Shown here: one piece after another, positions 1-64,000 of the stretch
How the letters are laid out: every line of letters begins with the position of its first letter
Numbering within the stretch: the stretch's first letter is position 1
NCBI RefSeq assembly: GCF_001685395.1
Contig: NZ_CP014167.1
Location: forward strand, 2,299,501-2,363,500
DNA from: Paenibacillus yonginensis
GTDB taxonomy: Bacteria; Bacillota; Bacilli; Paenibacillales; Paenibacillaceae
Direction of reading: 5' to 3'
DNA: 64,000 nucleotides
Position numbers and translations under genes: made by a program
The notes under the pieces: generated by a model
Told to the model about the DNA's origin: nothing
Database searches by the model: none
The model's input: the letters and a program-made list of their open reading frames with translations, nothing else

Positions 1-280
1 CGTATTTGCGGCTCATCCAGCCCGCCAGTTCGACCAGATCCGGCGACAGCGGAGGCAGATGATCGAGCAGCTCCTGAATCGGCTTGATCCGCGCCGGGTC
101 CATATCCGACTGCTTCTCCAGACCCACTACGAATCCCTGAAGGGTCCGGCGTCCAAACGGCACGCCGACCCGGCTGCCGATTTCAATCCAGCCTGCCATA
201 TCCGGCGGAATCCGGTAATCAAACGGCCGGTCGGTATCACGGCTGGGTACATCGACAATCACTTTGGCGATCGTATACAT
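1..280 (-). CDS. priA: Primosomal protein N' (PriA helicase), N-terminal part only
   Basis: This is the start of the replication-restart helicase PriA, cut by the left edge of the window; only about 93 N-terminal residues are present. The visible part begins MYTIAKVIVDVP and carries the PriA 3'-DNA-binding domain hallmarks: a DRPFDYRIP segment near residue 18 and a GSRVGVPFGRR segment near residue 37. Helicase motifs lie outside the window. The ATG shares one base with the coaBC stop codon (TGATG), so translation is probably coupled. The order gmk-rpoZ-coaBC-priA is the standard Bacillales arrangement and supports the call. The protein reloads the replicative helicase at stalled forks. Confidence 0.93.
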   Translation of the reverse strand, partial: MYTIAKVIVDVPSRDTDRPFDYRIPPDMAGWIEIGSRVGVPFGRRTLQGFVVGLEKQSDMDPARIKPIQELLDHLPPLSPDLVELAGWMSRKY

Positions 281-1506
281 CAGCCCTGCGCTCCCGGAAG
301 ACGCTGCGCGGCCAATTCAAGAATCCGGCGGGCAGTCTGCTGTTTGGACATCAGCGGCAGCTTCTGCACCAGCCCGTTTGCATCATAAATATGAACAATA
401 TTTGTGTCGGTGCCGAATCCGGCTCCTTCAGACGTAACATCATTAGCTACGATCAGATCACAATTTTTGCGGCGGAGCTTATCCAAAGCATAATGTTCCA
501 AATCGTTGGTTTCAGCCGCAAAGCCGATCAGCAGCTGTCCGTTTTTTTTGCGCCCCAGCTGCTCAAGAATATCTACGTTTTTGACCAGTTCGAGCGTCAG
601 CGTGTCCCCGCTTTTTTTGATCTTGCGGTCCGCCTGGACAGCCGGCCGGTAATCGGCTACAGCTGCCGCTTTGATCACGATGTCGCTGCTGTCAAAATGA
701 CGCAGGACAGCGTCGTACATATTTTGTGCGGATTGAACGCGCTCCAGCTCGATGCCTTTTCCGGCAGGCGGCTGAACCTGCGTGCTTCCGGCGATCAGCA
801 CCACCTCGGCGCCGAGCTCGCGGGCGGCCTCCGCCAGGGCGAAGCCCATTTTTCCGGAAGAGTCATTGGTGATATAACGAACAGGGTCGATTCGCTCAAC
901 GGTCCCTCCTGCGGTGACGACCACCTTTTTCCCCGTTAACGGACCTGCTGCCCTTGCCTCTTCCCGAGCAAAAAACTGCTCCACAACCGCAACTATCTCT
1001 TCCGGCTCTTCCAGGCGGCCCTTGCCGACATATCCGCAGGCCAGCAGACCGCTGCCAGGCTCGACAAACAGGACCCCCTGCTGCACCAGCTCATTCATAT
1101 TGCGAACCACCGCGGGATGCTGATACATATGTACATTCATCGCGGGAGCCACCATAATCGGCGCTTCGGTAGCCAGCAAGGTTGTAGATAACATATCATC
1201 CGCCAGCCCGGCGGCCATTTTCCCGATCATATTTGCAGTTGCCGGAGCCACCAGCACCAAATCAGCCCAATCGGCCAGATCAATATGCGCGATCACCGAA
1301 GGATCTTTTTCATCAAACGTATCCGAGTACACCGGTGCTTTCGACAGAGCCAAAAAAGTAAGCTCACCAATAAATTTTTTGGCCGACTCCGTCATAATGA
1401 CCCGCACTTCGGCCCCCTGCTTGACAAGCTTGCTGCACAGGGAAGCGGCCTTAAAGGCCGCGATGCCCCCTGTAACGCCCAGCACGATTTTTTTGCCGTT
1501 CAACAT
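280..1506 (-). CDS. coaBC: Bifunctional phosphopantothenoylcysteine decarboxylase / phosphopantothenate-cysteine ligase
   Basis: CoaBC carries out two steps of coenzyme A synthesis: CTP-dependent joining of cysteine to 4'-phosphopantothenate, then FMN-dependent decarboxylation. The N-terminal flavoprotein domain shows GVTGGIAAFK at residues 10-19, the active-site His in AHIDLADWAD and the PAMN motif. The C-terminal ligase domain shows GGTVERIDPVR and GFAAET. I chose the internal ATG at 1506 (MLNGKKIV, 408 residues) because a GGGGGGA stretch sits just upstream and family members begin here; an in-frame ATG at 1527 would add seven residues. The gene overlaps priA by one base. A small hairpin at 1635-1652 separates it from rpoZ. 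Confidence 0.95.
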   Translation of the reverse strand: MLNGKKIVLGVTGGIAAFKAASLCSKLVKQGAEVRVIMTESAKKFIGELTFLALSKAPVYSDTFDEKDPSVIAHIDLADWADLVLVAPATANMIGKMAAGLADDMLSTTLLATEAPIMVAPAMNVHMYQHPAVVRNMNELVQQGVLFVEPGSGLLACGYVGKGRLEEPEEIVAVVEQFFAREEARAAGPLTGKKVVVTAGGTVERIDPVRYITNDSSGKMGFALAEAARELGAEVVLIAGSTQVQPPAGKGIELERVQSAQNMYDAVLRHFDSSDIVIKAAAVADYRPAVQADRKIKKSGDTLTLELVKNVDILEQLGRKKNGQLLIGFAAETNDLEHYALDKLRRKNCDLIVANDVTSEGAGFGTDTNIVHIYDANGLVQKLPLMSKQQTARRILELAAQRLPGAQG

Positions 1507-1634
1507 CCTTATTCCCCCCGCTTTCAAACTGCCTTTCCGGTACGCTTCAAGCCCCTACAGCAGGAAGAAACGCCGCACTCGGCTTAACCGGAGTTACCGC
1601 GTTTCCTTCTAGGGGATTTAACCTTTTAAAAAAA

Positions 1635-1652
1635 TAACAACCTTGCGGTTGT
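1635..1652 (-). terminator. Short intrinsic terminator or attenuator between rpoZ and coaBC
   Basis: Read on the minus strand, a 6-bp stem ACAACC/GGTTGT closes a GCAA tetraloop and is followed by TATTTTTTT. It lies in the 167-bp gap after rpoZ. It probably reduces or ends transcription from the remA-gmk-rpoZ side before coaBC-priA. Confidence 0.6.
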
Positions 1653-1673
1653 CATTATCAGCTACGCTGCAAA

Positions 1674-1907
1674 TTATTCCTTTTCGTTCCCATCTTCGTC
1701 CGAAAATTCCCGGCCGTCCCGTTTGATTTTGACAAAATCGCCGTAGATCTCTTCCAGGGCAACACCGACCTGCTTATGGGATTTAGGTCCTTTAAGCTCG
1801 GACTTTTCGCCTTCTCTAAGCTGTCTTGCTCTGCGGGATGCCGCAACAACCAGCGAATATTTGCTGTCAACTTTCTCGAGCATTTTATCAATAGATGGAT
1901 ACAGCAC
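1674..1907 (-). CDS. rpoZ: DNA-directed RNA polymerase omega subunit
   Basis: This 77-residue protein is the omega subunit, which helps assemble and stabilise RNA polymerase by binding the beta' subunit. It begins MLYPSIDKMLEKVDSKY and contains the conserved core VVAASRRARQLREG at about residues 20-33, followed by KSHKQVGVALEEI. Both are typical of Firmicute RpoZ, as is the length. It lies 38 bp downstream of gmk on the same strand, the usual Bacillales neighbour, and is followed by a small intrinsic terminator. The acidic C-terminal tail (FSDEDGNEKE) is variable in the family. Confidence 0.95.
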   Translation of the reverse strand: MLYPSIDKMLEKVDSKYSLVVAASRRARQLREGEKSELKGPKSHKQVGVALEEIYGDFVKIKRDGREFSDEDGNEKE

Positions 1908-1945
1908 TCTCTACACCTCTTCTTCGGGCAGCGCCTTCCGCCCTT

Positions 1946-2518
1946 TTATTTATGCACTCTACAATGTTCGGCGACAATGATGCTTTCTATTCGCTTGCAT
2001 GCCAAATCAATTTGATCGTTAACTACAGCATAATCATAATACTCAAGCAGACCCATTTCATCAACCGCCACTGACAAACGGTGATCGATCGTCGCCTGAT
2101 TCTCCGTTCCGCGGCCTACGATCCGATCTTTCAGCTCCTCCATGGATGGAGGAAGCAGGAACACAAATACGCCTTCCGGAAATTTCTCTTTCACTTTGAG
2201 CGCACCCTGCACTTCAATTTCAAGAATGATATCTTTGCCGCTGCCTATGGTCTGCTCCACGAAATCACGCGGAGTCCCATAATAGTTGTCCACATAACGG
2301 GCATGCTCCAGCAGCTGATCGTTGTCGATCATGGCTTGGAACTCCTCATGGGTCTTGAAGAAGTAGTTCACGCCGTGTTCTTCGCCCGCCCGCGGCTGAC
2401 GGGTAGTCGCCGAGACGGAGTATACGAGCTCAGGCATGCGCTGTCTCAATTCTTTGCATACGGTACCTTTCCCGACACCCGAAGGACCGGATAATACAAT
2501 CAATAAACCTTTAGACAT
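1946..2518 (-). CDS. gmk: Guanylate kinase
   Basis: Guanylate kinase phosphorylates GMP to GDP with ATP and also restrains (p)ppGpp metabolism in Firmicutes. The 190-residue protein starts [20 protein letters not shown], with the P-loop GPSGVGKGT at about residues 10-18. The GMP-binding segment [19 protein letters not shown] and the [15 protein letters not shown] segment follow. I placed the start at the ATG at 2518 because GGAGAG lies seven bases upstream; the longer in-frame reading to 2608 would overlap remA and adds sequence foreign to the family. It sits between remA and rpoZ, as in B. subtilis. Confidence 0.96.
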
Positions 2519-2531
2519 TGTTCTCTCCATT

Positions 2532-2792
2532 TTACTCGTCATTGTCATCGTCTTTGGTAGATAAACGATGCGCCACCGTTTCCGGCTGAACAGCTGACAA
2601 AATGACATGGTCGCTGTCCGTAATAATTACCGCCCGCGTTCTCCGGCCATATGTAGCATCAATCAGCATATGCCGGTCTCTCGCCTCCTGAATAATCCGT
2701 TTAATCGGCGCGGATTCAGGACTTACGATGGAAATGATACGATTGGCTGACACAATATTGCCGAAGCCAATATTAATAAGTTTGATTGCCAT
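2532..2792 (-). CDS. remA: RemA-type extracellular matrix regulator (DUF370)
   Basis: This is an 86-residue RemA/YlzA protein, a DNA-binding activator of biofilm matrix and osmoprotection genes in B. subtilis. The N-terminus [14 protein letters not shown] and the segments [17 protein letters not shown] and [22 protein letters not shown] are nearly invariant in the family. The location between yicC and gmk is also conserved across Bacillales. The C-terminal acidic tail after residue 77 is lineage-specific. It ends 13 bp before the gmk start, so the two are probably co-transcribed. Confidence 0.95.
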
Positions 2793-2834
2793 GTACAGGT
2801 TGTTCCCCCTAATTTAGTGCCGTGAGCCTCAGAG

Positions 2835-3734
2835 CTACTCCAGATTCGCCGCTTGTTCGCGGATCTTCTCAAGTTCGGCTTTCATCTCAACGACAAGGTT
2901 AACGATTGCGAGATGATTGGCTTTGGAACCAATCGTATTCACTTCCCGGTTCATTTCCTGGATCAGGAAATCAAGCTTTCTTCCGGCAGGCTCGCTCCCG
3001 GACAGCAGTCCCTGGCATTGGGCCAAATGACTGCTCAGCCTTGTCAGTTCTTCGTCAATGTTGGATTTATCGGCAAACACCGCTACCTCCATGTTAAACC
3101 TCTGCTCGTCGAAAGAGCCGTCCAGCAGCTCGGCAAGCCGGTTTCTAAGCCGGACGCGGTATTCCTCCACCACATGGGGAGCAAGCTTGACCAACTCGGC
3201 ATGCAAAGCCCCCAGATGTCCGAACCGCTGCAATAAATCCTCCGCCAGATGATTCCCTTCTTTAAGGCGCATAGCGGAAAGCCCATCCAGCGCTTGTCCA
3301 AGCACCTGACGAAGAACGGCTTCCCATTCCTCCTGACTGCCGGCATCATGAGCTTCGGCCTGTTCGGCCGGCATCATAACGCCTGGCATCGTCAAAAGCT
3401 GGGCAGCCGTCGGCATGCCCTCTAATCCGAAGGCTTCCATTAATTCTTTCGCGGATTGTACAAAATCCCGGGCCGCAGAAAGATTGAGCTTCTGAGCTCC
3501 AGAGCCCTCATCTTCCCTTTCCTTGCTAATAAAAACATCAATTCGTCCCCGTTTGACCCGGCTCTGCACCAGCCGCCGCAATCCGTCTTCATAACAGGTC
3601 CACTCTCTCGGCATGCGGAATACAATTTCACAGTACCGGTGGTTGACAGATTTGACTTCACATTGGATCACATAACCGCCAAAACGCAGAACGGATTGAC
3701 CGAATCCGGTCATACTAAATGACATCGGCATCAC
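2835..3734 (-). CDS. yloC: YicC/YloC family endoribonuclease
   Basis: This 299-residue protein belongs to the YicC family. E. coli YicC is an RNA-cleaving enzyme and the B. subtilis member is YloC. The signature SMTGFGQ lies at residues 7-13, followed by EVKSVNHRY around residue 27 and EVNTIGSKANH near residue 275, the two most conserved blocks. The first ATG (3734) and the ATG of MSFSMTGF (3725) are both possible; neither has a strong Shine-Dalgarno sequence. It is 26 bp downstream of yitJ and 42 bp upstream of remA, so it is probably in the yitJ-yicC-remA-gmk-rpoZ transcript. Confidence 0.92.
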   Translation of the reverse strand: MMPMSFSMTGFGQSVLRFGGYVIQCEVKSVNHRYCEIVFRMPREWTCYEDGLRRLVQSRVKRGRIDVFISKEREDEGSGAQKLNLSAARDFVQSAKELMEAFGLEGMPTAAQLLTMPGVMMPAEQAEAHDAGSQEEWEAVLRQVLGQALDGLSAMRLKEGNHLAEDLLQRFGHLGALHAELVKLAPHVVEEYRVRLRNRLAELLDGSFDEQRFNMEVAVFADKSNIDEELTRLSSHLAQCQGLLSGSEPAGRKLDFLIQEMNREVNTIGSKANHLAIVNLVVEMKAELEKIREQAANLE

Positions 3735-3760
3735 ATCCGTTACACTATTGTAATTGAAAA

Positions 3761-5659
3761 TTAAGAGTGAAACAAGTAGGAGGCGCGCTCTTTCGACTTC
3801 TCCTGCACATATTTCGCCAGAGCCACGCTCATTTCGTAGAATAAAAACGGCGTCATCAAATAGATTCCGTTAAAATGCTCCATGGCCGCGTCCAGCAGCT
3901 CTTTGGCAATTTCTACACCCTCCAGCCTGCCTGCTTCCCCGGAAAGTCCGCTCATCCGCGCCCGGATCGATTCAGGCAGCTCGATGCCCGGCACCTCGTT
4001 GTGCAGATACTCCGCATTTTTCCCGCTGGCCAGCGGCATGATCCCAATAAAGATCGGGATATCGAGATGCGCGGTCGCTTCCTTGATTCTTACGATCAGC
4101 TCGGGATCATAAACCGGCTGCGTCATGACGTAATCGGCGCCCGAAGCCATCTTCTTCTCCAGCCGCTGAACGGCCTTGTCCAGATGCTTGACGTTCGGGT
4201 TGAAAGCCGCTCCGACAACAAACTTAGCTTTATGCTTCAGAGGTTTGCCCGAAAAAGCGATCCCCTCGTTAAGCTGCTTGATCATCTTGATGATCTGGAA
4301 CGAGGTCAGGTCATAAACCGAACTAGCGTCCGGCAGATCGCCGAACCGCGAAGGATCGCCCGTAACGGCGAGTACATGGTTGATTCCCAAAGCGTCAAAC
4401 CCCATCATATGCGACTGGGTGCCGATCAGATTGCGGTCGCGGCAGGCGATATGCGCCAGCGTGCGCAGTCCGATCCGCTCCTGCACCAAATGGCCCAGCG
4501 CCATGTTGCTCATCCGCGCCACGGCGAGGGAATTGTCGGCCATCGTGACGGCGTCCACGCCGGCTTCCTTCAAAGCCGCCGCCCCCTCCATAAATTTGGT
4601 GATGTCCAGATCCCGCGGAGGATCAAGCTCAACAATCAGGGTAGGACGCTGTTTGACAAGATCCACAAGCGTCGGAGCCTCAGTCCCCTCCGTTCCCCCG
4701 GCTGACGGCTCTCCTGCTTTGCCGTTAAGCTGACGGATAACGGAAACGGTTTCACGCGGCAGCTTCGGCGCAGCCGCAAGCGGCTGCGGGACGTAATCCG
4801 CCAGCGCCTTGGCCATCTCGGCTATATGCTCCGGTGTGGTTCCGCAGCAGCCGCCAAGCAGCCGCACCCCCACCGCCGCAAAATCCTTCGCCCGTTCGCC
4901 GAAATAAGCAGGCGTCGCACGGTATACATATTTCCCATCCACAAAGCTGGCCAAACCTGCGTTCGGATAAACGGACAAAGGAATCTCAAGCGGGACAGGC
5001 AACTGCTGCTGAATAACGCTCATGATGCCCTGTGGACCGGAATGACAGTTGAAGCCGACTACGTCCACGCCTTCCTGCTTCAGAATGCTGAACGCGTCTG
5101 TAATCGCGTAACCGTCCAGCGTCCGTCCTACCTGATCGACGGCAAACTGCGAAATGATCGGAACATTTGCGCGTTCCCTGATGCACTTAACCGCAATCTC
5201 CATTTCCTCGAGATCAAAAAAGGTCTCCAGCAAAATGCCGTCCACGCCTTCCTCCAGCAGCGCGTCAATTTGCTGGCCGAAATACAGGCCGAGCTCCCGC
5301 GCCGAAACGTTGATCCGGCGCCCGCTGCGGATCGAGCCTACCGCCCCGATGACATAAGCCGAAGTACCCGCAGCTGCTTCCCTGGCGATCCGCACGCCTG
5401 CCCGGTTGATTTCAGCCGTCTTGGACTCCAGTCCGAATTTGGACAATTTATAAGCATTCGCTGAAAACGTATTGGTTTCAATGACGCTTGCTCCTGCCTG
5501 AATATATTGGGTATGCACCTCGCGGATGGCTTCCGGGGAAACCAGGTTCAATTCATCATAGGATATGCCGACGGGATGGCCTAATTGAGACAAATAGGTT
5601 CCCATAGCCCCGTCGCCAATCAAGATTTTGCTCTCAAGTGCCTTGCGCAGATCCGTCAT
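3761..5659 (-). CDS. yitJ: Bifunctional homocysteine S-methyltransferase / 5,10-methylenetetrahydrofolate reductase (YitJ type)
   Basis: This 632-residue fusion couples methionine synthesis to one-carbon metabolism. The N-terminal half is a zinc-dependent homocysteine S-methyltransferase: DGAMGTYL near residue 17, a zinc-ligand Cys in VGFNCHSG near residue 205, and the GGCCGTTPEHI pair of Cys ligands near residue 270. After a short Gly/Ser/Glu-rich linker (about 310-330), the C-terminal half is the FAD-dependent MTHF reductase barrel, with VVGAAFNPN and DYVMTQPVYDPE. The same fusion is known as YitJ in Bacillus. Start and stop fit the family length. Only about 90 bp separate it from the dapF terminator, with no S-box riboswitch visible. 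Confidence 0.94.
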   Translation of the reverse strand: MTDLRKALESKILIGDGAMGTYLSQLGHPVGISYDELNLVSPEAIREVHTQYIQAGASVIETNTFSANAYKLSKFGLESKTAEINRAGVRIAREAAAGTSAYVIGAVGSIRSGRRINVSARELGLYFGQQIDALLEEGVDGILLETFFDLEEMEIAVKCIRERANVPIISQFAVDQVGRTLDGYAITDAFSILKQEGVDVVGFNCHSGPQGIMSVIQQQLPVPLEIPLSVYPNAGLASFVDGKYVYRATPAYFGERAKDFAAVGVRLLGGCCGTTPEHIAEMAKALADYVPQPLAAAPKLPRETVSVIRQLNGKAGEPSAGGTEGTEAPTLVDLVKQRPTLIVELDPPRDLDITKFMEGAAALKEAGVDAVTMADNSLAVARMSNMALGHLVQERIGLRTLAHIACRDRNLIGTQSHMMGFDALGINHVLAVTGDPSRFGDLPDASSVYDLTSFQIIKMIKQLNEGIAFSGKPLKHKAKFVVGAAFNPNVKHLDKAVQRLEKKMASGADYVMTQPVYDPELIVRIKEATAHLDIPIFIGIMPLASGKNAEYLHNEVPGIELPESIRARMSGLSGEAGRLEGVEIAKELLDAAMEHFNGIYLMTPFLFYEMSVALAKYVQEKSKERASYLFHS

Positions 5660-5695
5660 AAACTCCCCTCTTTCTTCCGGGCTGAAATTTTATTT

Positions 5696-5710
5696 AATGT
5701 ACCATACATT
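5696..5710. promoter_or_regulatory. Inverted repeat upstream of yitJ, possible operator
   Basis: AATGTA-CCA-TACATT is a perfect 6-bp inverted repeat with a 3-bp centre. It lies 37 bp upstream of the yitJ start, in the only region that can hold its promoter. It is A/T-rich and AATAAAAT lies beside it. An operator role is inference. Confidence 0.3.
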
Positions 5711-5741
5711 TCATAGAAAAATAAGAGATTCTTTCAGCTCT

Positions 5742-5786
5742 AAACAAAAACGTTCGGCAAGCAGGTTTCCCTGTCCGCCGAACGTT
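5742..5786 (-). terminator. Intrinsic terminator of dapF
   Basis: On the minus strand a 10-bp perfect stem AACGTTCGGC/GCCGAACGTT is followed by TTTTTGTTT. It lies 16 bp after the dapF stop and isolates dapF from yitJ. Confidence 0.85.
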
Positions 5787-5801
5787 CAGTTAAAATGCCT
5801 C

Positions 5802-6638
5802 TTAAACAGCCAGCTCGCCCCGGTAAACGGTCTCCGCCGGTCCTGTCATATAAACGTGATTATCCTCCGCGTTCCATTCGATGAACAGGTCGCCTCCGGC
5901 AAGGCCGACCCAGGCGCTGCGCCCTGTCAGCCCGTTCAGCACGGATGAAACCAGCGTCGCGCAGGCGCCGGTGCCACAGGCGAGAGTCGGGCCGGCGCCG
6001 CGTTCCCAGACGCGCATTTCGATGCGCTCCGGACCGGTAACGGTCGCGAATTCTACATTGGTTCTCCGCGGGAACAGCGGATGCTTCTCCAGCTTCGGCC
6101 CCCAGGTATGAACATCGTACATGGGAGCATCCTCCACATAAATCACCGCATGGGGATTTCCCATAGAGACGCCTGTGAACCGGAAGGTTTCGCCCTCTAC
6201 CTCTACAGGACGGTCAATGATTTCGCTGCCGTCAAGCGTCGTCGGAATCAGCCGTCCCTCCAGAATCGGAGCACCCATATCCACTCTGACCGTCTTCACC
6301 TTGCCGTTCTCCACGGCGAGTGTTACCGGCTGCACGCCGGCTCCCAGCGTTTCTATCGTAATGTCCGTACGGTTTATATGCCCGTTATCATAAACGTATT
6401 TGGCCGCGCAGCGAATCGCATTGCCGCATTGCTCCGCTTCGGTGCCGTCCGAGTTGATGATGACCATCCGGAAATCCGCCGTTTCGGACGGAAGAATGAA
6501 CACCAGGCCATCAGCTCCGACCCCAAAATGCCTGTCGCAATATCGAACGGCCAGCTCGGCGGCCTGCCCCAGAAGCTGCTTCATCCCGTAAAAGACGAGA
6601 AAATCGTTGCCAAGTCCGTGCATTTTCGTAAATTCCAT
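5802..6638 (-). CDS. dapF: Diaminopimelate epimerase
   Basis: DapF converts LL- to meso-diaminopimelate for lysine and peptidoglycan synthesis. The 278-residue protein opens with MEFTKMHGLGNDFLVF, the typical N-terminal signature. It carries both catalytic cysteines, one in QCGNAIRCAAKY (about residue 71) and one in LACGTGACATL (about residue 220). Length and motif order are normal. It has its own terminator at the 3' end and an 83-bp gap upstream, so it is probably monocistronic. There is no lysine riboswitch in the short upstream gap. Confidence 0.96.
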   Translation of the reverse strand: MEFTKMHGLGNDFLVFYGMKQLLGQAAELAVRYCDRHFGVGADGLVFILPSETADFRMVIINSDGTEAEQCGNAIRCAAKYVYDNGHINRTDITIETLGAGVQPVTLAVENGKVKTVRVDMGAPILEGRLIPTTLDGSEIIDRPVEVEGETFRFTGVSMGNPHAVIYVEDAPMYDVHTWGPKLEKHPLFPRRTNVEFATVTGPERIEMRVWERGAGPTLACGTGACATLVSSVLNGLTGRSAWVGLAGGDLFIEWNAEDNHVYMTGPAETVYRGELAV

Positions 6639-6721
6639 CCGCTTACACTCCTCAAAGCATGTACTGTTACCTTCATTGTAACGAATAGTGTATGCTTTGC
6701 AAACCCGGATGGCTATTCACT

Positions 6722-9523
6722 TTATGCACGAATATTTGTACTATTCACCGCAGCAGGACGGCCGTTTGTTCCCGCAGGGCGGCGGCGGTTGCCGGACCAG
6801 ACGCTGCCAGCGCCCATCAGGAAGGTCGGGATGCCTGCCGCTACTAAGGAAATGGCCCATTCGCGGAAGCCGAGCGGAACCGTCTTGAAGATCGGTTGCA
6901 GCGGTTCGATGTACATCACAGCCAGCGTCATAAGAACCGAAGACAAGACGGCAAACACCAGAAACTTGTTCTGCAGCATATTGCGGTGAAAGATCGAACG
7001 CGAGCTGCGGCAGTCAAACACATGGATAAGCTGAGCCATTACCAGCGTAACAAAAGCAACGGACTGAGCCTTCATCAGCTGTCCCGGGTCATCCGGCGAA
7101 ATTTGCAGCGTCAGCCAGAAGGCGCCCAGTGTACAAACGCCGATCAAAATGCCCCGGCTCATGATTTTCCAGCCTAACCGGCGGGCAAAAATATTTTCCT
7201 TGGCGCCGCGCGGCTTATGCTCCATCAGATCCTTCTCCGGCTGATCGACGCCAAGCGCCATAGCCGGCAGGCCATCGGTTACCAGATTGACCCACAGAAT
7301 CTGAATCGGCAGCAGCGGCAGCGGCAGACCGGCCAGCATGGCAAAAAACATCGTCAAAATTTCGCCGACATTGGAGGCCAGCAGATAACGGATAAATTTG
7401 CGGATATTTTCATAAATATTTCGGCCCTCTTCGATGGCGGACACGATGGTCGAGAAATTGTCGTCGCTCAGGATCAGCGAAGAGGCTTCTTTGGAGACGT
7501 CCGTGCCGGTGATGCCCATCGCAATGCCGATGTCAGCCGCCTTGATCGCGGGAGCGTCATTGACGCCATCGCCGGTCATGGCCACCACATGCCCTCTGCG
7601 CTGCAAAGACTTGACAATCCGCAGCTTATGTTCGGGCGATACCCGGGAATAGACAAAAACTTCGTCGCTGACCTTATCCAGCTCATCGTCGCTTAAAGAA
7701 GCAAGCTGCTGGCCGCTCATTACCCTGCCGCCCCGCGGGATAATGCCCAGATCATGGGCGATGGCTTCCGCTGTAAGGCCGTGGTCGCCCGTAATCATGA
7801 CCGTTTTGATGCCGGCCTTGCGGCATACGGCAATCGCGTCGCGCGCTTCGCGGCGCGGCGGATCAATCATGCCGGTCAGCCCTGCAAAGATCAGCTGGGA
7901 CTCGGCGGAATCCTCATCTTTAACCTGGTCATGCGGCCGCACCTCGCGATAAGCCAGACCCAGGACGCGCAGCGCTCCCCGCGCCATCGATTCATTGGCA
8001 GCGCCAACCTTCTGGCGCAGCGTGCCGGTCAGCGGGACAACCTTGCCGTCCCACAAAATATGGGAGCAGCGGTCCAGCAGCATATCCGGTGCGCCTTTAA
8101 CGAACAGCAAACGTCCACCTTGATGAGAGACAAGAACCGACATCCGTTTGCGTTTGGCGTCAAACGGAAACTCTGTTTCTTTGGTATACAAAGCAGACAG
8201 CGTGGCGGGCGAATGATCCATTTTCGATGCGAGAGCGACCAGCGCGCCTTCTGTCGGATCCCCCTTCAGCACCCATCTGGAGTCCTTCTGTTCGTTCCCC
8301 GAACGTTTGCGGTTTGGCGTTTCTTCCTCGGTTGTTTCGACGATCTCGGCGTTGCTGCACAATGCGCTAATCTGCAGGATGCGCCGCAGTCCCTGCTCCT
8401 TGCGCAAATCAACCGGCCGGCCGCCGTCCCAAATATCGCCGCGAGGCTCGTAGCCTTCGCCTGTGACTTTAAATTCCCGGCCTTCGGCCCAAACTTTGGT
8501 CACCGTCATTTTATTCTGGGTCAGCGTCCCCGTCTTGTCCGAGCAAATAACGGACGCGCAGCCCAAGGTTTCAACGGACGGCAGCTTGCGCACAATCGCC
8601 TTGCGTTTGATCATCCGCTGAACGCCCAGCGCCAGCGCAATGGTAACAATCGCCGGAAGGCCTTCCGGAATGGCGGCCACAGCCAGGCTGACACCGGCGA
8701 AGAACATATTGCCCGGAGGCTGTCCATGCAAAATGCCGGCCAAAACGACAACCACCGTCAAAGCCAGCGCCACAACGATCAGAATTTTGCCTAACTGCTC
8801 AAGTCTGCGCTGCAGCGGCGTCTCCTGACTTTCCGTATTTTGAATCAGGTCGGCGATTTTGCCCATTTCCGTATCCATGCCGGTGCGGATGACAATCCCC
8901 TTGCCGCTGCCGCGGGTAACCATGGTGCCCATGAAGCCGATATTCTTCTGGTCGCCCAGCGGCACATCCTCCTCCGGAATAGCTTGAGCAAATTTTCCCA
9001 CCGGATGGGATTCACCCGTCAAAGCGGATTCCTCTACATCGCAGCCGGTCGTCTCCAGCCAGCGGATATCGGCCGGGATCCGGTCCCCGCTCTCCAGCAG
9101 CACAATGTCACCCGGAACGATCTCCTTTGCGGGAATGACGATTTCCTTGCCCCCGCGCAGCACCTTCGCGCTGGGAGCCGACAGCTGCTTAAGCGCCCGC
9201 AGCGACCGTTCCGCCCGGAATTCCTGAATAAAACCCAGAAATCCGTTCAGCACGATAATCGCCACGATCGTAATGGCATCCAGATATTCGCCGAGCAGGC
9301 CCGAGATGAGCGTGGCACCCATCAGCACCAGCATCATAAAGTCTTTAAATTGATTCAAAAACAGCAGCAGCGGCGATACCCTCTTGGCTTCCTGCAGCTC
9401 GTTCCAGCCAGCCGTCTCCCGCCACTTGTCCGCCTCTTCGGAGGACAGCCCTTGATCCCGCTTCACCTGAAACCATTCCAGCAGCTCTTTCGGTTCAAGG
9501 CGGTGCCAACTATTTTGTTCCAT
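6722..9523 (-). CDS. yloB: P2A-type calcium-transporting ATPase
   Basis: This 933-residue P-type ATPase is the SERCA-like Ca2+ pump (YloB in B. subtilis). In order it shows a cytoplasmic N-terminus, paired membrane helices around residue 60-105, the actuator motif TGES, the M4 motif AAIPEGLPA, the phosphorylation site DKTGTLTQ, the hinge [10 protein letters not shown], and NLVTDGLPA in M6 with the Asn, Thr and Asp used for calcium. The acidic and polar ligands in M4 and M6 favour Ca2+ rather than Mn2+ or Na+. The C-terminal about 20 residues are Pro/Arg-rich and atypical. In B. subtilis yloA-yloB-yloC are adjacent; here rqcH (yloA) is divergent. Confidence 0.93.
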
Positions 9524-9706
9524 GCTCCTTCTTCCCTCCCGTAATTTCTGCGTTCTTGACCGCGTGAAGGCTTTTCCACCTAGGGTAAATGTATTCAGGC
9601 CCGTCCCGAAATATCACAGGCACTTAAGTTTTTGCTCCAAGTATGGCATCATAGGGGAAGAAGACATTAGGAAGACAATACATGGATACTAGGAGAATCA
9701 TTAACT

Positions 9707-11473
9707 ATGGCACTTGACGGCATTGTAACCCGCGCTATCGTGCAGGAGCTTCAGGCCTGCATCGGCGCACGCATTAATAAAATTCACCAGCCCTCCGATA
9801 ACGATATTGTCATGCATTTAAGAACGAGAAACGGCAATCAGCGTCTGCTGCTGTCGGCCAATCCGACCTATCCGCGGGTGCATTTCACTGAAGCTTCATT
9901 CATGAATCCGCAGGAGGCCCCGATGTTCTGCATGCTGCTGCGCAAACACTGCGAAGGCGGCGTAATCGAGCAGGTTAGCCAGGTTGGCATGGAGCGGATT
10001 ATCCACCTGGATCTCAGACAGAGGGACGAGCTTGGCGACACCTCTCGAAAAAGAATCATCATAGAGCTGATGGGCAGACACAGCAACCTGATTCTGGTCG
10101 ATCCCGCTACAGGCACGCAGCTGGACGGCATTCACCACGTCACCCCGTCGATCAGCAGCTACCGCGTGGTCATGCCCGGCTTCGCGTATACCGAGCCGCC
10201 CCAGCAGAACAAACTGAACCCGCTGGAAACGGACAAAACCCGGTTTCTGGAGCTGCTTCAAAGCGCAGCTGAACCTGCGGAGCCTCAGTGGCTGGTCGAG
10301 GCATTCAGCGGCTTAAGCCCGCTGCTAGCCCAGGAGCTTCTCATCCGGGCCGCGCAGGCTCGACAGGCTGATCCCGGAGGAAGCGAAGCGGCAGATGCGT
10401 TTGAGCAGAGCTTGTGGAACGCTTTTTCAGAGGTGATGGAACAGATTCGGAGCGGCCGATTCGAGCCGACTTCGGGGGATAATGCCAAAGGCAAAAGCAT
10501 CTTCTCGGCTGTGGACCTCACGATCATCAAGCCGGACACGAAACGCAGCTACGAAACGATCAGCCTTTGCATGGAGGATTATTACGGCGACAAGGCCGAG
10601 CGGGACACGGTCAAGCAGAAGGTCGGCGACCTGCTGCGGTTCCTGCAGAACGAGCGGAGCAAAAACATCAAAAAGCTGTCCAATCTGCAGAAGGACCTGG
10701 ATGATGCCGAGGATGCCGAGAAATACAAAGTCTGGGGCGAGCTGCTGCTGCCTTCGCTGCATTTGATTACCAAAGGCCAAACCGAGGTCGAGCTCGTCAA
10801 TTATTACGATGAAGAACAGGGAATGATCCGCGTTCCGCTGGATCCCCTCCTGACGCCTTCGGAGAATGCGCAGCGTTATTTCAAGAAGTACAACAAGTTC
10901 AAGAACAGTCTCGCCGTCATCGACGAGCAGCTCAAGAAAACCCATGAGGAAATCGCTTATATGGACGAGCTGCTGCAGCAGCTGGCTTTTGCCAGCATGA
11001 ATGATATTGAAGAAATTCGCGAGGAGCTGACCACCCAAGGTTATTTGCGTGATCGGGGGCGGAAGAACGGGAAGAAGAAGAAAAAGGATCATCGGCCGAC
11101 CCTGCATGTCTATACTTCTTCCGAAGGCATCGAAATGGTCGTCGGCAAAAACAATCTGCAGAACGAATACATCACCAACCGGCTGGGAACGCCGAACGAC
11201 ACCTGGCTCCATACCAAGGATATCCCCGGCTCCCATGTGCTGATCCGCGCGCACTCCTTCTCGGACGCCACGCTGGAGGAAGCTGCGCAGCTTGCGGCTT
11301 ATTTCAGCCAGGCCAAAGAGTCCAGCAGCGTCCCGGTTGACTGCACGCTGATTCGTCACGTCAGAAAACCCAGCGGCGCCAAACCAGGTTTCGTCATTTA
11401 CGACCATCAGCGCACCCTGTTTGTTACGCCGGATGAGCAGCTTGTCAAATCTCTGCCAAACACGATTAAATAA
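9707..11473 (+). CDS. rqcH: RqcH (NFACT family) ribosome quality control factor
   Basis: RqcH is the bacterial Rqc2/NEMF homologue. It binds stalled 50S-peptidyl-tRNA complexes and recruits tRNA-Ala to add alanine tails. The 588-residue protein has the NFACT-N domain at the start (MALDGIVTRAIVQEL, then IMGRHSN-like LMGRHSNLILVD around residue 130). A central coiled-coil region with KNIKKLSNLQKDLDDAEDAEKY follows at about 320, and the C-terminal NFACT-R domain is seen in GRNN-type VVGKNNLQNEYITNRLG, then DTWLHTKDIPGSHVLIR. Older names are FbpA and YloA. It has an intrinsic terminator 35 bp downstream and diverges from yloB. Confidence 0.93.
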   Translation: MALDGIVTRAIVQELQACIGARINKIHQPSDNDIVMHLRTRNGNQRLLLSANPTYPRVHFTEASFMNPQEAPMFCMLLRKHCEGGVIEQVSQVGMERIIHLDLRQRDELGDTSRKRIIIELMGRHSNLILVDPATGTQLDGIHHVTPSISSYRVVMPGFAYTEPPQQNKLNPLETDKTRFLELLQSAAEPAEPQWLVEAFSGLSPLLAQELLIRAAQARQADPGGSEAADAFEQSLWNAFSEVMEQIRSGRFEPTSGDNAKGKSIFSAVDLTIIKPDTKRSYETISLCMEDYYGDKAERDTVKQKVGDLLRFLQNERSKNIKKLSNLQKDLDDAEDAEKYKVWGELLLPSLHLITKGQTEVELVNYYDEEQGMIRVPLDPLLTPSENAQRYFKKYNKFKNSLAVIDEQLKKTHEEIAYMDELLQQLAFASMNDIEEIREELTTQGYLRDRGRKNGKKKKKDHRPTLHVYTSSEGIEMVVGKNNLQNEYITNRLGTPNDTWLHTKDIPGSHVLIRAHSFSDATLEEAAQLAAYFSQAKESSSVPVDCTLIRHVRKPSGAKPGFVIYDHQRTLFVTPDEQLVKSLPNTIK

Positions 11474-11507
11474 CCCGACAAACTAAAAGTCTTCTGAAAA
11501 TAAACGA

Positions 11508-11547
11508 GAGCAGCCGCTGCCGGTCCCCCGGCTTTCGGCTGCTCTTT
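11508..11547 (+). terminator. Intrinsic terminator of rqcH
   Basis: A 9-bp stem GAGCAGCCG/CGGCTGCTC with an internal GC-rich loop is followed by TTTCCGTTGTT. It sits between the convergent rqcH and LOV-GGDEF-EAL genes. Confidence 0.8.
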
Positions 11548-11559
11548 CCGTTGTTAGGT

Positions 11560-13302
11560 TCAGGTTTCGGCAATCAAACCTTTGTCCATGCTGTCTTTGA
11601 ACATTTGCTCCATAGCCGCGCGGTTTAACGGACGGCTGTAATAATAACCCTGAATAAGGTCACAGCCGCTGCCGGCCAGAAATTCCAGCTGGGACTTCGA
11701 CTCTACGCCTTCGGCCAGCACGGTGAGGCCAAACGATTTGCCAAGCTGGATGATTGATACCAGCAGCGTGCTGTCCTGGGCCGACAGCGGCGTCTCTTGA
11801 ACAAACGACTTGTCAATTTTTAAGATGTCGACGGGCAGCGTTTTTAAATAATGGATAGAGGAATAACCGGTCCCAAAATCGTCGATGGAGATTTTTATCC
11901 CCAGGCTTCTAAGCCTCTCCAGCTTCTCTTTGATCACGACCGGATCATTCAGCATCGTCTCCGTCACTTCCAGCTCCAGGTAACACGGTTCCAGTCCGGA
12001 ATCCCGCAACGCGTTCTCCACAACGTCTATGAACTGCGGATGTCTGAACTGCACGGCTGACACGTTCACAGAAATCGTGACCTTCGGATAACCTTCATCC
12101 TGCCACTGCTTGGCTACCCGGCAGCTTTCCCGAAGCACCCATTCCCCGAGTCTTATAATAAAACCATTCTCTTCCGCTATCGGAATAAACTCCATCGGCG
12201 GCACCATCCCCTGATCCGGGTCGTTCCATCGCAGCAGCACTTCCAGACCCGCCAAAGAAGGGGTTGAACGGATGCTGCCTTTAGGCTGAAAATATAATTC
12301 AAATTCTTGGTGTTCTAATGCTTTGGGTAATTTCTTCTCGATTTCAATGCGTTTATGTATTTCATCCAGCAGGGAATATTGGAACCATTGAGGTTCGCCC
12401 ACGCCTGCCTGCTTGCTTTTCTTCAGGGCCAGATCGGCATAATTCAGCAGCATTGGCCCTTCCTCCCCATGCTCCGGATACATGCTGATGCCAGAGCTGA
12501 AGCTGAGGCGGACTTCTTCATTTCTTATAAAATAAGGCTTGTGCAGCCCTTCTGCCAGCATAAGCGCCTGATTATGAATCGTGTAACGGGAGCAGTCCTG
12601 CGATTTCAACAGCACGATAAAATCATCCGCGAAGCTTCTGCACAAAATGCCGTCATCACCGATCAGCCGTTTCATCCGCTCTGCGGCTTCCAGCAGCAGG
12701 CTGTCACCTGCTTTGTCCCCGTAGCTTTCATTCAGGTACCGGAAACGGTCGATATTGATGCGAATAATGGCACAGTGATGCCCTTCCTGCAATTCACGCT
12801 CCAGCTCCAATTTAAAGCGGCTCATGTTCAGAAGTCCGGTCAGCGGGTCAAAAAAAGCCAGTTCCCGCATACGCAAGGAAGACTTCTCCCGCTCTTCAAC
12901 CTCCTGAGTCATATCAAACTGCAGACCGATAAAATAAAGCAGTTCTCCGGATTCTCCGAACACCGGACTGATCGTTAATTGATTCCAGAAATAGCTTCCA
13001 TCCTTGCGGTAATTCTTGAGCGTGACCGTCTCGGCCCGCTGTTCAAGCTGTGCTTGCTTAACAATTTTTAGCGCCTCTTCATTGGTGTCGGGCCCTTGAA
13101 GGCAGCGGCAGTTGCGCATCAGTATTTCTTCCGCTTCGAACCCCGTCATACGGGTGAATCCCTGATTGACGTAAATAACCGGATTATCAGGGAGGTTGGG
13201 ATTCGTAATAATCAAGCCGATCCCCATTCTTTCTAGGGCTTTCATAAATTCCGAAGCCGTCAGAATAGCCCCGGGATCCTCAAGATGCAAATGATCGTCC
13301 AA
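11560..13302 (-). CDS. LOV-GGDEF-EAL protein, probable blue-light-responsive c-di-GMP phosphodiesterase
   Basis: A 580-residue three-domain signalling protein. The N-terminal PAS domain is a LOV photosensor: ITNPNLPDNPVIYVNQGFTRMTG is followed by NCRCLQGPDT (residues 64-73) with the flavin-adduct Cys65, then NYRKDGSYFWN. The usual motif is NCRFLQ, so Phe is Cys here. The middle GGDEF domain is degenerate (FADDF), so it is unlikely to make c-di-GMP. The EAL domain reads EVL but keeps the SVNVS, ELEVTE, IDDFGTGYSS, LKIDKSF, AEGVES and QGYYYSRP catalytic set, so hydrolysis is expected. The start is the TTG at 13302, preceded by AAAGGAGGTG, which lies inside the end of the PHP gene only two bases away; translation is coupled. 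An upstream extension to 13440 lacks family similarity. Confidence 0.85.
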   Translation of the reverse strand: MDDHLHLEDPGAILTASEFMKALERMGIGLIITNPNLPDNPVIYVNQGFTRMTGFEAEEILMRNCRCLQGPDTNEEALKIVKQAQLEQRAETVTLKNYRKDGSYFWNQLTISPVFGESGELLYFIGLQFDMTQEVEEREKSSLRMRELAFFDPLTGLLNMSRFKLELERELQEGHHCAIIRINIDRFRYLNESYGDKAGDSLLLEAAERMKRLIGDDGILCRSFADDFIVLLKSQDCSRYTIHNQALMLAEGLHKPYFIRNEEVRLSFSSGISMYPEHGEEGPMLLNYADLALKKSKQAGVGEPQWFQYSLLDEIHKRIEIEKKLPKALEHQEFELYFQPKGSIRSTPSLAGLEVLLRWNDPDQGMVPPMEFIPIAEENGFIIRLGEWVLRESCRVAKQWQDEGYPKVTISVNVSAVQFRHPQFIDVVENALRDSGLEPCYLELEVTETMLNDPVVIKEKLERLRSLGIKISIDDFGTGYSSIHYLKTLPVDILKIDKSFVQETPLSAQDSTLLVSIIQLGKSFGLTVLAEGVESKSQLEFLAGSGCDLIQGYYYSRPLNRAAMEQMFKDSMDKGLIAET

Positions 13303-13304
13303 CG

Positions 13305-14153
13305 CTACACCTCCTTTAATAATTGAACAACTCGCATGGATACGGTCCGGCTGCCGAGCTCCCCGTGAAAGGCAGTCCCATTCCGGCTGCCGTGGAAATC
13401 GGAGCCCCCAGTCGGAATAAGGCCATAATGAGCTGCCCATTCCCCGTATCTGCGTTCATCCTCCGGTGAATGATCCGAATGGAAAACTTCGATTCCGGAA
13501 GGTCTTCCGCTCTCCAAAATGGATTGAACCAGGGCATCCTGGCCGTAAATGCCGGGGTGCGCAATCACCGGAGCACCTCCTGCTTCCCGAATCCAAGCAA
13601 AAGCCTCCTGCGGCGTAATTCTCGGCACGTTGGCATAAGCCGCGGCACCTTCCGCCAGATAACGGTCGAAAGCGTCGCGGATGTCCGCTGCATAACCTTT
13701 GGCTACCAAAGCTGCGGCCAGATGAGGACGCCCCAGGCTTTCCCCTTCCTGAAGCTTCCGTCCCAGCCCCTGCAAAACCTCCTTCAGGCTGAGAGGGATG
13801 CCAAGTTGGTTCAACTTCTCCAGAATCGCCTCATTCCGCCGCTCCCTTGCGTTCCGGAGTTCTCTCAGACGCCGCTTCAGCACCGGATCCTGATGATTCA
13901 GAAAATACCCCAGCACATGAATGTCCGTGTCCTCCGCCCCGGTACTGATCTCTATGCCCGGAACCACCATAATCCCCAGCTTCTCCCCGGCTTCCAGAGC
14001 TTCATCTACTCCGGCCACCGTATCGTGGTCTGTAATGGCGATAGCGGATAATCCTTTGTCCCTGGCCATTTGGACATTGTCCGCGGGCGAATTCAGCCCG
14101 TCAGAAGCAGTAGTGTGTGTATGCAGATCTGCTTGTCCCAGCTGGTGATTCAT
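13305..14153 (-). CDS. PHP domain phosphoesterase (TrpH/YciV type)
   Basis: This 282-residue protein is a PHP-fold metal-dependent phosphoesterase. The relatives E. coli YciV (RNase AM) and Chromobacterium Cv1693 act on nucleoside 3',5'-bisphosphates and short RNA 5' ends. Metal ligands are visible in DLHTHTTASDG (residues 9-19), ITDHDT (about 41), VPGIEIS (about 64), VIAHPG (about 195) and GGSDFHG (about 255). Its ATG abuts the LysR stop codon directly (TAA-ATG) and its own end carries the Shine-Dalgarno sequence for the LOV protein, so LysR-PHP-LOV form one operon. The physiological substrate here is not shown. Confidence 0.87.
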   Translation of the reverse strand: MNHQLGQADLHTHTTASDGLNSPADNVQMARDKGLSAIAITDHDTVAGVDEALEAGEKLGIMVVPGIEISTGAEDTDIHVLGYFLNHQDPVLKRRLRELRNARERRNEAILEKLNQLGIPLSLKEVLQGLGRKLQEGESLGRPHLAAALVAKGYAADIRDAFDRYLAEGAAAYANVPRITPQEAFAWIREAGGAPVIAHPGIYGQDALVQSILESGRPSGIEVFHSDHSPEDERRYGEWAAHYGLIPTGGSDFHGSRNGTAFHGELGSRTVSMRVVQLLKEV

Positions 14154-15071
14154 TTAGGCTCCTCCTTGATCCTCAGCCATAGGCTGTTTTATAAAGTTTA
14201 GAAAAGTTACGGCCGAAATTGGCAGCAAGGTTGACTTCAAATGGATGGAGAAGAACCTCCGCTTGAACGAAGCGTTTCGGATCGGAATCATCCGCAGCAG
14301 CCCTAAAGCAAGCTCATGTTTGATCGAGGACGGCGACAGCATCGTAATGCCAAATCCCGCCTCTACCGCTGATTTTACCGCACCGGTGCTGCCGAGTTCC
14401 ATCACTACGTTTAAATCTGCGGCTCCTACTCCCCGCCGATGCAATTCCTCCTCCATCACCTGCCGGGTGCCCGAGCCTTTTTCACGCAGTACAAATGGAT
14501 ATTTGACCACCTGCTCCAAGTCGACCCCCTCCTGAACATCCAGCTTATGCCCAGCCGGAACGACCAGCTTCAATTCGTCCTCCATGACCGGCTCGATTTG
14601 AATATCAGGATGGTCGACCGGAGCCTCAACCAGGCCGAACATAAGCTGGTGCTGCAGAATATAATCTACAATTTGCGAAGTATTCATAACCTTCAGCATA
14701 ATTTGAATATGCGGATATTGATGGCCAAAAGGACCCAGCAGCCGTGGAAGCACATATTCGCCGATCGTCAAGCTGGCGCCAAGCTGCAGCCGTCCTTCCA
14801 GCTGATGAGTAAAGCGGGACATTGCATCTTCGGTCTCCCTCATCAATTCCAGGCTGCGAACCGCAAAAGGCAGCAGCGTCTGCCCAGCTTCCGTCAGCTC
14901 AATGCCCCTCGTTGAACGAATGAGCAGCTTGCATCCGAAGTGATCCTCCAATGACTGCATCTGCATCGTAACCGCCGGCTGGGTCATGTGGAGCGCCTGC
15001 GCGGCCGCAGAGAAGCTTCCAAGCTTGGCCACATTATAAAAAATATGAAGCTGATGATAGTTAAGCGCCAT
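14154..15071 (-). CDS. LysR family transcriptional regulator (CysL/CbbR-like)
   Basis: A 305-residue LysR-type regulator with an N-terminal winged helix-turn-helix. The segment NYHQLHIFYNVAKLGSFSAAAQAL and MTQPAVTMQMQSLEDHFG at residues 4-46 is canonical. A periplasmic-binding-protein-like sensor domain covers about 90-295, with VVKYPFVLREKGSGTRQVMEE typical of the CysL/YwfM/CbbR branch. The effector cannot be read from sequence. Unusually for the family, no divergently transcribed target is adjacent; the next upstream gene is on the same strand beyond a terminator. It heads the LysR-PHP-LOV operon and so may control its own downstream genes. Confidence 0.9.
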   Translation of the reverse strand: MALNYHQLHIFYNVAKLGSFSAAAQALHMTQPAVTMQMQSLEDHFGCKLLIRSTRGIELTEAGQTLLPFAVRSLELMRETEDAMSRFTHQLEGRLQLGASLTIGEYVLPRLLGPFGHQYPHIQIMLKVMNTSQIVDYILQHQLMFGLVEAPVDHPDIQIEPVMEDELKLVVPAGHKLDVQEGVDLEQVVKYPFVLREKGSGTRQVMEEELHRRGVGAADLNVVMELGSTGAVKSAVEAGFGITMLSPSSIKHELALGLLRMIPIRNASFKRRFFSIHLKSTLLPISAVTFLNFIKQPMAEDQGGA

Positions 15072-15183
15072 TCCCCATCAATTCCTTCCTCTCCCTTACA
15101 ATACCATGATGTGGCAGCCCTTTAAAACCGTTCTTTACCATTTTGGCGCAGCCGGAGCCCGTCTCCCTCCATAACTCCGCTAC

Positions 15184-15220
15184 CAAAAAAAAGCATGCTC
15201 CGGCTTCACCGGGGCATGCT
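15184..15220 (-). terminator. Intrinsic terminator of the 15237-15680 gene
   Basis: On the minus strand AGCATGCCCCGG pairs with CCGGAGCATGCT (one G-U) and is followed by eight T. It separates the upstream unknown gene from the LysR gene. Confidence 0.88.
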
Positions 15221-15236
15221 GGAATAATCCGAACCT

Positions 15237-15680
15237 CTATTTCCGTTTGCGGCCGTTCTTTAACAGCGTCGTTCTCCTGGAGTGCCGCAGCCAGGAATAA
15301 TAGGTTTTCAAATCTCTCAGTTCCATCGTCTCCGACATTCTGCCCAGGAAGGTAACCAGGATCATTTTATAAAGCGGCTGGCCGAGCAAATCCGTCTCTC
15401 CCTGCAGCCCGGTAAATTCCGCAACGAATACCAGATCCTGATCAATCAGGTATACATCCTCTTCATTGCGGTAATATTTCGTAATCCGCCCCTGCTTCAG
15501 GCATTCCCACAAAAAAGTCGCAATCGCATCCGTTTGCAAAACAGCCGAACTTACCCGTTCCTTGTAACGTAGTGCCGCATGATGGGTAACCACAATATCG
15601 GCAACCTTGTAATCGCCAAGGGCAATATAGAAAGATTCATACGTATTCCAACGCTGGGTAGCTCTATCCTTCACGGCCAT
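15237..15680 (-). CDS. Conserved hypothetical protein, 147 residues
   Basis: I do not recognise this gene with certainty. It codes for a basic, soluble protein without signal peptide or membrane segments. The centre (about residues 33-45, THHAALRYKERV) has a His-x(4)-Arg-x-x-Arg pattern reminiscent of DUF4258/RelE-fold proteins, but the rest does not follow. The C-terminus is strongly basic (RHSRRTTLLKNGRKRK), which would suit nucleic acid binding. The start ATG at 15680 is preceded by GGAAGGGAGG. A strong terminator follows the gene and no partner antitoxin-like gene adjoins, so it appears monocistronic. Confidence 0.75.
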   Translation of the reverse strand: MAVKDRATQRWNTYESFYIALGDYKVADIVVTHHAALRYKERVSSAVLQTDAIATFLWECLKQGRITKYYRNEEDVYLIDQDLVFVAEFTGLQGETDLLGQPLYKMILVTFLGRMSETMELRDLKTYYSWLRHSRRTTLLKNGRKRK

Positions 15681-15841
15681 CCTCCCTTCCTGGAGTTTCC
15701 CGATCTAGTTCTTTTTGACTGAGTATTTATTCCCATAATAGTATAATATCCCGTTTTGATGCGCAAGTCTTATGCAGCTCTCTCTTTGTCTGAAATCTAT
15801 TAACCAATTTGTCGGAATATTCCTTCTGGCTGAAGGGAAAA

Positions 15842-15876
15842 TAAAAAAAGAAGGAGCGGCACAAAGCCACCCCTTC
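15842..15876 (-). terminator. Intrinsic terminator of ylbF-ylbG
   Basis: On the minus strand GAAGGGGTGGC pairs with GCCGCTCCTTC (two G-U pairs) and is followed by TTTTTTTA. It lies 36 bp after the ylbG stop. Confidence 0.75.
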
Positions 15877-15912
15877 CTTAACAAGATAGAACAAACTTAT
15901 ACGTGAGAGACG

Positions 15913-16176
15913 CTACAGCCCGTAATACTGGGTCTTGTCTGGCACGTTTTTGTTGTATTCGGTTTTGATCTCGTTGCGATAAGATCGTTCGATCTTGCGT
16001 ACGTAGGATAACTTGCGGACATTCTTCATAATATCCTCCGCACGATCGGCATTAACATACATGACGACATAATGCATTCTTCTGGACAAATACAAAACAT
16101 TGCCGTATTTATCCAGATTTCTGGCCGCCTTCAAATCACTGACCCAAATAATAAATCCTGTCCGTTCCGGAAACAT
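15913..16176 (-). CDS. ylbG: YlbG family protein (DUF2129)
   Basis: This 87-residue protein belongs to the YlbG/DUF2129 family of small cytoplasmic Firmicute proteins of unknown function. Family features are the opening ERTGFIIWVSDLKAARNL, the KYGNVLYLSRRMHYVVMYVN block and the VRKIERSYRNEIKTEY segment near residue 60. It follows ylbF by 42 bp on the same strand, the same order as in B. subtilis, and ends at a terminator. No catalytic residues are evident. The start ATG at 16176 follows a GGGGGAAG stretch. Confidence 0.9.
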   Translation of the reverse strand: MFPERTGFIIWVSDLKAARNLDKYGNVLYLSRRMHYVVMYVNADRAEDIMKNVRKLSYVRKIERSYRNEIKTEYNKNVPDKTQYYGL

Positions 16177-16218
16177 GTCCGCCGCTTCCCCCGCTTTCTG
16201 ATATAATCCGTACGATCC

Positions 16219-16659
16219 TTAGCCGCCGCAGCCGCAAGAACTGCCTCCGCCACAGCCGCCCTTCGGATTTGCGTCGTTGCTCGGCACCTTGATGGTTTGA
16301 GAGACGGAGTAAGCAATCATCTCCGACATCTCATGCAGCATATCGTCCAGTTCTTTCTCGGAAAGCTTGAATCTTCTTACCGCCTCGAACTGTTCCAGCT
16401 CCCTCTCTACTTCAGCCACCTTGTCTTTGGCTTCATGATAGTTGGGATGGAAATGACCGAAACGCTGGGTCTCCTCGAACAGCTCTTTTTTGGAAGCCAG
16501 CTTGCGAACGCAGCTTTGAATTTCCGCGTCGTTCTCGATCATCCGTTTCCAGTATAAGTAGTCGGTCACACAAACCGAATGGTTGATCATATCGCCCAAT
16601 TCATAGGCGTATGTCAGCAGCTGGGCCATATCGACCGTTCGCAATTCAGATACGCTCAT
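16219..16659 (-). CDS. ylbF: YlbF/YmcA family protein (RicF-like) with Cys-rich tail
   Basis: A YlbF-family protein of about 146 residues. In B. subtilis YlbF (RicF) joins YmcA and YaaT in a complex that supports RNase Y-dependent mRNA maturation, competence, sporulation and biofilm formation, and carries Fe-S clusters. The body is helical and the segment KDKVAEVERELEQFE is a likely coiled coil. The tail GGCGGGSSCGCGG at the C-terminus supplies three cysteines that could be cluster ligands. The ATG at 16659 (MSVSELRTVDM) has GAGATG seven bases upstream; an ATG two codons earlier (16665) is also possible. ylbG follows on the same strand. Confidence 0.88.
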   Translation of the reverse strand: MSVSELRTVDMAQLLTYAYELGDMINHSVCVTDYLYWKRMIENDAEIQSCVRKLASKKELFEETQRFGHFHPNYHEAKDKVAEVERELEQFEAVRRFKLSEKELDDMLHEMSEMIAYSVSQTIKVPSNDANPKGGCGGGSSCGCGG

Positions 16660-16836
16660 GAACATTCATCTCTATTCTCTAGAAGTTCCACCTTTGTTAT
16701 TTCCATTGGTAGACTTTTTCATCATAACATAAACATGCCCCGAGCAGAAGATCAAATCAACTTTTGGGTCTGCTGGAGGGAGCTTACAGGTGAAACTCCG
16801 GAGCAGCCAGGCTTGCAGAGGCTTGCAGATGTCACC

Positions 16837-18981
16837 TTAATTTTCAGTTGGAAGTACGATTCGAATTCCTTTAATATCCGCAGCGGTGAGCTCCCTGTAG
16901 ATACCTGCCCGGCATGCCTTCTCATCGCTGGGATCCAGCGCCAAATCCGCTCCAGCCCTCCACTCTCCGCTGCCTTTGATCCATTTGGGCAGAGCCGTGC
17001 AGATACCGTTATCCAGCCGCAGCTCTACCCCCGCTTTCCAGGCCAAAGCCTGCTGAAGCAGCAATTTCACCGTGGAGGCATGATAAGCTCTGAGCTCGCT
17101 TGTCCAGGAAGCCGGAACATGACGCAAACCCGGAAACAGCTCCTCCAAATTAGGGATACGCGCATCGGACGGGTAAAGTCGGAACGGTTTGCCTGCATAA
17201 ATCCAGGCTTCGGGAACACAGGTTTCTTGAGGCCGTCCTTCCACTGCCTGTTCAACCAGACTGATGCGGGGGTAACCGGCCTTGCGGGCCGCTGTTTCTC
17301 CAAGCTGATCCGGAGGAACCAGCCCAAGCCGCTCCAGCATTTGATAAACAGGCTTTAAATGGGTATCCTCCACGATAAAGTGACGAGATCCGACCCGCTC
17401 CAGCGCCCCTTCAACAGCCGGCTCTGCGGCAATCCGGTCCGCGGTCTGCTCATCGGGGCAATGCAGCAGCGTTGCCGGTAGCAGAGAAGTGCGTCCGGCG
17501 CCCGCCCCCCATTCACGCACCGCAAGGCTTACGGCTGCGGGCACCCCCGATAAAGCATGACGCTCGAGAAAAGTGAGGATCTCATCCAGCTTGCGGCCGC
17601 CGTTCATCGCCTTCTCGACCGATTCGCGGGTCAGCCGGTAAGTGGTCATAATATCGGCCGAAATCAATTCGCAGCAAAGCTCCAGCTCCCAGCGGATCGT
17701 ATAGGACGTATTCGGAGGAACCAAAATTTCATAATCTGGCTGGACAAAAAAAGCGCCCTCCGAAGCCGACATCAACGGTTTCCTGTGATCGGTCCCGTCG
17801 GTGACCTGCGGATTCCCTTCCCTTCTGTCCGGTTTATCCTCTATTCCAGGCTGAATCCAAGTCTCATGAAACCCGCCGACGCCGATGCCTATCGCCTCAA
17901 GATCGGGTTTGCGGAGCCAGCGGATCATAAGTCCGGCAGGATTAGTGAGCTGATCCACCAGAGGTTCCTCGGTGGCTGGCCAAACGGTAAGCGGCTGCGG
18001 AATCCCTTTCCCTGGTTCGTCGGCATACCCCAGCTCAAGCCAGCCAAATCCGCACAGCGCCTTCAGCCAGGATAACAACCAGAACCCGGTTGTGTCCGCT
18101 TCCTCCTCGGCGCCCTCTGCCTGCTCCGGGTCAGCTGAAGGCGATACCCTAAGAATGCCTTTGGCGCGGAGCTGCCTGAGAATCCCTTCCACACTGCCCC
18201 ATTTCCCTGGCGAAAAAGCCGGATGAAGCAGCGCACAAGCCGCATGCTGGAGGAAAGGACGAGCAGGGACATAACGTTTAAGCAGCTCGGCCATCAGCAG
18301 ACCTTCCATGACCGGCTCAGGGTGTCTCAGCCAGCGGCTGAGCTCGTGTTCCTTTACAGCCCAGGCTTGTTCGGTTCTGCGAGCCAGACCGAGTGCAAGC
18401 GCCATATCCAGCAGAACAGCCGCAACGGGCGGATAATGCTCCTGCTCGGGATAATGGAGCTGCAAGCCGGCCAAATCCTCCTCCTGCAGACTGAACAGCC
18501 CGGTGAACCTGGCAATCGCCCGCTGCTGAACCCTGCCTTTGGCGGTCAAGGGAAGATCCCCTTGGGCAATGGCGGACAAAGCCCGCAGCAAATCATGGGC
18601 GAGTCCCCGTTTCGCTTCCCGCACCAGCTTGACGCAGCCCTGCAACTTTTCATTCCGGCTCCAGTCCGCCTCGAGCAGCAAAAAAGACTTGTGCTGAATC
18701 TCAAAATAAACGCTAAGCGGAAGCGCATAAAGCGGTTCTCCCCAGCCTCTGCTGACCGTGTTCACCAGGCCGGCCTGCCGAAGCAGATGAAGGCCATAAA
18801 CGAGCTCGGCGGCCGGGTAATAAGCCGTTGCCTGGCCTTCCAGCTGCTCAAGCGAAAACGGCTGTGCGGCAAACCGGGTAAACAGGATATCCAGCACTTT
18901 TCTCGCAAGCTTGTCGTTTCTTCCGAATAACGGAACCCTCGGTATTCCTCCATCATCATTCTGCAAGAAGGATCCTTTCAA
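16837..18981 (-). CDS. Helicase-associated protein with XPB/Ssl2 N-terminal-like (Helicase_C_3) domain
   Basis: This 714-residue protein is encoded three bases downstream of the XPB helicase gene. I assign it to the group of bacterial helicase-associated proteins that share the XPB/Ssl2 N-terminal domain (Helicase_C_3). The support is the context and the central region about 410-560: FFVQPDYEILVPPNTSYTIRWELE, then ADIMTTYRLTRESVEKAMNGG and LERHALSGVPAAV, a winged-helix-like damage-recognition fold. The N-terminal 300 residues are helical with repeated Leu-rich winged-helix-like segments (QLEGQATAYYPAAELVYGLHLLRQAGLV). It has no Walker motifs, so it is not an ATPase itself. It likely works with the helicase; the process is unknown. 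Confidence 0.75.
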   Translation of the reverse strand: MKGSFLQNDDGGIPRVPLFGRNDKLARKVLDILFTRFAAQPFSLEQLEGQATAYYPAAELVYGLHLLRQAGLVNTVSRGWGEPLYALPLSVYFEIQHKSFLLLEADWSRNEKLQGCVKLVREAKRGLAHDLLRALSAIAQGDLPLTAKGRVQQRAIARFTGLFSLQEEDLAGLQLHYPEQEHYPPVAAVLLDMALALGLARRTEQAWAVKEHELSRWLRHPEPVMEGLLMAELLKRYVPARPFLQHAACALLHPAFSPGKWGSVEGILRQLRAKGILRVSPSADPEQAEGAEEEADTTGFWLLSWLKALCGFGWLELGYADEPGKGIPQPLTVWPATEEPLVDQLTNPAGLMIRWLRKPDLEAIGIGVGGFHETWIQPGIEDKPDRREGNPQVTDGTDHRKPLMSASEGAFFVQPDYEILVPPNTSYTIRWELELCCELISADIMTTYRLTRESVEKAMNGGRKLDEILTFLERHALSGVPAAVSLAVREWGAGAGRTSLLPATLLHCPDEQTADRIAAEPAVEGALERVGSRHFIVEDTHLKPVYQMLERLGLVPPDQLGETAARKAGYPRISLVEQAVEGRPQETCVPEAWIYAGKPFRLYPSDARIPNLEELFPGLRHVPASWTSELRAYHASTVKLLLQQALAWKAGVELRLDNGICTALPKWIKGSGEWRAGADLALDPSDEKACRAGIYRELTAADIKGIRIVLPTEN

Positions 18982-18984
18982 TAT

Positions 18985-20718
18985 TTAAGCCTCCTCCAAC
19001 GTTTGCTCCCACCCATCTGCAAGTTCCCGATCCTCCATGCTCAGGATGGTATATTCATATCCCTGCTCAGCTAGAAACAGCTGCCGTCTTCTCGCAAATT
19101 CTTCTTCCCGGGTTTGTGCGGAGACGAGACTGTAGAAAAAAGCCCTGTTGTCACCCTGTTTCGGCCTCAGAATTCGGCCCAGCCGCTGCGCTTCCTCCTG
19201 TCTTGAGCCATAGCTTCCGGAAATTTGAATAGCGACGGAGGCATCGGGGAGATCAACCGCAAAGTTTGCCACTTTGGAAACGGCCAGCACGCGGATATCC
19301 CCTGCCCGGAACGCAGCATAAAGATCGCTCCGCTGCTGCTGGGAAGTCGCCCCGGTGATCAGCGGAAGGCCCAGCTCCGAGGCTAAATGGCCCAGCTGCT
19401 CCACATACTGGCCAATAATCAGAACCTGCCGCTCTCCGTGCTCATTTAGCAGCTGCCGGACGGCAGCCGTCTTATTCGGATTCTCCGCAGCCGTCCGGTA
19501 CTGCTCTTTTTTACCAAGCTGATCGTAATGCCTGCGGAGTTCCTCAGGCAGCGGTATCCGGATCTCCCGGCAATCAACCTCCGCTATCCAGCCCTGCCCC
19601 TCCAGCTCTTTCCAGCCAACCTCCTTCTGTTTAGGGCCAATCAGTGAGAAAACGTCCTGCTCGCGGCCGTCCTCCCTGACAAGCGTTGCTGTCAGTCCCA
19701 GCCTTCTAGTCGCCTGGATGTCCGCTGTTGCCCGGAACACCGGAGCAGGGAGCAGGTGGACTTCATCATAAATGATCAGTCCCCAATCCCGGCCGCTCAG
19801 CAGCGGCAGATGCCTGAACCCTTCTTCCTTGCGGGTCCGGTGAGTCAGAATCTGATAGGTAGAAACCGTTACGGGCCGGACCTCCTTCCGCTCTCCCGAG
19901 TATTCGCCGATTTGTTCAGGTGCCAGCGTTGTTTTATGCTGCAGCTCCTGAATCCACTGCCTCACGGAGGTAATATTGGAGGTCAAAATCAGCGTTTCGC
20001 ATTGAAGCCGCTCCATAGCCCCTAGTCCGATAACCGTTTTCCCTGCACCGCACGGCAGCACAAGCACTCCGCTTCCCGCTATATCCTGACCGGCTTCCCG
20101 GCTTCCGGCGAACGCCTCCACGCACGCCTGCTGATAGGCTCTCAGCCGGAAGGGCCTGCCCCCCGGCAGGGCGGTCCTCAGCTCGAAGTTGAGCGCCGTT
20201 CCCTTTCGGTAGCCGGCTTTATCGAGCACAGGATAGCCCAGTCTGGTCAGCTCCTGTTTGAGCAGCCCCCGGCAAGCTGCAGGGACACGGACCTTGCCCT
20301 GGCTCGCCGGGGGCAAATTCAGCCCCTTCAGGTTTGGGTTTTGCAGAATCTGCTCCAGCACTGCTTCTTCCCCATGCTCCGCCTCCAATAACAGCATTCC
20401 GGTTTCGCCAGGCAGGGCCTTCAATTTCAATTGACCGTATCTTCCGATCCAGGTCTTTATATTTTCTTCGACTTTGGCTGGAACCGACCAACGAGACAAG
20501 CGCTTAAGCTTCTCAATTACACCTGCCGCCGTTTCACCTGAAGCAGCCGCATGCCAAAGCGACAACGGCGTAAGCCGGTAGATGTGAAACACGGCCGGTG
20601 TCTTGACCAGCTCGGCGATCTGCCCGAGTGTTTGACGGGCCGCTTCATATTCAGCATGCGCCGTCTCCAGCAGAATCGTATGATCGTTTTGCACCATGCA
20701 TGGACCTTGTCCTGTCAT
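18985..20718 (-). CDS. XPB/Rad25-type DNA repair helicase
   Basis: A 577-residue superfamily 2 helicase of the XPB type. An N-terminal domain of about 180 residues comes first. Then come a Q-like RLRAYQQ (about 191), Walker A PCGAGKT (about 222-228), DEVH box (about 318), and TATLVRED with the XPB-specific RED motif (about 348), followed by the characteristic IGPKQKEV. In helicase domain 2, GDIRVLAVSKVANFAVDLPDASVAIQISGSYGSRQEEAQRLGRILR is the family signature. ATG 20718 is preceded by GAGGAGG. In eukaryotes XPB opens DNA in TFIIH; archaeal XPB pairs with the nuclease Bax1; bacterial functions are poorly known. It is followed at three bases by the XPB-N-like partner. Confidence 0.9.
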   Translation of the reverse strand: MTGQGPCMVQNDHTILLETAHAEYEAARQTLGQIAELVKTPAVFHIYRLTPLSLWHAAASGETAAGVIEKLKRLSRWSVPAKVEENIKTWIGRYGQLKLKALPGETGMLLLEAEHGEEAVLEQILQNPNLKGLNLPPASQGKVRVPAACRGLLKQELTRLGYPVLDKAGYRKGTALNFELRTALPGGRPFRLRAYQQACVEAFAGSREAGQDIAGSGVLVLPCGAGKTVIGLGAMERLQCETLILTSNITSVRQWIQELQHKTTLAPEQIGEYSGERKEVRPVTVSTYQILTHRTRKEEGFRHLPLLSGRDWGLIIYDEVHLLPAPVFRATADIQATRRLGLTATLVREDGREQDVFSLIGPKQKEVGWKELEGQGWIAEVDCREIRIPLPEELRRHYDQLGKKEQYRTAAENPNKTAAVRQLLNEHGERQVLIIGQYVEQLGHLASELGLPLITGATSQQQRSDLYAAFRAGDIRVLAVSKVANFAVDLPDASVAIQISGSYGSRQEEAQRLGRILRPKQGDNRAFFYSLVSAQTREEEFARRRQLFLAEQGYEYTILSMEDRELADGWEQTLEEA

Positions 20719-20770
20719 CCCTTATGCCTCCTCAGCTTTCCTGCCGGTTTGCAGCAAATGCTGGAACAAA

Positions 20771-20802
20771 GAAAAAAGCCCGCCGCAAATAGCGGGGGCT
20801 TT
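20771..20802 (-). terminator. Intrinsic terminator downstream of the M20 amidohydrolase
   Basis: On the minus strand AAAGCCCCCGC pairs with GCGGCGGGCTTT (one bulge) and is followed by TTTTTTC. It separates the amidohydrolase from the XPB operon. Confidence 0.8.
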
Positions 20803-20906
20803 CGTGCTCCACGTTCTGCCGTTAACCGTCCAGATCTCTCACGAAAATCAAGTAGGCCCTGATTAGTAGAGTTTCCCAATTTCTCGGCAGTCATGCATAA
20901 AATCGT

Positions 20907-22082
20907 TTATTTCTGTTTCCCATCGTTCATATAGTTCTCGGCTAACGAAATCAGAATCCTCGCTGCGTGCTCCATTGCCGCCTCATCCAGATCAAATCTT
21001 GGATGGTGGTGCGGGTATTCCGCACCTTTCTGCGGATTCCCGGCGCCAACCAGAATAAAACAGCCCGGCACCTGCTGCAGATAATAGGCGAAATCCTCGG
21101 CAGGCATAATCGGCTGAGTCCATTCCGTCTTGATTCCTTCCAGCTGTCCGGCCACTTTGAAGAAACGTTCCGTCTCCGCTTCATCATTCACCAGCGTAGG
21201 ATAGCCCGGGATATACTCCAGCTCCACTTCCGCCTCGTAGGATTGAGCCGTAAGCTCTGCAACCGAAGCGATCCGTTTCCGAATCAGCTGTCTGGTCGCT
21301 TCATTGAAGCAGCGGACCGTCCCGGCCAGCCGCGCTCGTTCGGCGATCACATTCTGTACGGTTCCTGCCTGGAACGAACCGATTGTAACCACAGCCGGAT
21401 CAAGCGGGTTCACCGACCGGCTGACGATGCTTTGCAGCTGCATCACAATCGCGGATCCGACAACTACGCTGTCGACGGTCTTATGAGGCATGCCACCATG
21501 ACCGCCGCGTCCATGAATGTTCACGAAGAATTCGTCGGTCGAAGCCATCATCGGTCCGGGAACCGATGCCGCCGTCCCGACCGGAATGGGCGTCCATAAA
21601 TGAACGCCGTAAATGACGTCCACCCCATCCAGCGCACCGTCCTTGATCATCGGAAGGGCTCCGCCCGGGCAAACCTCTTCCGCCGGCTGAAACAGCAGAC
21701 GAATCTCGCCTTGAATCTGCTCCCTGCGGGAGGCAAAATATTCGGCGATTCCGAGCAGAACGGCCGTATGTCCGTCATGGCCGCACGCATGCATCACGCC
21801 GGGAACCTCGGATTTGTATTCGACTTCCTTCTCGTCCTGAATCGGCAGGGCATCCATATCTGCCCTTAATGCAACTACCGGCCCCGGCCTGGTTCCCTTA
21901 ATAAAACCGATTACTCCATTGCCGCCCACCTGCGTCTTGTGCTCGATGCCGGCTTTGCTTAACACACCCGCTATATAGGCCGAAGTGGCCTGTTCCTGAT
22001 AAGATAATTCGGGATGACGATGCAAATAACGTCTTCGCTCTACCATCGCCGGATACAACTGCTCGATTTCTCCCCGTCCCAT
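20907..22082 (-). CDS. M20D family amidohydrolase / metallopeptidase
   Basis: This 391-residue enzyme belongs to the M20D family (HipO/AmhX/N-acetyl-diaminopimelate deacetylase-like), which removes acyl groups from amino acids using two metal ions. Metal and catalytic motifs are HRHPELSYQE (about 21-30), LRADMDALPI (about 71), the CGHDGHTA block (about 98), the catalytic Glu pair in FQPAEEVCPGGA and a His in GVHLWTPIPVG. The dimerisation domain sits at about 185-300, with GRGGHGGMPH. EYPHHHPRFDLDE near the end supplies the last metal ligand. The exact substrate cannot be told from sequence. It is monocistronic, with a terminator behind it and a divergent ftsW leader upstream. Confidence 0.88.
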   Translation of the reverse strand: MGRGEIEQLYPAMVERRRYLHRHPELSYQEQATSAYIAGVLSKAGIEHKTQVGGNGVIGFIKGTRPGPVVALRADMDALPIQDEKEVEYKSEVPGVMHACGHDGHTAVLLGIAEYFASRREQIQGEIRLLFQPAEEVCPGGALPMIKDGALDGVDVIYGVHLWTPIPVGTAASVPGPMMASTDEFFVNIHGRGGHGGMPHKTVDSVVVGSAIVMQLQSIVSRSVNPLDPAVVTIGSFQAGTVQNVIAERARLAGTVRCFNEATRQLIRKRIASVAELTAQSYEAEVELEYIPGYPTLVNDEAETERFFKVAGQLEGIKTEWTQPIMPAEDFAYYLQQVPGCFILVGAGNPQKGAEYPHHHPRFDLDEAAMEHAARILISLAENYMNDGKQK

Positions 22083-22225
22083 AGCTTGATACCTCCGCCT
22101 GCCGGCCGGCCGCTCTGGGCCCGGCCTTTTCTCATATTGTAACAGATATCCGCCCTATTAGGATACGATAGCCAAATTCCGCTCTGCAGTGGGGAAAAAG
22201 CCGCTTCATCCTGCCCGCTCCCTGC

Positions 22226-22254
22226 TTGCGCAAGCCTTGCAAACATACTATCAT
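22226..22254 (+). promoter_or_regulatory. Candidate sigma-A promoter for the ftsW leader
   Basis: TTGCGC and TATCAT are separated by 17 bp. The predicted transcript start is about 50 bp upstream of the leader ORF start codon. The same -10 (TATCAT) appears upstream of rpsD and ccpA in this window. Confidence 0.5.
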
Positions 22255-22308
22255 GGTAATTAATGAAAACTTATGGCATTTGCTAGTTTAATAGTTAGGA
22301 GGATGTTC

Positions 22309-22455
22309 ATGCACGTGGATAACGGGAACGGAGATTCAGGCCAAAACGCAACTTACCGCATCAGCTCTGCCGATCCGCTGCGCGGCTCAAATTCCGGCCG
22401 ATTGATTAATAATGAACATTCCGGAAGCAAGTCCGGCAGGTGGACAAACGAATGA
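22309..22455 (+). CDS. Small leader ORF (48 residues) coupled to ftsW
   Basis: A short reading frame starts at ATG 22309 after an excellent TTAGGAGGATGTTC ribosome binding site. It ends with a TGA that overlaps the ATG of ftsW in an ATGA junction (22452-22455). The predicted peptide begins MHVDNGNGDSGQ and is hydrophilic, rich in Asn, Ser and Gly, with no signal or membrane segment. I know no family for it. The good start site, the exact ATGA overlap and the lack of any other gene in this gap argue that it is translated, either to couple ftsW translation or as a small protein. It is too short for most gene finders. Confidence 0.6.
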   Translation: MHVDNGNGDSGQNATYRISSADPLRGSNSGRLINNEHSGSKSGRWTNE

Positions 22456-23747
22456 GACGAACAAATGGAAATAACGATACCAGAAAGCAGGCTGAGCAGC
22501 CTAATGAAGCTAAACGGGGGACCCCCGATTTCCAGCTGCTGGTCTTGACTTTGCTGCTGGTCGGATTCGGTTTGGTCATGGTGTTCAGTTCGAGCTCCAG
22601 TATCGCCGTTATTAACAGTGATTTTCATAATGACTCGATGTATTTTGTGAAGAAACAGCTGTTATTCGCCATTGGCGGTGTAATATGTATGTTTATTACG
22701 ATGAACATCCCGTTCCAGAAGTATAAAAAGCTGTTTGTGCCTGCCTTTATTCTGGTCGTGATCATCTTGCTGCTCATGCCGTTTATCGGTTCCCTTCGCA
22801 ACGGTTCCCGAAGCTGGCTGATTCTCGGACCGATCAGCATTCAGCCTACCGAGTTCGCTAAAATCACCATTATTTTGTATCTGGCGGCGCTGATTACGAA
22901 GAAAGGGGAACGGTTCCGGGATCTGCGGACTGGCTACATCCCCGTGACGATGATCGTAGGTTTTGTGGCAGGGCTGATTATGCTGCAGCCCGATTTCGGT
23001 TCATGCCTGATCCTCGTAGCGACTTCGGGTTTGATCATATTTGCGGGCGGCGCCAACCTCAAACATATCCTGGCTTCGCTGGTGCTGCTTGCCATCGGCG
23101 CCGGACTTGTGCTTGGCGCCAAAGCGCTCATCGACGGGCTGCACTCCTCCGGAGCGGCCGATTCCATCGCCTCCGGTTATAAAGCCGGCCGTTTCCAGGC
23201 CTACATCAATCCTTTTCAAGATCCGAAAGGCTACGGCTGGAACCTGCTCCAATCCTTGACGGCCATCGGTCATGGCGGAATAACCGGAACCGGGTTTGGA
23301 CAAAGCATCCAGAAGCTGCATTACCTGCCGAATCCTTATAATGATTTTATTTTCTCGGTCATCGGCGAGGAATTCGGTTTTATTGGAACCCTGTTGTTCC
23401 TGATTGTATATGTTTATTTCATTTGGCGGGGGCTGCTGGTTTCGCTGCGGTGCCAGGATACGTTCGGAACTTTGGTTGGAGTCGGCATTATGGGGCTTAT
23501 CGCCATTCAGGCTTTTGTTAATATCGGAGGGGTAACTCGAACAATTCCGATTACCGGGGTTACACTGCCGTTTATCAGTTATGGCGGCTCTTCTCTGCTC
23601 GTAATGATGGCCAGCATGGGGATCGTGCTAAGCATATCCAGGGCATCGGTTATGATCCAAAAACGCGAAGTAACCAAATCCGTTGTGGTTCGGGAAGATG
23701 AAGTAAACGGACGGCGGCGACGGTACGGGCGTTATGAGACCCGTTGA
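22452..23747 (+). CDS. ftsW: SEDS-family peptidoglycan glycosyltransferase FtsW
   Basis: This 431-residue polytopic membrane protein is FtsW, the SEDS glycosyltransferase that polymerises lipid II at the division septum with its partner class B PBP. About ten membrane helices are visible. The motif LQPDFGS (about residue 180) holds the catalytic Asp. PNPYNDFIFSVIGEEFGFIG and TGVTLPFISYGGSSL near 300-375 are the classic FtsW/RodA/SpoVE signatures. I set the start at ATG 22452, with AGGTGG seven bases upstream and an ATGA overlap with the leader ORF; a GTG at 22440 would add four residues. A cytoplasmic tail rich in Arg follows. The sporulation paralogue SpoVE is the main alternative. Confidence 0.9.
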   Translation: MRRTNGNNDTRKQAEQPNEAKRGTPDFQLLVLTLLLVGFGLVMVFSSSSSIAVINSDFHNDSMYFVKKQLLFAIGGVICMFITMNIPFQKYKKLFVPAFILVVIILLLMPFIGSLRNGSRSWLILGPISIQPTEFAKITIILYLAALITKKGERFRDLRTGYIPVTMIVGFVAGLIMLQPDFGSCLILVATSGLIIFAGGANLKHILASLVLLAIGAGLVLGAKALIDGLHSSGAADSIASGYKAGRFQAYINPFQDPKGYGWNLLQSLTAIGHGGITGTGFGQSIQKLHYLPNPYNDFIFSVIGEEFGFIGTLLFLIVYVYFIWRGLLVSLRCQDTFGTLVGVGIMGLIAIQAFVNIGGVTRTIPITGVTLPFISYGGSSLLVMMASMGIVLSISRASVMIQKREVTKSVVVREDEVNGRRRRYGRYETR

Positions 23748-23764
23748 ATCTTGCCAAAAGCAAT

Positions 23765-23813
23765 GACAGCAAAAAGTCCGGCACCAGATATTCTGGCCGG
23801 ACTTTTTGCTGTC
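23765..23813 (+). terminator. Intrinsic terminator of ftsW
   Basis: A perfect 18-bp stem (GACAGCAAAAAGTCCGGC and its complement) closes a 13-base loop. The arms contain A5 and T5 runs, so it can act in both directions between ftsW and the convergent Asp23 gene. Confidence 0.9.
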
Positions 23814-23903
23814 CCCTCTTAAAGAAAATTCTCATGCGGGCTTTGCAGCGCAGAGCAGAAAAGAGGTTATGTAATTCGGGCTGCATGCCCGTCTTGCCAG
23901 GTT

Positions 23904-24266
23904 TTAAAGTTCGTCGTTCTTGAACGCAACGCCTTCTACCTTCACGTTCACTTCAACGACCTTAAGTCCTGTCATGCTTTCCACGGCTACCCGTACATTC
24001 TGCTGGAGCATCCGGCAGACCTCATGGATCGGGGTTTCGTACAGAACCAGAATGCGCAAGTCGATGGCGGCTTCAAGCTGACCAACCTCGACGGTTACAC
24101 CCTTTTGAACATTTTTGCCGCTGAGCCGCTTAGCCCATCCTTCGGAAAGACCTCCGGACATTGCAGCAATTCCGGGTGTTTCAAGGGCAGCCATTCCTGC
24201 TATCTTGGCAACCACGTCATCCGCGATTCGAATTGCGCCCGTTTCGAGCCCCAGTTGCTCGGTCAT
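23904..24266 (-). CDS. Asp23/Gls24 family envelope stress response protein
   Basis: A 120-residue Asp23/Gls24-family protein. Members gather under the cell membrane, often through an AmaP anchor, and respond to alkaline or envelope stress. The family pattern is complete: IRIADDVVAKIAGMAALETPGIAAMSGG at about residues 12-39, then KGVTVEVGQLEAAIDLRILVLYETPIHEVC and the C-terminal VEVNVKVEGVAF. No amaP-like membrane anchor lies beside it, so it resembles the stand-alone YloU/YqhY paralogues of Bacillus. The start ATG follows GGGAGGA. It is convergent with ftsW and divergent from the calcium antiporter. Confidence 0.9.
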   Translation of the reverse strand: MTEQLGLETGAIRIADDVVAKIAGMAALETPGIAAMSGGLSEGWAKRLSGKNVQKGVTVEVGQLEAAIDLRILVLYETPIHEVCRMLQQNVRVAVESMTGLKVVEVNVKVEGVAFKNDEL

Positions 24267-24327
24267 GGCTATTCCTCCCTACTTTGCTGACGACACTTTT
24301 TGCAAAGCATCCGTCACAAGCTCATTT

Positions 24328-24343
24328 ATTTACAATTGTAAAT
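24328..24343. promoter_or_regulatory. Perfect 16-bp palindrome between the Asp23 gene and caxA
   Basis: ATTTACAATTGTAAAT is identical on both strands. It lies 62 bp upstream of the Asp23 start and 142 bp upstream of the antiporter start, where a regulator could act on either promoter. The TACAATTGTA core resembles MarR/OhrR-type operators, but no regulator gene adjoins. Confidence 0.4.
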
Positions 24344-24485
24344 GCAACCGCGCAGGAAAGCAAATGTAGACCTGCTCTAAAATATTCGTTTATAATTTTC
24401 CTCATAATGGTTATATTGAATTTGTATTGTTTTGTCGGAGGGTGGATCTGACCGGCATTTAATCCAAAAAAAGAGGTGTCTTTCA

Positions 24486-25556
24486 TTGAAAAAATGGTGG
24501 TTTCCCGCAGTACTCTTTATCAGCTTTATTCTCAGCGCAATCGGACATTATGCCGGATTCCCCTACACGCTGGAGTTTATCATTTCAGCGATTTCGGTTA
24601 TTTTTGTAGCCGGATTTCTGGGTAAAGCAACGGAGAGCGTAGCGCATCATGCCGGGCAGCGGCTCGGAGGTTTTCTGAATGCGACATTTGGCAACGCAGC
24701 CGAGCTGATTATCGGCATTCTGCTGGTCAAAGAGGGGCATTTCGAGATGGTCAAAGCCAGCATCACCGGCTCTATTATTGGCAATCTTCTGCTCGTGCTT
24801 GGTCTCAGCGTGCTCGCCGGCGGTATCAAATACAAAATCCAGAACTATAACGTCTCCCTGGCGGGACTGAATGGCTCATTGATGATTCTGGCGATTATTG
24901 CCTTGTTTGTACCGGCAATATTTCTTAATACCAAAGCGATTGAACCAGCGGATACCAATTTGCTTAGTTTGATCGTCTCCGGTGTTCTTATTGCGGCTTA
25001 CCTGCTATGGCTTGTGTTCTCCATGATTACGCATAAAGATTATCTGGCCGACGTATCCGACGGCGGACCTGCAGATGCCAATCATGAAGAAGCCGCCTGG
25101 TCCAAAGGGCGTTCGATTCTGTATCTGATCATCGCTACTGTTATGGTCGCTTTTGTGAGTGAATGGCTGGTTGACACCCTTGATCCGATGACGGAAAAAT
25201 TCGGTCTCTCCGAAATCTTTGTCGGCGCGTTTGTGGTTGCCATTGTCGGTAACGCTGCCGAACATTCAGCAGCCGTTATACTGGCACTAAAGAACAAGAT
25301 CGGAGCAGCGGTAGAAATTGCCGTGGGCAGCAGCCTGCAGATTGCCTTGTTTGTAGCTCCCGTGCTGGTTTTTATCAGCCATCTGTTCGCCTCGGGGCCG
25401 ATGGATATCGTCTTTACCGTTATTGAACTGGCTGCTATAGGCGTCGCGGTATTTATCGCCAAATCGATCACCCAGGACGGCTCCACCAACTGGTATGAAG
25501 GTTTGCTGCTGCTTGCCGTATACGTCATTCTTGGCGTATCCTTTTATCTTGTTTAA
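24486..25556 (+). CDS. caxA: Ca2+/H+ antiporter (CaxA/YfkE type)
   Basis: This 356-residue CaCA-superfamily membrane protein exports Ca2+ in exchange for protons. Both alpha-repeat motifs are visible: LNATFGNAAELIIGI at about residues 65-79 and VAIVGNAAEHSAAVILALKNK at about 245-265, each with the ion-binding Glu. Eleven hydrophobic helices are apparent. I place the start at the TTG at 24486 (LKKWWFPAV) because AAAGAGGTG lies eight bases before it and the length then matches B. subtilis YfkE; an in-frame TTG at 24432 would add 18 non-conserved residues. It is monocistronic. Together with YloB the cell has both ATP- and proton-driven calcium export. Confidence 0.9.
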   Translation: MKKWWFPAVLFISFILSAIGHYAGFPYTLEFIISAISVIFVAGFLGKATESVAHHAGQRLGGFLNATFGNAAELIIGILLVKEGHFEMVKASITGSIIGNLLLVLGLSVLAGGIKYKIQNYNVSLAGLNGSLMILAIIALFVPAIFLNTKAIEPADTNLLSLIVSGVLIAAYLLWLVFSMITHKDYLADVSDGGPADANHEEAAWSKGRSILYLIIATVMVAFVSEWLVDTLDPMTEKFGLSEIFVGAFVVAIVGNAAEHSAAVILALKNKIGAAVEIAVGSSLQIALFVAPVLVFISHLFASGPMDIVFTVIELAAIGVAVFIAKSITQDGSTNWYEGLLLLAVYVILGVSFYLV

Positions 25557-25573
25557 AACCACGATATACAAAA

Positions 25574-25619
25574 AAGGGGACGGACCTGGGTCATTTATAA
25601 TGACCGGGTCCGTCCCCTT
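25574..25619. terminator. Bidirectional terminator between caxA and ylaN
   Basis: A long stem, AAGGGGACGGACC-x-GGGTCAT with its complement, is flanked by A-rich sequence on the left and CAATTT on the right. It serves the convergent genes caxA (+) and ylaN (-). Confidence 0.85.
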
Positions 25620-25631
25620 CAATTTGGCTAT

Positions 25632-25943
25632 CTATAGAGTTCCGTCTTCGGACTGATTCGCCTTTTGGTTCAGTGCTTCGTAGAGAAGAGCCAGATTCCG
25701 CTCCAATTTACTAAGAATCTGCTTACCGACCAGTTCGTTGACAAGGCCGGCTCTTACGGCAAAATCAACTTCCTTGGAAAATCCGAACATTTGCGTATCC
25801 AGCACTTCCTCATAGAGTGGGCAGTAACGTGTTGCCAAATTCTCCATCTGCACTTCAATTAATTTCTCTATTTTATAAGCGTCTTCCTGCAGCAGATTCA
25901 ACGCTTTTAAATTCAGCTGTTCCTGCAAATCAGATGAAGTCAT
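25632..25943 (-). CDS. ylaN: YlaN family protein (DUF1507)
   Basis: A 103-residue YlaN protein. In Staphylococcus aureus YlaN binds iron and relieves Fur repression; in B. subtilis ylaN is essential under some conditions and sits beside ftsW. The family core is clear: [23 protein letters not shown] at about residues 14-36 and [28 protein letters not shown] at about 41-68. The C-terminus is a helical Gln/Asn-rich tail. Here ftsW is only 2 kb away but the Asp23 gene and caxA intervene, a partly preserved neighbourhood. The start ATG has GAGGGGGAGAAG upstream. Confidence 0.92.
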
Positions 25944-26133
25944 GTATCTTCTCCCCCTCTCTGTATCAGTGACCCAAGTCCACCTATTTACCTTTAATAT
26001 TAGTCTATAATGCTTCGCAATACAAGACTTCGCTGAAATAACCCCGAAAACTCCAGAGCTTGGAACAGGCGGTATTTCGGACTTATTAAAACCCGGAATT
26101 TCTATCTCGGCTTTCTGTACAGGAGTCTATTTA

Positions 26134-26165
26134 AAAGCACCCCCTCCGTACGGAGAGGGCGCTTT
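26134..26165 (-). terminator. Intrinsic terminator of the HPr-like gene
   Basis: On the minus strand AAAGCGCCCTCTCC pairs across GTAC with GGAGGGGGTGCTTT and is followed by TAAAT. It lies ten bases after the stop codon. Confidence 0.75.
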
Positions 26166-26174
26166 GTTGTACCA

Positions 26175-26420
26175 TTACTCAGAAACAAGATTTACATGAA
26201 GTCCATGTTTCTCAAAGACCTCTGTCATTGCGGCCTTCGCTGCATCAGCGTCCGGTCCATGCACATGAAGTTCGTAACTGTGGCCGCTTACCAATGTTGT
26301 GAATAGGCCCAGGATGCTCTTCACATCGATGTACTTGTTCTCGGCTTGCAGTACGATGGAAGATGAAAATTTCGATGCCGTTTGGGCAATCTCCACAACC
26401 GCCTGATTGTTCGTAGCCAT
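26175..26420 (-). CDS. HPr-like protein lacking the His15 phosphorylation region
   Basis: This 81-residue protein aligns with the PTS phosphocarrier HPr from helix 1 onwards. AQTASKFSSSIVLQ matches HPr VQTASKYDADVNL, and YIDVKSILGLF matches the HPr segment holding regulatory Ser46, which is kept. The first strand and the GIHARPA loop with catalytic His15 are absent; the protein begins MATNNQAVVEI directly at the first helix. The start is secure because CGGAGGGA sits six bases before the ATG. The C-terminus has an extra HVNLVSE stretch beyond the usual end. It cannot carry phosphate for sugar uptake, but may act like Crh through Ser46. It is monocistronic and far from ptsI. Confidence 0.8.
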   Translation of the reverse strand: MATNNQAVVEIAQTASKFSSSIVLQAENKYIDVKSILGLFTTLVSGHSYELHVHGPDADAAKAAMTEVFEKHGLHVNLVSE

Positions 26421-26502
26421 TAAAAATCCCTCCGAATTCAGCTATGAATTGACGTTTTAATCATACAATGAATCCGCTTTCCTAGCAAGAGCATTTGGCG
26501 GA

Positions 26503-27618
26503 CTATTTCAAGTTCTCCGGGTTCAAAGGCTCAAGCTCCGGCAGGACAAAAACCCCGTCTTTACGGATCAATACGTCGTCGAAATAGATCTCCCCGCCGC
26601 CGTAGTCCGGACGCTGGATCAGCACCAGATCCCAGTGGATCGAAGAACGGTTGCCGTTATCGGCGATTTCATAGGCTTGCCCTGGCGTGAAATGCAGGCT
26701 GCCGGCGATTTTTTCATCGAACAAAATATCTTTCATGGGATGCAGGATATATGGATTAAAGCCGATTGCGAACTCGCCGATATAACGCGCCCCTTCGTCC
26801 GAATCCAGAATTTCGTTGATGCGTTCATTGTTGTTGCTGGTCGCCTTGACGATTTTGCCGTTCTCAAAGTGGAACACCACGTTCTCGAACGTCACGCCGT
26901 TATATAGGGAAGCCGCGTTATAGCTGATTACCCCGTTTACGGAATCGCGAACCGGAGCCGTATAGACTTCCCCGTCCGGAATATTCGCCTGGCCGGAACA
27001 TTTAATGGCGTCGATGCCTTTAATGGAGAACTGAAGGTCGGTTCCCGGTCCTGTAATGCGAACCTTATCGGTACGCTTCATTAAGTCGGCCAAAGCGTCC
27101 TGTGCGCGGTCCATTTTGGCATAATCCAGGTTGCAGACGTTAAAGTAGAAATCTTCAAACGCTTCCGTACTTGTATTCGCCAGCTGTGCCATACTTGCAT
27201 TCGGGTAACGAAGCACAACCCATTTTGTATGTTTGACACGCTGTTCGCTATGTACAGGATGATTGTATAAGACATTGTACAATTTCATATTTTTCTCCGA
27301 CACATCTGCCAGATCATTGATGTTCTCTCCGGCCCGTATGCCGATGTAGGCCTGCATTTGCTTCATACGGTTCAAATCGATGTCTGCCCAGGTTCTGATC
27401 TGCTCTTCTGTAGCATTCATGAGCATGGCACGCTGCGTCGTTTTGTCTGTCAGCTGTACAAACGGATGCCCGCCTGCTTTAGCTACTTCTTCCACAATCG
27501 CGTTGATCAGATCGCGCTCGCTGCCGATCATTTCAATCAGTACGTTCTCCCCCGGCTGGACGTTGACGGAATAACCGACCAGATTTTGCGCCAGCTTTTG
27601 AATTCTTGGATCTTTCAT
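26503..27618 (-). CDS. M29 family aminopeptidase
   Basis: A 371-residue M29 (AmpS/aminopeptidase T) metallopeptidase, which trims N-terminal residues from peptides using two metal ions. The N-terminal domain starts MKDPRIQKLAQNLVGYSVNVQPGENVLIE. The metal-binding region has NIPDGEVYTAPVRDSVNGVI (about 220), with EGEVFTAP-type Glu, then GEFAIGFNP (about 290), and SIHWDLVLIQRPDYGGGEIYFD near the C-terminus. These include the conserved Glu, His and Asp ligands. Length and order are normal. The ATG follows AAGGAGGAGTAAGG. It lies alone, with the HPr-like gene 82 bp downstream. Confidence 0.9.
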   Translation of the reverse strand: MKDPRIQKLAQNLVGYSVNVQPGENVLIEMIGSERDLINAIVEEVAKAGGHPFVQLTDKTTQRAMLMNATEEQIRTWADIDLNRMKQMQAYIGIRAGENINDLADVSEKNMKLYNVLYNHPVHSEQRVKHTKWVVLRYPNASMAQLANTSTEAFEDFYFNVCNLDYAKMDRAQDALADLMKRTDKVRITGPGTDLQFSIKGIDAIKCSGQANIPDGEVYTAPVRDSVNGVISYNAASLYNGVTFENVVFHFENGKIVKATSNNNERINEILDSDEGARYIGEFAIGFNPYILHPMKDILFDEKIAGSLHFTPGQAYEIADNGNRSSIHWDLVLIQRPDYGGGEIYFDDVLIRKDGVFVLPELEPLNPENLK

Positions 27619-27778
27619 GGTTCCTTACTCCTCCTTATGCTGAGCTGCCTTTACAAAAAAACGGTCAAGCAGAAACGGTCAGGCAGCGCTTTAGAAAGCA
27701 AATTCCTGTCCCATTGTAGCACGCCACGTAAATAAAGTCAGCGCCATAGAAGGTTTCTTCCTTTATCCCGGTGGCCTT

Positions 27779-28639
27779 CTATCTATAATTTGCAAAATGA
27801 GCGTCATTCCAAAGCGACTCGGTTCTCGTCTTCCCGTTGGATGACGTATAAGTGATTCGGGTCTCTGAAGTGAGCCTTACGGGTAAATTGGACTGCTTGC
27901 TGATCGTCAAATGGTACACCGTATTTACTTTTGCGGTGCTTAACAGCTTGATCAGCTGCTGCTTGCTGCCGGAGATGAGCCTATTTCCTTCCTTAACGGC
28001 TTCCGCTTTAAGATTCCCTTGCTGCCCCGCCATTTGTTTTCTCCAAAGAGCCTGGGTCCGGTCCATTTCCGACACCAGTTCATTTTTCAGGCGGAGCAGC
28101 TCCTGTTCAGAATCCGGTTCTATCCGCAGCACCAGCGTCCCCCTGGCGGCACCATGCTCCAGGCGGACATTTTTTTTCATTTCCCGGAGTCCCTCAATGA
28201 TCGCAAGTGGATTCACCCTTCCCGCTGCGGCCGAAGTCCAGGCGGTAACCGGTTTATCCTCCTGCAGCATTACCCAGCGGCTGCCATCCTGAAGGGTAAG
28301 CACCGCCGGTTTCCCGGGTTCTGCAGCCGTATAAGTCCCAACCCCGGACAACGTCTGCTGGCCCGGGACTGCCTTAACGGATAATTCCGTATGATGATTT
28401 AATTCGGCCTCATAAGCGAAGGTCTGCGGGGCCTGGGCCCGGGACGAATCCAGCGCCGCCACCTCGGCCTGCCCCTTAATGTGAAAAGCATCTACGCCGG
28501 CCAGACCGGTCCAGGTTAAATCAAACCACTCCTGCGGCGTCCTTTGCGGCTGGCAGCCGGCCAGCAGTCCAAGCAGCAAAACCAATCCAACAAGCAGACT
28601 CCCGCATCCCTTGCATCCCTTTATGAACAAGCCCTTCAT
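27779..28639 (-). CDS. Putative lipoprotein, 286 residues
   Basis: A secreted lipoprotein of unknown function. The N-terminus has basic residues, a Leu-rich stretch and the lipobox LLAGC (Cys29), so it should be lipidated and anchored outside the membrane. The mature part looks like a LolA/LppX-type lipid-binding or sporulation lipoprotein fold: DAFHIKGQAEV, then repeated beta-strand segments such as YEAELNHHTELSVKAVPG and, near the end, TVYHLTISKQSNLPVRLTSETRITYTS. This is suggestive only. The ATG is preceded by GGAGGTTGC. The stop codon overlaps an ATAGAAGG/CCTTCTAT inverted repeat (27746-27782) that could end transcription. Confidence 0.8.
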   Translation of the reverse strand: MKGLFIKGCKGCGSLLVGLVLLLGLLAGCQPQRTPQEWFDLTWTGLAGVDAFHIKGQAEVAALDSSRAQAPQTFAYEAELNHHTELSVKAVPGQQTLSGVGTYTAAEPGKPAVLTLQDGSRWVMLQEDKPVTAWTSAAAGRVNPLAIIEGLREMKKNVRLEHGAARGTLVLRIEPDSEQELLRLKNELVSEMDRTQALWRKQMAGQQGNLKAEAVKEGNRLISGSKQQLIKLLSTAKVNTVYHLTISKQSNLPVRLTSETRITYTSSNGKTRTESLWNDAHFANYR

Positions 28640-28795
28640 CTAAAAGCAACCTCCTTAATTTAGAGGCTTCTAACACGCTTATGATCCAGCAGCTTCTTCA
28701 TGGAAGAATGTATATCAGAAAGGAGCGGCTCCCACAAGCGGGCCTCACCTTTAGATTTTCCTTTATGCAACTCCTTATTCAAAAGTTGATCAACG

Positions 28796-28829
28796 CCAAG
28801 AAAGACGCCCGCTGGAGCGCCTTTCTGGT
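28796..28829 (-). terminator. Possible terminator of the diguanylate cyclase gene
   Basis: On the minus strand AGAAAGGCGC pairs with GCGTCTTTCT (one G-U pair) about 20 bp after the stop codon. The T-rich tail is poor (TTGG), so confidence is limited. Confidence 0.4.
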
Positions 28830-28847
28830 TTGGACCTTGCAGCTTGC

Positions 28848-30836
28848 TTAAGGTGTCAAACGTTCTGAAGTGCCGTCGAAGCCGCCGACCTCCGTCCGGT
28901 TCCGGCCGCCGTTCTTGGCCCGGTACAGCGCCATGTCCGCCGTAAAAAACAAGGACTCGACGCTGATCCGGTCCTGATCACTCCGCCAGCCGCCAACCCC
29001 GCAGGAAACAGTCACTTTGGGATCCGTTTCGGCTTTCACCCGTTCGCGGATGCGCTCTGCCACTTTAAGACAATCCTCGGCCGTCATATAAGGAAAATAA
29101 ATCGCCAGCTCTTCCCCGCCCCACCGCGCCGCAATATCATCGCTGCGGATCGAGCTTTTGATAATGTCGCATACCTGCTTCAGAATCCGGTCCCCCACCT
29201 GATGCCCGTAACTGTCATTGATCTGCTTAAATTTATCGATATCCACGACAAGAAGGGAGCCAACCGAATCGGTTGACAGCCGCTTCTGAACACAGCTGTT
29301 GAGATAATGCCGGGCATACAGACCGGTGAGCATGTCCCGGTTCGCCATATGCTGAACGGCTTCATAAAGGGAGGCGTTTGCGATCGCAAGCCCGATATGG
29401 GTAGCCAGCACCTGGAGCAGCTTATAATTCTCATAGGAAAAATAATGCGGCTCCCGGTGGGTCAAGAGAATGGTCCCCCTGACTTCGCCACGCAGCTTCA
29501 CAGGAGCCGCGATCAGCGACCTTGAATTCGTAGAGTCCATAATTTTGGATCGCACGCCTTTGAAGGTATGATAATCCGAAAGAATCAAAGGCTCCTTCGT
29601 ATTGTGCACCAGTCCGCAAATGCCGTAATTCACCGGGAAAGGCTCCTTGTCCAGCGTCTCTAGATTGGTGGACATGATTCTGAACTGGTCTCCTTCATGA
29701 GTCAGCTCCGAGATGCAGCAATAATCCGCTTTAAAAATTTCAAGCAGTTCTTTTGTGGCAAACTCGAACACCTCGGAGGGCTGCAGGCTTTGGCTCAGCT
29801 CCCTGGACAATTCATTAATCAGCCTTAGTTCATGAATTAGAAGGTTGGACTGCTCGTACAGCTTGGCGTTCTCAAAAGCATTGCCTGCCGTATCAGCCAG
29901 CATGCCCACCAGCTGGAGATCCATATCCTTGCCAAGTTCACCGGGAATCTGAAAGTGAAATACCCCGTATACGCCCTGTTTGCCGCTGAGCGGAACCGCA
30001 ATTTCAAGGGTGCGCGCCCCTTTTTCCGAAACCTTCTCCCTTGAAAGCATGATATTCTCCGTATACGCGCGGATGCAGAGCTTGTCCTCTCCCGTTGCCG
30101 CGTTCATATGAAGCGGCTTCACCCGCAAATTGCTGCTTTGATAATCCTGGGTCATAAGCAGTTCAAGATGGGCTCCGGGATAAATATCGCTCATGCTTTC
30201 AAATACTTCATTTAAGACTCCGCTGACGTCGATTTTGTCATGAATCCGCTTGACGATCTGGAGCAAAGCCGTCCAACGAGCCGCCTCGCGTTCATTTTGT
30301 GTACGCAAATTATACAAGTCGCTGAGGAAGACATGGTTAAGCTCATGATAGAAGCAGGTTCCAAAGTGTTTGGCTGTCTGAACGGTTAAAGCCAGCTGGG
30401 CCTCTACCGGGTCCGAGTCCGCGGTACTCACCATGACTGCATAAACATGCCCCTGCTGACGGGTTTTTACCGGCGCAGCCGCAAGGCTGTAGTCTCCTCC
30501 GGCAATCGTCCCCGGCTCCCCGAGCATCAGCATCTGCCGGGCAGCAGCCGATGCGGCTTCTCTTTCCGCATGAGGTCTGTCCAACGCCTCGGCCAGTATT
30601 TTTCCTGCATGATCAATTAAATACCAGCTTACTTCCTCCAGGCCAAAGAGGGGAAGGTTTTCTTCCGACCAAACGGAAAAAGCTCTTTGCAGCAGCCCCT
30701 CTATATAAGGGAAGTCATTTGGGGTAATGTCAATGTCGTTCAGCCACGCTGCTTGTACGGCAGCCTGCGGATTACCTGCTTTCAACCAAGCGTTTATGTA
30801 ATGTTCTGTTTGATTCTCCCTTAGATATTCAGCCAT
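28848..30836 (-). CDS. GAF-domain diguanylate cyclase (GGDEF)
   Basis: A 662-residue cytoplasmic protein that should make c-di-GMP. The first 330 residues are divergent and probably contain one or two GAF-like sensor modules (for example QLVGMLADTAGNAFENAKLYEQ near 315). A recognisable GAF domain follows at about 345-490, with PVNYGICGLVHNTKEPLILSDYHTF and SLIAAPVKLRGEVRGTILLTHRE. The GGDEF domain occupies about 500-650: DMLTGLYARHYL, DIDKFKQINDSYGHQVGD and the active-site loop RWGGEELAIYF. An RSDD inhibitory site lies five residues before GGEEL, so product inhibition is expected. No membrane segments. It opposes the LOV-EAL phosphodiesterase function encoded elsewhere in the window. Confidence 0.87.
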   Translation of the reverse strand: MAEYLRENQTEHYINAWLKAGNPQAAVQAAWLNDIDITPNDFPYIEGLLQRAFSVWSEENLPLFGLEEVSWYLIDHAGKILAEALDRPHAEREAASAAARQMLMLGEPGTIAGGDYSLAAAPVKTRQQGHVYAVMVSTADSDPVEAQLALTVQTAKHFGTCFYHELNHVFLSDLYNLRTQNEREAARWTALLQIVKRIHDKIDVSGVLNEVFESMSDIYPGAHLELLMTQDYQSSNLRVKPLHMNAATGEDKLCIRAYTENIMLSREKVSEKGARTLEIAVPLSGKQGVYGVFHFQIPGELGKDMDLQLVGMLADTAGNAFENAKLYEQSNLLIHELRLINELSRELSQSLQPSEVFEFATKELLEIFKADYCCISELTHEGDQFRIMSTNLETLDKEPFPVNYGICGLVHNTKEPLILSDYHTFKGVRSKIMDSTNSRSLIAAPVKLRGEVRGTILLTHREPHYFSYENYKLLQVLATHIGLAIANASLYEAVQHMANRDMLTGLYARHYLNSCVQKRLSTDSVGSLLVVDIDKFKQINDSYGHQVGDRILKQVCDIIKSSIRSDDIAARWGGEELAIYFPYMTAEDCLKVAERIRERVKAETDPKVTVSCGVGGWRSDQDRISVESLFFTADMALYRAKNGGRNRTEVGGFDGTSERLTP

Positions 30837-31044
30837 AGAAAGCTCCTTTTGCCGTTCATCCTTCGGCTTATGATCTCCGCATTCTCTGCTAAATCCAATT
30901 ATTTTCGGCCAGTAGTTAAATTGATATCGTTTATTCTACTATTTCTATAACCAATTTGCACTAGAAATTACCTATTTCAAGTTGGTTTTTTTAGTTCGAA
31001 AGACCTATCGACAATTTTCTACGTTTTCTTCAAAATCCCTCCAC

Positions 31045-31073
31045 TTGACTTTATGTTATCAGTTCTATATCAT
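31045..31073 (+). promoter_or_regulatory. Sigma-A promoter of rpsD
   Basis: TTGACT and TATCAT are separated by exactly 17 bp. The expected start of transcription is near 31080, leaving an untranslated leader of about 200 nt before rpsD. Confidence 0.75.
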
Positions 31074-31079
31074 TTAGAG

Positions 31080-31277
31080 TTGAAAAAGACTGGATAGAGT
31101 CTTATTTGGGCGTAATGAATTGTGTCACCCTCACGGCTTTGTTGCTGGCAGGACAGCGGCTGAACTTTCCTGACAGTAGAGCGGAATTTCTTCTATCCCT
31201 TCCGCCCGTCAATACAAAGCCGGCGCAAATAGTGTAGCCCCCTAACTAAATTTTCTTTAAAGGAGTCTACTTATACA
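31080..31277 (+). ncRNA. rpsD 5' leader, candidate S4 autoregulatory element
   Basis: About 200 nt of untranslated RNA precede rpsD. It contains a GCGGAA/TTCCGC hairpin (about 31173-31194) and further GC-rich segments such as CGGCTTTGTTGCTGGC that could pair in a pseudoknot. In B. subtilis the rpsD leader binds S4 and represses translation. I infer the same role from position and length and have not matched the consensus fold. The 208 bp before the promoter (30837-31044) are A/T-rich and hold no gene I can support. Confidence 0.45.
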
Positions 31278-31877
31278 ATGGCACGTTACACTGGTCCTAA
31301 ATTTAAACTCAGCCGCCGTCTTGGAATTTCCCTGAGCGGTACTGGCAAAGAATTGAAACGCCCTTTCCCACCGGGACAACATGGTCCTAACCAACGCAGA
31401 AAGATCAGCAACTACGGTATGCAGCTTCAAGAGAAACAAAAACTGCGTCACATGTACGGTTTGGGAGAGAAGCAGTTCCGCACTCTGTTCTCCAGAGCGC
31501 ACAAAATGTCCGGTATTGCGGGCGAGAACTTCATGTTCCTGCTTGAAAGCCGTCTGGACAACCTCGTTTACCGTCTTGGTTTCGCCAACTCCCGTGCAGG
31601 CGCCCGTCAATTGGTAGCCCACGGCCATGTTACTGTAAACGGTAAAAAAGTCGACATCGCTTCTTACCAAGTGAACATCGGCGACGTTATCGGTTTGCGT
31701 GAAAGAAGCCGTTCCTTGACTTCCGTTAAAGAAGCTCTTGAGAACCGCACTCACCTTCCAGCTTACCTGGAATACAACGACAGCGCTGTAGAAGGCAAGT
31801 ACATTCGTCTTCCAGAGCGTTCCGAGTTGTCCCAAGACATCGACGAGAAACAAATCGTCGAATTCTACAACCGTTAA
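31278..31877 (+). CDS. rpsD: 30S ribosomal protein S4
   Basis: S4 is a primary 16S rRNA binding protein that nucleates assembly of the small subunit body. The 199-residue protein begins [19 protein letters not shown]. It has the N-terminal S4 domain and then the S4 RNA-binding motif [36 protein letters not shown] at about residues 97-132. The zinc-type Cys motif of some S4 proteins is absent, so it is the C-minus form. Ribosome binding site AAAGGAG lies upstream. It is monocistronic and convergent with tyrS, the neighbour also found in B. subtilis. Codon choice is noticeably more biased than in surrounding genes, as expected for high expression. Confidence 0.98.
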
Positions 31878-31891
31878 GATTAGCTCAGCAG

Positions 31892-31917
31892 AAAAGCCCC
31901 TCCTCGGAGGGGCTTTT
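31892..31917 (+). terminator. Intrinsic terminator of rpsD
   Basis: AAAAGCCCCTCC pairs across a short loop with GGAGGGGCTTTTT, directly followed by GCTTTTGC. It lies between convergent rpsD and tyrS and may serve both. Confidence 0.88.
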
Positions 31918-31959
31918 TGCTTTTGCTTTTCTTTTTGCTGCTCACCTGGCAGCCTATTC

Positions 31960-33213
31960 TTATTTCACGATGAGTTTGGCAAATTTGCGTTTGCCGACCT
32001 GGACAATGTCGCCAGTCTGCAAAGCTGCTTCGCCGTTGAAATCCGTCAGCTTCTCCTCATTAATCTTTAAGGAGCCTTGCTGGATGCTGCGTTTCGCTTC
32101 GCCGTTGGAAGCTGCAAAACCAAGCAATGTAAGCAGTTTGATCAGCCGGATTTTTCCATCCGTAAATTCAGCCGAATCAATCTCGACCTCCGGAATATCG
32201 TCCGGAAGCGCACGCTGCTGGAAGACCGTTACGAAATGCTCCTGCCCCGCCTCGGCTGCCTCTTCGCCATGATACATGCGCACCAGCGTGTAAGCAAGCT
32301 TCATTTTGGCATCGCGCGGATGCAGCGTTTCTTCCTTCAGCCCCTGCTTCAGCACGTCCAGCTCTTCGTTCGTCAGGTCCGTTACCAGCTCATAATACTT
32401 CACCATCAGCTCGTCCGGCACTGACATGGCTTTGCCGTAAATTTCATTTGGTTCTTCGTCGATGCCGATGTAGTTGTTAAGGCTTTTGCTCATCTTCTTC
32501 TCGCCGTCCAGACCTTCAAGCAGCGGCGTCATCATGATGACCTGCGGCTCCTGCCCGTATTCCTTCTGTAGAGTGCGGCCCATCAGCAGGTTAAACTTCT
32601 GGTCCGTTCCGCCAAGCTCGATGTCGCATTTCAGCGCCACGGAATCCATACCCTGCATCAGGGGATAGAAAAATTCATGAATGCTGATCGGCTGGCCGCT
32701 CTGATAACGTTTCGTAAAATCATCGCGCTCCAGCATCCGGGCAACCGTCACTTTAGCCGCAAGCTTGACTACATCTTCAAACGTCATCGGACCCAGCCAC
32801 TCGGAGTTAAAGAAGACCTGCGTTTTGTCCGGATCCAGAATTTTAAAAATTTGTTTCTTGTACGTTTCCGCATTGCGCAGCACATCTTCTTTTGTAAGCT
32901 GCTTGCGGGTCTCCGATTTGCCTGTCGGATCGCCGATCATCCCCGTGAAATCACCGATAATCAGCTGAACCTGGTGGCCAAGCTCCTGGAACTGGCGCAG
33001 CTTCTGCATGACCACGGTATGGCCGATATGGATGTCCGGAGCGGATGGATCAAGCCCCAGCTTGACCTTCAGCGGCGCATGGGTCGCCACCGATTTCATG
33101 ATTTTCTGCTTTAAATCTTCTTCAGGAACGGTCTCTACAACACCTCTGCCTAAAATGGCCAGCTGGCGTTCTACCTCTTCACGCTGTGGCAGCGTCAATT
33201 CATCCCACTTCAC
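31960..33213 (-). CDS. tyrS: Tyrosyl-tRNA synthetase
   Basis: TyrRS, a class I aminoacyl-tRNA synthetase, attaches tyrosine to tRNA-Tyr. The 417-residue protein has the HIGH motif as HIGHTVVMQ (about residue 62) and the KMSKS loop as [13 protein letters not shown] (about 230). [13 protein letters not shown] precedes the first and the specificity region [14 protein letters not shown] comes between them. The C-terminal S4-like RNA-binding domain (about 350-417) reads [21 protein letters not shown]. The sequence resembles the TyrZ-like branch more than the TyrS of E. coli. Expression is controlled by the T-box leader upstream. Confidence 0.96.
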
Positions 33214-33359
33214 TTGCCTTCCTCCTTAAAAATAGTTATTGTCCGGCTAAACGGGTACACTAGCCCATAGCCTCAACATGCAAGTCGCTTTGCTTTGAAA
33301 TGGCGTTAGCGAGTTAGCGAGCTCCACCTTCCGGTTCACCTGCAGAGGCCCAAGAACAC

Positions 33360-33648
33360 AAAAAAGCTCCTTCTCATCCCAAGGGACGAGAAGGAGCGCT
33401 CGCGTTACCACCCTAATTAAAACCGATGACTTCACGCCAACTTCCTGCCTGCGGCATCGGTTTTCACTTCATTTCCATAACGGTTCCCCGGCACCGGACT
33501 ACTCGCATGTATGCTTTCCCCCGGACAGCTCCAGACTGTAATTCAAAGGGGCCTGCTTTCCCGGTTCGCACCAACCACCGTTTCTCTGAGCAGCAGATTA
33601 TCCGCCTTTTACTGTTGTCCTTCCCAGCTTTTCAAATATGCAACTTTA
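33360..33648 (-). promoter_or_regulatory. T-box riboswitch (tyrosine type) upstream of tyrS
   Basis: Read on the minus strand, the leader has an AGAGAA bulge segment and GGTGGTTGG in stem I. A candidate specifier loop GAATTACAG has the Tyr codon TAC at 33538-33540. The T-box sequence AGGGTGGTAACGCG lies at 33401-33414. A strong terminator follows, GCTCCTTCTC with its complement ending in TTTTTTG, at 33359-33397. Uncharged tRNA-Tyr should pair with TAC and the T-box bulge to stop the terminator from forming. The gap of about 145 bp to tyrS contains a tandem GTTAGCGA repeat. Confidence 0.88.
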
Positions 33649-33654
33649 AGCTAG

Positions 33655-33684
33655 TTTATAACACAGAATAATTCGGCAAGTCAA
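33655..33684 (-). promoter_or_regulatory. Sigma-A promoter of the tyrS T-box leader
   Basis: On the minus strand TTGACT and TATAAA are separated by 18 bp, placing the transcript start near 33648 at the beginning of the T-box leader. Confidence 0.6.
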
Positions 33685-33736
33685 GAAAGAGATCACCAAA
33701 CCGCCTTCATCCCTGGGCATTCGGTCGAAATGAGGG

Positions 33737-33763
33737 TTCAAAGCCCACAATTTGTGCTATAAT
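33737..33763 (+). promoter_or_regulatory. Extended -10 promoter of the PBP gene
   Basis: TGCTATAAT is a perfect extended -10 at 33755-33763, with GGTTCA as a weak -35 at the usual distance. The start of transcription would be about 20 bp before the PBP start codon. Confidence 0.6.
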
Positions 33764-33788
33764 GTTGCTTGTTAAAAGGAGGATGCTC

Positions 33789-36700
33789 ATGGCTTTAGAT
33801 AAAGACAACAGTCCGGAACAGCAAGTCCCCCCGCCCAAACGAAGAAGGGTTGGGCGAATCATTCTTAACCTGATTATAGGGTTGTTTCTTGCAGGTTTGG
33901 CCGGCGTGCTGTTTACCTTTGGCGCAGCATTCGGGTATGTGTCCGCCATCGTCAAGGACGATCCGGTCCGATCACGCGCCGATATTGAAGCGCAGATCAA
34001 TCATAATGACATGACGACCTTTGCTTATTTCAGGGATGGCTCGGGAATTGGGCAGCTCCGTTCTGAAGAGGACAGACGGCCTGTGGAATTCAAGGAAATC
34101 CCCTCTTCGGTCATCGATGCTGTCATTTCTATTGAAGACAACAATTTTTACGAGCATAAAGGTGTCGATCTGAACGGAACCCTCCGCGCTGTTAAGCAGC
34201 GGGTTCTCAAGGAAGACGTCCAGACCGGCGGGAGTACGCTGACTCAGCAGCTCGCAAGACGTGTGTTTCTGAGCCTTGATCGTACAGAAGACCGCAAGTT
34301 TAAAGAGATTCTGCTCGCGCTCCGTTTGGAACGTTTCTTGTCCAAGCAGGAGATTCTGACCGCTTACCTGAACAAGGTTCCTTTCGGAAACGGTTCGAGC
34401 GGCTACAATTTGTATGGTATTAAGGCCGCTGCCAGAGGCATCTTTAATATCAGCGACCTGAGCAAGCTGAACATCGCCGAATCCGCTTATCTGGCTGGAC
34501 TGCCGCAGCTGCCGAGTTCTTATTCGGCCTTCAACGGCAAAGGCGAATTTAATCCAGGCAATTTCAGCCGCGCGATCAAGCGGCAGCATCTTGTGCTTCA
34601 ACGCATGCTGGAGGAAGGCAAAATCAACCAGACCGAATACAACGAAGCGCTTAATTTCGATATAAAGTCAGCCCTTGCCCCAACGACCAAAAAAGCATAC
34701 GACACTTATCCTTACCTCATGCTGGAAACGGAGCGGCAGGGCGCACAGATTATGGCTATGCTGAAAGACCCAACCTTAACCCAAGAGGCCTTATCCCGTA
34801 AAGAGAACGCCCAGGCGCTTGAGGACGGCAGGCAGCAGCTGATGACCGGCGGCTACCGGATTTACACGACGATCGACAAGAAAGTGTACAGTGCGATGCA
34901 CAAGGTGTCCGACAACAAGGACAACTTCTCGCCGGAGAGCAAAACCAAAGGGCTTGAGCAGGTGGCCGGCATGATGATCGACCATAAAACGGGAGCGATC
35001 CTGGGTATGATCGAAGGCCGCGATTTCTACACGGAGCAAATGAACTATGCTACGCAAATGGTTCGCCAGCCCGGCTCCACGATGAAACCTTTGGCCGCTT
35101 ATCTTCCCGCTTTGGAGGAAGGGCTGATTCAACCGGCCAGCATCATTGACGATTCGCCGATTATTCTGAAGGACTACCAGAAGGGCTATCATATCCCGGT
35201 GAACTCCAGCGGTGGTTATAAGGGTCTCGTTACCGCCCGCACCGCGCTTAATGAATCCAGGAATGTTCCCGCCTTGAAGCTCTTCAATAACGTCGTAGGC
35301 ATTGATAAAGCCTGGGCGTTTGTTAAGAATCTCGGCATCACCACCATCGAGGATTCGGACTACCAGGCAACGACCGGCGTACTCGGCGGTTTGGCGCATG
35401 GCGTAAGCGTGGAGCAACTGACCAACGCCTACGGTGCGATCGCCAACCAGGGTATTTTTAACGACGCTTATATGATTGAAAGAATCGAGGATTCCAAAGG
35501 AAATATCGTCTACCAGCACAAAGCTGAACCTAGACGTGTATTCTCGGCACAAACGGCCTTTCTGATGACGGATATGCTGCGTACCGTTATTTCGGCCAGC
35601 GGATCGACAGGTCACTCGGTGGCAAGCGATTTCAAGCAATACGGCAAAATTCCTATTGTCGGCAAAACGGGCACCACCCAGAACTACGCGGATGTCTGGT
35701 TTGAAGGATATTCACCTGACGTTACGCTCGGCATCTGGGTCGGTTATTCCGAACCTGCGAACACGTTGTCCGACGCCGGCAAGTCACGGGCTCGCAAAAT
35801 TTGGGCCAAGGTCATGAACGAAGTGACGGAGGCCAAACCGGAGCTGTTCAAAACCAAGGAGTTTGTTAAGCCGGACGGCATCGTCAAGAAGACCGTCTCC
35901 GGATACAGCGGCCTGCTGCCTACAGCTTTGACCGAACAGGCAGGCAAAACGAACACGGATTTCTTCAACGAGAAATATGTACCGACCAAACCGGATGACG
36001 TTCTGGTTCGGGCCAAATATATTACTTACAACAACGTCAACTATATTCCGCAAGAGGGAACACCAGCGGATATGCTGCAGGAGAAGGTGGTCCTGAAACG
36101 TGATCCGCCGATCTCCGAGCTGATCAAACAGCTGGAGAACGCTTTTGCGAATATGAAAGGCAGCCATAAACCGCTGGAGTATTACATGCCGAAGGACGCA
36201 GGAGAAGATGCACCGTACGAGGTGGATCCCCGCAAGGATGACGGTGCTCCGCCAGCTGCCCCTCAGGGCGTTGCTGCCGGCTCCGTGACCGGGCAAGCGG
36301 CCATTTCCTTTAACAACAACAGCGAAGCTGATGTTGTCGGATACCGCCTGTACAAGTCGGTTAACGGTGGTGCGTTTGCTTATGATCAATCCAAGCTGCT
36401 GGGGGCAGGCACTCAGTTTACCGTACCGGTCTCTTCGCTTGAAAGCTATGCCTTCTATGTGACCGCAGTTGACGTGGCCGGCCATGAGTCTGCGCCAAGC
36501 AGCATCGTTGCAGCGAACGGCGTATTCGGCGGCACTGGATTGCCGGGTGATCCTTTAGGCGGCGGAGATCCAAGCAACCCTGCTGGAGATCCTGCCGATG
36601 GAGTTGCTCCATCGGCTCCGGCCCAACCTCAAGGAGCGATCACGCCTACCGGCGTGACGATCAACTGGAGTGCTAACCCGGCCGAGGAACAGGTAAGCAG

Positions 36701-36875
36701 CTACAATATTTATTTCTCGGACCAGCCCAATGGCAATTACGTGCTTGTTGGATCAACCGATCAACCTCAATTTGATTACCAAGGCAAAACGATCAGCGGC
36801 TATGTCCGGATCACGGCCGTGAACGGCAGCGGAGAATCTCCGCCTTCCAGTTCGCTGCGGGTTGAGCGGAAATAG
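33789..36875 (+). CDS. Class A penicillin-binding protein with fibronectin type III domains
   Basis: A 1028-residue bifunctional peptidoglycan synthase. After a short basic cytoplasmic tail and one membrane helix (about 24-50), the transglycosylase domain shows EDNNFYEHKGVD and GGSTLTQQLARR. The transpeptidase domain has the catalytic serine in STMK (GSTMKPLAAY), the SRN motif (NESRNVPAL) and KTG (GKTGTTQNYADVWF). Two fibronectin type III modules follow (about 825-905 and 950-1028), joined by a Gly/Pro/Asp-rich linker. ATG 33789 follows AAAAGGAGGATGCTC; earlier in-frame starts lack such a site. It interrupts the tyrS-acsA adjacency known from B. subtilis and has its own promoter and terminator. 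Confidence 0.92.
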   Translation: MALDKDNSPEQQVPPPKRRRVGRIILNLIIGLFLAGLAGVLFTFGAAFGYVSAIVKDDPVRSRADIEAQINHNDMTTFAYFRDGSGIGQLRSEEDRRPVEFKEIPSSVIDAVISIEDNNFYEHKGVDLNGTLRAVKQRVLKEDVQTGGSTLTQQLARRVFLSLDRTEDRKFKEILLALRLERFLSKQEILTAYLNKVPFGNGSSGYNLYGIKAAARGIFNISDLSKLNIAESAYLAGLPQLPSSYSAFNGKGEFNPGNFSRAIKRQHLVLQRMLEEGKINQTEYNEALNFDIKSALAPTTKKAYDTYPYLMLETERQGAQIMAMLKDPTLTQEALSRKENAQALEDGRQQLMTGGYRIYTTIDKKVYSAMHKVSDNKDNFSPESKTKGLEQVAGMMIDHKTGAILGMIEGRDFYTEQMNYATQMVRQPGSTMKPLAAYLPALEEGLIQPASIIDDSPIILKDYQKGYHIPVNSSGGYKGLVTARTALNESRNVPALKLFNNVVGIDKAWAFVKNLGITTIEDSDYQATTGVLGGLAHGVSVEQLTNAYGAIANQGIFNDAYMIERIEDSKGNIVYQHKAEPRRVFSAQTAFLMTDMLRTVISASGSTGHSVASDFKQYGKIPIVGKTGTTQNYADVWFEGYSPDVTLGIWVGYSEPANTLSDAGKSRARKIWAKVMNEVTEAKPELFKTKEFVKPDGIVKKTVSGYSGLLPTALTEQAGKTNTDFFNEKYVPTKPDDVLVRAKYITYNNVNYIPQEGTPADMLQEKVVLKRDPPISELIKQLENAFANMKGSHKPLEYYMPKDAGEDAPYEVDPRKDDGAPPAAPQGVAAGSVTGQAAISFNNNSEADVVGYRLYKSVNGGAFAYDQSKLLGAGTQFTVPVSSLESYAFYVTAVDVAGHESAPSSIVAANGVFGGTGLPGDPLGGGDPSNPAGDPADGVAPSAPAQPQGAITPTGVTINWSANPAEEQVSSYNIYFSDQPNGNYVLVGSTDQPQFDYQGKTISGYVRITAVNGSGESPPSSSLRVERK

Positions 36876-36889
36876 CATAGTGTTAGTAA

Positions 36890-36933
36890 CAACAAACAGC
36901 CCCTCCGGCTTTCGCTGGAGGGGCTGTTTGTTG
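36890..36933 (+). terminator. Intrinsic terminator of the PBP gene
   Basis: A 17-bp perfect stem, CAACAAACAGCCCCTCC with its complement, closes a ten-base loop. The right arm ends in GTTTGTTG. It probably also serves acsA on the other strand. Confidence 0.85.
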
Positions 36934-37005
36934 ATTACAGATTTATAACGCTTTTGCTTTTGACTTTAACCGCTACTTTTCCTTGTGTCTTGGGCTTCTT
37001 GCCGA

Positions 37006-38742
37006 TCAATCTTCAATCGTGGATAAATCACCGGCCGGCAGATGAAGCTCCCACGCCTTGAGCACACGCCGCATGATTTTTCCGGATCTGGTCTTAGGCA
37101 GTTTATCTTTAAACTCGATTTCACGCGGAGCCGCATGGGCGGATAACCCCTCTTTGACAAACCGGGCAATCTCCGCCTTCAGCTCCTCCGTCGGCTCATA
37201 GCCGTCACGCAGCGCCACAAAAGCTTTGATGATCTCGCCGCGTACGGCATCCGGTTTGCCAATGACGCCTGCCTCTGCTACCGCCGGATGCTCCACGAGC
37301 TTGCTTTCCACCTCAAACGGCCCAATCCGTTCGCCGGAGGAGTTGATGACATCATCAATCCGGCCCTGGAACCAGAAATAACCGTCTTCATCCTGATAGG
37401 CGGAATCACCAGACACGTACCAGCCCGGAATCCGGAAATATTCTGCATATTTCGATTCGTTATTCCAAATGGTTCTCATCATGGACGGCCACGGCGTCCG
37501 GATCGCTAAATTCCCCATCCGGTTCGGCGGAAGCACATTTCCTTGGTCATCCAGGATAGCGGCTTCGATCCCCGGCAGCGGTTTGCCCATCGAACCCGGC
37601 TTGATGGCCATGGACGGGTAATTGCAAATCAGCTGGCCGCCTGTTTCCGTCATCCACCACGTATCGTGGATCCGTCTTTTGTAGACGGCAAGTCCCCAGC
37701 GCACAACCTCCGGGTTAAGTGGCTCGCCCACGGAAAGCACGTGCCGCAGGCTGGACAGGTCATATTTTCCCGCGGCTTCCTCCCCCGCACCCATCAGCAT
37801 GCGGAAAGCCGTTGGCGCGCTGTACCAGACAGTCACTTTATATTTCTCAATCGCCGAATACCAGGCTCCCGGGTCAAAACGTCCACCCAATACGAGGTTG
37901 CAAACCCCGTTCAGCCATGGGGCAAAAATCCCGTAAGAAGTTCCTGTTACCCAGCCTGGATCAGCGGTACACCAGTAAATGTCATCTTCTTTCAAATCCA
38001 GTACCATCTTGCCAGTAAAATAGTGCTGAATCATGGCATTATGCACATGGTATACGCCTTTAGGTTTCCCCGTTGAACCGGAGGTATAGTGAAGAATCAG
38101 CCCGTCTTCCAGCTCCACCCATTCAATTGCGTTATCCGCAGAGACCGAAACCACTTCCTGTTCGAAAGGATATATGCCTGCTCCTTCAGCTTCCGCTTGC
38201 TCCGGGGTGGCTCCGACAACAAAAATTGCCCGCAGCTCCGGCAGCTCCTCGCGTTTCACACGTTTTAACAGCGCAGGTGTTGTCACCAGAACAGAAGCAC
38301 CGCTGTCTTCAAGACGGTCCTTCACGGCCGTCTCCATAAAGGCTTCAAACAAAGGACCGACAACGGCGCCAGCCTTAATGGCTCCCAATATACTAATGTA
38401 AAGTTCCGGAGAACGCGGCATAAAAACAAAAACCCGGTCTCCTTTCGTTATGCCATGTTTGCGCAGCACATTGGCAAATCGGGCCGACCAGGATTGCAGC
38501 TCTGCAAACGTATAGCTTTCTTCCCGTTCGGCATCCGAATAGATCAATGCGGTTTTGTCGCCCCGCCCTTCCTCCACATGCCGGTCGATAGCCTCATAGG
38601 CCAGGTTAATAAAGCCGGTCCGGTGCCAGCTGAACTGCTGTTCCACTTCGTCCCATTGAAAGGATTGGCGGGCCGTTTCATAGTCCCCCAAATTTGTGTT
38701 CGCTTGCGTTGCCGGTATAAGTTCTCCCTGCATGGAATTCAT
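37006..38742 (-). CDS. acsA: Acetyl-CoA synthetase
   Basis: AcsA activates acetate with ATP and CoA, allowing growth on acetate and recovery of overflow carbon. The 578-residue protein has the adenylate-forming core motif YTSGSTGKPKGVYH at about residue 217, the DTWWMTETGG motif near 357, and WYVSGDSAYQDEDGYFWFQGRIDDVI near 440. The lysine of PKTRSGKIMRR near the C-terminus is the residue that AcuA acetylates in B. subtilis. GGGGAGG precedes the start. The gene diverges from acuA with a shared cre, and its extended -10 promoter implies a leader of about 315 nt. Confidence 0.96.
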   Translation of the reverse strand: MNSMQGELIPATQANTNLGDYETARQSFQWDEVEQQFSWHRTGFINLAYEAIDRHVEEGRGDKTALIYSDAEREESYTFAELQSWSARFANVLRKHGITKGDRVFVFMPRSPELYISILGAIKAGAVVGPLFEAFMETAVKDRLEDSGASVLVTTPALLKRVKREELPELRAIFVVGATPEQAEAEGAGIYPFEQEVVSVSADNAIEWVELEDGLILHYTSGSTGKPKGVYHVHNAMIQHYFTGKMVLDLKEDDIYWCTADPGWVTGTSYGIFAPWLNGVCNLVLGGRFDPGAWYSAIEKYKVTVWYSAPTAFRMLMGAGEEAAGKYDLSSLRHVLSVGEPLNPEVVRWGLAVYKRRIHDTWWMTETGGQLICNYPSMAIKPGSMGKPLPGIEAAILDDQGNVLPPNRMGNLAIRTPWPSMMRTIWNNESKYAEYFRIPGWYVSGDSAYQDEDGYFWFQGRIDDVINSSGERIGPFEVESKLVEHPAVAEAGVIGKPDAVRGEIIKAFVALRDGYEPTEELKAEIARFVKEGLSAHAAPREIEFKDKLPKTRSGKIMRRVLKAWELHLPAGDLSTIED

Positions 38743-39063
38743 CTTTTCATCCTCCCCAATTGTTCATTACACAAGGCAATCGTCCAAATGAAAACGGATT
38801 CAATACAAAAGGATATGTTAATCATATAGCTGGTCTACGTCCTTATTCGAAAAAACGGCAGCCGCTGTATGACAAGCATCTATTTGATCAAAAATTATTT
38901 TGCAAGGAGAAATTCTGACCCTCCAGGGCGCATTCGGGATTTAATCGGTGATGAGTGGTTGGAATAAACGGCGGTTAACATCTACATAGAGCCAAAGCGG
39001 GTTTAGGATAACAAGAGGTTATTGGAACTCACCCAAATATTGTGAATTTTTTATGTCAAAAGC

Positions 39064-39072
39064 ATTATAGCA
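39064..39072 (-). promoter_or_regulatory. Extended -10 promoter of acsA
   Basis: On the minus strand TGCTATAAT is a perfect extended -10. The -35 position (TAGCGC) is poor and lies inside the cre site, so CcpA binding should block polymerase. The inferred transcript start is near 39057. Confidence 0.6.
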
Positions 39073-39081
39073 TACCCAAAA

Positions 39082-39095
39082 TGTAAGCGCTACAA
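39082..39095. promoter_or_regulatory. Catabolite responsive element (cre) between acsA and acuA
   Basis: TGTAAGCGCTACAA fits the Bacillus cre consensus (TGWAARCGYTWNCW) at 13 of 14 positions. It overlaps the -35 region of acsA and lies just upstream of the acuA -35. The ccpA gene itself is 1.5 kb away. B. subtilis acsA is likewise CcpA-controlled. Confidence 0.75.
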
Positions 39096-39096
39096 C

Positions 39097-39125
39097 TTTT
39101 CAAAAATTAGATTTTCTGTTATAAG
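39097..39125 (+). promoter_or_regulatory. Candidate sigma-A promoter of acuA
   Basis: TTTTCA and TATAAG are separated by 17 bp, ending 28 bp before the acuA start codon. The cre is directly upstream. Confidence 0.5.
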
Positions 39126-39153
39126 TGAGTCAAAGGAAGGGGGACGCTGCAAC

Positions 39154-39816
39154 ATGATCCATTACAAAATTCATGTTCATCATGAGCTGCCATTAAGCAT
39201 CCAAGATCAGTCCGGTGGAACAGAAGGAATCACACCTATCGTGGTGGAGGGCCCGGTGCCTCCGGAGCAGCTCCGGAAGTTCGCCATGCACCCTGATCTG
39301 GACGCTTTTCGCCCCCCTTCCGAGCAGCTTGCTGCTTTGATCGAAATCGCCGGATTGCCGGAAGGACGAGTTATTGCAGCCAGGCAGGACAACGTGATCC
39401 TCGGCTATGTCACTTTTCATTATCCCGATGTTATGGAACGATGGTCGGAAGGCGGCATGGAAGATCTGCTTGAGCTTGGCGCAATTGAGGTGGCGGATGA
39501 ATACCGTGGCTGCGGACTGGGCTCCTCCATGCTGCGGACTGCCTTCGAGCAGGAACAGCTGGAATCCTATATCGTGTTTACAACGGAATATTATTGGCAT
39601 TGGGATTTGAAAAAAAGCGGACTTTCCGTCTGGGAATACCGGCGGATGATGGAGAAATTGATGCAGACCGTAAACATGGTCTGGTATGCTACGGATGATC
39701 CGGAGATTTGCTCCCATCCGGCCAACTGTCTGATGGTCCGGATGGGCCGGGACGTGCCGCTGTCCTCGCAGGAACAGTTCGATCGCATCCGCTTTCACCA
39801 GCGGTTTATGTATTAG
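39154..39816 (+). CDS. acuA: Protein acetyltransferase AcuA
   Basis: AcuA is a GNAT-fold enzyme that acetylates and switches off AcsA. The 220-residue protein follows B. subtilis AcuA closely: the N-terminal beta region, the AFRPPSEQLAALIEIAGLPEGRVI block at about 50-73, the acetyl-CoA binding loop ELGAIEVADEYRGCGLGSSML near 110-130, FTTEYYWHWDLKKSG near 150, and the terminal DRIRFHQRFMY. It is divergent from its target acsA, as in Bacillus. The partner genes acuB and acuC, normally directly downstream, are missing; the stop codon instead overlaps the convergent mtnN stop by four bases. Confidence 0.95.
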   Translation: MIHYKIHVHHELPLSIQDQSGGTEGITPIVVEGPVPPEQLRKFAMHPDLDAFRPPSEQLAALIEIAGLPEGRVIAARQDNVILGYVTFHYPDVMERWSEGGMEDLLELGAIEVADEYRGCGLGSSMLRTAFEQEQLESYIVFTTEYYWHWDLKKSGLSVWEYRRMMEKLMQTVNMVWYATDDPEICSHPANCLMVRMGRDVPLSSQEQFDRIRFHQRFMY

Positions 39817-40511
39817 AGGCTGGCGATCATTTCATTCAGGATGGCATAAGAACGGTTCGCTGCCTCGACCGTAAATTCGGCAAAATTCACATGAGCCGAG
39901 CCGTCCGCTTTATCGCTCATCGAACGAAGCACTACATAAGGCACCCGGTTCATATAACATACCTGGGCAACGGCGGCTCCCTCCATCTCGACACAGGCAC
40001 CATGCATGTTCTCGTACAAATCCTGAACCACATCGCGATCCGCCACAAACCGATCCCCCGATAACACCCGTCCCACAAGGAACTGATGGTCCTGGCATAT
40101 CTTCTCGCATGCCCGCATGGCAAGCTTCACCAAGGCATCATCCGCAGGGAAATCCGAAATTTCCTGGTACGGGATGATTCCCCGCGCATAACCTAACGGG
40201 GTTACATCCATGTCATGCTGCTGGCACGAAGACGAAATGACGATGTCGCCAATCTGCAGTTCCGGATTCACCGCGCCGGCGACGCCCGTGAACAACACGG
40301 AGGAAACGTTGAAGCGGTCGATCATGAGCTGGGTGGTTGCCGCAGCGTTCACCTTCCCTACGCCTGATTTGCTGACCACAACGTTTCGACCGAGCAGCCT
40401 TCCAGTCGTGAATGGAATTCCCGCCTGAATTTGTGTGTCCTTCCCTTCCATCTGTCGAAGCAAAAGGGCGATTTCTTCATCCATCGCTCCCAATATTCCG
40501 ATATAAGGCAT
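39813..40511 (-). CDS. mtnN: 5'-methylthioadenosine / S-adenosylhomocysteine nucleosidase
   Basis: MTAN cleaves the adenine from methylthioadenosine and S-adenosylhomocysteine, clearing inhibitors of methylation and polyamine synthesis and feeding autoinducer-2 precursor formation. The 232-residue protein begins MPYIGILGAMDEEIALL, with the catalytic acid Glu in AMDEE. SGVGKVNAAATTQLMID and FTGVAGAVNP follow, then the substrate Glu-Met-Glu in CVEMEGAAVAQV and the catalytic Asp in LRSMSDKADG. It is complete. The 3' end overlaps the acuA stop convergently. Upstream is a TTTGTA-AA-TACAAA inverted repeat at 40533-40546. Confidence 0.94.
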   Translation of the reverse strand: MPYIGILGAMDEEIALLLRQMEGKDTQIQAGIPFTTGRLLGRNVVVSKSGVGKVNAAATTQLMIDRFNVSSVLFTGVAGAVNPELQIGDIVISSSCQQHDMDVTPLGYARGIIPYQEISDFPADDALVKLAMRACEKICQDHQFLVGRVLSGDRFVADRDVVQDLYENMHGACVEMEGAAVAQVCYMNRVPYVVLRSMSDKADGSAHVNFAEFTVEAANRSYAILNEMIASL

Positions 40512-40572
40512 GTTCTTGCCGCCCCCTTTTTATTTGTAAATACAAACATTCAGTGCTTTCCGCTCTCAAAAA

Positions 40573-40595
40573 AAAGCCCCTTTAGCAGGAGCTTT
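40573..40595 (-). terminator. Intrinsic terminator of ccpA
   Basis: On the minus strand AAAGCTCC pairs across TGCTAAA with GGGGCTTT (one G-U), followed by TTTTTGAG. It lies about 40 bp after the ccpA stop. Confidence 0.8.
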
Positions 40596-40632
40596 CTTCC
40601 GATTATGATCGATTCAACTGTTAGTAGCTGAA

Positions 40633-41637
40633 TTACAAATGACTTACGGACAAGCGGAGAATCGTTTCATGCGGCAAAATAACCCGCATATTCTCAACGT
40701 TCTCTTTCTTCATCAGTTTGGTGAGAAGACGCATCGCTACAGCGCCCAAGTCGTACATCGGCTGTGCAACCGTTGTCAGCTGAGGACGCACCATGGAGGC
40801 CATGCGGGTGTTATCTACACTGATGATCGAGAAATCATCCGGTACTTTCAATCCCTCGTCCTGAATGCTGTGAATCGCGCCAATCGCCATCTCATCCGTA
40901 GCCGCAAAGATCGCCGTTGGGCGTTTCTTCAAGCCGATGAAATATTTCATCGCTTCCACGCCGGATTCATAGCGGTAGTTGCCGATCCGCACAAGGTCTT
41001 CCTGGTACTGGATGCCGGCTTTCTCGAGCGCTTTCTTGTACCCCTGGAAGCGGGCGAAGCCGTTAGCAGGGTCCTGCAGGGTTCCGCTGATCATCGCAAT
41101 CTCGCGGTGTCCGTGACGGATCAAGGTGCTTACAGCGTCAAACGCAGCAGCTTCATGATCAATGTCAACGGAAGGAATCAGACCGTTCTCATCGCTTGTT
41201 GCGCAAAGCACGATAGGAACTGCAGACGTTTGGAAAGCCTGAATATGCTCTTCCGTAACCGTTCCGCCCATAAAGAGGAGCCCGTCCACTTGTTTTTCAA
41301 GCAGCGTGTTGATGACACGGATTTCCTTCTCTTTCTTCTTATCGGCGTTACACAAAATAATGTTGTAGTGGTACATGTTCGCAATATCCTCAATCCCGCG
41401 CGCGATTTCCGCAAAAATCGAGTTCGAGATATCCGGAATAACGACACCTACCGTTGTTGTCTTCTTGCTCGCCAGACCACGCGCAACCGCATTTGGACGG
41501 TAACCCAAACGTTCAATTGCTTCATAAACTTTCTTGCGGGTCTGCGGCTTTACATTCGGATTGTTGTTGACCACCCGGGAAACCGTGGCCATCGAGACTC
41601 CTGCTTCGCGTGCCACATCATAAATGGTAACCGTCAC
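40633..41637 (-). CDS. ccpA: Catabolite control protein A
   Basis: CcpA is the LacI/GalR-family master regulator of carbon catabolite control in Firmicutes. It binds cre sites when complexed with Ser46-phosphorylated HPr or Crh. The 334-residue protein has the N-terminal helix-turn-helix [27 protein letters not shown], the hinge [20 protein letters not shown], and the two-lobed effector domain. The residues that contact HPr in known CcpA are conserved in context ([21 protein letters not shown]). Its place next to the acsA-acuA pair and ytxJ matches Bacillus. A cre in this window is its probable target. Confidence 0.96.
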
Positions 41638-41706
41638 ATTCTTCTCTCCATTGCCAATAAATTTTCATTCGTTCTTCGGGTTTCGTAAGGAGTTTAATTA
41701 GGTTTT

Positions 41707-41735
41707 ATGATACGACAAAAATCATCAATCCGCAA
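41707..41735 (-). promoter_or_regulatory. Candidate sigma-A promoter of ccpA
   Basis: On the minus strand TTGCGG and TATCAT are separated by 17 bp in the gap between ytxJ and ccpA. Confidence 0.5.
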
Positions 41736-41745
41736 TGATAACGCT

Positions 41746-42090
41746 TCACTTTTGGAGAATTTCCTTCAATACGTCAGCCGTAATTCCGGAGTGAGAGGTG
41801 TTCCAGACCGCTCTTCCATCCTCAACCAGAATCGCCTGAGGAGATTCATGTTTCACCTGCAGCAAATCGGCGGCTTTCAATGAAACCGGACGATCCTCAA
41901 CAACATGAATCAAACCGTAGGTTACGTTTTCATTAGGCTGGTCGCCCAAATATTTCAACACTTCCTGATTTGCACGTGCGCTGATCGGACAGCGTGTACT
42001 GTGTTTAAACAACAAAACAGGTCGGTCAGAAGAAGAAGTCAAAACATGTTGAAGTTGTTCGGTAGAAGTGATTTTTGTCAATGCAGACAT
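41746..42090 (-). CDS. ytxJ: Bacillithiol system thioredoxin-like protein YtxJ
   Basis: YtxJ is a 114-residue thioredoxin-fold protein with a single active Cys, thought to act as a monothiol bacilliredoxin-like factor in bacillithiol metabolism. The motif FKHSTRCPISARAN at about residues 28-41 holds the Cys in a CPIS setting typical of the family. A later cis-Pro is present in HESPQAILV (about residue 83). The gene lies upstream of ccpA, as ytxGHJ does in B. subtilis, but ytxG and ytxH are not present here. The start ATG follows GAAAGGGG. Confidence 0.9.
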   Translation of the reverse strand: MSALTKITSTEQLQHVLTSSSDRPVLLFKHSTRCPISARANQEVLKYLGDQPNENVTYGLIHVVEDRPVSLKAADLLQVKHESPQAILVEDGRAVWNTSHSGITADVLKEILQK

Positions 42091-42259
42091 AGAATTGAAC
42101 CCCTTTCCGAAAAATAAAACGAATAAATAAACGAACTTTCAAATTATTTTATCAAAAAGAAAAGAAAAAAGCCAATTTTCATGAAAATTTTTCACGAATG
42201 TTCAAAATCTTTTGTAGGAGTATACAGATCAAACGTTGTCTATGCCGGAAAAAGGGAGG

Positions 42260-42700
42260 TTATGTAGTTTCCGCCGGCGTGAAAGTCAGCTGGGACAGGC
42301 GTGTCATCAACTGCTTCATCCATTTATGATCTTCGTTCTGTTTGGCATACCCGTAAACATCAAGCAGCAGGTTAATCCGTTCTTTACAGCGGCTTTCCAC
42401 TTCCATTAAATAAACTTCGGCGTTGTTCTCTTGGAAACGGGTTTCCTTATAAACCTCATACATGACCGCCGCCAATTCATTATATTCACTAAATGAAACA
42501 CTTGCCTTATTCTCCTCTTTCAACTCGGCAAGCAGTTCACACACATCCTGCTTGATGCATGGAAACAGCTCATAAAGGCCGCATTGCTCACATTCCCAGA
42601 CGGGAACACCTTTAATTTTTATCGTTTTACCGTGAATAATCGTTCTGAAACCCAAACTTTTGATTTGTCCGCAGTTGCAAGGGGTGTCCACCGTACCCAC
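42260..42700 (-). CDS. YgiT/MqsA-type zinc finger protein
   Basis: A 146-residue protein with an N-terminal zinc finger of the YgiT type: CNC near residue 8-10 and CEQCG at about 37-41, four cysteines in two pairs. In MqsA and its relatives this finger precedes a DNA-binding domain; here no helix-turn-helix is obvious. The rest is helical and acidic: DVCELLAELKEENKASVSFSEYNELAAVMYEV. There is no toxin gene next to it, so it is not evidently part of a toxin-antitoxin pair. The start ATG follows GAGGTGGGTAC, and a good promoter lies upstream. Confidence 0.75.
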   Translation of the reverse strand: MGTVDTPCNCGQIKSLGFRTIIHGKTIKIKGVPVWECEQCGLYELFPCIKQDVCELLAELKEENKASVSFSEYNELAAVMYEVYKETRFQENNAEVYLMEVESRCKERINLLLDVYGYAKQNEDHKWMKQLMTRLSQLTFTPAETT

Positions 42701-42736
42701 CTCATCCTTTGTGTCAGTTCTAGTCTTGTCGATACC

Positions 42737-42765
42737 ATTAAATAATCGAAACCGGCTTTCGTCAA
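42737..42765 (-). promoter_or_regulatory. Sigma-A promoter of the zinc finger gene
   Basis: On the minus strand TTGACG and TTTAAT are separated by exactly 17 bp, 37 bp before the start codon. Confidence 0.6.
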
Positions 42766-43067
42766 TAGATAAATTATACAGGTGGATTCAAATTTGGAGT
42801 TAACTGGTAATAGCAGGGAAGCATCAGGGCGTCCTTCAGCAGGTTCAGACGGTTATGAAAAGGGAAAAAGTACATCGGCAAAAATGCGGTTCCCGTTTTG
42901 TCCGACAGGCCCTGGGAGGAAGGATATACCAGAAGCGACGAAAGATTTCCGTTTTCCGCAATCAGAAATTTCGACAAAATTCGTTATTATTCGAAGGTTT
43001 TTGTGCTTGGGGTGCCTGTTTCAAGGCCCGAATGGATTGGACAAAATCCCCAGTCCAGCTTGCCAAA
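42766..43067. other. Intergenic stretch without a supported gene
   Basis: About 300 bp lie between the zinc finger promoter and the ptsI terminator. Short open frames exist on both strands, but none has a plausible ribosome binding site or recognisable sequence. No tRNA or riboswitch pattern is visible. Confidence 0.5.
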
Positions 43068-43101
43068 AAAAGGCTGCCACCTTATGAGTGGCAGACCTTT
43101 T
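43068..43101 (-). terminator. Intrinsic terminator of ptsI
   Basis: On the minus strand AAAGGTCTGCCAC pairs with GTGGCAGCCTTT (one bulge) and is followed by TTTTTGG. It lies 18 bp after the ptsI stop. Confidence 0.85.
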
Positions 43102-43118
43102 GTTTTAGATATAGGACT

Positions 43119-44846
43119 TCAGTTCTCAAAATGAGTCCGCGAGGACAGCAGCTCCTCGATTTCAGTTGCCGTTCGGCAAGCAAAGCAGCTGCGGCCCACG
43201 TCCGCTTCCTCTTCAGCCGATACATTTAGAATCGAATGTTTTACGCGAAGCAATGCCTGCGGGGACATGCTCAGGTGGTTGACGCCCAGATAAGACCAGA
43301 TCGGGAGCGACCGTTCGTCCCCGGCCATCTCGCCGCAGACGCTGACCTGGATATGATGGGACTGCGCAGCATCGACGGTCATCTTCAGCATACGCAGCAC
43401 TGCCGGATGGAAAGGCCGGTAGAGATGGGCGATCTTCTCGTTCATCCGGTCCACAGCCAGCACATATTGCACCAGGTCGTTGGTGCCAATGCTGAAGAAA
43501 TCGCATTCTTCAGCCAGCAGTTCGGCAGAAGCCGCCGCCGCCGGCACCTCAATCATGATTCCGACAGGAATCTCTTTGTCGTACGGAATGCCCCGCTTAT
43601 CCAGCTCGGACATGGCTTCCGCGAGAATACGGTTGGCGCTGCGGATTTCTTCCACCGATGTAATCATCGGGTACATAATTTTTACGCTGCCGTGAGCGCT
43701 GGCCCTCAGAATGGCGGTTAGCTGCGTCTTGAACAGATCATGCCGGTCAAGGCTGATCCGGATGGCACGATAGCCGAGAAAAGGGTTCTCCTCTTCAGGC
43801 AGCGGAAAATATTCCAGCTGCTTGTCGCCGCCAATATCCAATGTTCTTATCACCACAGGATGGAGGCCCGCATGCTCCACAACTCGGCGGTAAATTTCAT
43901 ATTGTTCATCTTCCGTAGGCAGCTCTATCCGATCCATATAAATAAATTCCGTCCTGAACAATCCCACGCCTTCGGCGCCGTGTTTGACGGCCAGTTCAAA
44001 TTCTTTATAAGAGCTGATATTGCTGGCGAGATGAAAATGCACGCCATCCAGCGTAACCGCGTCCTCCGCAGCCAGAAGCTGGAGCTGCTCTTTCCTGCGC
44101 TTCTGCTTCTCGGCCACCAGGGTATGCCGCTCAATAATTTCCGAAGCCGGATTAATGTATAAAGCCCCGCTGCTGCCATCCAGCACAAGCAGGTCGCCTG
44201 TCTGGATCATGGAATCCAGCAGATTCTCAAACCCGGAGACAAGCGGGATTCCCAGCGCTCTTGCCATAATAGCCGAATGCGAGGACTTCCCCCCGACCAT
44301 CGTCACCATACCCAGCACGTGGCTGGGATTCAAATGCACCAGCTGGGAAGGGGAAAGCTCATGCGCTACCAATATGTAAGGCTCATTATTTTTGGGCAGG
44401 GTGACTTCAGGCGTCCCTAATAAATGCTTAAGCAGACGATTGCCGACATCTTTGATGTCCAAAGCCCGTTCTTTCATATATTCATCATCCAGCAGATCAA
44501 ACATGGTTACAAAATGGTCGATGGCTTCCTTGACGGCAACTTCAGCCGCTTTGTACTGCCGCTCTATAATGCCGCGAATCTCGCTCATAAATACCGGATC
44601 TTCCAGAATCGCCAGATGCGCATCAAAAATCGTCGACTCTTCTTTCCCCACCATCTGCTGAATTTCGTTGCGAATCTCTTCAATTTCATGTTTGGAGGTC
44701 ACAATGCCTTCCTGCAGCCGGTCGAACTCCCTGCCGAGATCAATCGTTTCCAATTGCCGGTCCTGAATATCCATTTCCCATGCAGGCAGCACAAAAGCCC
44801 TGCCGATGGCTACGCCCGCAGCAGCGCCGATTCCTTGTATCATCAT
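43119..44846 (-). CDS. ptsI: Phosphoenolpyruvate-protein phosphotransferase (PTS enzyme I)
   Basis: Enzyme I passes phosphate from phosphoenolpyruvate to His15 of HPr, starting sugar uptake through the PTS. The 575-residue protein has the phospho-His site in GGKSSHSAIMARALGIP near residue 187, the PEP-binding TEFIYMDR, EENPFLGYRAIRI and SIGTNDLVQYVLAVDR blocks, and the Cys of VCGEMAGD (near 500). I place the start at ATG 44846, after AAGGGG; a TTG at 44864 is in frame but weaker. In Bacillus ptsI follows ptsH directly; here it is monocistronic with its own promoter and terminator, and no ptsH is in the window. The only HPr-like gene lacks His15. Confidence 0.95.
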   Translation of the reverse strand: MMIQGIGAAAGVAIGRAFVLPAWEMDIQDRQLETIDLGREFDRLQEGIVTSKHEIEEIRNEIQQMVGKEESTIFDAHLAILEDPVFMSEIRGIIERQYKAAEVAVKEAIDHFVTMFDLLDDEYMKERALDIKDVGNRLLKHLLGTPEVTLPKNNEPYILVAHELSPSQLVHLNPSHVLGMVTMVGGKSSHSAIMARALGIPLVSGFENLLDSMIQTGDLLVLDGSSGALYINPASEIIERHTLVAEKQKRRKEQLQLLAAEDAVTLDGVHFHLASNISSYKEFELAVKHGAEGVGLFRTEFIYMDRIELPTEDEQYEIYRRVVEHAGLHPVVIRTLDIGGDKQLEYFPLPEEENPFLGYRAIRISLDRHDLFKTQLTAILRASAHGSVKIMYPMITSVEEIRSANRILAEAMSELDKRGIPYDKEIPVGIMIEVPAAAASAELLAEECDFFSIGTNDLVQYVLAVDRMNEKIAHLYRPFHPAVLRMLKMTVDAAQSHHIQVSVCGEMAGDERSLPIWSYLGVNHLSMSPQALLRVKHSILNVSAEEEADVGRSCFACRTATEIEELLSSRTHFEN

Positions 44847-44905
44847 GCACTCAGACCCCTTCAACTTTGCAGTTGTTAGATGTTTTATCTCTTTCTACCC
44901 TAGTT

Positions 44906-44934
44906 ATGGTAACTTTGGACCTGTTAATTGTCAA
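44906..44934 (-). promoter_or_regulatory. Sigma-A promoter of ptsI
   Basis: On the minus strand a consensus TTGACA and TACCAT are separated by 17 bp, about 60 bp before the ptsI start. Confidence 0.65.
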
Positions 44935-44997
44935 AGGAAAAAGTAACGGAGATTGTAACTAGTTTATCCATCGTCCCCGGAAAAAAGTCCAAAAAAA

Positions 44998-45015
44998 AGA
45001 ACCCCTGAGGGTTCT
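44998..45015 (-). terminator. Intrinsic terminator of the aroK-aroA-CoA-binding operon
   Basis: On the minus strand AGAACCC pairs across TCAG with GGGTTCT and is followed by TTTTTT. It lies 40 bp after the stop of the CoA-binding gene. Confidence 0.85.
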
Positions 45016-45054
45016 GAAAGTAACAGGGAACAGGAAACATCAGATCAAATCGGA

Positions 45055-45492
45055 TCATTTCTTGTTCTGGCGTTCCGGCTTCAAAACGGCGTCTTCGACC
45101 TTGATGCAGCGGTCCATGATCACGTTCAAGCCGGCTTCGGCGGCAATCTCCGCCGCCTGCTCATTGACGATTCCCTGCTGAAGCCATAAGGTGGTTGCTC
45201 CTACCTCGACGGCTTCTTTGGCAATGTCCGGCGTAAATTCGCTGCGGCGGAACACGTTCACGATGTCGATCGGCTGCTCGATGTCCTTTAACGAAGCGTA
45301 ACACCGCTCGCCCAAAATCTCTCCCTGCACAGAAGGATTCACCGGTACGATCCGGTATCCCCGCCCCTGCATGGCCCGGGCCACCATGTAGGATGTCCGG
45401 TCCGTCTTATCGGATAATCCGACCACCGCAATCGTGTCCGCCTGCTCCAAAATAGCTTTGATCTGCTCTCGATCCGGATTTGCAAAGGCCAT
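45055..45492 (-). CDS. CoA-binding domain protein (YccU type)
   Basis: A 145-residue protein with a Rossmann-like CoA-binding fold. The nucleotide loop AVVGLSDKTDRTSYMVARAM at about residues 22-41 is typical, and the family sequence GYRIVPVNPSVQGEILGERCYASL follows. ATTLWLQQGIVNEQAAEIAAEAGLNVIMDRCIKVE near the C-terminus holds the conserved CIKVE-like end. YccU-type proteins have no proven reaction. It lies 52 bp downstream of aroA and ends at the operon terminator, so it may be transcribed with aroK and aroA. Start ATG with GGAAAGGCGGGATC upstream. Confidence 0.9.
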   Translation of the reverse strand: MAFANPDREQIKAILEQADTIAVVGLSDKTDRTSYMVARAMQGRGYRIVPVNPSVQGEILGERCYASLKDIEQPIDIVNVFRRSEFTPDIAKEAVEVGATTLWLQQGIVNEQAAEIAAEAGLNVIMDRCIKVEDAVLKPERQNKK

Positions 45493-45544
45493 TCGTGATC
45501 CCGCCTTTCCTGATTTGTAGACATAGGTTTAAGCCATCTATCTT

Positions 45545-46840
45545 TTATTCTTTTACCCATTCCACGGACCCGCCAAGCGCGGCAATATGATCAAAAAATT
45601 GCGGATAAGACTTCGCCACATGATGGGCGTCCTTGATCACAATCGGGTTGCGGGCGCGGAGGCCGACAACCGTTAAGGCCATAATCACCCTGTGATCATA
45701 GTGAGCGTCAATCGTCGCCCCGCCTTCCACGCCAAACGGCTTGCCGTGAACGATGATTTCGTCCCGCTTCTCTTCCACGTCGGCCCCAGCTTTTCTCAGC
45801 TCCGTGACGAAATCGGTGATCCGGTCGCATTCCTTGTAGCGAAGATTCTCCACATTGTAAAAACGTGAGGTGCCTTCCGCAAATACGGCTGCCGCCACCA
45901 TGGCCAGTACCGCATCCGTAGCCGCGTCCCCGTCAAATTCAACGGCTCGCAGCTGATGGTTGCCTTGTACGCGAACGCTGCCGTTTTCGTGGCGCAGCGG
46001 CGTGTTCATCATCTGCAGCACGTCTACGACAGCCCGTTCGCCCTGCTTGCTGCGTTCCTCCAGACGATGAACCGTCACGTCGGAACGGGTAACCGCAGCC
46101 GCAGCCAGAATGGCCGCCGAACCCGGATAATCCCCTTGGACCACGTAGGTACGGGCCTGGTACTTCTGCTTGCCCGGAACTTTAAACAAGGTGTAATCCG
46201 GTGCGGCTTCCACCTGAATGCCCGCCTGCTCCAGCACCTCCAGCGTTTGACCGACGACAACCTTCGATTTCAGATCGCCGGTTACCGTAATTTCGCTGTC
46301 TTCCTCAAGCAGCGGCGTCAGGAACAGCAGCGCGCTGAGATACTGGGAGCTGACTTCGCCGGAAACGGTGATGCTCCCGCCTTTAGGTTTGCCCCCGCGA
46401 ATCGTGATCGGCAGGCGCCCGTTTTGATGTTCGACCTGGACTCCCATCTGCTCCAGCGCTGTGATCAGATCGTCATGCGGACGTTTGCCGAGGGAGTCTG
46501 GATAAGTGTTCACAAACGTGATTTCTGGCGATAAGGCGGCGATGGCCATCAGAAAACGAAGCACGGCTCCCGCGTTGCCGACGTTCAGCTCCTTCACCGG
46601 GCTCAGCTTGCCGCCAAAGCCGGTGATGACGATTTGATCGTCGGTCTCCTCCAAAGCGGCCCCCAAATCAGCAATACAGCGCCGCATCGCGTCGCTGTCC
46701 TGACTGTGCGCCGGATAACGGACCACGCTTGTCCCTTCCGCCAGCGCTGCCGCCAGCAGGTATCTGGTCGTATAATTTTTGGATGAGAGCGCCTGTATTT
46801 CCCCTTTAAGCTCCGGGGTTGGCCTTACGATAATATCCAT
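45545..46840 (-). CDS. aroA: 3-phosphoshikimate 1-carboxyvinyltransferase (EPSP synthase), divergent form
   Basis: EPSP synthase joins phosphoenolpyruvate to shikimate 3-phosphate in aromatic amino acid synthesis. The 431-residue protein has the double-domain repeat seen in ELKGEIQALSSKNYTTRYLLAAALAEG, NVGNAGAVLRFLMAIAALS, GEVSSQYLSALLFLTPLL, and the DGDAATDAVLAMVAAAVFAEGTSRFYNVENLRYKECDRI block with the catalytic Asp and Glu. The first motif, usually GDKSISHR, reads SSKNYTTR here, keeping Lys but not the serines. In the glyphosate-contact loop GNAGTAMR the sequence is GNAGAVLR. It lies 28 bp downstream of aroK, which supports the function. These changes are unusual. Confidence 0.87.
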   Translation of the reverse strand: MDIIVRPTPELKGEIQALSSKNYTTRYLLAAALAEGTSVVRYPAHSQDSDAMRRCIADLGAALEETDDQIVITGFGGKLSPVKELNVGNAGAVLRFLMAIAALSPEITFVNTYPDSLGKRPHDDLITALEQMGVQVEHQNGRLPITIRGGKPKGGSITVSGEVSSQYLSALLFLTPLLEEDSEITVTGDLKSKVVVGQTLEVLEQAGIQVEAAPDYTLFKVPGKQKYQARTYVVQGDYPGSAAILAAAAVTRSDVTVHRLEERSKQGERAVVDVLQMMNTPLRHENGSVRVQGNHQLRAVEFDGDAATDAVLAMVAAAVFAEGTSRFYNVENLRYKECDRITDFVTELRKAGADVEEKRDEIIVHGKPFGVEGGATIDAHYDHRVIMALTVVGLRARNPIVIKDAHHVAKSYPQFFDHIAALGGSVEWVKE

Positions 46841-46868
46841 AATAAAAAAGCCCCTTCCACCAATTTGA

Positions 46869-47378
46869 TTAAACGCGTTGAAGCATTAAAATGTGAGCCG
46901 CCACTTGTTCAGGCTCCAAAGCGGATGTATCGACTGTGCAGTGGGCAAAGTCGTACGCCTTCTTGCGTTCCTCCAGCAAGCGGAGAATTCTCTCCTTGGC
47001 TCCACCGGCCAGCAGCGGACGATTGCTGTCCTCGCCTACCCGCTTCAAGATCGTGTCGGCGTCAGCCTTGAGCGCCACCACCCAGCCTTTGTCAAGCATC
47101 AGCCTGCAGTTGTCCGGGTTCAGCACCGCTCCTCCGCCTGTGGCGAGGATGAGCGGTTTGTCCTCCAATAGACGGGCAAGCACGACGGACTCCAGTTCAC
47201 GGAATACGGCTTCTCCCTGCCGTTCAAAAATTTCGGGAATCGGGCAGCCTGCAGCTTTGACGATTTCCGCGTCGAGATCGACCAGCCTTTTGCCGGTCTT
47301 ATGCGCAAGCAGCTCCGCCACCGTAGATTTGCCGGTTCCCATCATACCGATAAGAATCCAATTCTCCTGCTCCGGCAA
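46869..47378 (-). CDS. aroK: Shikimate kinase
   Basis: Shikimate kinase makes shikimate 3-phosphate, the substrate of the adjacent EPSP synthase. The P-loop is GMMGTGKST in the first 20 residues. The substrate motif LVDLDAEIV, the EAVFRELE block and the TGGGAVLNPDN loop follow. The lid region RPLLAGGAKERILRLLEERKKAY is complete. I prefer the TTG at 47378 (169 residues), because AGGTAGGTG lies seven bases upstream and the protein then starts close to the P-loop as in other shikimate kinases. The ATG at 47408 has no ribosome binding site but remains possible. It heads the aroK-aroA-CoA-binding operon. Confidence 0.92.
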   Translation of the reverse strand: MPEQENWILIGMMGTGKSTVAELLAHKTGKRLVDLDAEIVKAAGCPIPEIFERQGEAVFRELESVVLARLLEDKPLILATGGGAVLNPDNCRLMLDKGWVVALKADADTILKRVGEDSNRPLLAGGAKERILRLLEERKKAYDFAHCTVDTSALEPEQVAAHILMLQRV

Positions 47379-47526
47379 TATGACGCACCTACCTTCTGCT
47401 GTTAACATTTTTCATATCATATCACATGTCTTGAAAGCTGGCATCCTTTTGCTGACAGAGTCTGCCGGAGTGGCTGCCAGGCTTGTCCCTCCTGCAGAGG
47501 AACATTCTTGGTCGGCTGAACTAAAA

Positions 47527-47563
47527 AAGCGCCGGAAACGGCCTGCGGCCGTCCCTGACGCTT
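47527..47563 (-). terminator. Intrinsic terminator of gnd
   Basis: On the minus strand AAGCGTC-AGGGACGGCC pairs with GGCCGTTTCC-GGCGCTT, with a TTTTAG tail. It lies about 50 bp after gnd and ahead of aroK. Confidence 0.75.
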
Positions 47564-47614
47564 GTCCCGCCGCGCTGTAAAGCCGGCGTTAAACTTGTCA
47601 TGCATGCAAGGCAA

Positions 47615-49021
47615 TCAGAACCACTGATGGTGGAAGACGCCTTCCTTGTCTACTCTCTTGAACGTATGCGCGCCAAAATAGTCGCGCTGCGCCTGCAGCA
47701 GGTTGGCTGGCAGACGTTCCGTACGGTAGCTGTCATAATAGGACAAAGCGCTGGAGAAGCCAGGTACAGGAATACCGTAGGAAACTGCTGTGCCGACTAC
47801 TTTGCGCCAAGCCTCCTGATAACTTTCCACGACGTTCTTGAAATAGGAGTCAAGCAGCAGGTTCTTGAGCTGCGGGTCACGGTCGTAAGCGTCTTTGATG
47901 TTCTGCAGGAACTGCGAACGGATGATGCAGCCGCCGCGGAAGATCATTGCGATGTTGCCGTATTTCAGATCCCAGCCGTATTCGTCGGAAGCGCTGCGCA
48001 TTTGGGCGAAACCTTGGGCATAGGAGACGATTTTACTTGCAAACAAGGCTTTGCGCACGTTCTCGATAAATTCGGCTTTGTCACCGTCGAAGGATTTCGC
48101 AGCTGGTCCGCTCAGAATTTTGCTGGCGGCAACACGTTCCTCCTTCATCGCAGACAAGAAACGGGAGAACACGGACTCGGTAATCATGGACAGAGGCACG
48201 CCCAGGTCCAAAGCGCTTTGGCTTGTCCATTTGCCGGTGCCTTTCTGTCCGGCGGCGTCCAGAATAACGTCCACCATCGGTTTGCCGGTTTCTTCATCAT
48301 ATTTGGAGAAGATATCCGCAGTGATTTCGATCAGATAGCTGTCGAGTTCACCTTTGTTCCATTCGGAGAACGTTTCGTGCAGTTCCTTGGCGTCCAGGCC
48401 AAGCACGTCCTTGAGCAGGTGATAAGCTTCACCGATCAGCTGCATGTCGCCGTACTCGATGCCGTTGTGTACCATTTTTACGTAATGGCCGGCACCATCA
48501 GGACCGATATAGGTGCAGCATGGATCGCCGTTTACTTTCGCAGAAATCGCCGTCAGGATCGGCTCGACCAGCTTATAGGCGCTTTCCTGGCCGCCAGGCA
48601 TGATGGCAGGGCCGTGCAGCGCGCCTTCTTCGCCGCCGGATACGCCGGTTCCGATAAAGCGAAGGCCTTTGGCTTCCAGCTCTTTGCTGCGGCGCTGGGT
48701 ATCCGGGAAAAAGGCGTTGCCGCCGTCTATGATAATATCGCCTTGATCCAGATGCGGAACAAGCTGTTCAATCGTAGCATCCGTAGCCGGACCAGCTTGT
48801 ACCATAATCAGAATTTTACGCGGAGTTTCCAGGGATGCAACAAACTCTTCAATCGAGAAAGTGCCGACCAGGTTTTTGCCTTTGGCTTCTTCGAGCAGGT
48901 CGTGTGTCTTCTGCGGGGAACGGTTAAATACCGACACGGTGAACCCTTTGCTTTCGATATTGAGCGCAAGGTTTTTACCCATTACGGCTAGTCCGACAAC
49001 GCCAATTTGCTGTTTAGACAT
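47615..49021 (-). CDS. gnd: 6-phosphogluconate dehydrogenase (decarboxylating)
   Basis: Gnd converts 6-phosphogluconate to ribulose 5-phosphate in the oxidative pentose phosphate pathway. The 468-residue protein starts [26 protein letters not shown], with the Rossmann motif GLAVMGKN and the NRS-type coenzyme segment FNRSPQKT. The catalytic site ends in [18 protein letters not shown], with the Lys and Asn, and the [14 protein letters not shown] motif follows near residue 260. [24 protein letters not shown]-like sequence precedes the C-terminal tail. The longer frame to 49120 lacks support; GGAGAAAAA sits directly before ATG 49021. It uses NADP in known relatives. Confidence 0.96.
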
Positions 49022-49125
49022 TTTTTCTCCATCCTTTGCAAACAAAATTTGGATTCCAATTCGATTCCAATATATCATCTTCAAATGGCAATATCCACTT
49101 GGCGGACCAGGCTTCATCAAATCAA

Positions 49126-49166
49126 CATAAACACCCCTGGAATTTTACATTTCCGAGGTGTTTATG
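49126..49166 (-). terminator. Probable terminator downstream of the 49210-49809 gene
   Basis: On the minus strand CATAAACACCTCGGAA pairs with TTCCAGGGGTGTTTATG (one mismatch and one bulge). The following sequence TTGATTT is only partly T-rich. Confidence 0.5.
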
Positions 49167-49209
49167 CTTGCAATTCTCGACATTTTCCCCTTTAACCGGC
49201 CAAACGGTC

Positions 49210-49809
49210 TTATTTCCACTCCAGCTCAAGCAGATTGCGGCGAATGCGCTCCAATACTTTCTTGATCGCTTCCGCTTCTTCCGTATTGCCGGACTCCAGC
49301 GCTAGATGGAGTTTCTCCAGCTGTTCATCCAGCGCCGCAAGCAGCTCTTCCGTCCGTTCCTCCGACTGTCTGGAATGGAACATCCGGTTCATCTTGGCGA
49401 GACTGGGCTGCGGTTCCTTCTGGTAGAGCACCTTATGCTCCATTCCGGAGATTTCCACCTGACGGATCACCTCGCCGAACAGAATATTTTCAATCAGAAT
49501 TTGTCTGTCCTTAATCCGTTTGACAACGGCATGCCCCCGCAGATCTCCGATCAGCTTCTCCAGCCATTCTGCCAATTTAGCATCTTTAATGACATAGTCC
49601 CCGACTAGCTTGTAGCCCTGGCCTACCCGTTCGAAACGAAGTTTGGTCAGCTTGCGGCCGGTTCTTACGGAAATGATAAAAATCGAATCGTTTTCGCTCC
49701 AATACAGCGAATATCCGTCCTGAATCAGGTCGCGGATCAACTGCTGCAGGTGCCGGCGCTCGAAACGCAGATCCAGATTGCAGTACTCGACCTCGTAGCT
49801 CTTGTTCAC
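49210..49809 (-). CDS. Conserved hypothetical protein with C-terminal coiled coil
   Basis: I do not recognise a characterised family. The 199-residue protein starts VNKSYEVEYCNLDLRFERR at the GTG at 49809, which has AGAGGAGGGC before it; an ATG at 49860 would add 17 residues. The N-terminal 120 residues look like a mixed alpha/beta domain, with repeated strands such as SLYWSENDSIFIISVRTGRKLTKLRF. About residues 145-199 form a charged helix, RTEELLAALDEQLEKLHLALESGNTEEAEAIKKVLERIRRNLLELEW, probably a coiled coil. It is soluble, without signal or membrane segments. It follows nothing recognisable and may be transcribed alone. Confidence 0.7.
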   Translation of the reverse strand: MNKSYEVEYCNLDLRFERRHLQQLIRDLIQDGYSLYWSENDSIFIISVRTGRKLTKLRFERVGQGYKLVGDYVIKDAKLAEWLEKLIGDLRGHAVVKRIKDRQILIENILFGEVIRQVEISGMEHKVLYQKEPQPSLAKMNRMFHSRQSEERTEELLAALDEQLEKLHLALESGNTEEAEAIKKVLERIRRNLLELEWK

Positions 49810-50131
49810 GGCACGCCCTCCTCTGGCGTTTTGCATCCACGCAAAACTTGGTTTCCTCACAGCCTTAACAGGTTTTTACAATATCTTATACTCCATCCTA
49901 TGTGATGGTAACTTGGATTAATGATTATTTTTACCCGGTATAAGGCCCCTATGACGCAAGCAACCCGGATTCATTCAAGCTGATCGGCTTGGGCAGATTC
50001 AAAACGGCTGTCCCATTCTGTCTCCCGGGCCCGGGCTCCGGTGTGGGTCGTTCTTCCCTGGGCATGTGTTATAATCAGGATAAGCTCACTTTATGACGAG
50101 TTGATTTTTACGCAATCAGGAGGCTTGTCTC

Positions 50132-50755
50132 ATGTCAATAGCAGGTTTTACGACGCAGGATTTTGATACCATGGCCATTCCCGGGCTGGAGCCCCGCATG
50201 GAAGGTTTAATTGCCCATGTACGTCCCAAGCTGGAAGAGATCGGAACCGAGATTCAGCCGTTTCTGTCCGCGCTGACCGGAGACGAAATGTTCCCGCATG
50301 TCGCCAAACACGCACGAAGAACCATTAATCCGCCCAACGATACCTGGGTCGCCTGGAGCAGCAGCAAACGCGGCTACAAAGCGCTGCCGCATTTTCAGGT
50401 CGGCCTGTTCTCCACCCATTTGTTCATCGTGATGGCCGTCATCTATGAAAGCCCCAACAAAGAGATTATCGGCCGGTATCTGGAGCAGCACGCTTCCGAG
50501 GTGCAAAAGAAGCTTCCCGGCGACTACTATTGGTCGATGGATCATATGACGCCAGGCGGGAAACGGAACAGCGAAATCACCGCACAGGAGCTGGCCGAGA
50601 TGGGCCGCAAGCTGCTGAAGGTGAAGAAATCAGAAATATTGTGTGGCCTCAGCCTGCCGCGCACTTCCGACCAGCTGCAGGATGGCGAAGGCCTTGCCGA
50701 GCTCATCCGCAGCACCTTTGAAACGCTTCTGCCGCTGTATAAAATCTCCTTTTGA
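50132..50755 (+). CDS. yktB: YktB family protein (DUF1054, UPF0637)
   Basis: This 207-residue protein matches B. subtilis YktB, a conserved Firmicute protein of unknown function. Family segments are GFTTQDFDTMAIPGLEPRMEGLIAHVRPKLEEIG at the N-terminus, HARRTINPPNDTWVAWSSSKRGYKALPHFQVGL at about residues 58-90, and the FIVMAVIYE block. The fold is reported to be a helical-beta cytoplasmic domain. A strong AGGAGG ribosome binding site precedes ATG 50132. It ends seven bases from the convergent MFS gene, with no terminator between them, so the two transcripts may interfere. Confidence 0.9.
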   Translation: MSIAGFTTQDFDTMAIPGLEPRMEGLIAHVRPKLEEIGTEIQPFLSALTGDEMFPHVAKHARRTINPPNDTWVAWSSSKRGYKALPHFQVGLFSTHLFIVMAVIYESPNKEIIGRYLEQHASEVQKKLPGDYYWSMDHMTPGGKRNSEITAQELAEMGRKLLKVKKSEILCGLSLPRTSDQLQDGEGLAELIRSTFETLLPLYKISF

Positions 50756-50761
50756 TCCCAT

Positions 50762-52195
50762 TTAACGAAGTCGGGCTTTGGACCCGCTTCTGTCGTTCAA
50801 GGGCCTGCCGGCCGTCTTCTGACGGATGGCGGGCCCTTGGCGGGTTCTGCGGCCGGGTCTGGAAATCCAGAGATGAATAAGCAGCAGCGTGCCCATCGAG
50901 CCTGCACTGACCAGAAACGGTGCAGACGGGCCAAAGAGATCCCACAGCTTGCCGGAAATGACCGGGCCAATCACCATGCCGCAGCCCTGAATCGTCAGGA
51001 AAAAGCCCCACACGGTCCCTTTCTCGCCTTCCGGAAGCTGCTTGGCGATCATCGTATCCCAGGTCGGCAGGATAAATGCATAGCTGGCTCCTATGCAGAC
51101 CACAAGAATCCAGATCATAGTCATCTCCCGGAACAAGGCCAACCCCAATACAGACAGGAAAGCCAGCAGAAACCCGGTGTTCAGGAATATCCGGGTCCCG
51201 TATTTATCCGCAAGTTTGCCGACCGGAATCAGTCCCAGCACCGTCACTGCGCCTCCGGTTACAAGCAGAATGCTGAACATCGCAGGGGACAACAGAAGCA
51301 CCGTGCGAATATAAAGCGTAATGACGGGGGTTAACACACCGATCGCAAAAGACTGCAGGAATAAAGCAGGGTACAGGAGCCGGCTGACCTGCAGGTTCAT
51401 CCGGATCTCCGTGAACGTCCGCTTTAAATTAGCCCCCAGCTTCCGCAGCCCTCCGGCCATTAAGACGGGCGATGCCGAAGAAGGCCGGCCGGCGGCTTCA
51501 GGCAGCGTTTCGGCCGTCTTGTTCAGGGCCGCTTCGAGAACCGGCTTTGATTGGGGCTTGAGCGGCGTCGTCTCTGCCGGCAATCCCGCCTGTTTTCTCT
51601 GCCGCTCCTGACGGATTCCCGGCAGCAGAAAGGCCAGCAGCAGGGCAAGCGTAAGGCAGCCGAGCAGAATCCAGAACACACCTTCATAGGATCTGTGGAT
51701 AAACAGGTTGATGACGACAGGACCGACGCCGGTGCCGCCCAGCGTAGACATTTGAATAATGCCCATCGCTGTGCCGAAGTTTTGTTTGCCCTCAGTCATT
51801 TCAGTAATGCCCATCAGCACGCACGGCCATAAAGGAGCCGTCCCCACACCCAGCAGTGTGCAGCCCAGGCCGATGATCAAAGACCGCTCTCCCCAGGCAA
51901 TCAGTGCAACAGCGCCCAAAGACAGGATCAGACCGGCCAGCATCGTAAGCCGGAATCCCACCCGCTCAACCAGCCAGCCGGCTGGACTGCGGAAGAAATT
52001 ATCTCCTATATACTGCAGAGAAAGGGAAACGCCGATCGCGAAAGCCGAAAGCCCCAGCACGCTTCCCATATAAACCGGCAAAATTGTGACCAGAAGAGCG
52101 CTTTTAACCACTTCGATCAGGAACATAATCAGCCATAAACAAATGAATGTCGGTGTCAGAACTTTTTTCTCAAAACCTTTGACCTTCATTTTCAT
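50762..52195 (-). CDS. MFS family transporter
   Basis: A major facilitator superfamily membrane transporter of about 477 residues with twelve predicted helices. The helix 2-3 loop motif reads SPAGWLVERVGFRL, a partial match to the MFS G-x-L-a-D-r-x-G-r motif. The equivalent in the second half is PVGKLADKYGTRIF. A long hydrophilic loop lies between helices 6 and 7 (about 210-280). The C-terminal tail is rich in Arg and Lys. The substrate cannot be deduced; drug export is a common function of such proteins. I prefer the ATG at 52195 because the sequence upstream of it is not family-like, but no strong ribosome binding site decides this. Confidence 0.82.
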   Translation of the reverse strand: MKMKVKGFEKKVLTPTFICLWLIMFLIEVVKSALLVTILPVYMGSVLGLSAFAIGVSLSLQYIGDNFFRSPAGWLVERVGFRLTMLAGLILSLGAVALIAWGERSLIIGLGCTLLGVGTAPLWPCVLMGITEMTEGKQNFGTAMGIIQMSTLGGTGVGPVVINLFIHRSYEGVFWILLGCLTLALLLAFLLPGIRQERQRKQAGLPAETTPLKPQSKPVLEAALNKTAETLPEAAGRPSSASPVLMAGGLRKLGANLKRTFTEIRMNLQVSRLLYPALFLQSFAIGVLTPVITLYIRTVLLLSPAMFSILLVTGGAVTVLGLIPVGKLADKYGTRIFLNTGFLLAFLSVLGLALFREMTMIWILVVCIGASYAFILPTWDTMIAKQLPEGEKGTVWGFFLTIQGCGMVIGPVISGKLWDLFGPSAPFLVSAGSMGTLLLIHLWISRPGRRTRQGPAIRQKTAGRPLNDRSGSKARLR

Positions 52196-52396
52196 CTTCT
52201 GTCCAACTCCCGCTGCGTAAAATAAAAGGGCCATCCTGCTATACAGTCTGCCCTTCCGGCAAGGAATTTTAACCCATATTTACACAAAAGAGCCCCCGCC
52301 GCTTAATGGTAGACAAGCTTATGCTTGCATTCCCGACTCTTTTTGTTATACTCAACTTTGTTTATATTTCATTTTAGAAAGGCAGTGACGGCCACA

Positions 52397-53872
52397 ATGG
52401 ATCACAACCGCACGCCGCTCTTCACCGCATTGAAAGCCCATGCGGCCGGCAATCCCGTACAATTTCACATTCCGGGACATAAAAAAGGACTCGGAATGGA
52501 CGAAGAATTCCGTGAATTTATCGGCGATAACGCCTTGTCCATCGACTTGATCAACATCGCTCCCCTGGATGACCTTCATCAGCCTACGGGTGTAATTGAA
52601 GAAGCTCAAAAACTTGCCGCCGATGCGTTCGGCGCTACGCATACTTTTTTCTCCGTACAGGGGACAAGCGGTGCGATTATGACGATGATTATGTCTGTTT
52701 GTTCTCCCGGAGACAAAATCATTGTGCCGCGGAACATCCATAAATCCATTATGTCCGCTATTATTTTTGCAGGGGCCAAGCCGGTGTTTGTCTCCCCTGC
52801 CCAAGACCACAATCTGGGCATTGACCACGGCATTACGACTTCCTCTGTCGCCCGTGCGCTCAAACGCCATCCGGACGCCAAAGCGGTTGTAGTTATCAAT
52901 CCTACCTACTTTGGAGTGGTAGCCCATCTGGAAGAAATCGTAGAGCTGGCTCACAGCCACAACATTCCGGTGCTTGTGGATGAAGCGCACGGCGTACACA
53001 TCCATTTCCACGAGGATTTGCCGGTATCAGCGATGCAGGCCGGCGCGGATATGGCCGCCACCAGCGTACACAAGCTCGGGGGCTCCATGACCCAAAGTTC
53101 CGTGCTGAATATCAATGCCAAGAACGGACTGATTAACCCGCAGCGGGTTCAAACGATCATCAGCATGCTGACGACGACCTCTACGTCATATCCTTTGCTC
53201 GCTTCCCTGGATGCGGCACGGCGCAATTTGGCTCTAAACGGCCATGATTTGCTGACGGAAGCGATTAAGCTTGCCGATTATCTGCGGGACGAAGTGAACA
53301 AAATCGAAGGTCTTTATTCGTTTGGCAAGGAAATTCTGGGCAGCGAAGCCGCTTATGACATGGATCCGACCAAGGTGACCATCCATGTCCGCCACCTCGG
53401 CATTACCGGCTACGAAACGGAGAACTGGCTCCGCGAGCATTACAATATCGAAGTCGAGCTTTCGGATATGTACAACATTTTGTGCCTGGTCACAGCCGGG
53501 GACTCGCGCGAAACGATCGATACCCTGCTTCGTGCGCTGCGTGATTTGTCTGAGGCCTATCATCAGAAAGGCGAAGTCAAAGAGCTTATCGTGAAGACGC
53601 CGGAAATTCCGCAGCTGTCCCTCATTCCGCGCAACGCTTTCTATGCCGATACGGAAGTGGTGCCGTTTAAGGAATCCGCAGGCCGGATTATCGCCGAGTT
53701 TATTTACGTCTACCCGCCGGGCATTCCGATTCTGCTGCCAGGGGAAGTCATTACCCAGGAGAACATCGATTATATCGTGGATCACGTCGAGGTCGGACTG
53801 CCGGTGAAAGGACCGGAGGATCGTTACATTAACAATGTCAAAGTCATTATTGAAGCCGATCCGATCTTCTAA
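52397..53872 (+). CDS. speA: Arginine decarboxylase (Orn/Lys/Arg family, SpeA)
   Basis: This 491-residue PLP enzyme belongs to the large Orn/Lys/Arg decarboxylase family and is nearly collinear with B. subtilis SpeA, which makes agmatine for spermidine synthesis. FHIPGHKKGLGM, FFSVQGTSGAIMTMIMSVCSPGDKI, VDEAHGVHIHFH and the PLP-lysine in TSVHKLGGSMTQSS (about 225) are characteristic. I take the start at ATG 52397 (MDHNRTPLFTAL), aligned with the B. subtilis N-terminus; the earlier ATG at 52325 adds 24 residues of non-conserved sequence. No speE or speB follows within this window. A strong terminator ends the gene. Confidence 0.95.
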   Translation: MDHNRTPLFTALKAHAAGNPVQFHIPGHKKGLGMDEEFREFIGDNALSIDLINIAPLDDLHQPTGVIEEAQKLAADAFGATHTFFSVQGTSGAIMTMIMSVCSPGDKIIVPRNIHKSIMSAIIFAGAKPVFVSPAQDHNLGIDHGITTSSVARALKRHPDAKAVVVINPTYFGVVAHLEEIVELAHSHNIPVLVDEAHGVHIHFHEDLPVSAMQAGADMAATSVHKLGGSMTQSSVLNINAKNGLINPQRVQTIISMLTTTSTSYPLLASLDAARRNLALNGHDLLTEAIKLADYLRDEVNKIEGLYSFGKEILGSEAAYDMDPTKVTIHVRHLGITGYETENWLREHYNIEVELSDMYNILCLVTAGDSRETIDTLLRALRDLSEAYHQKGEVKELIVKTPEIPQLSLIPRNAFYADTEVVPFKESAGRIIAEFIYVYPPGIPILLPGEVITQENIDYIVDHVEVGLPVKGPEDRYINNVKVIIEADPIF

Positions 53873-53947
53873 TGGCTGCGCTGCGTTTCAGCGCGGCGCT
53901 TCGATCCTGCGCTACATCAAACTCTAACCAACATATAAAAACGCACA

Positions 53948-53972
53948 AAAGGCTCCCCATCGGGGAGCCTTT
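53948..53972 (+). terminator. Intrinsic terminator of speA
   Basis: AAAGGCTCCCC pairs across ATC with GGGGAGCCTTT and is followed by CTCATTGTT. The same hairpin can serve the convergent DUF1292 gene, whose minus-strand tail TTTTGTG is T-rich. Confidence 0.85.
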
Positions 53973-54007
53973 CTCATTGTTGTAAATGAAGTTAGCGTGG
54001 CTTGGAA

Positions 54008-54319
54008 TTATCCTTCGTCCTGTGCAGATACAAGCTCGTTGTAAGCTTCTTCAACACGGGCCCATTCTTCTTCGTCTTCGATGTTGGTCAACACCATTTC
54101 TTCATCTTGCTCTTCAAGACGCAGAATAATGCCGTCGGCTTCAGGGTTGTTGCGCTCAAGCAGCAAGGCGTAAACATTGTCGGCTACGTCAAAGGTTTCA
54201 ACCAACACCATTTCAACGTCGTTGCCCTCTTCGTCAGTCAAAGTTAACACGAACTCTTCATGCTCGTGGTCGTGATCATGATCGCAGTTCTCGCCGTGTA
54301 CATGATTGTGATCGCTCAT
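54008..54319 (-). CDS. DUF1292 family protein with His-rich N-terminus
   Basis: A 103-residue acidic protein of the DUF1292 (YrzB-like) family, function unknown. The core VLTLTDEEGNDVEMVLVETFDVADNVYALLLE at about residues 24-55 is the family signature, followed by IILRLEEQDEEMVLTNIEDEEEW. The first 20 residues hold seven or more histidines and a cysteine alternating with Asp and Glu, a plausible metal-binding tail that standard YrzB proteins lack. It sits alone, convergent with speA. Confidence 0.88.
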   Translation of the reverse strand: MSDHNHVHGENCDHDHDHEHEEFVLTLTDEEGNDVEMVLVETFDVADNVYALLLERNNPEADGIILRLEEQDEEMVLTNIEDEEEWARVEEAYNELVSAQDEG

Positions 54320-54412
54320 GGATTCTACCTACTTTCGGTCATTTGATAAACAGTCTATGGTTTACCATCGTATCGTAACATTTTCCAACATTAAGGTCAA
54401 TTTTGCCGCGGA

Positions 54413-54970
54413 TTAACTGCCTATGGCTGTTATGACCTTTTGGGAGATCAGGGTATAGTCGTCGTCCCCGGTTCCTTTCATATAAAAGCCGACCGAATAT
54501 TTCCCCGCAGAGTTAAACTCGTAAGTAAAATCCGCTGTGCGGAACCAGAAGTTATCTTTCTGGTCTTTGCCGATCTCCTGGGACTGAATGGATTTAACCG
54601 AGCCGTCCGGCGCTGTAATTGCCACCTTCACCGAACTGATGTCGGCGGTCAAGCTGTCGATCTGGCAGAAGACATTAAACTTCAATTTCCCGACATTGAC
54701 GTTGCCGAAAGGGGTATCCCCTTTAAATAGAAAAATATGCACATTCGGTTTGTTGAATTTAACCGTTTTGGAATCGTCATTGTAGTTCACCATTCCGCCA
54801 AGTTCGCGGATAGGCACATAGGTTTTGCCGTCAATGATGTAAGCCCCGTCGGACAGTTCACGGCTGTTAAACAGAACCTTGATCTTCTGCGAGGTGCCGT
54901 CCGCATACAAAAGCGTGCTGCTCGCCAGGGAAAACAAAAGCAAAAAAGCCGCCGTTCTTTTCCAACCCAT
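54413..54970 (-). CDS. Secreted stalk-domain protein (copper amine oxidase N-terminal-like)
   Basis: A 185-residue exported protein. The N-terminal signal peptide (MGWKRTAAFLLLFSLASSTLLYA) should be cut near residue 23. The segment KIKVLFNSRELSDGAYIIDGKTYVPIRELGGMVNYNDDSKTVKFN at about residues 29-73 is a stalk domain as found in the N-terminus of copper amine oxidases and in many Paenibacillus surface proteins. The C-terminal half looks like a beta-sandwich with SVKVAITAPDGSVKSIQSQEI. The function is unknown; such domains support extracellular architectures. The start follows AGGAGGATG. Confidence 0.82.
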   Translation of the reverse strand: MGWKRTAAFLLLFSLASSTLLYADGTSQKIKVLFNSRELSDGAYIIDGKTYVPIRELGGMVNYNDDSKTVKFNKPNVHIFLFKGDTPFGNVNVGKLKFNVFCQIDSLTADISSVKVAITAPDGSVKSIQSQEIGKDQKDNFWFRTADFTYEFNSAGKYSVGFYMKGTGDDDYTLISQKVITAIGS

Positions 54971-55194
54971 ACCGTCATCCTCCTATCTATCTTCGCTGCT
55001 GCTTAATTATACGAGACCAAGAGGATGCGAGTTGCGGTGCTTACGGGAAAAGTTCTCCATTTTTTCAGCCTATTCAGCTGTTCACCCGAGTCTGGCCCCA
55101 CCATCCGGGAAAACTACCTTTAATAGGGAGCTAGAAAGCTTACAGACCAGGAGAAGTATGCAGGCTGCAGAACATTCAAACCGCCGATTTGCAG

Positions 55195-57177
55195 CTACAT
55201 CCGCTCTGGTGCGGGAAGCCCCAAGCTGTCCAGCACCTCCTTCAGCACGCTATTGAAGCAGCTGGTCAGCCACAAACGGAATTCCTTCGTTCCCGAAGCC
55301 GCTTTGATAATCGGACATGCGCCGTAAAAATTGTTGAACAGCGAACACAGCTCATAGCCGTACCCGCAGATCATATGAGGCGCCAGACTACTGCAGGCCG
55401 TCTGCAGCACATCGGGCCATGCGGCAATCTGCCGTAGCAGGGCATGCTCGGCCGGCTCCAGGGAATCAGGCCAATTCATCGGAGCAGCGGGCTGAAAGGA
55501 CGGTCCATGTCCGCAAGCATCTCCCTGAATCGAATCCGGCCTTGCCCCTGTCTTTGCTGCGCGGCTCTGCTCCGCTCCTTTATTCAGCACGCTGAGCGAA
55601 CGTGAATAAGTGTACAGCAGGTACACGCCGGTGTTGCCGGAAATTTCGGTGGCCTGCTGCAGATCAAACACGACTTCCGTCTGCAAATTAAAGCGGAGCA
55701 GATAATAACGGATAGCTGCCGCCGCTATCACACGGCTGGGCAGTCCGTCCTGATCCGGACGGCTGTCAGCGATCACCTGCTCCATCCGGTCCAGCAAGGC
55801 GGAAATTTTCATGCCGATCCCCTGTCTGCCGGACATCGCATAAGAGGATTTACCGTCCGTGACGTCCATCCCCAGCTCCAACGCGGCATTTCGGCTGAGC
55901 GACACGACGCCGTAGCTGACATGAAGCAGGTTGGCGGCCTGCTCTTCATACCCCATCAGCTCCAGCGACTGGCGGACCATCGCCTGCGGGTATTCCTGCC
56001 TGCGGTCAATCACGTTGATGACCTTGTCAGCATGACCGAAGACGCCGTCCGTGCCTTGTCTGGCTGTTGACCAGACTCCCTCCGCAAAAGGCGTATACCG
56101 GAACTGCCTGCCCAGCAGCCCGAACTTCCATAAATGGTAAGCGATATCTTTGGCTGTATAGGTCAAAATTCCGTTAGAACGTACAAGCACCTTATCTTGG
56201 TTATGATCGGATTCCGGATCCGGAACGGTTTCTCCTTCCGCTTCGGAAACCTCCTCCTGCTGTTTCACTCCTGCTTCGCTTGGCTGCGCCTGAGGCTTCA
56301 GCACCCAGCAGCCGGCCAGCTTGCCTGATGTCTCCCGGACAAAATTCGGTGTCTGCTGAAGACGCTGGAAAGCGGCGTCCCAGAAGCCCTCGCGAACAAT
56401 GCTGCTCTCCCAGACCAGCAGGTCATAGCCGATGCCAAACTCCCGCATCTCCTCCAGATGTTCCCGCACAATCTGGGAGGCTGTAATGAACCCGAGCCAG
56501 GCCAGATTCCCGGTTCCCTGCTCAAGGCCATGCAGCACTTTGGTGCGCTCTGCAGTCAGCTCCGGGCTGTCCTCCCCTTGCTTGTGCAAGCCTGAATACA
56601 CATCCCAGCAAAAGTCGCCAAATCTCTTATAATCGCCGCTTGCCGGGGTATGCAGCAGGCCGACCACTGTATCCGCAAGCTGATTCCCGAGATCATCGAT
56701 ATAATTGTGCACCTCGACTTCGGCCCCGCTTTTTCTAAGCATTCTGACCAGCGTGTCCCCGATGCAGGAGTTGCGCAGGTGGCCGATATGCGCGGATTTG
56801 TTGGGGTTAATAGAGGTGTGCTCAACGACGATTTTCAGGGGAGACGGCGGATTGGCCGGCTGCCCCCGCTTTGCCCATTGCCCCCAGTTCACGAACAAAT
56901 TGATAAAACCCGGAGCCGCGACCTCCACTTTGGCGATCAGCCCTTCGGCTCGGGTCGACAGCTCATCGCCAATTTGCTCCGCGATCAACATCGGCGGACG
57001 TCTCAAGAGCTTTGCCAGCTGCATCGCAATATTGGTAGAGAAGTCGCCGTGCTCAAGCTTGGACGGCTGTTCGATCTGCACTTTCCAGAAATGTTCCTCC
57101 CGGCCTTCCTCGCCGTGGGCATGAAGCACCTTTTCTACCCCTGACTCCACGAATTGCTGTACCCATGTGTTTAACAT
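55195..57177 (-). CDS. argS: Arginyl-tRNA synthetase, divergent insertion-bearing form
   Basis: A class I arginyl-tRNA synthetase of 660 residues, longer than the usual 550-560. The N-terminal Add-1-type domain (1-110) is followed by the HIGH motif in SAHIGHLRNSCIGD (130-133), the NYIDDLGNQLADTVVG segment, and a KMSKS-equivalent MSGRQGIGMKIS near 450. The active-site sequence resembles the eukaryote- and clostridia-like ArgS branch rather than B. subtilis ArgS. Two Glu/Ala-rich insertions stand out, around residues 330-365 and 550-580. The C-terminal DALR-type anticodon domain ends the protein. ATG 57177 has GAAAGGGGATTTGTT before it. A T-box leader controls it. Confidence 0.88.
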   Translation of the reverse strand: MLNTWVQQFVESGVEKVLHAHGEEGREEHFWKVQIEQPSKLEHGDFSTNIAMQLAKLLRRPPMLIAEQIGDELSTRAEGLIAKVEVAAPGFINLFVNWGQWAKRGQPANPPSPLKIVVEHTSINPNKSAHIGHLRNSCIGDTLVRMLRKSGAEVEVHNYIDDLGNQLADTVVGLLHTPASGDYKRFGDFCWDVYSGLHKQGEDSPELTAERTKVLHGLEQGTGNLAWLGFITASQIVREHLEEMREFGIGYDLLVWESSIVREGFWDAAFQRLQQTPNFVRETSGKLAGCWVLKPQAQPSEAGVKQQEEVSEAEGETVPDPESDHNQDKVLVRSNGILTYTAKDIAYHLWKFGLLGRQFRYTPFAEGVWSTARQGTDGVFGHADKVINVIDRRQEYPQAMVRQSLELMGYEEQAANLLHVSYGVVSLSRNAALELGMDVTDGKSSYAMSGRQGIGMKISALLDRMEQVIADSRPDQDGLPSRVIAAAAIRYYLLRFNLQTEVVFDLQQATEISGNTGVYLLYTYSRSLSVLNKGAEQSRAAKTGARPDSIQGDACGHGPSFQPAAPMNWPDSLEPAEHALLRQIAAWPDVLQTACSSLAPHMICGYGYELCSLFNNFYGACPIIKAASGTKEFRLWLTSCFNSVLKEVLDSLGLPAPERM

Positions 57178-57210
57178 AACAAATCCCCTTTCCGTTTGAT
57201 TAAAAACGCA

Positions 57211-57486
57211 AAAATCCCCGTCTCTTGTTAAGAGACGAGGACAGGGACTCGCGGTGCCACTCTTGTTGCCTGAACCGGACAGCATGACAAGGGAACCCCC
57301 TTCAGGCCGGTCAGGCCGCTTGAACAAATAACGGTTTGCGCCGGGGCAGCCTACATGATGCGCTTTCGGCAGCCCGTCTCCCGGGTCCGCTTCGCCAAAT
57401 CCCTCTGTACCGGCTTCCACCCTCCCGGCTCGCTAAAACATGGGTAATTCGGTTACTCTCCCGTTCCATGACTTTTTGAAATATTT
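57211..57486 (-). promoter_or_regulatory. T-box riboswitch (arginine type) upstream of argS
   Basis: On the minus strand the leader ends with the T-box sequence AGTGGCACCGCG (57250-57261) and a terminator hairpin CGTCTCTT/AAGAGACG followed by GGGGATTTTT (57211-57240). A candidate specifier loop GAAAGCGCATC carries the Arg codon CGC at 57360-57362. Stem I candidates include GCGAGCCGGGAGGGTGGAAGC. The identification of the specifier is inference; the T-box and terminator are clear. Confidence 0.85.
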
Positions 57487-57492
57487 CAGATC

Positions 57493-57521
57493 ATTATAAG
57501 GAGAAGCGAGGTAAAAAGCAA
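57493..57521 (-). promoter_or_regulatory. Sigma-A promoter of the argS T-box leader
   Basis: On the minus strand TTGCTT and a consensus TATAAT are separated by 17 bp. The start of transcription would be near 57486, at the start of the T-box. Confidence 0.65.
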
Positions 57522-57542
57522 GCTTAAATTTCCAATTATAAA

Positions 57543-57571
57543 AGGCATTTCCGCGTTCTGCGAAAATGCCT
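57543..57571 (-). terminator. Intrinsic terminator of the DUF3892 gene
   Basis: AGGCATTTTCGC pairs with GCGGAAATGCCT (one mismatch) on the minus strand, followed by TTTTATAATT. The opposite side is also T-rich. Confidence 0.7.
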
Positions 57572-57621
57572 CTTTCTTTTTGAGAGGAACAAAGTCAAAG
57601 TCGTTGCAAATTCCGCAAGAT

Positions 57622-57861
57622 TTAGAAACCCGGCAGCGCATCCAGATTGTTGGTCGGATCACCGTCGGCGTCCCCGCGGATATAAAACTCGCCATCCCGG
57701 CCTTTAAAGGTGTTCACACCGGCAATAGCGCCTGCCTGTACCTCTCGAAGCGCCTCTTCATAATTCAGCACGCGGCCGCTGGACGTTTTGAAAGCCGTCA
57801 GATCGCCGTCTCCGTTCTTCTGAACCGCAATAAAGGTCTCTCTTGTAGGCAATGCCATCAT
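57622..57861 (-). CDS. DUF3892 domain protein
   Basis: A 79-residue protein made almost entirely of a DUF3892 domain. The conserved lines are IAVQKNGDGDLTAFKTSSGRVLNYEEAL at about residues 11-38, and AGVNTFKGRDGEFYIRGDADGDPTNNLDALP at about 48-78. The function is unknown; the fold is thought to be small and beta-rich. The ATG at 57861 follows GAGAGAGGATG; the second Met (57858) is an equally likely start. It has a terminator behind it and a GNAT gene upstream on the same strand. Confidence 0.85.
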   Translation of the reverse strand: MMALPTRETFIAVQKNGDGDLTAFKTSSGRVLNYEEALREVQAGAIAGVNTFKGRDGEFYIRGDADGDPTNNLDALPGF

Positions 57862-57939
57862 CCTCTCTCCTTGATGTGGAATTTCCTTATAGGAAGGATG
57901 ACCTTATTCTGTCCTCGGGCTGGCAGTTTATGCGGAGAG

Positions 57940-58383
57940 TTACAGCTTTTTCTCCATCCGGTGATGCAGAATGCCAGCATCGTCAAACGGCTCCTTGCTG
58001 ATGATGGCATAACCCAGCTTCTCATAGAAAGGCACAGCATGAAGCTGCCCGTCAAGCACCGCCTTCTCGAAGCCCAGCTCGCGGGCCAGCTCCTCAAGGC
58101 CAATCATCAGCACTTTGCCGATGCCTTTGGAGCGGAAAGCTTTGCGAACGGCAACCCGCTGAATTTTGGCAGCATTATCTTTATAATAAGTGATCCGGCC
58201 TGTCGCCGCATATTGTCCGTCCTGTTCAATCAGCAGATGATGGGCGTCGCCGGCGATATGATCAAATTCATCGATCTCCAGGGAAACCGGTACCTTTTGT
58301 TCTTCTACAAAAACTTCTTGTCGAATGTCCAGGCAGTTCTGCAGCTGGTCTTCGGACTTAACGGGAATAATAACAGCAGCCAT
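57940..58383 (-). CDS. GNAT family N-acetyltransferase
   Basis: A GNAT acetyltransferase of 147 residues, similar to YjcF/ElaA-type proteins. The acyl-CoA site is seen in IQRVAVRKAFRSKGIGKVLMIGLEELARELG at about residues 75-105, with the R-x-x-G-x-G loop as RSKGIG. The start of the fold IRQEVFVEEQKVP at about 20-32 is characteristic. The C-terminal QLHAVPFYEKLGYAIISKEPFDDAGILHHRM completes it. Substrate unknown. I start at ATG 58383 (MAAVIIPVK), with AGGAGG twelve bases before; a longer frame to 58461 is not supported by family alignment. Confidence 0.87.
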   Translation of the reverse strand: MAAVIIPVKSEDQLQNCLDIRQEVFVEEQKVPVSLEIDEFDHIAGDAHHLLIEQDGQYAATGRITYYKDNAAKIQRVAVRKAFRSKGIGKVLMIGLEELARELGFEKAVLDGQLHAVPFYEKLGYAIISKEPFDDAGILHHRMEKKL

Positions 58384-58526
58384 GATGACAACAAGCCTCC
58401 TAAAAAATAGTTCTTCCCAAGCAAAATCAGCACTATGCCGACCCGTAATAAGGTACGCCACGCGCTTCAGCTTAAGTCGAATTATTATACATAAAAACGT
58501 ATACTTTGTACACCGGTCTGTCCGGT

Positions 58527-58784
58527 TTAAGGAAGCTTTAACTGATCCGCACCATAGACATCTTCATGCACCGACTGATGGTAGACATCTTCAATGACGG
58601 GCAGATCAGCGTTCTCCCCATCGTCCTGCAAATCATATTCCGTCTGTCTGAGCAGCGTTTCCTGATTGGGAACCATCGGCTCGCAGCCCGTTAATGGCAG
58701 ACTAAGAAGCACCAAGCCGAGCAGCAGCCTGCAGGCAAGCCGTCCCGGTTCAAAGGCTCCAGAGTTTATCTTCTTCAGGTTCAT
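58527..58784 (-). CDS. Small putative lipoprotein, 85 residues
   Basis: A short exported lipoprotein. After a basic N-terminus, a hydrophobic stretch ends with the lipobox LPLTGC (Cys at about residue 34). The mature part of about 50 residues is acidic: EPMVPNQETLLRQTEYDLQDDGENADLPVIEDVY. I start at ATG 58784, with GGAGGGAGAGTT upstream; an earlier ATG at 58862 would add 26 residues that do not look like a signal peptide. No family is recognised. Confidence 0.72.
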   Translation of the reverse strand: MNLKKINSGAFEPGRLACRLLLGLVLLSLPLTGCEPMVPNQETLLRQTEYDLQDDGENADLPVIEDVYHQSVHEDVYGADQLKLP

Positions 58785-59089
58785 AACTCTCCCTCCGTTT
58801 CTGGTATTTTCAGTGTTTGCTGGAGGGAGAGGGTTTATACACGGTAAATGCGGCATTGACATACGGTTATTACGGTTAAGCTAACCGGGGATGGAAATAG
58901 AATGTCATCCCTTTCGGGGGGCTGTGGACTCCAGTGGTTTGTCCATGAAAGTCCCGACTACCTGGTCATCTGCGGAGCCCAAGCTGGCTTGGATAAACGA
59001 ATGAACAAAAGGCAGCTTCCTAACGAGACTGTTCCATTTTCGGACAAGCTGCGAGGGCGCGGTCCGGGGAAGGAGGTTAAAGACAACAA
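58785..59089. other. Intergenic stretch without a supported gene
   Basis: About 305 bp lie between the small lipoprotein and the tRNA-Val terminator. Short frames on both strands (for example 58902-59099) lack ribosome binding sites and family similarity. It should contain the promoter of the lipoprotein gene. Confidence 0.5.
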
Positions 59090-59120
59090 AAACCCTTGAA
59101 GCCTGTCGCTTCAAGGGTTT
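59090..59120 (-). terminator. Intrinsic terminator of tRNA-Val
   Basis: On the minus strand AAACCCTTGAAG pairs across a seven-base loop with CTTCAAGGGTTT, followed by TTGTTGTC. It lies ten bases after the tRNA 3' end. Confidence 0.85.
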
Positions 59121-59128
59121 CCTTCAAA

Positions 59129-59200
59129 TAGGACGGATGGGGATCGAACCCATGACCCCTACCCTGTCAAGGTAGTGCTCTCCCGCTGAGCTACCGTCCT
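59129..59200 (-). tRNA. tRNA-Val (anticodon GAC)
   Basis: The minus strand folds as a full cloverleaf. The acceptor stem is AGGACGG/CCGTCCT, D arm GCTC-AGCGGGA-GAGC, anticodon stem CTACC/GGTAG with loop TTGACAG, and T arm ATGGG-TTCGATC-CCCAT. The anticodon is GAC, valine. The discriminator base is A and CCA is not encoded. A single isolated tRNA gene is followed by a strong terminator. Confidence 0.95.
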
Positions 59201-59287
59201 TCAGTGAGATTTATAATATCACATCAATCTCACACCTGGCAAGACAATTTATTTAGCATCATGCTAGTTTCTTTCTCTACTCTACTC

Positions 59288-59935
59288 TTAAGCGTATTTC
59301 TCTTCCATCCGGGCATATTCCTCTTCGACATAACGGATGGCTTCAACGACATCCAGCCAAATCGGATGATGCTCGAGTCCGGCTTTGAACACCAGATGTT
59401 TGACTTCAAAATAAAGCCTTTTGACATCCCCGAGCTTTGCTTCGACCGTTAATTTGTCTTCCACCTCAAAATAAAACTCTAAAGCATTTATGCGTTTAAT
59501 CAGTTTATAAAATTTAGCCGCCCTTTCTACATCCGGGAACAGATTTTCTCTGCTCAGCCGGGGGAATAACCGGCCCGTTTGCTCCGCTTTAGCGCCCGCT
59601 TCTTCTACGGTACCCACCCTGGGGGAAGAAATCTCATCCCCGGTCTCTTCCAAAGGGTTTCCCGCCAAATGCGGTGCCAGCCTTCCTTTCCTTCTAAACC
59701 GGAGTAAGTCGTCCCGCACATCCTGAAGCAGCCGGATCACTTCCGAGAATCCGATAATCAGACAACCCGGTATCATATAAGAAGCCCACACCGATAAAGC
59801 GGCGGTAAATTTAAAATCAGAATCCTCACCTGCCGTTAGACTGCCTGCTACAAAACCGCTTACAAAACCAAAAGCTAATATCACAATACCGATCCAGAAC
59901 AGTATCCTGCTGGTCAGATTCCGGTTATTTGGCAT
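59288..59935 (-). CDS. Putative membrane protein, 215 residues
   Basis: I do not recognise a family. The N-terminal 75 residues contain two membrane helices (ILFWIGIVILAFGFVSGFVAGS and SVWASYMIPGCLIIGFSEVIRLL). The rest, about residues 75-215, is charged and cytoplasmic: a Pro/Glu-rich linker, then helices such as AAKFYKLIKRINALEFYFEVEDKLTVEAKLGDVKRLYF, probably coiled-coil-prone. The start ATG 59935 has AAAGGAGCTGAATC before it. The tRNA-Val gene lies 87 bp downstream. It may be transcribed alone. Confidence 0.75.
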   Translation of the reverse strand: MPNNRNLTSRILFWIGIVILAFGFVSGFVAGSLTAGEDSDFKFTAALSVWASYMIPGCLIIGFSEVIRLLQDVRDDLLRFRRKGRLAPHLAGNPLEETGDEISSPRVGTVEEAGAKAEQTGRLFPRLSRENLFPDVERAAKFYKLIKRINALEFYFEVEDKLTVEAKLGDVKRLYFEVKHLVFKAGLEHHPIWLDVVEAIRYVEEEYARMEEKYA

Positions 59936-60035
59936 AACTGATTCAGCTCCTTTATTTCTAACCTCGTCAGAATAATGCTTACTCTCTATATATTCAACTT
60001 CCCCGCCTTCGTCTCCTGTTTCCTAAAATCGAAAA

Positions 60036-60058
60036 AAAGCAGCCCTGGGGACTGCTTT
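60036..60058 (-). terminator. Intrinsic terminator of the CBS-domain gene
   Basis: On the minus strand AAAGCAGTCCC pairs with GGGCTGCTTT and is followed by TTTTTC. It lies about 70 bp after the stop. Confidence 0.75.
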
Positions 60059-60125
60059 CCTTTCCTTTCCATTTCCTTTCCTTACCTGACCAGGATACAC
60101 CTTAACCTAATCCGATTTCTTGCCT

Positions 60126-60557
60126 CTACTGCAAATGCTGCTCGGAAATGTCGCTGAGCGCGTCGCCGGCATTGTCGGCGAAGATGTGCTCAACGGCCAT
60201 GTCCCCAAGGGAAACAACCCCGATCAGGCGGTCGCCTTCCGTGACCGGCAAGCGGCGGACCTGCTGCTTTGCCATTAATTCAGCGGCCTTGTCCACGGAC
60301 ATATCAGCTGTCGCCGTCTGGAGATTTTTGGTCATGACCTTCTCCACCGCCGTCGAACCGGAATGTTTCTCCGCATACCCGCGAATGACCAGATCTCGGT
60401 CCGTTACTGCTCCGATCAAACGATCGCTTCCTTCGCTTTCCACAACCGGTATGAATCCGGTATCATGTTCCTTCATCTTGACCGCGATCTCATAAATATT
60501 ATCCTGCAGAGTAACCGTAACCGGACTTTGAGTCATAATCTCTTGTACCTTCTTCAT
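60126..60557 (-). CDS. CBS domain-containing protein
   Basis: A 143-residue protein made of two CBS domains, which usually bind adenosine nucleotides such as AMP or ATP and regulate other proteins. The first covers IMTQSPVTVTLQDNIYEIAVKMKEHDTGFIPVVES to GAVTDRDLVIRGYAE at about residues 7-62. The second begins VMTKNLQTATADMSVDKAAELMAKQQVRRLPV and ends IGVVSLGDMAVEH at about 73-125. No extra catalytic domain is attached. The ATG at 60557 follows GGAGGTGCAAGG. It resembles the stress-related YhcV and YkuL-like proteins of Bacillus and is not AcuB. Confidence 0.9.
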   Translation of the reverse strand: MKKVQEIMTQSPVTVTLQDNIYEIAVKMKEHDTGFIPVVESEGSDRLIGAVTDRDLVIRGYAEKHSGSTAVEKVMTKNLQTATADMSVDKAAELMAKQQVRRLPVTEGDRLIGVVSLGDMAVEHIFADNAGDALSDISEQHLQ

Positions 60558-60747
60558 CCTTGCACCTCCTTCCTCCCTAACCTTTCCTTTTTTCTTGTTT
60601 TACATGCAATGGAGAGCCGACTCAGGCTCTTGCACCTGATAAATGTCCCCACAAAATTTCTTCCATATGGGACAAACGAACAAGACATTACTCCAATTCG
60701 CAAATATACTGCATCAAATCCAATGATTAAGGAGCTGAATTTTCATT

Positions 60748-61023
60748 ATGAATAAATTTTGCTGCCCTCCTGCAAGCCCAATTGTGCTGGATCCAATCGT
60801 TTCCGTACAAAACTTCTACCATCCTCAGGTGGTTCCTGTTATCCAGCCGATCGAAGTTGTTCAGAAACATCACTGTGTACCTGTGTACCAGCAATGTTAT
60901 ACCTACAACACCACTGAGGTAGGACCCGAATATGGCCATGAGCCTGGCCACGGCCTGGTGGGACCACGCGCGGGCATTTCCAAATCCAAATCTCGCGGCA
61001 CAAAAAACCGCAAGAAAAAATAA
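60748..61023 (+). CDS. CotD-like spore coat protein
   Basis: A 91-residue Cys/His/Tyr-rich protein that resembles the CotD inner spore coat family. PIVLDPIVSVQNFYHPQVVPVIQPIEVVQKHHCVPVYQQCYTY echoes the CotD pattern of P-I-V-H-P, then alternating V-P, and N-H, Y-Q-H repeats. The C-terminus is strongly basic (SKSKSRGTKNRKKK), typical of coat proteins. Four Cys residues could form crosslinks. The ribosome binding site is AAGGAGC. It lies upstream of a second small protein on the same strand, and sporulation control by sigma-K is plausible but not visible. Confidence 0.65.
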   Translation: MNKFCCPPASPIVLDPIVSVQNFYHPQVVPVIQPIEVVQKHHCVPVYQQCYTYNTTEVGPEYGHEPGHGLVGPRAGISKSKSRGTKNRKKK

Positions 61024-61115
61024 CCTCCGGTTTCCCAAATATGTTATGCACATTGAGAGTGGGCAGACGCATAGATTGTAATATCTAGCGAATAAGTCTC
61101 TGGAGGTTATCTGTG

Positions 61116-61478
61116 ATGTCAGCCCAACTCAATCGGTCATCTGTGATTTACGAGCTTCATCCCGACACGGTGAACTCCATGAAGGGGGTCCGTGAGCAGC
61201 TTCATCAGTGCTGCGGGAAATATTTGAACCATGATGTCAGCGTGCGGACGATGGACGGCCATGTTTTTGAAGGAAATATTACGGCTTTAGATGGTGGACA
61301 TTTGTATTTAAGTGTCGCTGCACAGCCTTCAACTCAGGGGCCGTCCCCCGACAAAAGAGCCCTGTATTATGGCCATCCACGTCCTCCGTTTTACCCTTAC
61401 CCCTACCCCTATTATAATCCCGGCCGTGTGATCCTTCCGCTTGTGCTTTATGAGCTGCTTGCCGTCAGCCTGCTGTAA
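61116..61478 (+). CDS. Small conserved protein with LSm/SH3-like core and Tyr-Pro repeats
   Basis: A 120-residue protein I do not recognise as characterised. Residues about 30-65 (VREQLHQCCGKYLNHDVSVRTMDGHVFEGNITALDGGHLYLSV) look like an LSm or SH3-type barrel. The segment HPRPPFYPYPYPYYNPGR is Pro/Tyr-rich and the C-terminus VILPLVLYELLAVSLL is hydrophobic. Such features are common in Bacillales spore coat or morphogenesis proteins, and the CotD-like gene sits 90 bp upstream on the same strand. GGAGGT lies eight bases before ATG 61116; a GTG immediately upstream (61113) is an alternative. Confidence 0.7.
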   Translation: MSAQLNRSSVIYELHPDTVNSMKGVREQLHQCCGKYLNHDVSVRTMDGHVFEGNITALDGGHLYLSVAAQPSTQGPSPDKRALYYGHPRPPFYPYPYPYYNPGRVILPLVLYELLAVSLL

Positions 61479-61481
61479 CCG

Positions 61482-61513
61482 AAACAACCCGGATCGTAGG
61501 ATCCGGGTTGTTT
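61482..61513 (+). terminator. Intrinsic terminator of the CotD-like operon
   Basis: AAACAACCCGGATC pairs across GTAG with GATCCGGGTTGTTT, followed by GTTCTT. It also sits between the convergent 61116-61478 and stress protein genes. Confidence 0.88.
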
Positions 61514-61537
61514 GTTCTTATGGGGTGAACTCTAAGT

Positions 61538-62008
61538 TCAGTTCATCGGCAAACTATGATGGTTGTTCATTTGCTCATTAACGAATTTGGCAAGGTCGCT
61601 TTCGCATTGGACAAGCACCAGAAAACGCCCTTTGGCCACCTCATCATGGTAATGTCGGGCATCTTCTTCCGGAACCCCGGCTCCGATTAGCGGGACTGCA
61701 AGATGGTCCCCGGTTTCCCAAAGCTCGGATCCGGCTGCCTTCTTGGCGGCCGGACCTACTGCCTTGGCTTCACCTCTGGCTCCTTCCAATACCTCAGACA
61801 CGCCTCTCAGAACCCCAAAAATGCTGTTATCCGCCGTTCCGCTGTCCGGTGTCTTTAATCCAGTATCTGCCGAAATACGATCCAACTCCTTGTAATCTTT
61901 CGCAATAACAGATATGTCTCTTTCTTTAATTCCTTTCTCCTGCAGATCGGCAATCAACAGGGACACATCTTGTCTGGCCGTAAAAAGACCCGCTACAAGC
62001 TTAGGCAT
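61538..62008 (-). CDS. General stress protein with YflT domain
   Basis: A 156-residue protein of the YflT/general stress 17M type. The N-terminal domain, PKLVAGLFTARQDVSLLIADLQEKGIKERDISVIAKDYKELDRI, is the YflT fold seen in SigB-controlled stress proteins. A Gly/Ala-rich middle (SEVLEGARGEAKAVGPAAKKAAG) follows, then PLIGAGVPEEDARHYHDEVAKGRFLVLVQCE, a pattern of heat-induced stress proteins. I start at ATG 62008, where GAAGGAGCG lies eight bases upstream; a longer frame to 62056 would add a repetitive MQDADAEGAND segment. A candidate Fnr box and TATGAT -10 lie upstream. Confidence 0.82.
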   Translation of the reverse strand: MPKLVAGLFTARQDVSLLIADLQEKGIKERDISVIAKDYKELDRISADTGLKTPDSGTADNSIFGVLRGVSEVLEGARGEAKAVGPAAKKAAGSELWETGDHLAVPLIGAGVPEEDARHYHDEVAKGRFLVLVQCESDLAKFVNEQMNNHHSLPMN

Positions 62009-62113
62009 ATCATTCGCTCCTTCTGCATCTGCATCTTGCATCTGCTTCTGCTTCACTCTTCTTTGCTATTACCTAATTAAACCTCCTTCATCCTTGGGAA
62101 ACGGAGAGCTAAA

Positions 62114-62119
62114 ATCATA
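62114..62119 (-). promoter_or_regulatory. Candidate -10 for the stress protein gene
   Basis: On the minus strand TATGAT lies at 62114-62119. Its transcript start would be near 62107. The centre of the Fnr-like site is then about 42 bp upstream, the distance typical of Fnr activation. Confidence 0.4.
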
Positions 62120-62141
62120 AATTTTAATTAATTTCGATAGG

Positions 62142-62157
62142 TGTGATATTTATCACT
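62142..62157. promoter_or_regulatory. Candidate Fnr/CRP-family binding site
   Basis: TGTGATATTTATCACT matches the Bacillus Fnr pattern TGTGA-N6-TCACT exactly. It is followed at once by TATAAT (62158-62163) towards doxX and lies about 42 bp upstream of the stress gene promoter candidate. Which of the two genes it controls, and whether it activates or represses, cannot be decided here. Confidence 0.6.
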
Positions 62158-62254
62158 TATAATAAAGACATAAGAGATGATCATCTTACAAAAGATAAGA
62201 AAGTGAAGAAAATAACAATCAACCAAAATAGACTCTACCAAAGGAGAGATTGAT

Positions 62255-62788
62255 ATGTTTAACAACTGGCTGAGAACCAATAAAGTGGCCATGTGGCTGC
62301 TGACCGTAGTACGGATTTACCTGGGATACCAATGGATGACACACGGCTTTGAGAAATTGACAGGCGGCTTTGACGCCGGAGGTTTCCTGCAAGGGGCCAT
62401 CGCCAAAAGCACCGGCGAAAATCCTGTCGTTCAAGGCTGGTGGGCCGCATTCCTGGAACACGCCGCTCTGCCGGGCGTAAACTTCTTCAACGTTCTGATC
62501 CCGCTAGGTGAATTTCTGGTAGGCCTCGGGCTGATCCTTGGTACCTTCACCACCTTCGCCGCTCTGATGGCGGTTGTGATGAATACCGCGTTCCTCTTCT
62601 CGGGTACGGTAAGCACCAACGCGCAAATGCTGATTCTTGAAATCTTCATCGTAGTCGCTGCCGCCAATGCCGGTAAAATCGGTCTGGACCACTGGGTCAT
62701 GCCTTACCTGCGGAACCTGTTCAAACATAACGGCAAACACAAAGGCACAGAAACACCAGCTCCTCAAGGCAGAAAAAAAATAGCTTAA
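62255..62788 (+). CDS. DoxX family membrane protein
   Basis: A 177-residue DoxX-type protein with four predicted membrane helices. The family signatures are VRIYLGYQWMTHGFEKLTGGFDAGGFLQGAIA at about residues 19-50 and PLGEFLVGLGLILGTFTTFAALMAVVMNTAFLFSGTV at about 85-120. DoxX proteins join thiosulfate-quinone oxidoreductase or redox detoxification complexes in other organisms; no such partner is near here. The C-terminus is Lys-rich and cytoplasmic. AAAGGAGAGATTGAT precedes the ATG. It is divergent from the stress protein gene. Confidence 0.85.
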   Translation: MFNNWLRTNKVAMWLLTVVRIYLGYQWMTHGFEKLTGGFDAGGFLQGAIAKSTGENPVVQGWWAAFLEHAALPGVNFFNVLIPLGEFLVGLGLILGTFTTFAALMAVVMNTAFLFSGTVSTNAQMLILEIFIVVAAANAGKIGLDHWVMPYLRNLFKHNGKHKGTETPAPQGRKKIA

Positions 62789-62802
62789 ATAACAAGACAA
62801 AA

Positions 62803-62876
62803 AACGCCTCTGGAAAACCAAACTTCCTGGTGAGATTCCATAACCAGCCAGAAGTGAGGTCAAAGCCGGAGGCGTT
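62803..62876. terminator. Nested hairpin terminator between doxX and the LOG gene
   Basis: An outer stem AACGCCTCTGG with CCGGAGGCGTT encloses an inner stem of CTTCCTGGT with ACCAGCCAGAAG. The minus-strand end is followed by TTTTTTG, so it should terminate the LOG gene, and possibly doxX from the other side. Confidence 0.7.
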
Positions 62877-62899
62877 GTTCTATGACTAGAACTAATCTA

Positions 62900-63478
62900 T
62901 TAACCTTTCCATTCCCAGGTCAAGCCCGATAAACCTGCTGCTTGGGTACTCATCTTCTGCAGCAGCGTGATAGGTTCTTCAGCCACATGGATAGAGCTTA
63001 AGGTAGCAGGAGCAGTAAAACCTTCTGTTACACTATGCTCCACAAAAGAAATAAGCGGATCATAATATCCTCTTATATTGAGCAGTCCGACCGGTTTGCT
63101 GTAAATGCCGATTTGAGACCAGCACAGCACTTCGAACAGCTCTTCAAATGTTCCGACCCCGCCTGGAAGAGCGATAAAACCGTCGGCAAGTTCGCCCATT
63201 TTGGCTTTTCTGGCATGCATCCCGTCCACTTCAATTAATTCCTTCAGCTCACGGTGCACAATTTCAGGCTTGAACAGCCCCGTCGGCATAACGCCAACCA
63301 CTTGGCCCCCTCCTGCCAGAACTTCATTTGCCGTACAGCCCATAAGGCCATTCCGCGAACCGCCATAGATCAGTTTGATGCCGGATTCAGCCAAAGCTTT
63401 TCCTAAACTGACAGCTGCAGCCGTGTATTCCGGGGCGGCTCCCGGACGACTGCCAGCAAACACACAAATGGATTGCAT
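62900..63478 (-). CDS. LOG family protein, cytokinin riboside 5'-monophosphate phosphoribohydrolase type
   Basis: A LOG (lonely guy) family hydrolase of 192 residues. In plants and bacteria these enzymes release the base from nucleoside 5'-monophosphates. The signature PGGVGTFEELFEV is at about residues 105-117. The N-terminus reads MQSICVFAGSRPG, and IKLIYGGSRNGLMG follows at about 36-49. The actual substrate in this organism is unknown and may be AMP or a damaged nucleotide. I place the start at ATG 63478 because GGAGATGAAGG lies just upstream; the in-frame ATG at 63493 adds five residues. Confidence 0.9.
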   Translation of the reverse strand: MQSICVFAGSRPGAAPEYTAAAVSLGKALAESGIKLIYGGSRNGLMGCTANEVLAGGGQVVGVMPTGLFKPEIVHRELKELIEVDGMHARKAKMGELADGFIALPGGVGTFEELFEVLCWSQIGIYSKPVGLLNIRGYYDPLISFVEHSVTEGFTAPATLSSIHVAEEPITLLQKMSTQAAGLSGLTWEWKG

Positions 63479-63718
63479 GACCTTCATCTCCATTCTTTCA
63501 TCAGATTAACCTTTAAAAACTAATATATCTATATTTTACTAAATAGCTGCTTCCTTATGTTAACTGCCTCGCTAAAAGATCCTTAATACACAAAGGTTGA
63601 GATTTGTCCGCTTCCCTTCAAATGCCCGAACGAAACCAAACCCGTGAACGTACTTTATAACATATTATTTTCTCATTCCTGATGCACCAATCTGAAAGTT
63701 TTAAGGAGGGGGACACAC

Positions 63719-63892
63719 TTGAAACAAGTCCGTGTTCGAAGCGTTAACCAGTCAGCATCCACCGAAATCGAAAGAATTGACCGTCTTGCCATAATTGCTT
63801 CTATCTTGACCCTGATTGCAGCGATCATCGGGACCTATATCGCCTTTAAGAACCTCACTCTCGATACTGCCACGACCGTTGTCGCTGTTTAG
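63719..63892 (+). CDS. Small membrane protein, 57 residues
   Basis: A reading frame too short for most gene finders, beginning with TTG at 63719 after a perfect AAGGAGGGGG ribosome binding site. The protein starts MKQVRVRSVNQSASTEIERID and has one hydrophobic helix, LAIIASILTLIAAIIGTYIAF, at about residues 23-43. The C-terminus is short and polar. I do not recognise a family. Its TAG stop overlaps the stop of the convergent LacI-type gene by about three bases. The strong start site makes translation likely. Confidence 0.7.
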   Translation: MKQVRVRSVNQSASTEIERIDRLAIIASILTLIAAIIGTYIAFKNLTLDTATTVVAV

Positions 63893-64000
63893 CTTTGTTT
63901 AGGCGTACTGGTCGATTCACGGATCGTCAGACCGGGGAGAACGCCGTAATAGATCCGTTCCCGTTTGCTTCCGGCTTCTGACAGAAGCAGCTCAACCGCT
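63889..64000 (-). CDS. LacI/GalR family transcriptional regulator, C-terminal fragment
   Basis: Only the last 36 or so codons are inside the window. They read AVELLLSEAG, then GVLPGLTIREST, which is the typical C-terminal end of LacI-family sugar regulators (L-x-P-x-L-x-x-R-x-S-T). The rest of the gene, including the helix-turn-helix, is beyond the right edge. Its ligand cannot be inferred. Its stop overlaps that of the 57-residue membrane protein on the other strand. Confidence 0.75.
   Translation of the reverse strand, partial: AVELLLSEAGSKRERIYYGVLPGLTIRESTSTPKQS

Follow-up and report, generated by a model that had tools for sequence, protein, structure and literature searches.

The XPB helicase gene of Paenibacillus yonginensis lies directly ahead of a gene whose product resembles the TFIIH subunit p52/Tfb2 along most of its length, beyond its XPB-N-like part, and we regard this partner as probably a bacterial p52/Tfb2-like subunit of XPB, serving as recruiter and ATPase regulator and carrying a nucleic-acid-sensing tail. 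In the window (the whole 64,000-nucleotide stretch of DNA that was analysed) the features of the locus are:

18985..20718, minus strand: XPB helicase gene, 577 aa (NF045503 and phmmer)
20314..20697, minus strand: XPB N-terminal (clutch-type) domain, residues 8-135 (PF13625, E 3.1e-26), leading into a DRD-like segment
19039..20151, minus strand: XPB helicase core, residues 190-560, with GAGKT, DEVH, RED and IGPK (PF04851, PF16203, PF00271)
18990..18997, minus strand: ribosome-binding site of the partner, GGAGGAGG, read directly, inside the XPB 3′ end and 8 nt before the TTG
16837..18981, minus strand: p52/Tfb2-like partner gene, 714 aa, TTG start (profile A4 against the PDB; AF2 model)
17917..18924, minus strand: partner N-terminal helical/winged-helix region, residues 20-355 (p52 chain alignments; weak pre-clutch sequence signal)
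17491..17766, minus strand: partner clutch domain, residues 406-497
17329..17472, minus strand: partner p8/p52-CTD-like domain, residues 504-551 (beta-alpha-beta-beta-alpha in the model; p52 chain alignments)
16846..17082, minus strand: partner WYL-like (Sm-fold) domain, residues 634-712
20779..20796, minus strand: weak terminator-like hairpin, upstream of XPB and after the M20 peptidase gene

As the initial annotation had stated, the two genes are exactly three bases apart, with ATA between the XPB stop and the TTG start of the partner. The pair is flanked by an M20 peptidase gene on one side and by YlbF and YlbG family genes on the other, and P. cellulosilyticus is annotated with these neighbours too. 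Terminator-like hairpins are found at 5 sites in the region against 5.5 expected in shuffles, and a sigma-70 promoter scan of the region, with 2 found against 1.7 expected, is uninformative. Nearby, a 147-aa open reading frame at window 15237-15680 matches neither Pfam nor NCBIfam at E≤1, and P. cellulosilyticus has a hypothetical gene in an equivalent place, the likeness being one of size and place.

The first gene encodes a full XPB, as had been claimed: the protein scores 807.4 bits against NF045503 (DNA repair helicase XPB; cut-off 610) over model positions 1-547/548, matches the XPB chain 8ebt_A (phmmer E 1.4e-85), and shows GAGKT, DEVH, RED, and IGPK in its translation. An alignment of 36 XPBs shows no variation in DEVH and RED, and GAGKT and IGPK are invariant or 90% conserved except for the I of IGPK. 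Set beside other bacterial XPBs (NF045503; the M. tuberculosis and Kineococcus proteins), the window XPB is an ordinary member. With a profile of the XPB N-terminal domain (NTD), the NTDs of eukaryotic XPB score 75.7 and 61.8 bits, and p52/Tfb2 14.2 and 8.7 bits.

The partner, annotated in public databases as a 'helicase-associated domain-containing protein', has at Pfam E≤1 a Helicase_C_3 match (PF13625, E 2e-18, residues 412-527), for which the initial annotation had proposed looking, and a weak Tfb2 match (PF03849, E 0.0094). No ATPase domain is present among these matches, in agreement with the claim that the protein carries no ATPase motif. The further claim that it consists only of winged-helix and XPB-N-like segments proved too narrow; both are there, together with p8-like and WYL-like domains, and the resemblance to p52 runs along most of the chain. 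In the AF2 model (pLDDT 84, pTM 0.84) winged-helix structure matches fall at residues 14-96, and the C-terminal domain is an Sm-fold whose nearest structures are WYL proteins, PafBC, DriD, and BrxR among them. The C-terminal piece of the window partner has no match to WYL or any other Pfam family at E≤5, and 2 of 57 members match WYL; in several distant members the C-terminal region is absent or very short. Conservation, as the mean fraction of the top residue, is highest of the measured regions in the clutch (0.52), followed by the p8-like (0.42), WYL-like (0.37), and N-terminal (0.35) regions.

Several comparisons point to p52/Tfb2: i) when an 83-sequence partner profile (A4) was run against 177,635 PDB sequences, Tfb2 ranked first (E 1.5e-8, alignment spanning Tfb2 87-393) and human p52 scored E 2.8e-7; ii) all 36 Foldseek matches of the partner model at E≤0.001 come from TFIIH entries and were read as p52 or XPB chains; iii) p52 chains align to the model from residue 10-11 through 551-556, with an rmsd to p52 of 16 Å over 380 residues, a comparison that tests domain order and not arrangement; and iv) a winged-helix region precedes a clutch with the XPB-NTD fold, the same order as in p52/Tfb2. 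The partner resembles p52/Tfb2 (GTF2H4) in having a winged-helix region, then an XPB-NTD-homologous clutch, then what may be a small p52-CTD/p8-type alpha/beta domain, and in accompanying XPB; it differs in being bacterial, in falling under the Pfam Tfb2 cut-off, and, in Paenibacillaceae, in having an extra WYL-like tail. Because the window partner reaches 15.3 bits against a PF03849 gathering score of 34.5, we call it p52-like, and not a member of the Pfam Tfb2 family. A Pfam Tfb2 search of 299 genomes gave 0 matches over the cut-off and 18 at E≤0.1, these last including three control genomes below the cut-off, E. coli among them; 7 of the 18 lie in partner genes, as do 5 of the 7 at E≤0.01, the other 2 having internal stops. 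The sequence match between the p8-like segment and Tfb5 (E 0.19-0.4) is not significant, and with the p8-like domain alone as a profile against the PDB, Tfb5 (E 0.3-0.4) ranked below unrelated matches. No p44 or p34 match (PF04056, PF03850) was found in the genome of the window, in searches whose controls were weak or silent (matches in one genome below the cut-off, and in none).

The same data bear on a less likely alternative, in which the partner is of independent bacterial origin, from a duplicated N-terminal XPB module (NTD and DRD-like segment) fused to winged helices, and acts as an XPB subunit but is no relative of p52 as a whole. An hhalign comparison of the partner clutch and p8-like segment with the XPB NTD and DRD-like segment covers 151 columns with probability 99.6 and E 6e-24 (a single comparison), a clutch-only profile scores p52 (29.7) and the human XPB NTD (31.8) alike, and winged helices are common folds, all of which would suit such an origin. 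Against it, p52/Tfb2 is top-ranked with the full-length partner profile, p52 chains align over model residues 10 to 552, and the score of the part preceding the clutch was reached by 0 of 2000 shuffles for the Tfb2 segment and by 7 of 2000 for human p52, these segments having been picked by the same profile.

The XPB-partner arrangement is beyond chance. Among 299 Bacillota genomes, 20 have an XPB above cut-off and 21 are matched by the partner profile, the 21 including every one of the 20 (Fisher p 3e-30, treating related genomes as independent), bearing out for this phylum the co-occurrence that the initial annotation had proposed surveying. By open reading frames, XPB and partner are neighbours at most ~150 nt apart in 18 of the 20, one of these pairs (G218) being in reversed order; in G093 XPB is split over two contigs whose coordinates are consistent with adjacency, and in G040 the genes are on separate contigs. 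G040, G093, and G235 (partner on a 4.4-kb contig, no XPB at E 1e-50) were left out of the counts. In a set of 29 genomes that also contains the window's own, the partner profile matches 25 and leaves G001, G019, G024, and G027 without a match. Among the best 80 of 113 matches, XPB is directly upstream on the same strand in 80 of the 80 named partner loci, 77 of which have a gap of ≤10 nt or an overlap of ≤60 nt (54 with a 4-nt overlap), using mechanically called starts; these loci were found via two Paenibacillus clutch peptides and are a biased sample, nearly all from Paenibacillus. Across 25 loci, mostly non-Paenibacillus, no further conserved neighbour of the pair was found, and one regulator cluster occurred in 3 loci.

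This co-conservation also weighs on the improbable reading in which the partner regulates transcription in the DNA-damage response as an independent winged-helix/WYL protein and only shares an operon with XPB. Its winged-helix matches at residues 14-96 and the WYL relatives named above speak for it. Against it, a conserved XPB-homologous clutch, the best conserved of the measured regions, would be unexpected in a regulator, the C-terminal region is lost or shortened in several distant members, and the partner is present in 20 of 20 XPB genomes. A role of the pair as an anti-phage system is very improbable: XPB distantly matches the PADLOC model PbeA (E 2.5e-24), SF2 helicases sharing their cores, whereas the partner matches 0 PADLOC families at E≤0.1, is without a match among 50,697 phage records, is present in 25 of the 29 genomes, and in both the window and P. 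cellulosilyticus keeps company with YlbF, YlbG, and amidohydrolase genes.

Two genomes (G033, G262) have a divergent XPB below the cut-off, and were entered in the 299-genome tally as XPB without partner. An archaeal-type partner was tried for these XPBs; what was found instead is a protein of 383-400 aa that overlaps XPB by 4 nt, matches the clutch weakly (20.6-21.0 bits), and has no match in Pfam. In both cases (L123:2933-4084, L124:2654-3856) the clutch match lies near the C-terminus, after which the protein ends, and together with the divergent XPBs these may perhaps be a reduced version of the pair.

Outside the Bacillota, XPB and partner are widely co-conserved, though not always in a strict operon. 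The 33 plasmid records that carry an XPB comprise 22 haloarchaeal ones, one from C. diphtheriae, and 10 bacterial full-length ones (one of them P. cellulosilyticus), of which we examined the last 10; each of these has a match to the partner no more than about 5 kb from XPB. The partner adjoins XPB in P. cellulosilyticus, Gloeocapsopsis, and Arthrobacter, and is upstream in the latter two. Three Deinococcus records have one small gene between XPB and partner that matches the partner's p8-like segment; Actinomyces has XPB and partner divergent with an unrelated small gene in between; and in Nonomuraea, Tsukamurella, and Nocardia the distance from XPB to partner is 3.5-4.7 kb. Partner and XPB are on opposite strands in Actinomyces and Nocardia; this and the distances in the three last-named Actinobacteria count against the reading of the pair as an XPB-p52 unit. 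The gene adjoining XPB in M. tuberculosis, Rv0862c, is probably the counterpart of the partner. Corynebacterium glutamicum, too, has an XPB above the cut-off. The Deinococcus small proteins (L108:4472-4771, L134:5741-6070, L138:5734-6081) each have a basic N-terminal tail followed by the p8-like segment. In the 22 haloarchaeal plasmid records the helicase is XPB-like, and the match mostly begins at about query residue 25-47.

The likeliest reading of the pair is a bacterial XPB-p52 unit, in which two homologous domains, the XPB NTD and the partner clutch, belong to two separate genes that co-occur. The physical complex, ATPase control, WYL-like domain ligand, and cellular role that we infer for this unit would be as follows: i) the partner clutch would pair with the homologous XPB NTD, like p52 in TFIIH; ii) the p8-like domain would seat on the XPB motor, and the partner would thereby recruit XPB, turn on its otherwise poor ATPase, and cap its speed; iii) the N-terminal winged-helix region may dock onto DNA, RNA polymerase, or a repair complex; and iv) in Paenibacillaceae the WYL-like tail may sense single-stranded nucleic acid, linking XPB to opened or damaged DNA. 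In TFIIH, p52 and p8 activate the XPB ATPase when DNA is absent and set a ceiling on it when DNA is present (PMC7708078). In a bacterial PIF1 helicase, a WYL domain binds ssDNA and stimulates the helicase, as reported in PMC6789036, which would be a fitting precedent for the tail. The co-folding proposed in the initial annotation did not support the interface: XPB and partner residues 1-575, folded as one read-through chain, gave a pTM of 0.55 with no confident relative placement, a global value and not one for contacts, obtained with a shallow, mostly unpaired alignment of 87 rows (the window, 5 fused relatives, and 81 unpaired), which neither proves nor excludes an interface.

It is quite possible, if somewhat short of probable, that XPB with a p52-like protein and its built-in p8-like domain is the true bacterial counterpart of the TFIIH XPB-p52-p8 motor, predating TFIIH or sharing its origin, with a free p8-like protein as well in Deinococcus, and that it opens DNA at stalled RNA polymerase or lesions besides Mfd, which is also encoded in the genome of the window. 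The M. tuberculosis ercc3 mutant is rifampin-hypersusceptible, and a CRISPRi screen did not show the same, both according to PMC10534295; the mutant phenotype hints at a possible link of XPB to transcription.

We wish to place the pair beside earlier accounts of XPB. A 2012 study (PMC3353954) states that TFIIH subunits other than XPB had not been found in bacteria, and holds that bacterial XPB probably works outside any TFIIH-like complex. A literature search, with subscription papers mostly outside its scope, found no report of a bacterial p52. Archaeal XPB-Bax1 is alike in that XPB has a dedicated partner and unlike in that Bax1 is a nuclease (PMC13024598); Bax1 is absent among the Pfam matches of our partner at E≤1 and among its 25 PDB matches at E≤10. 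A 2019 PafBC paper (PMC6789036) counted Helicase C3 plus WYL proteins, its class J being WYL with a helicase domain; this architecture, as we read class J, is the domain combination of the partner, although the paper does not link it to XPB, a term that occurs in it 0 times. What XPB does in bacteria is described as poorly understood, and if a p52-like subunit goes with XPB, then XPB assays would so far have run without its regulator; the pair would, if our reading is true, offer a two- or three-protein model of the TFIIH motor unit for production in E. coli, with implications for how TFIIH arose.

Two further partner-like sequences may be recorded. On the Singulisphaera plasmid pSINAC01 a short protein (L109:4464-5492) with a clutch and p8-like match lies beside an IS66 element, with no XPB annotated within the 10-kb stretch around it. 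Outside the window, a 402-aa frame (G000:C1:2122255-2122857; L143), for which no clutch match was reported, resembles part of the N-terminal winged-helix region of the partner, matching partner profile positions 63-263 with E 1.1e-7.
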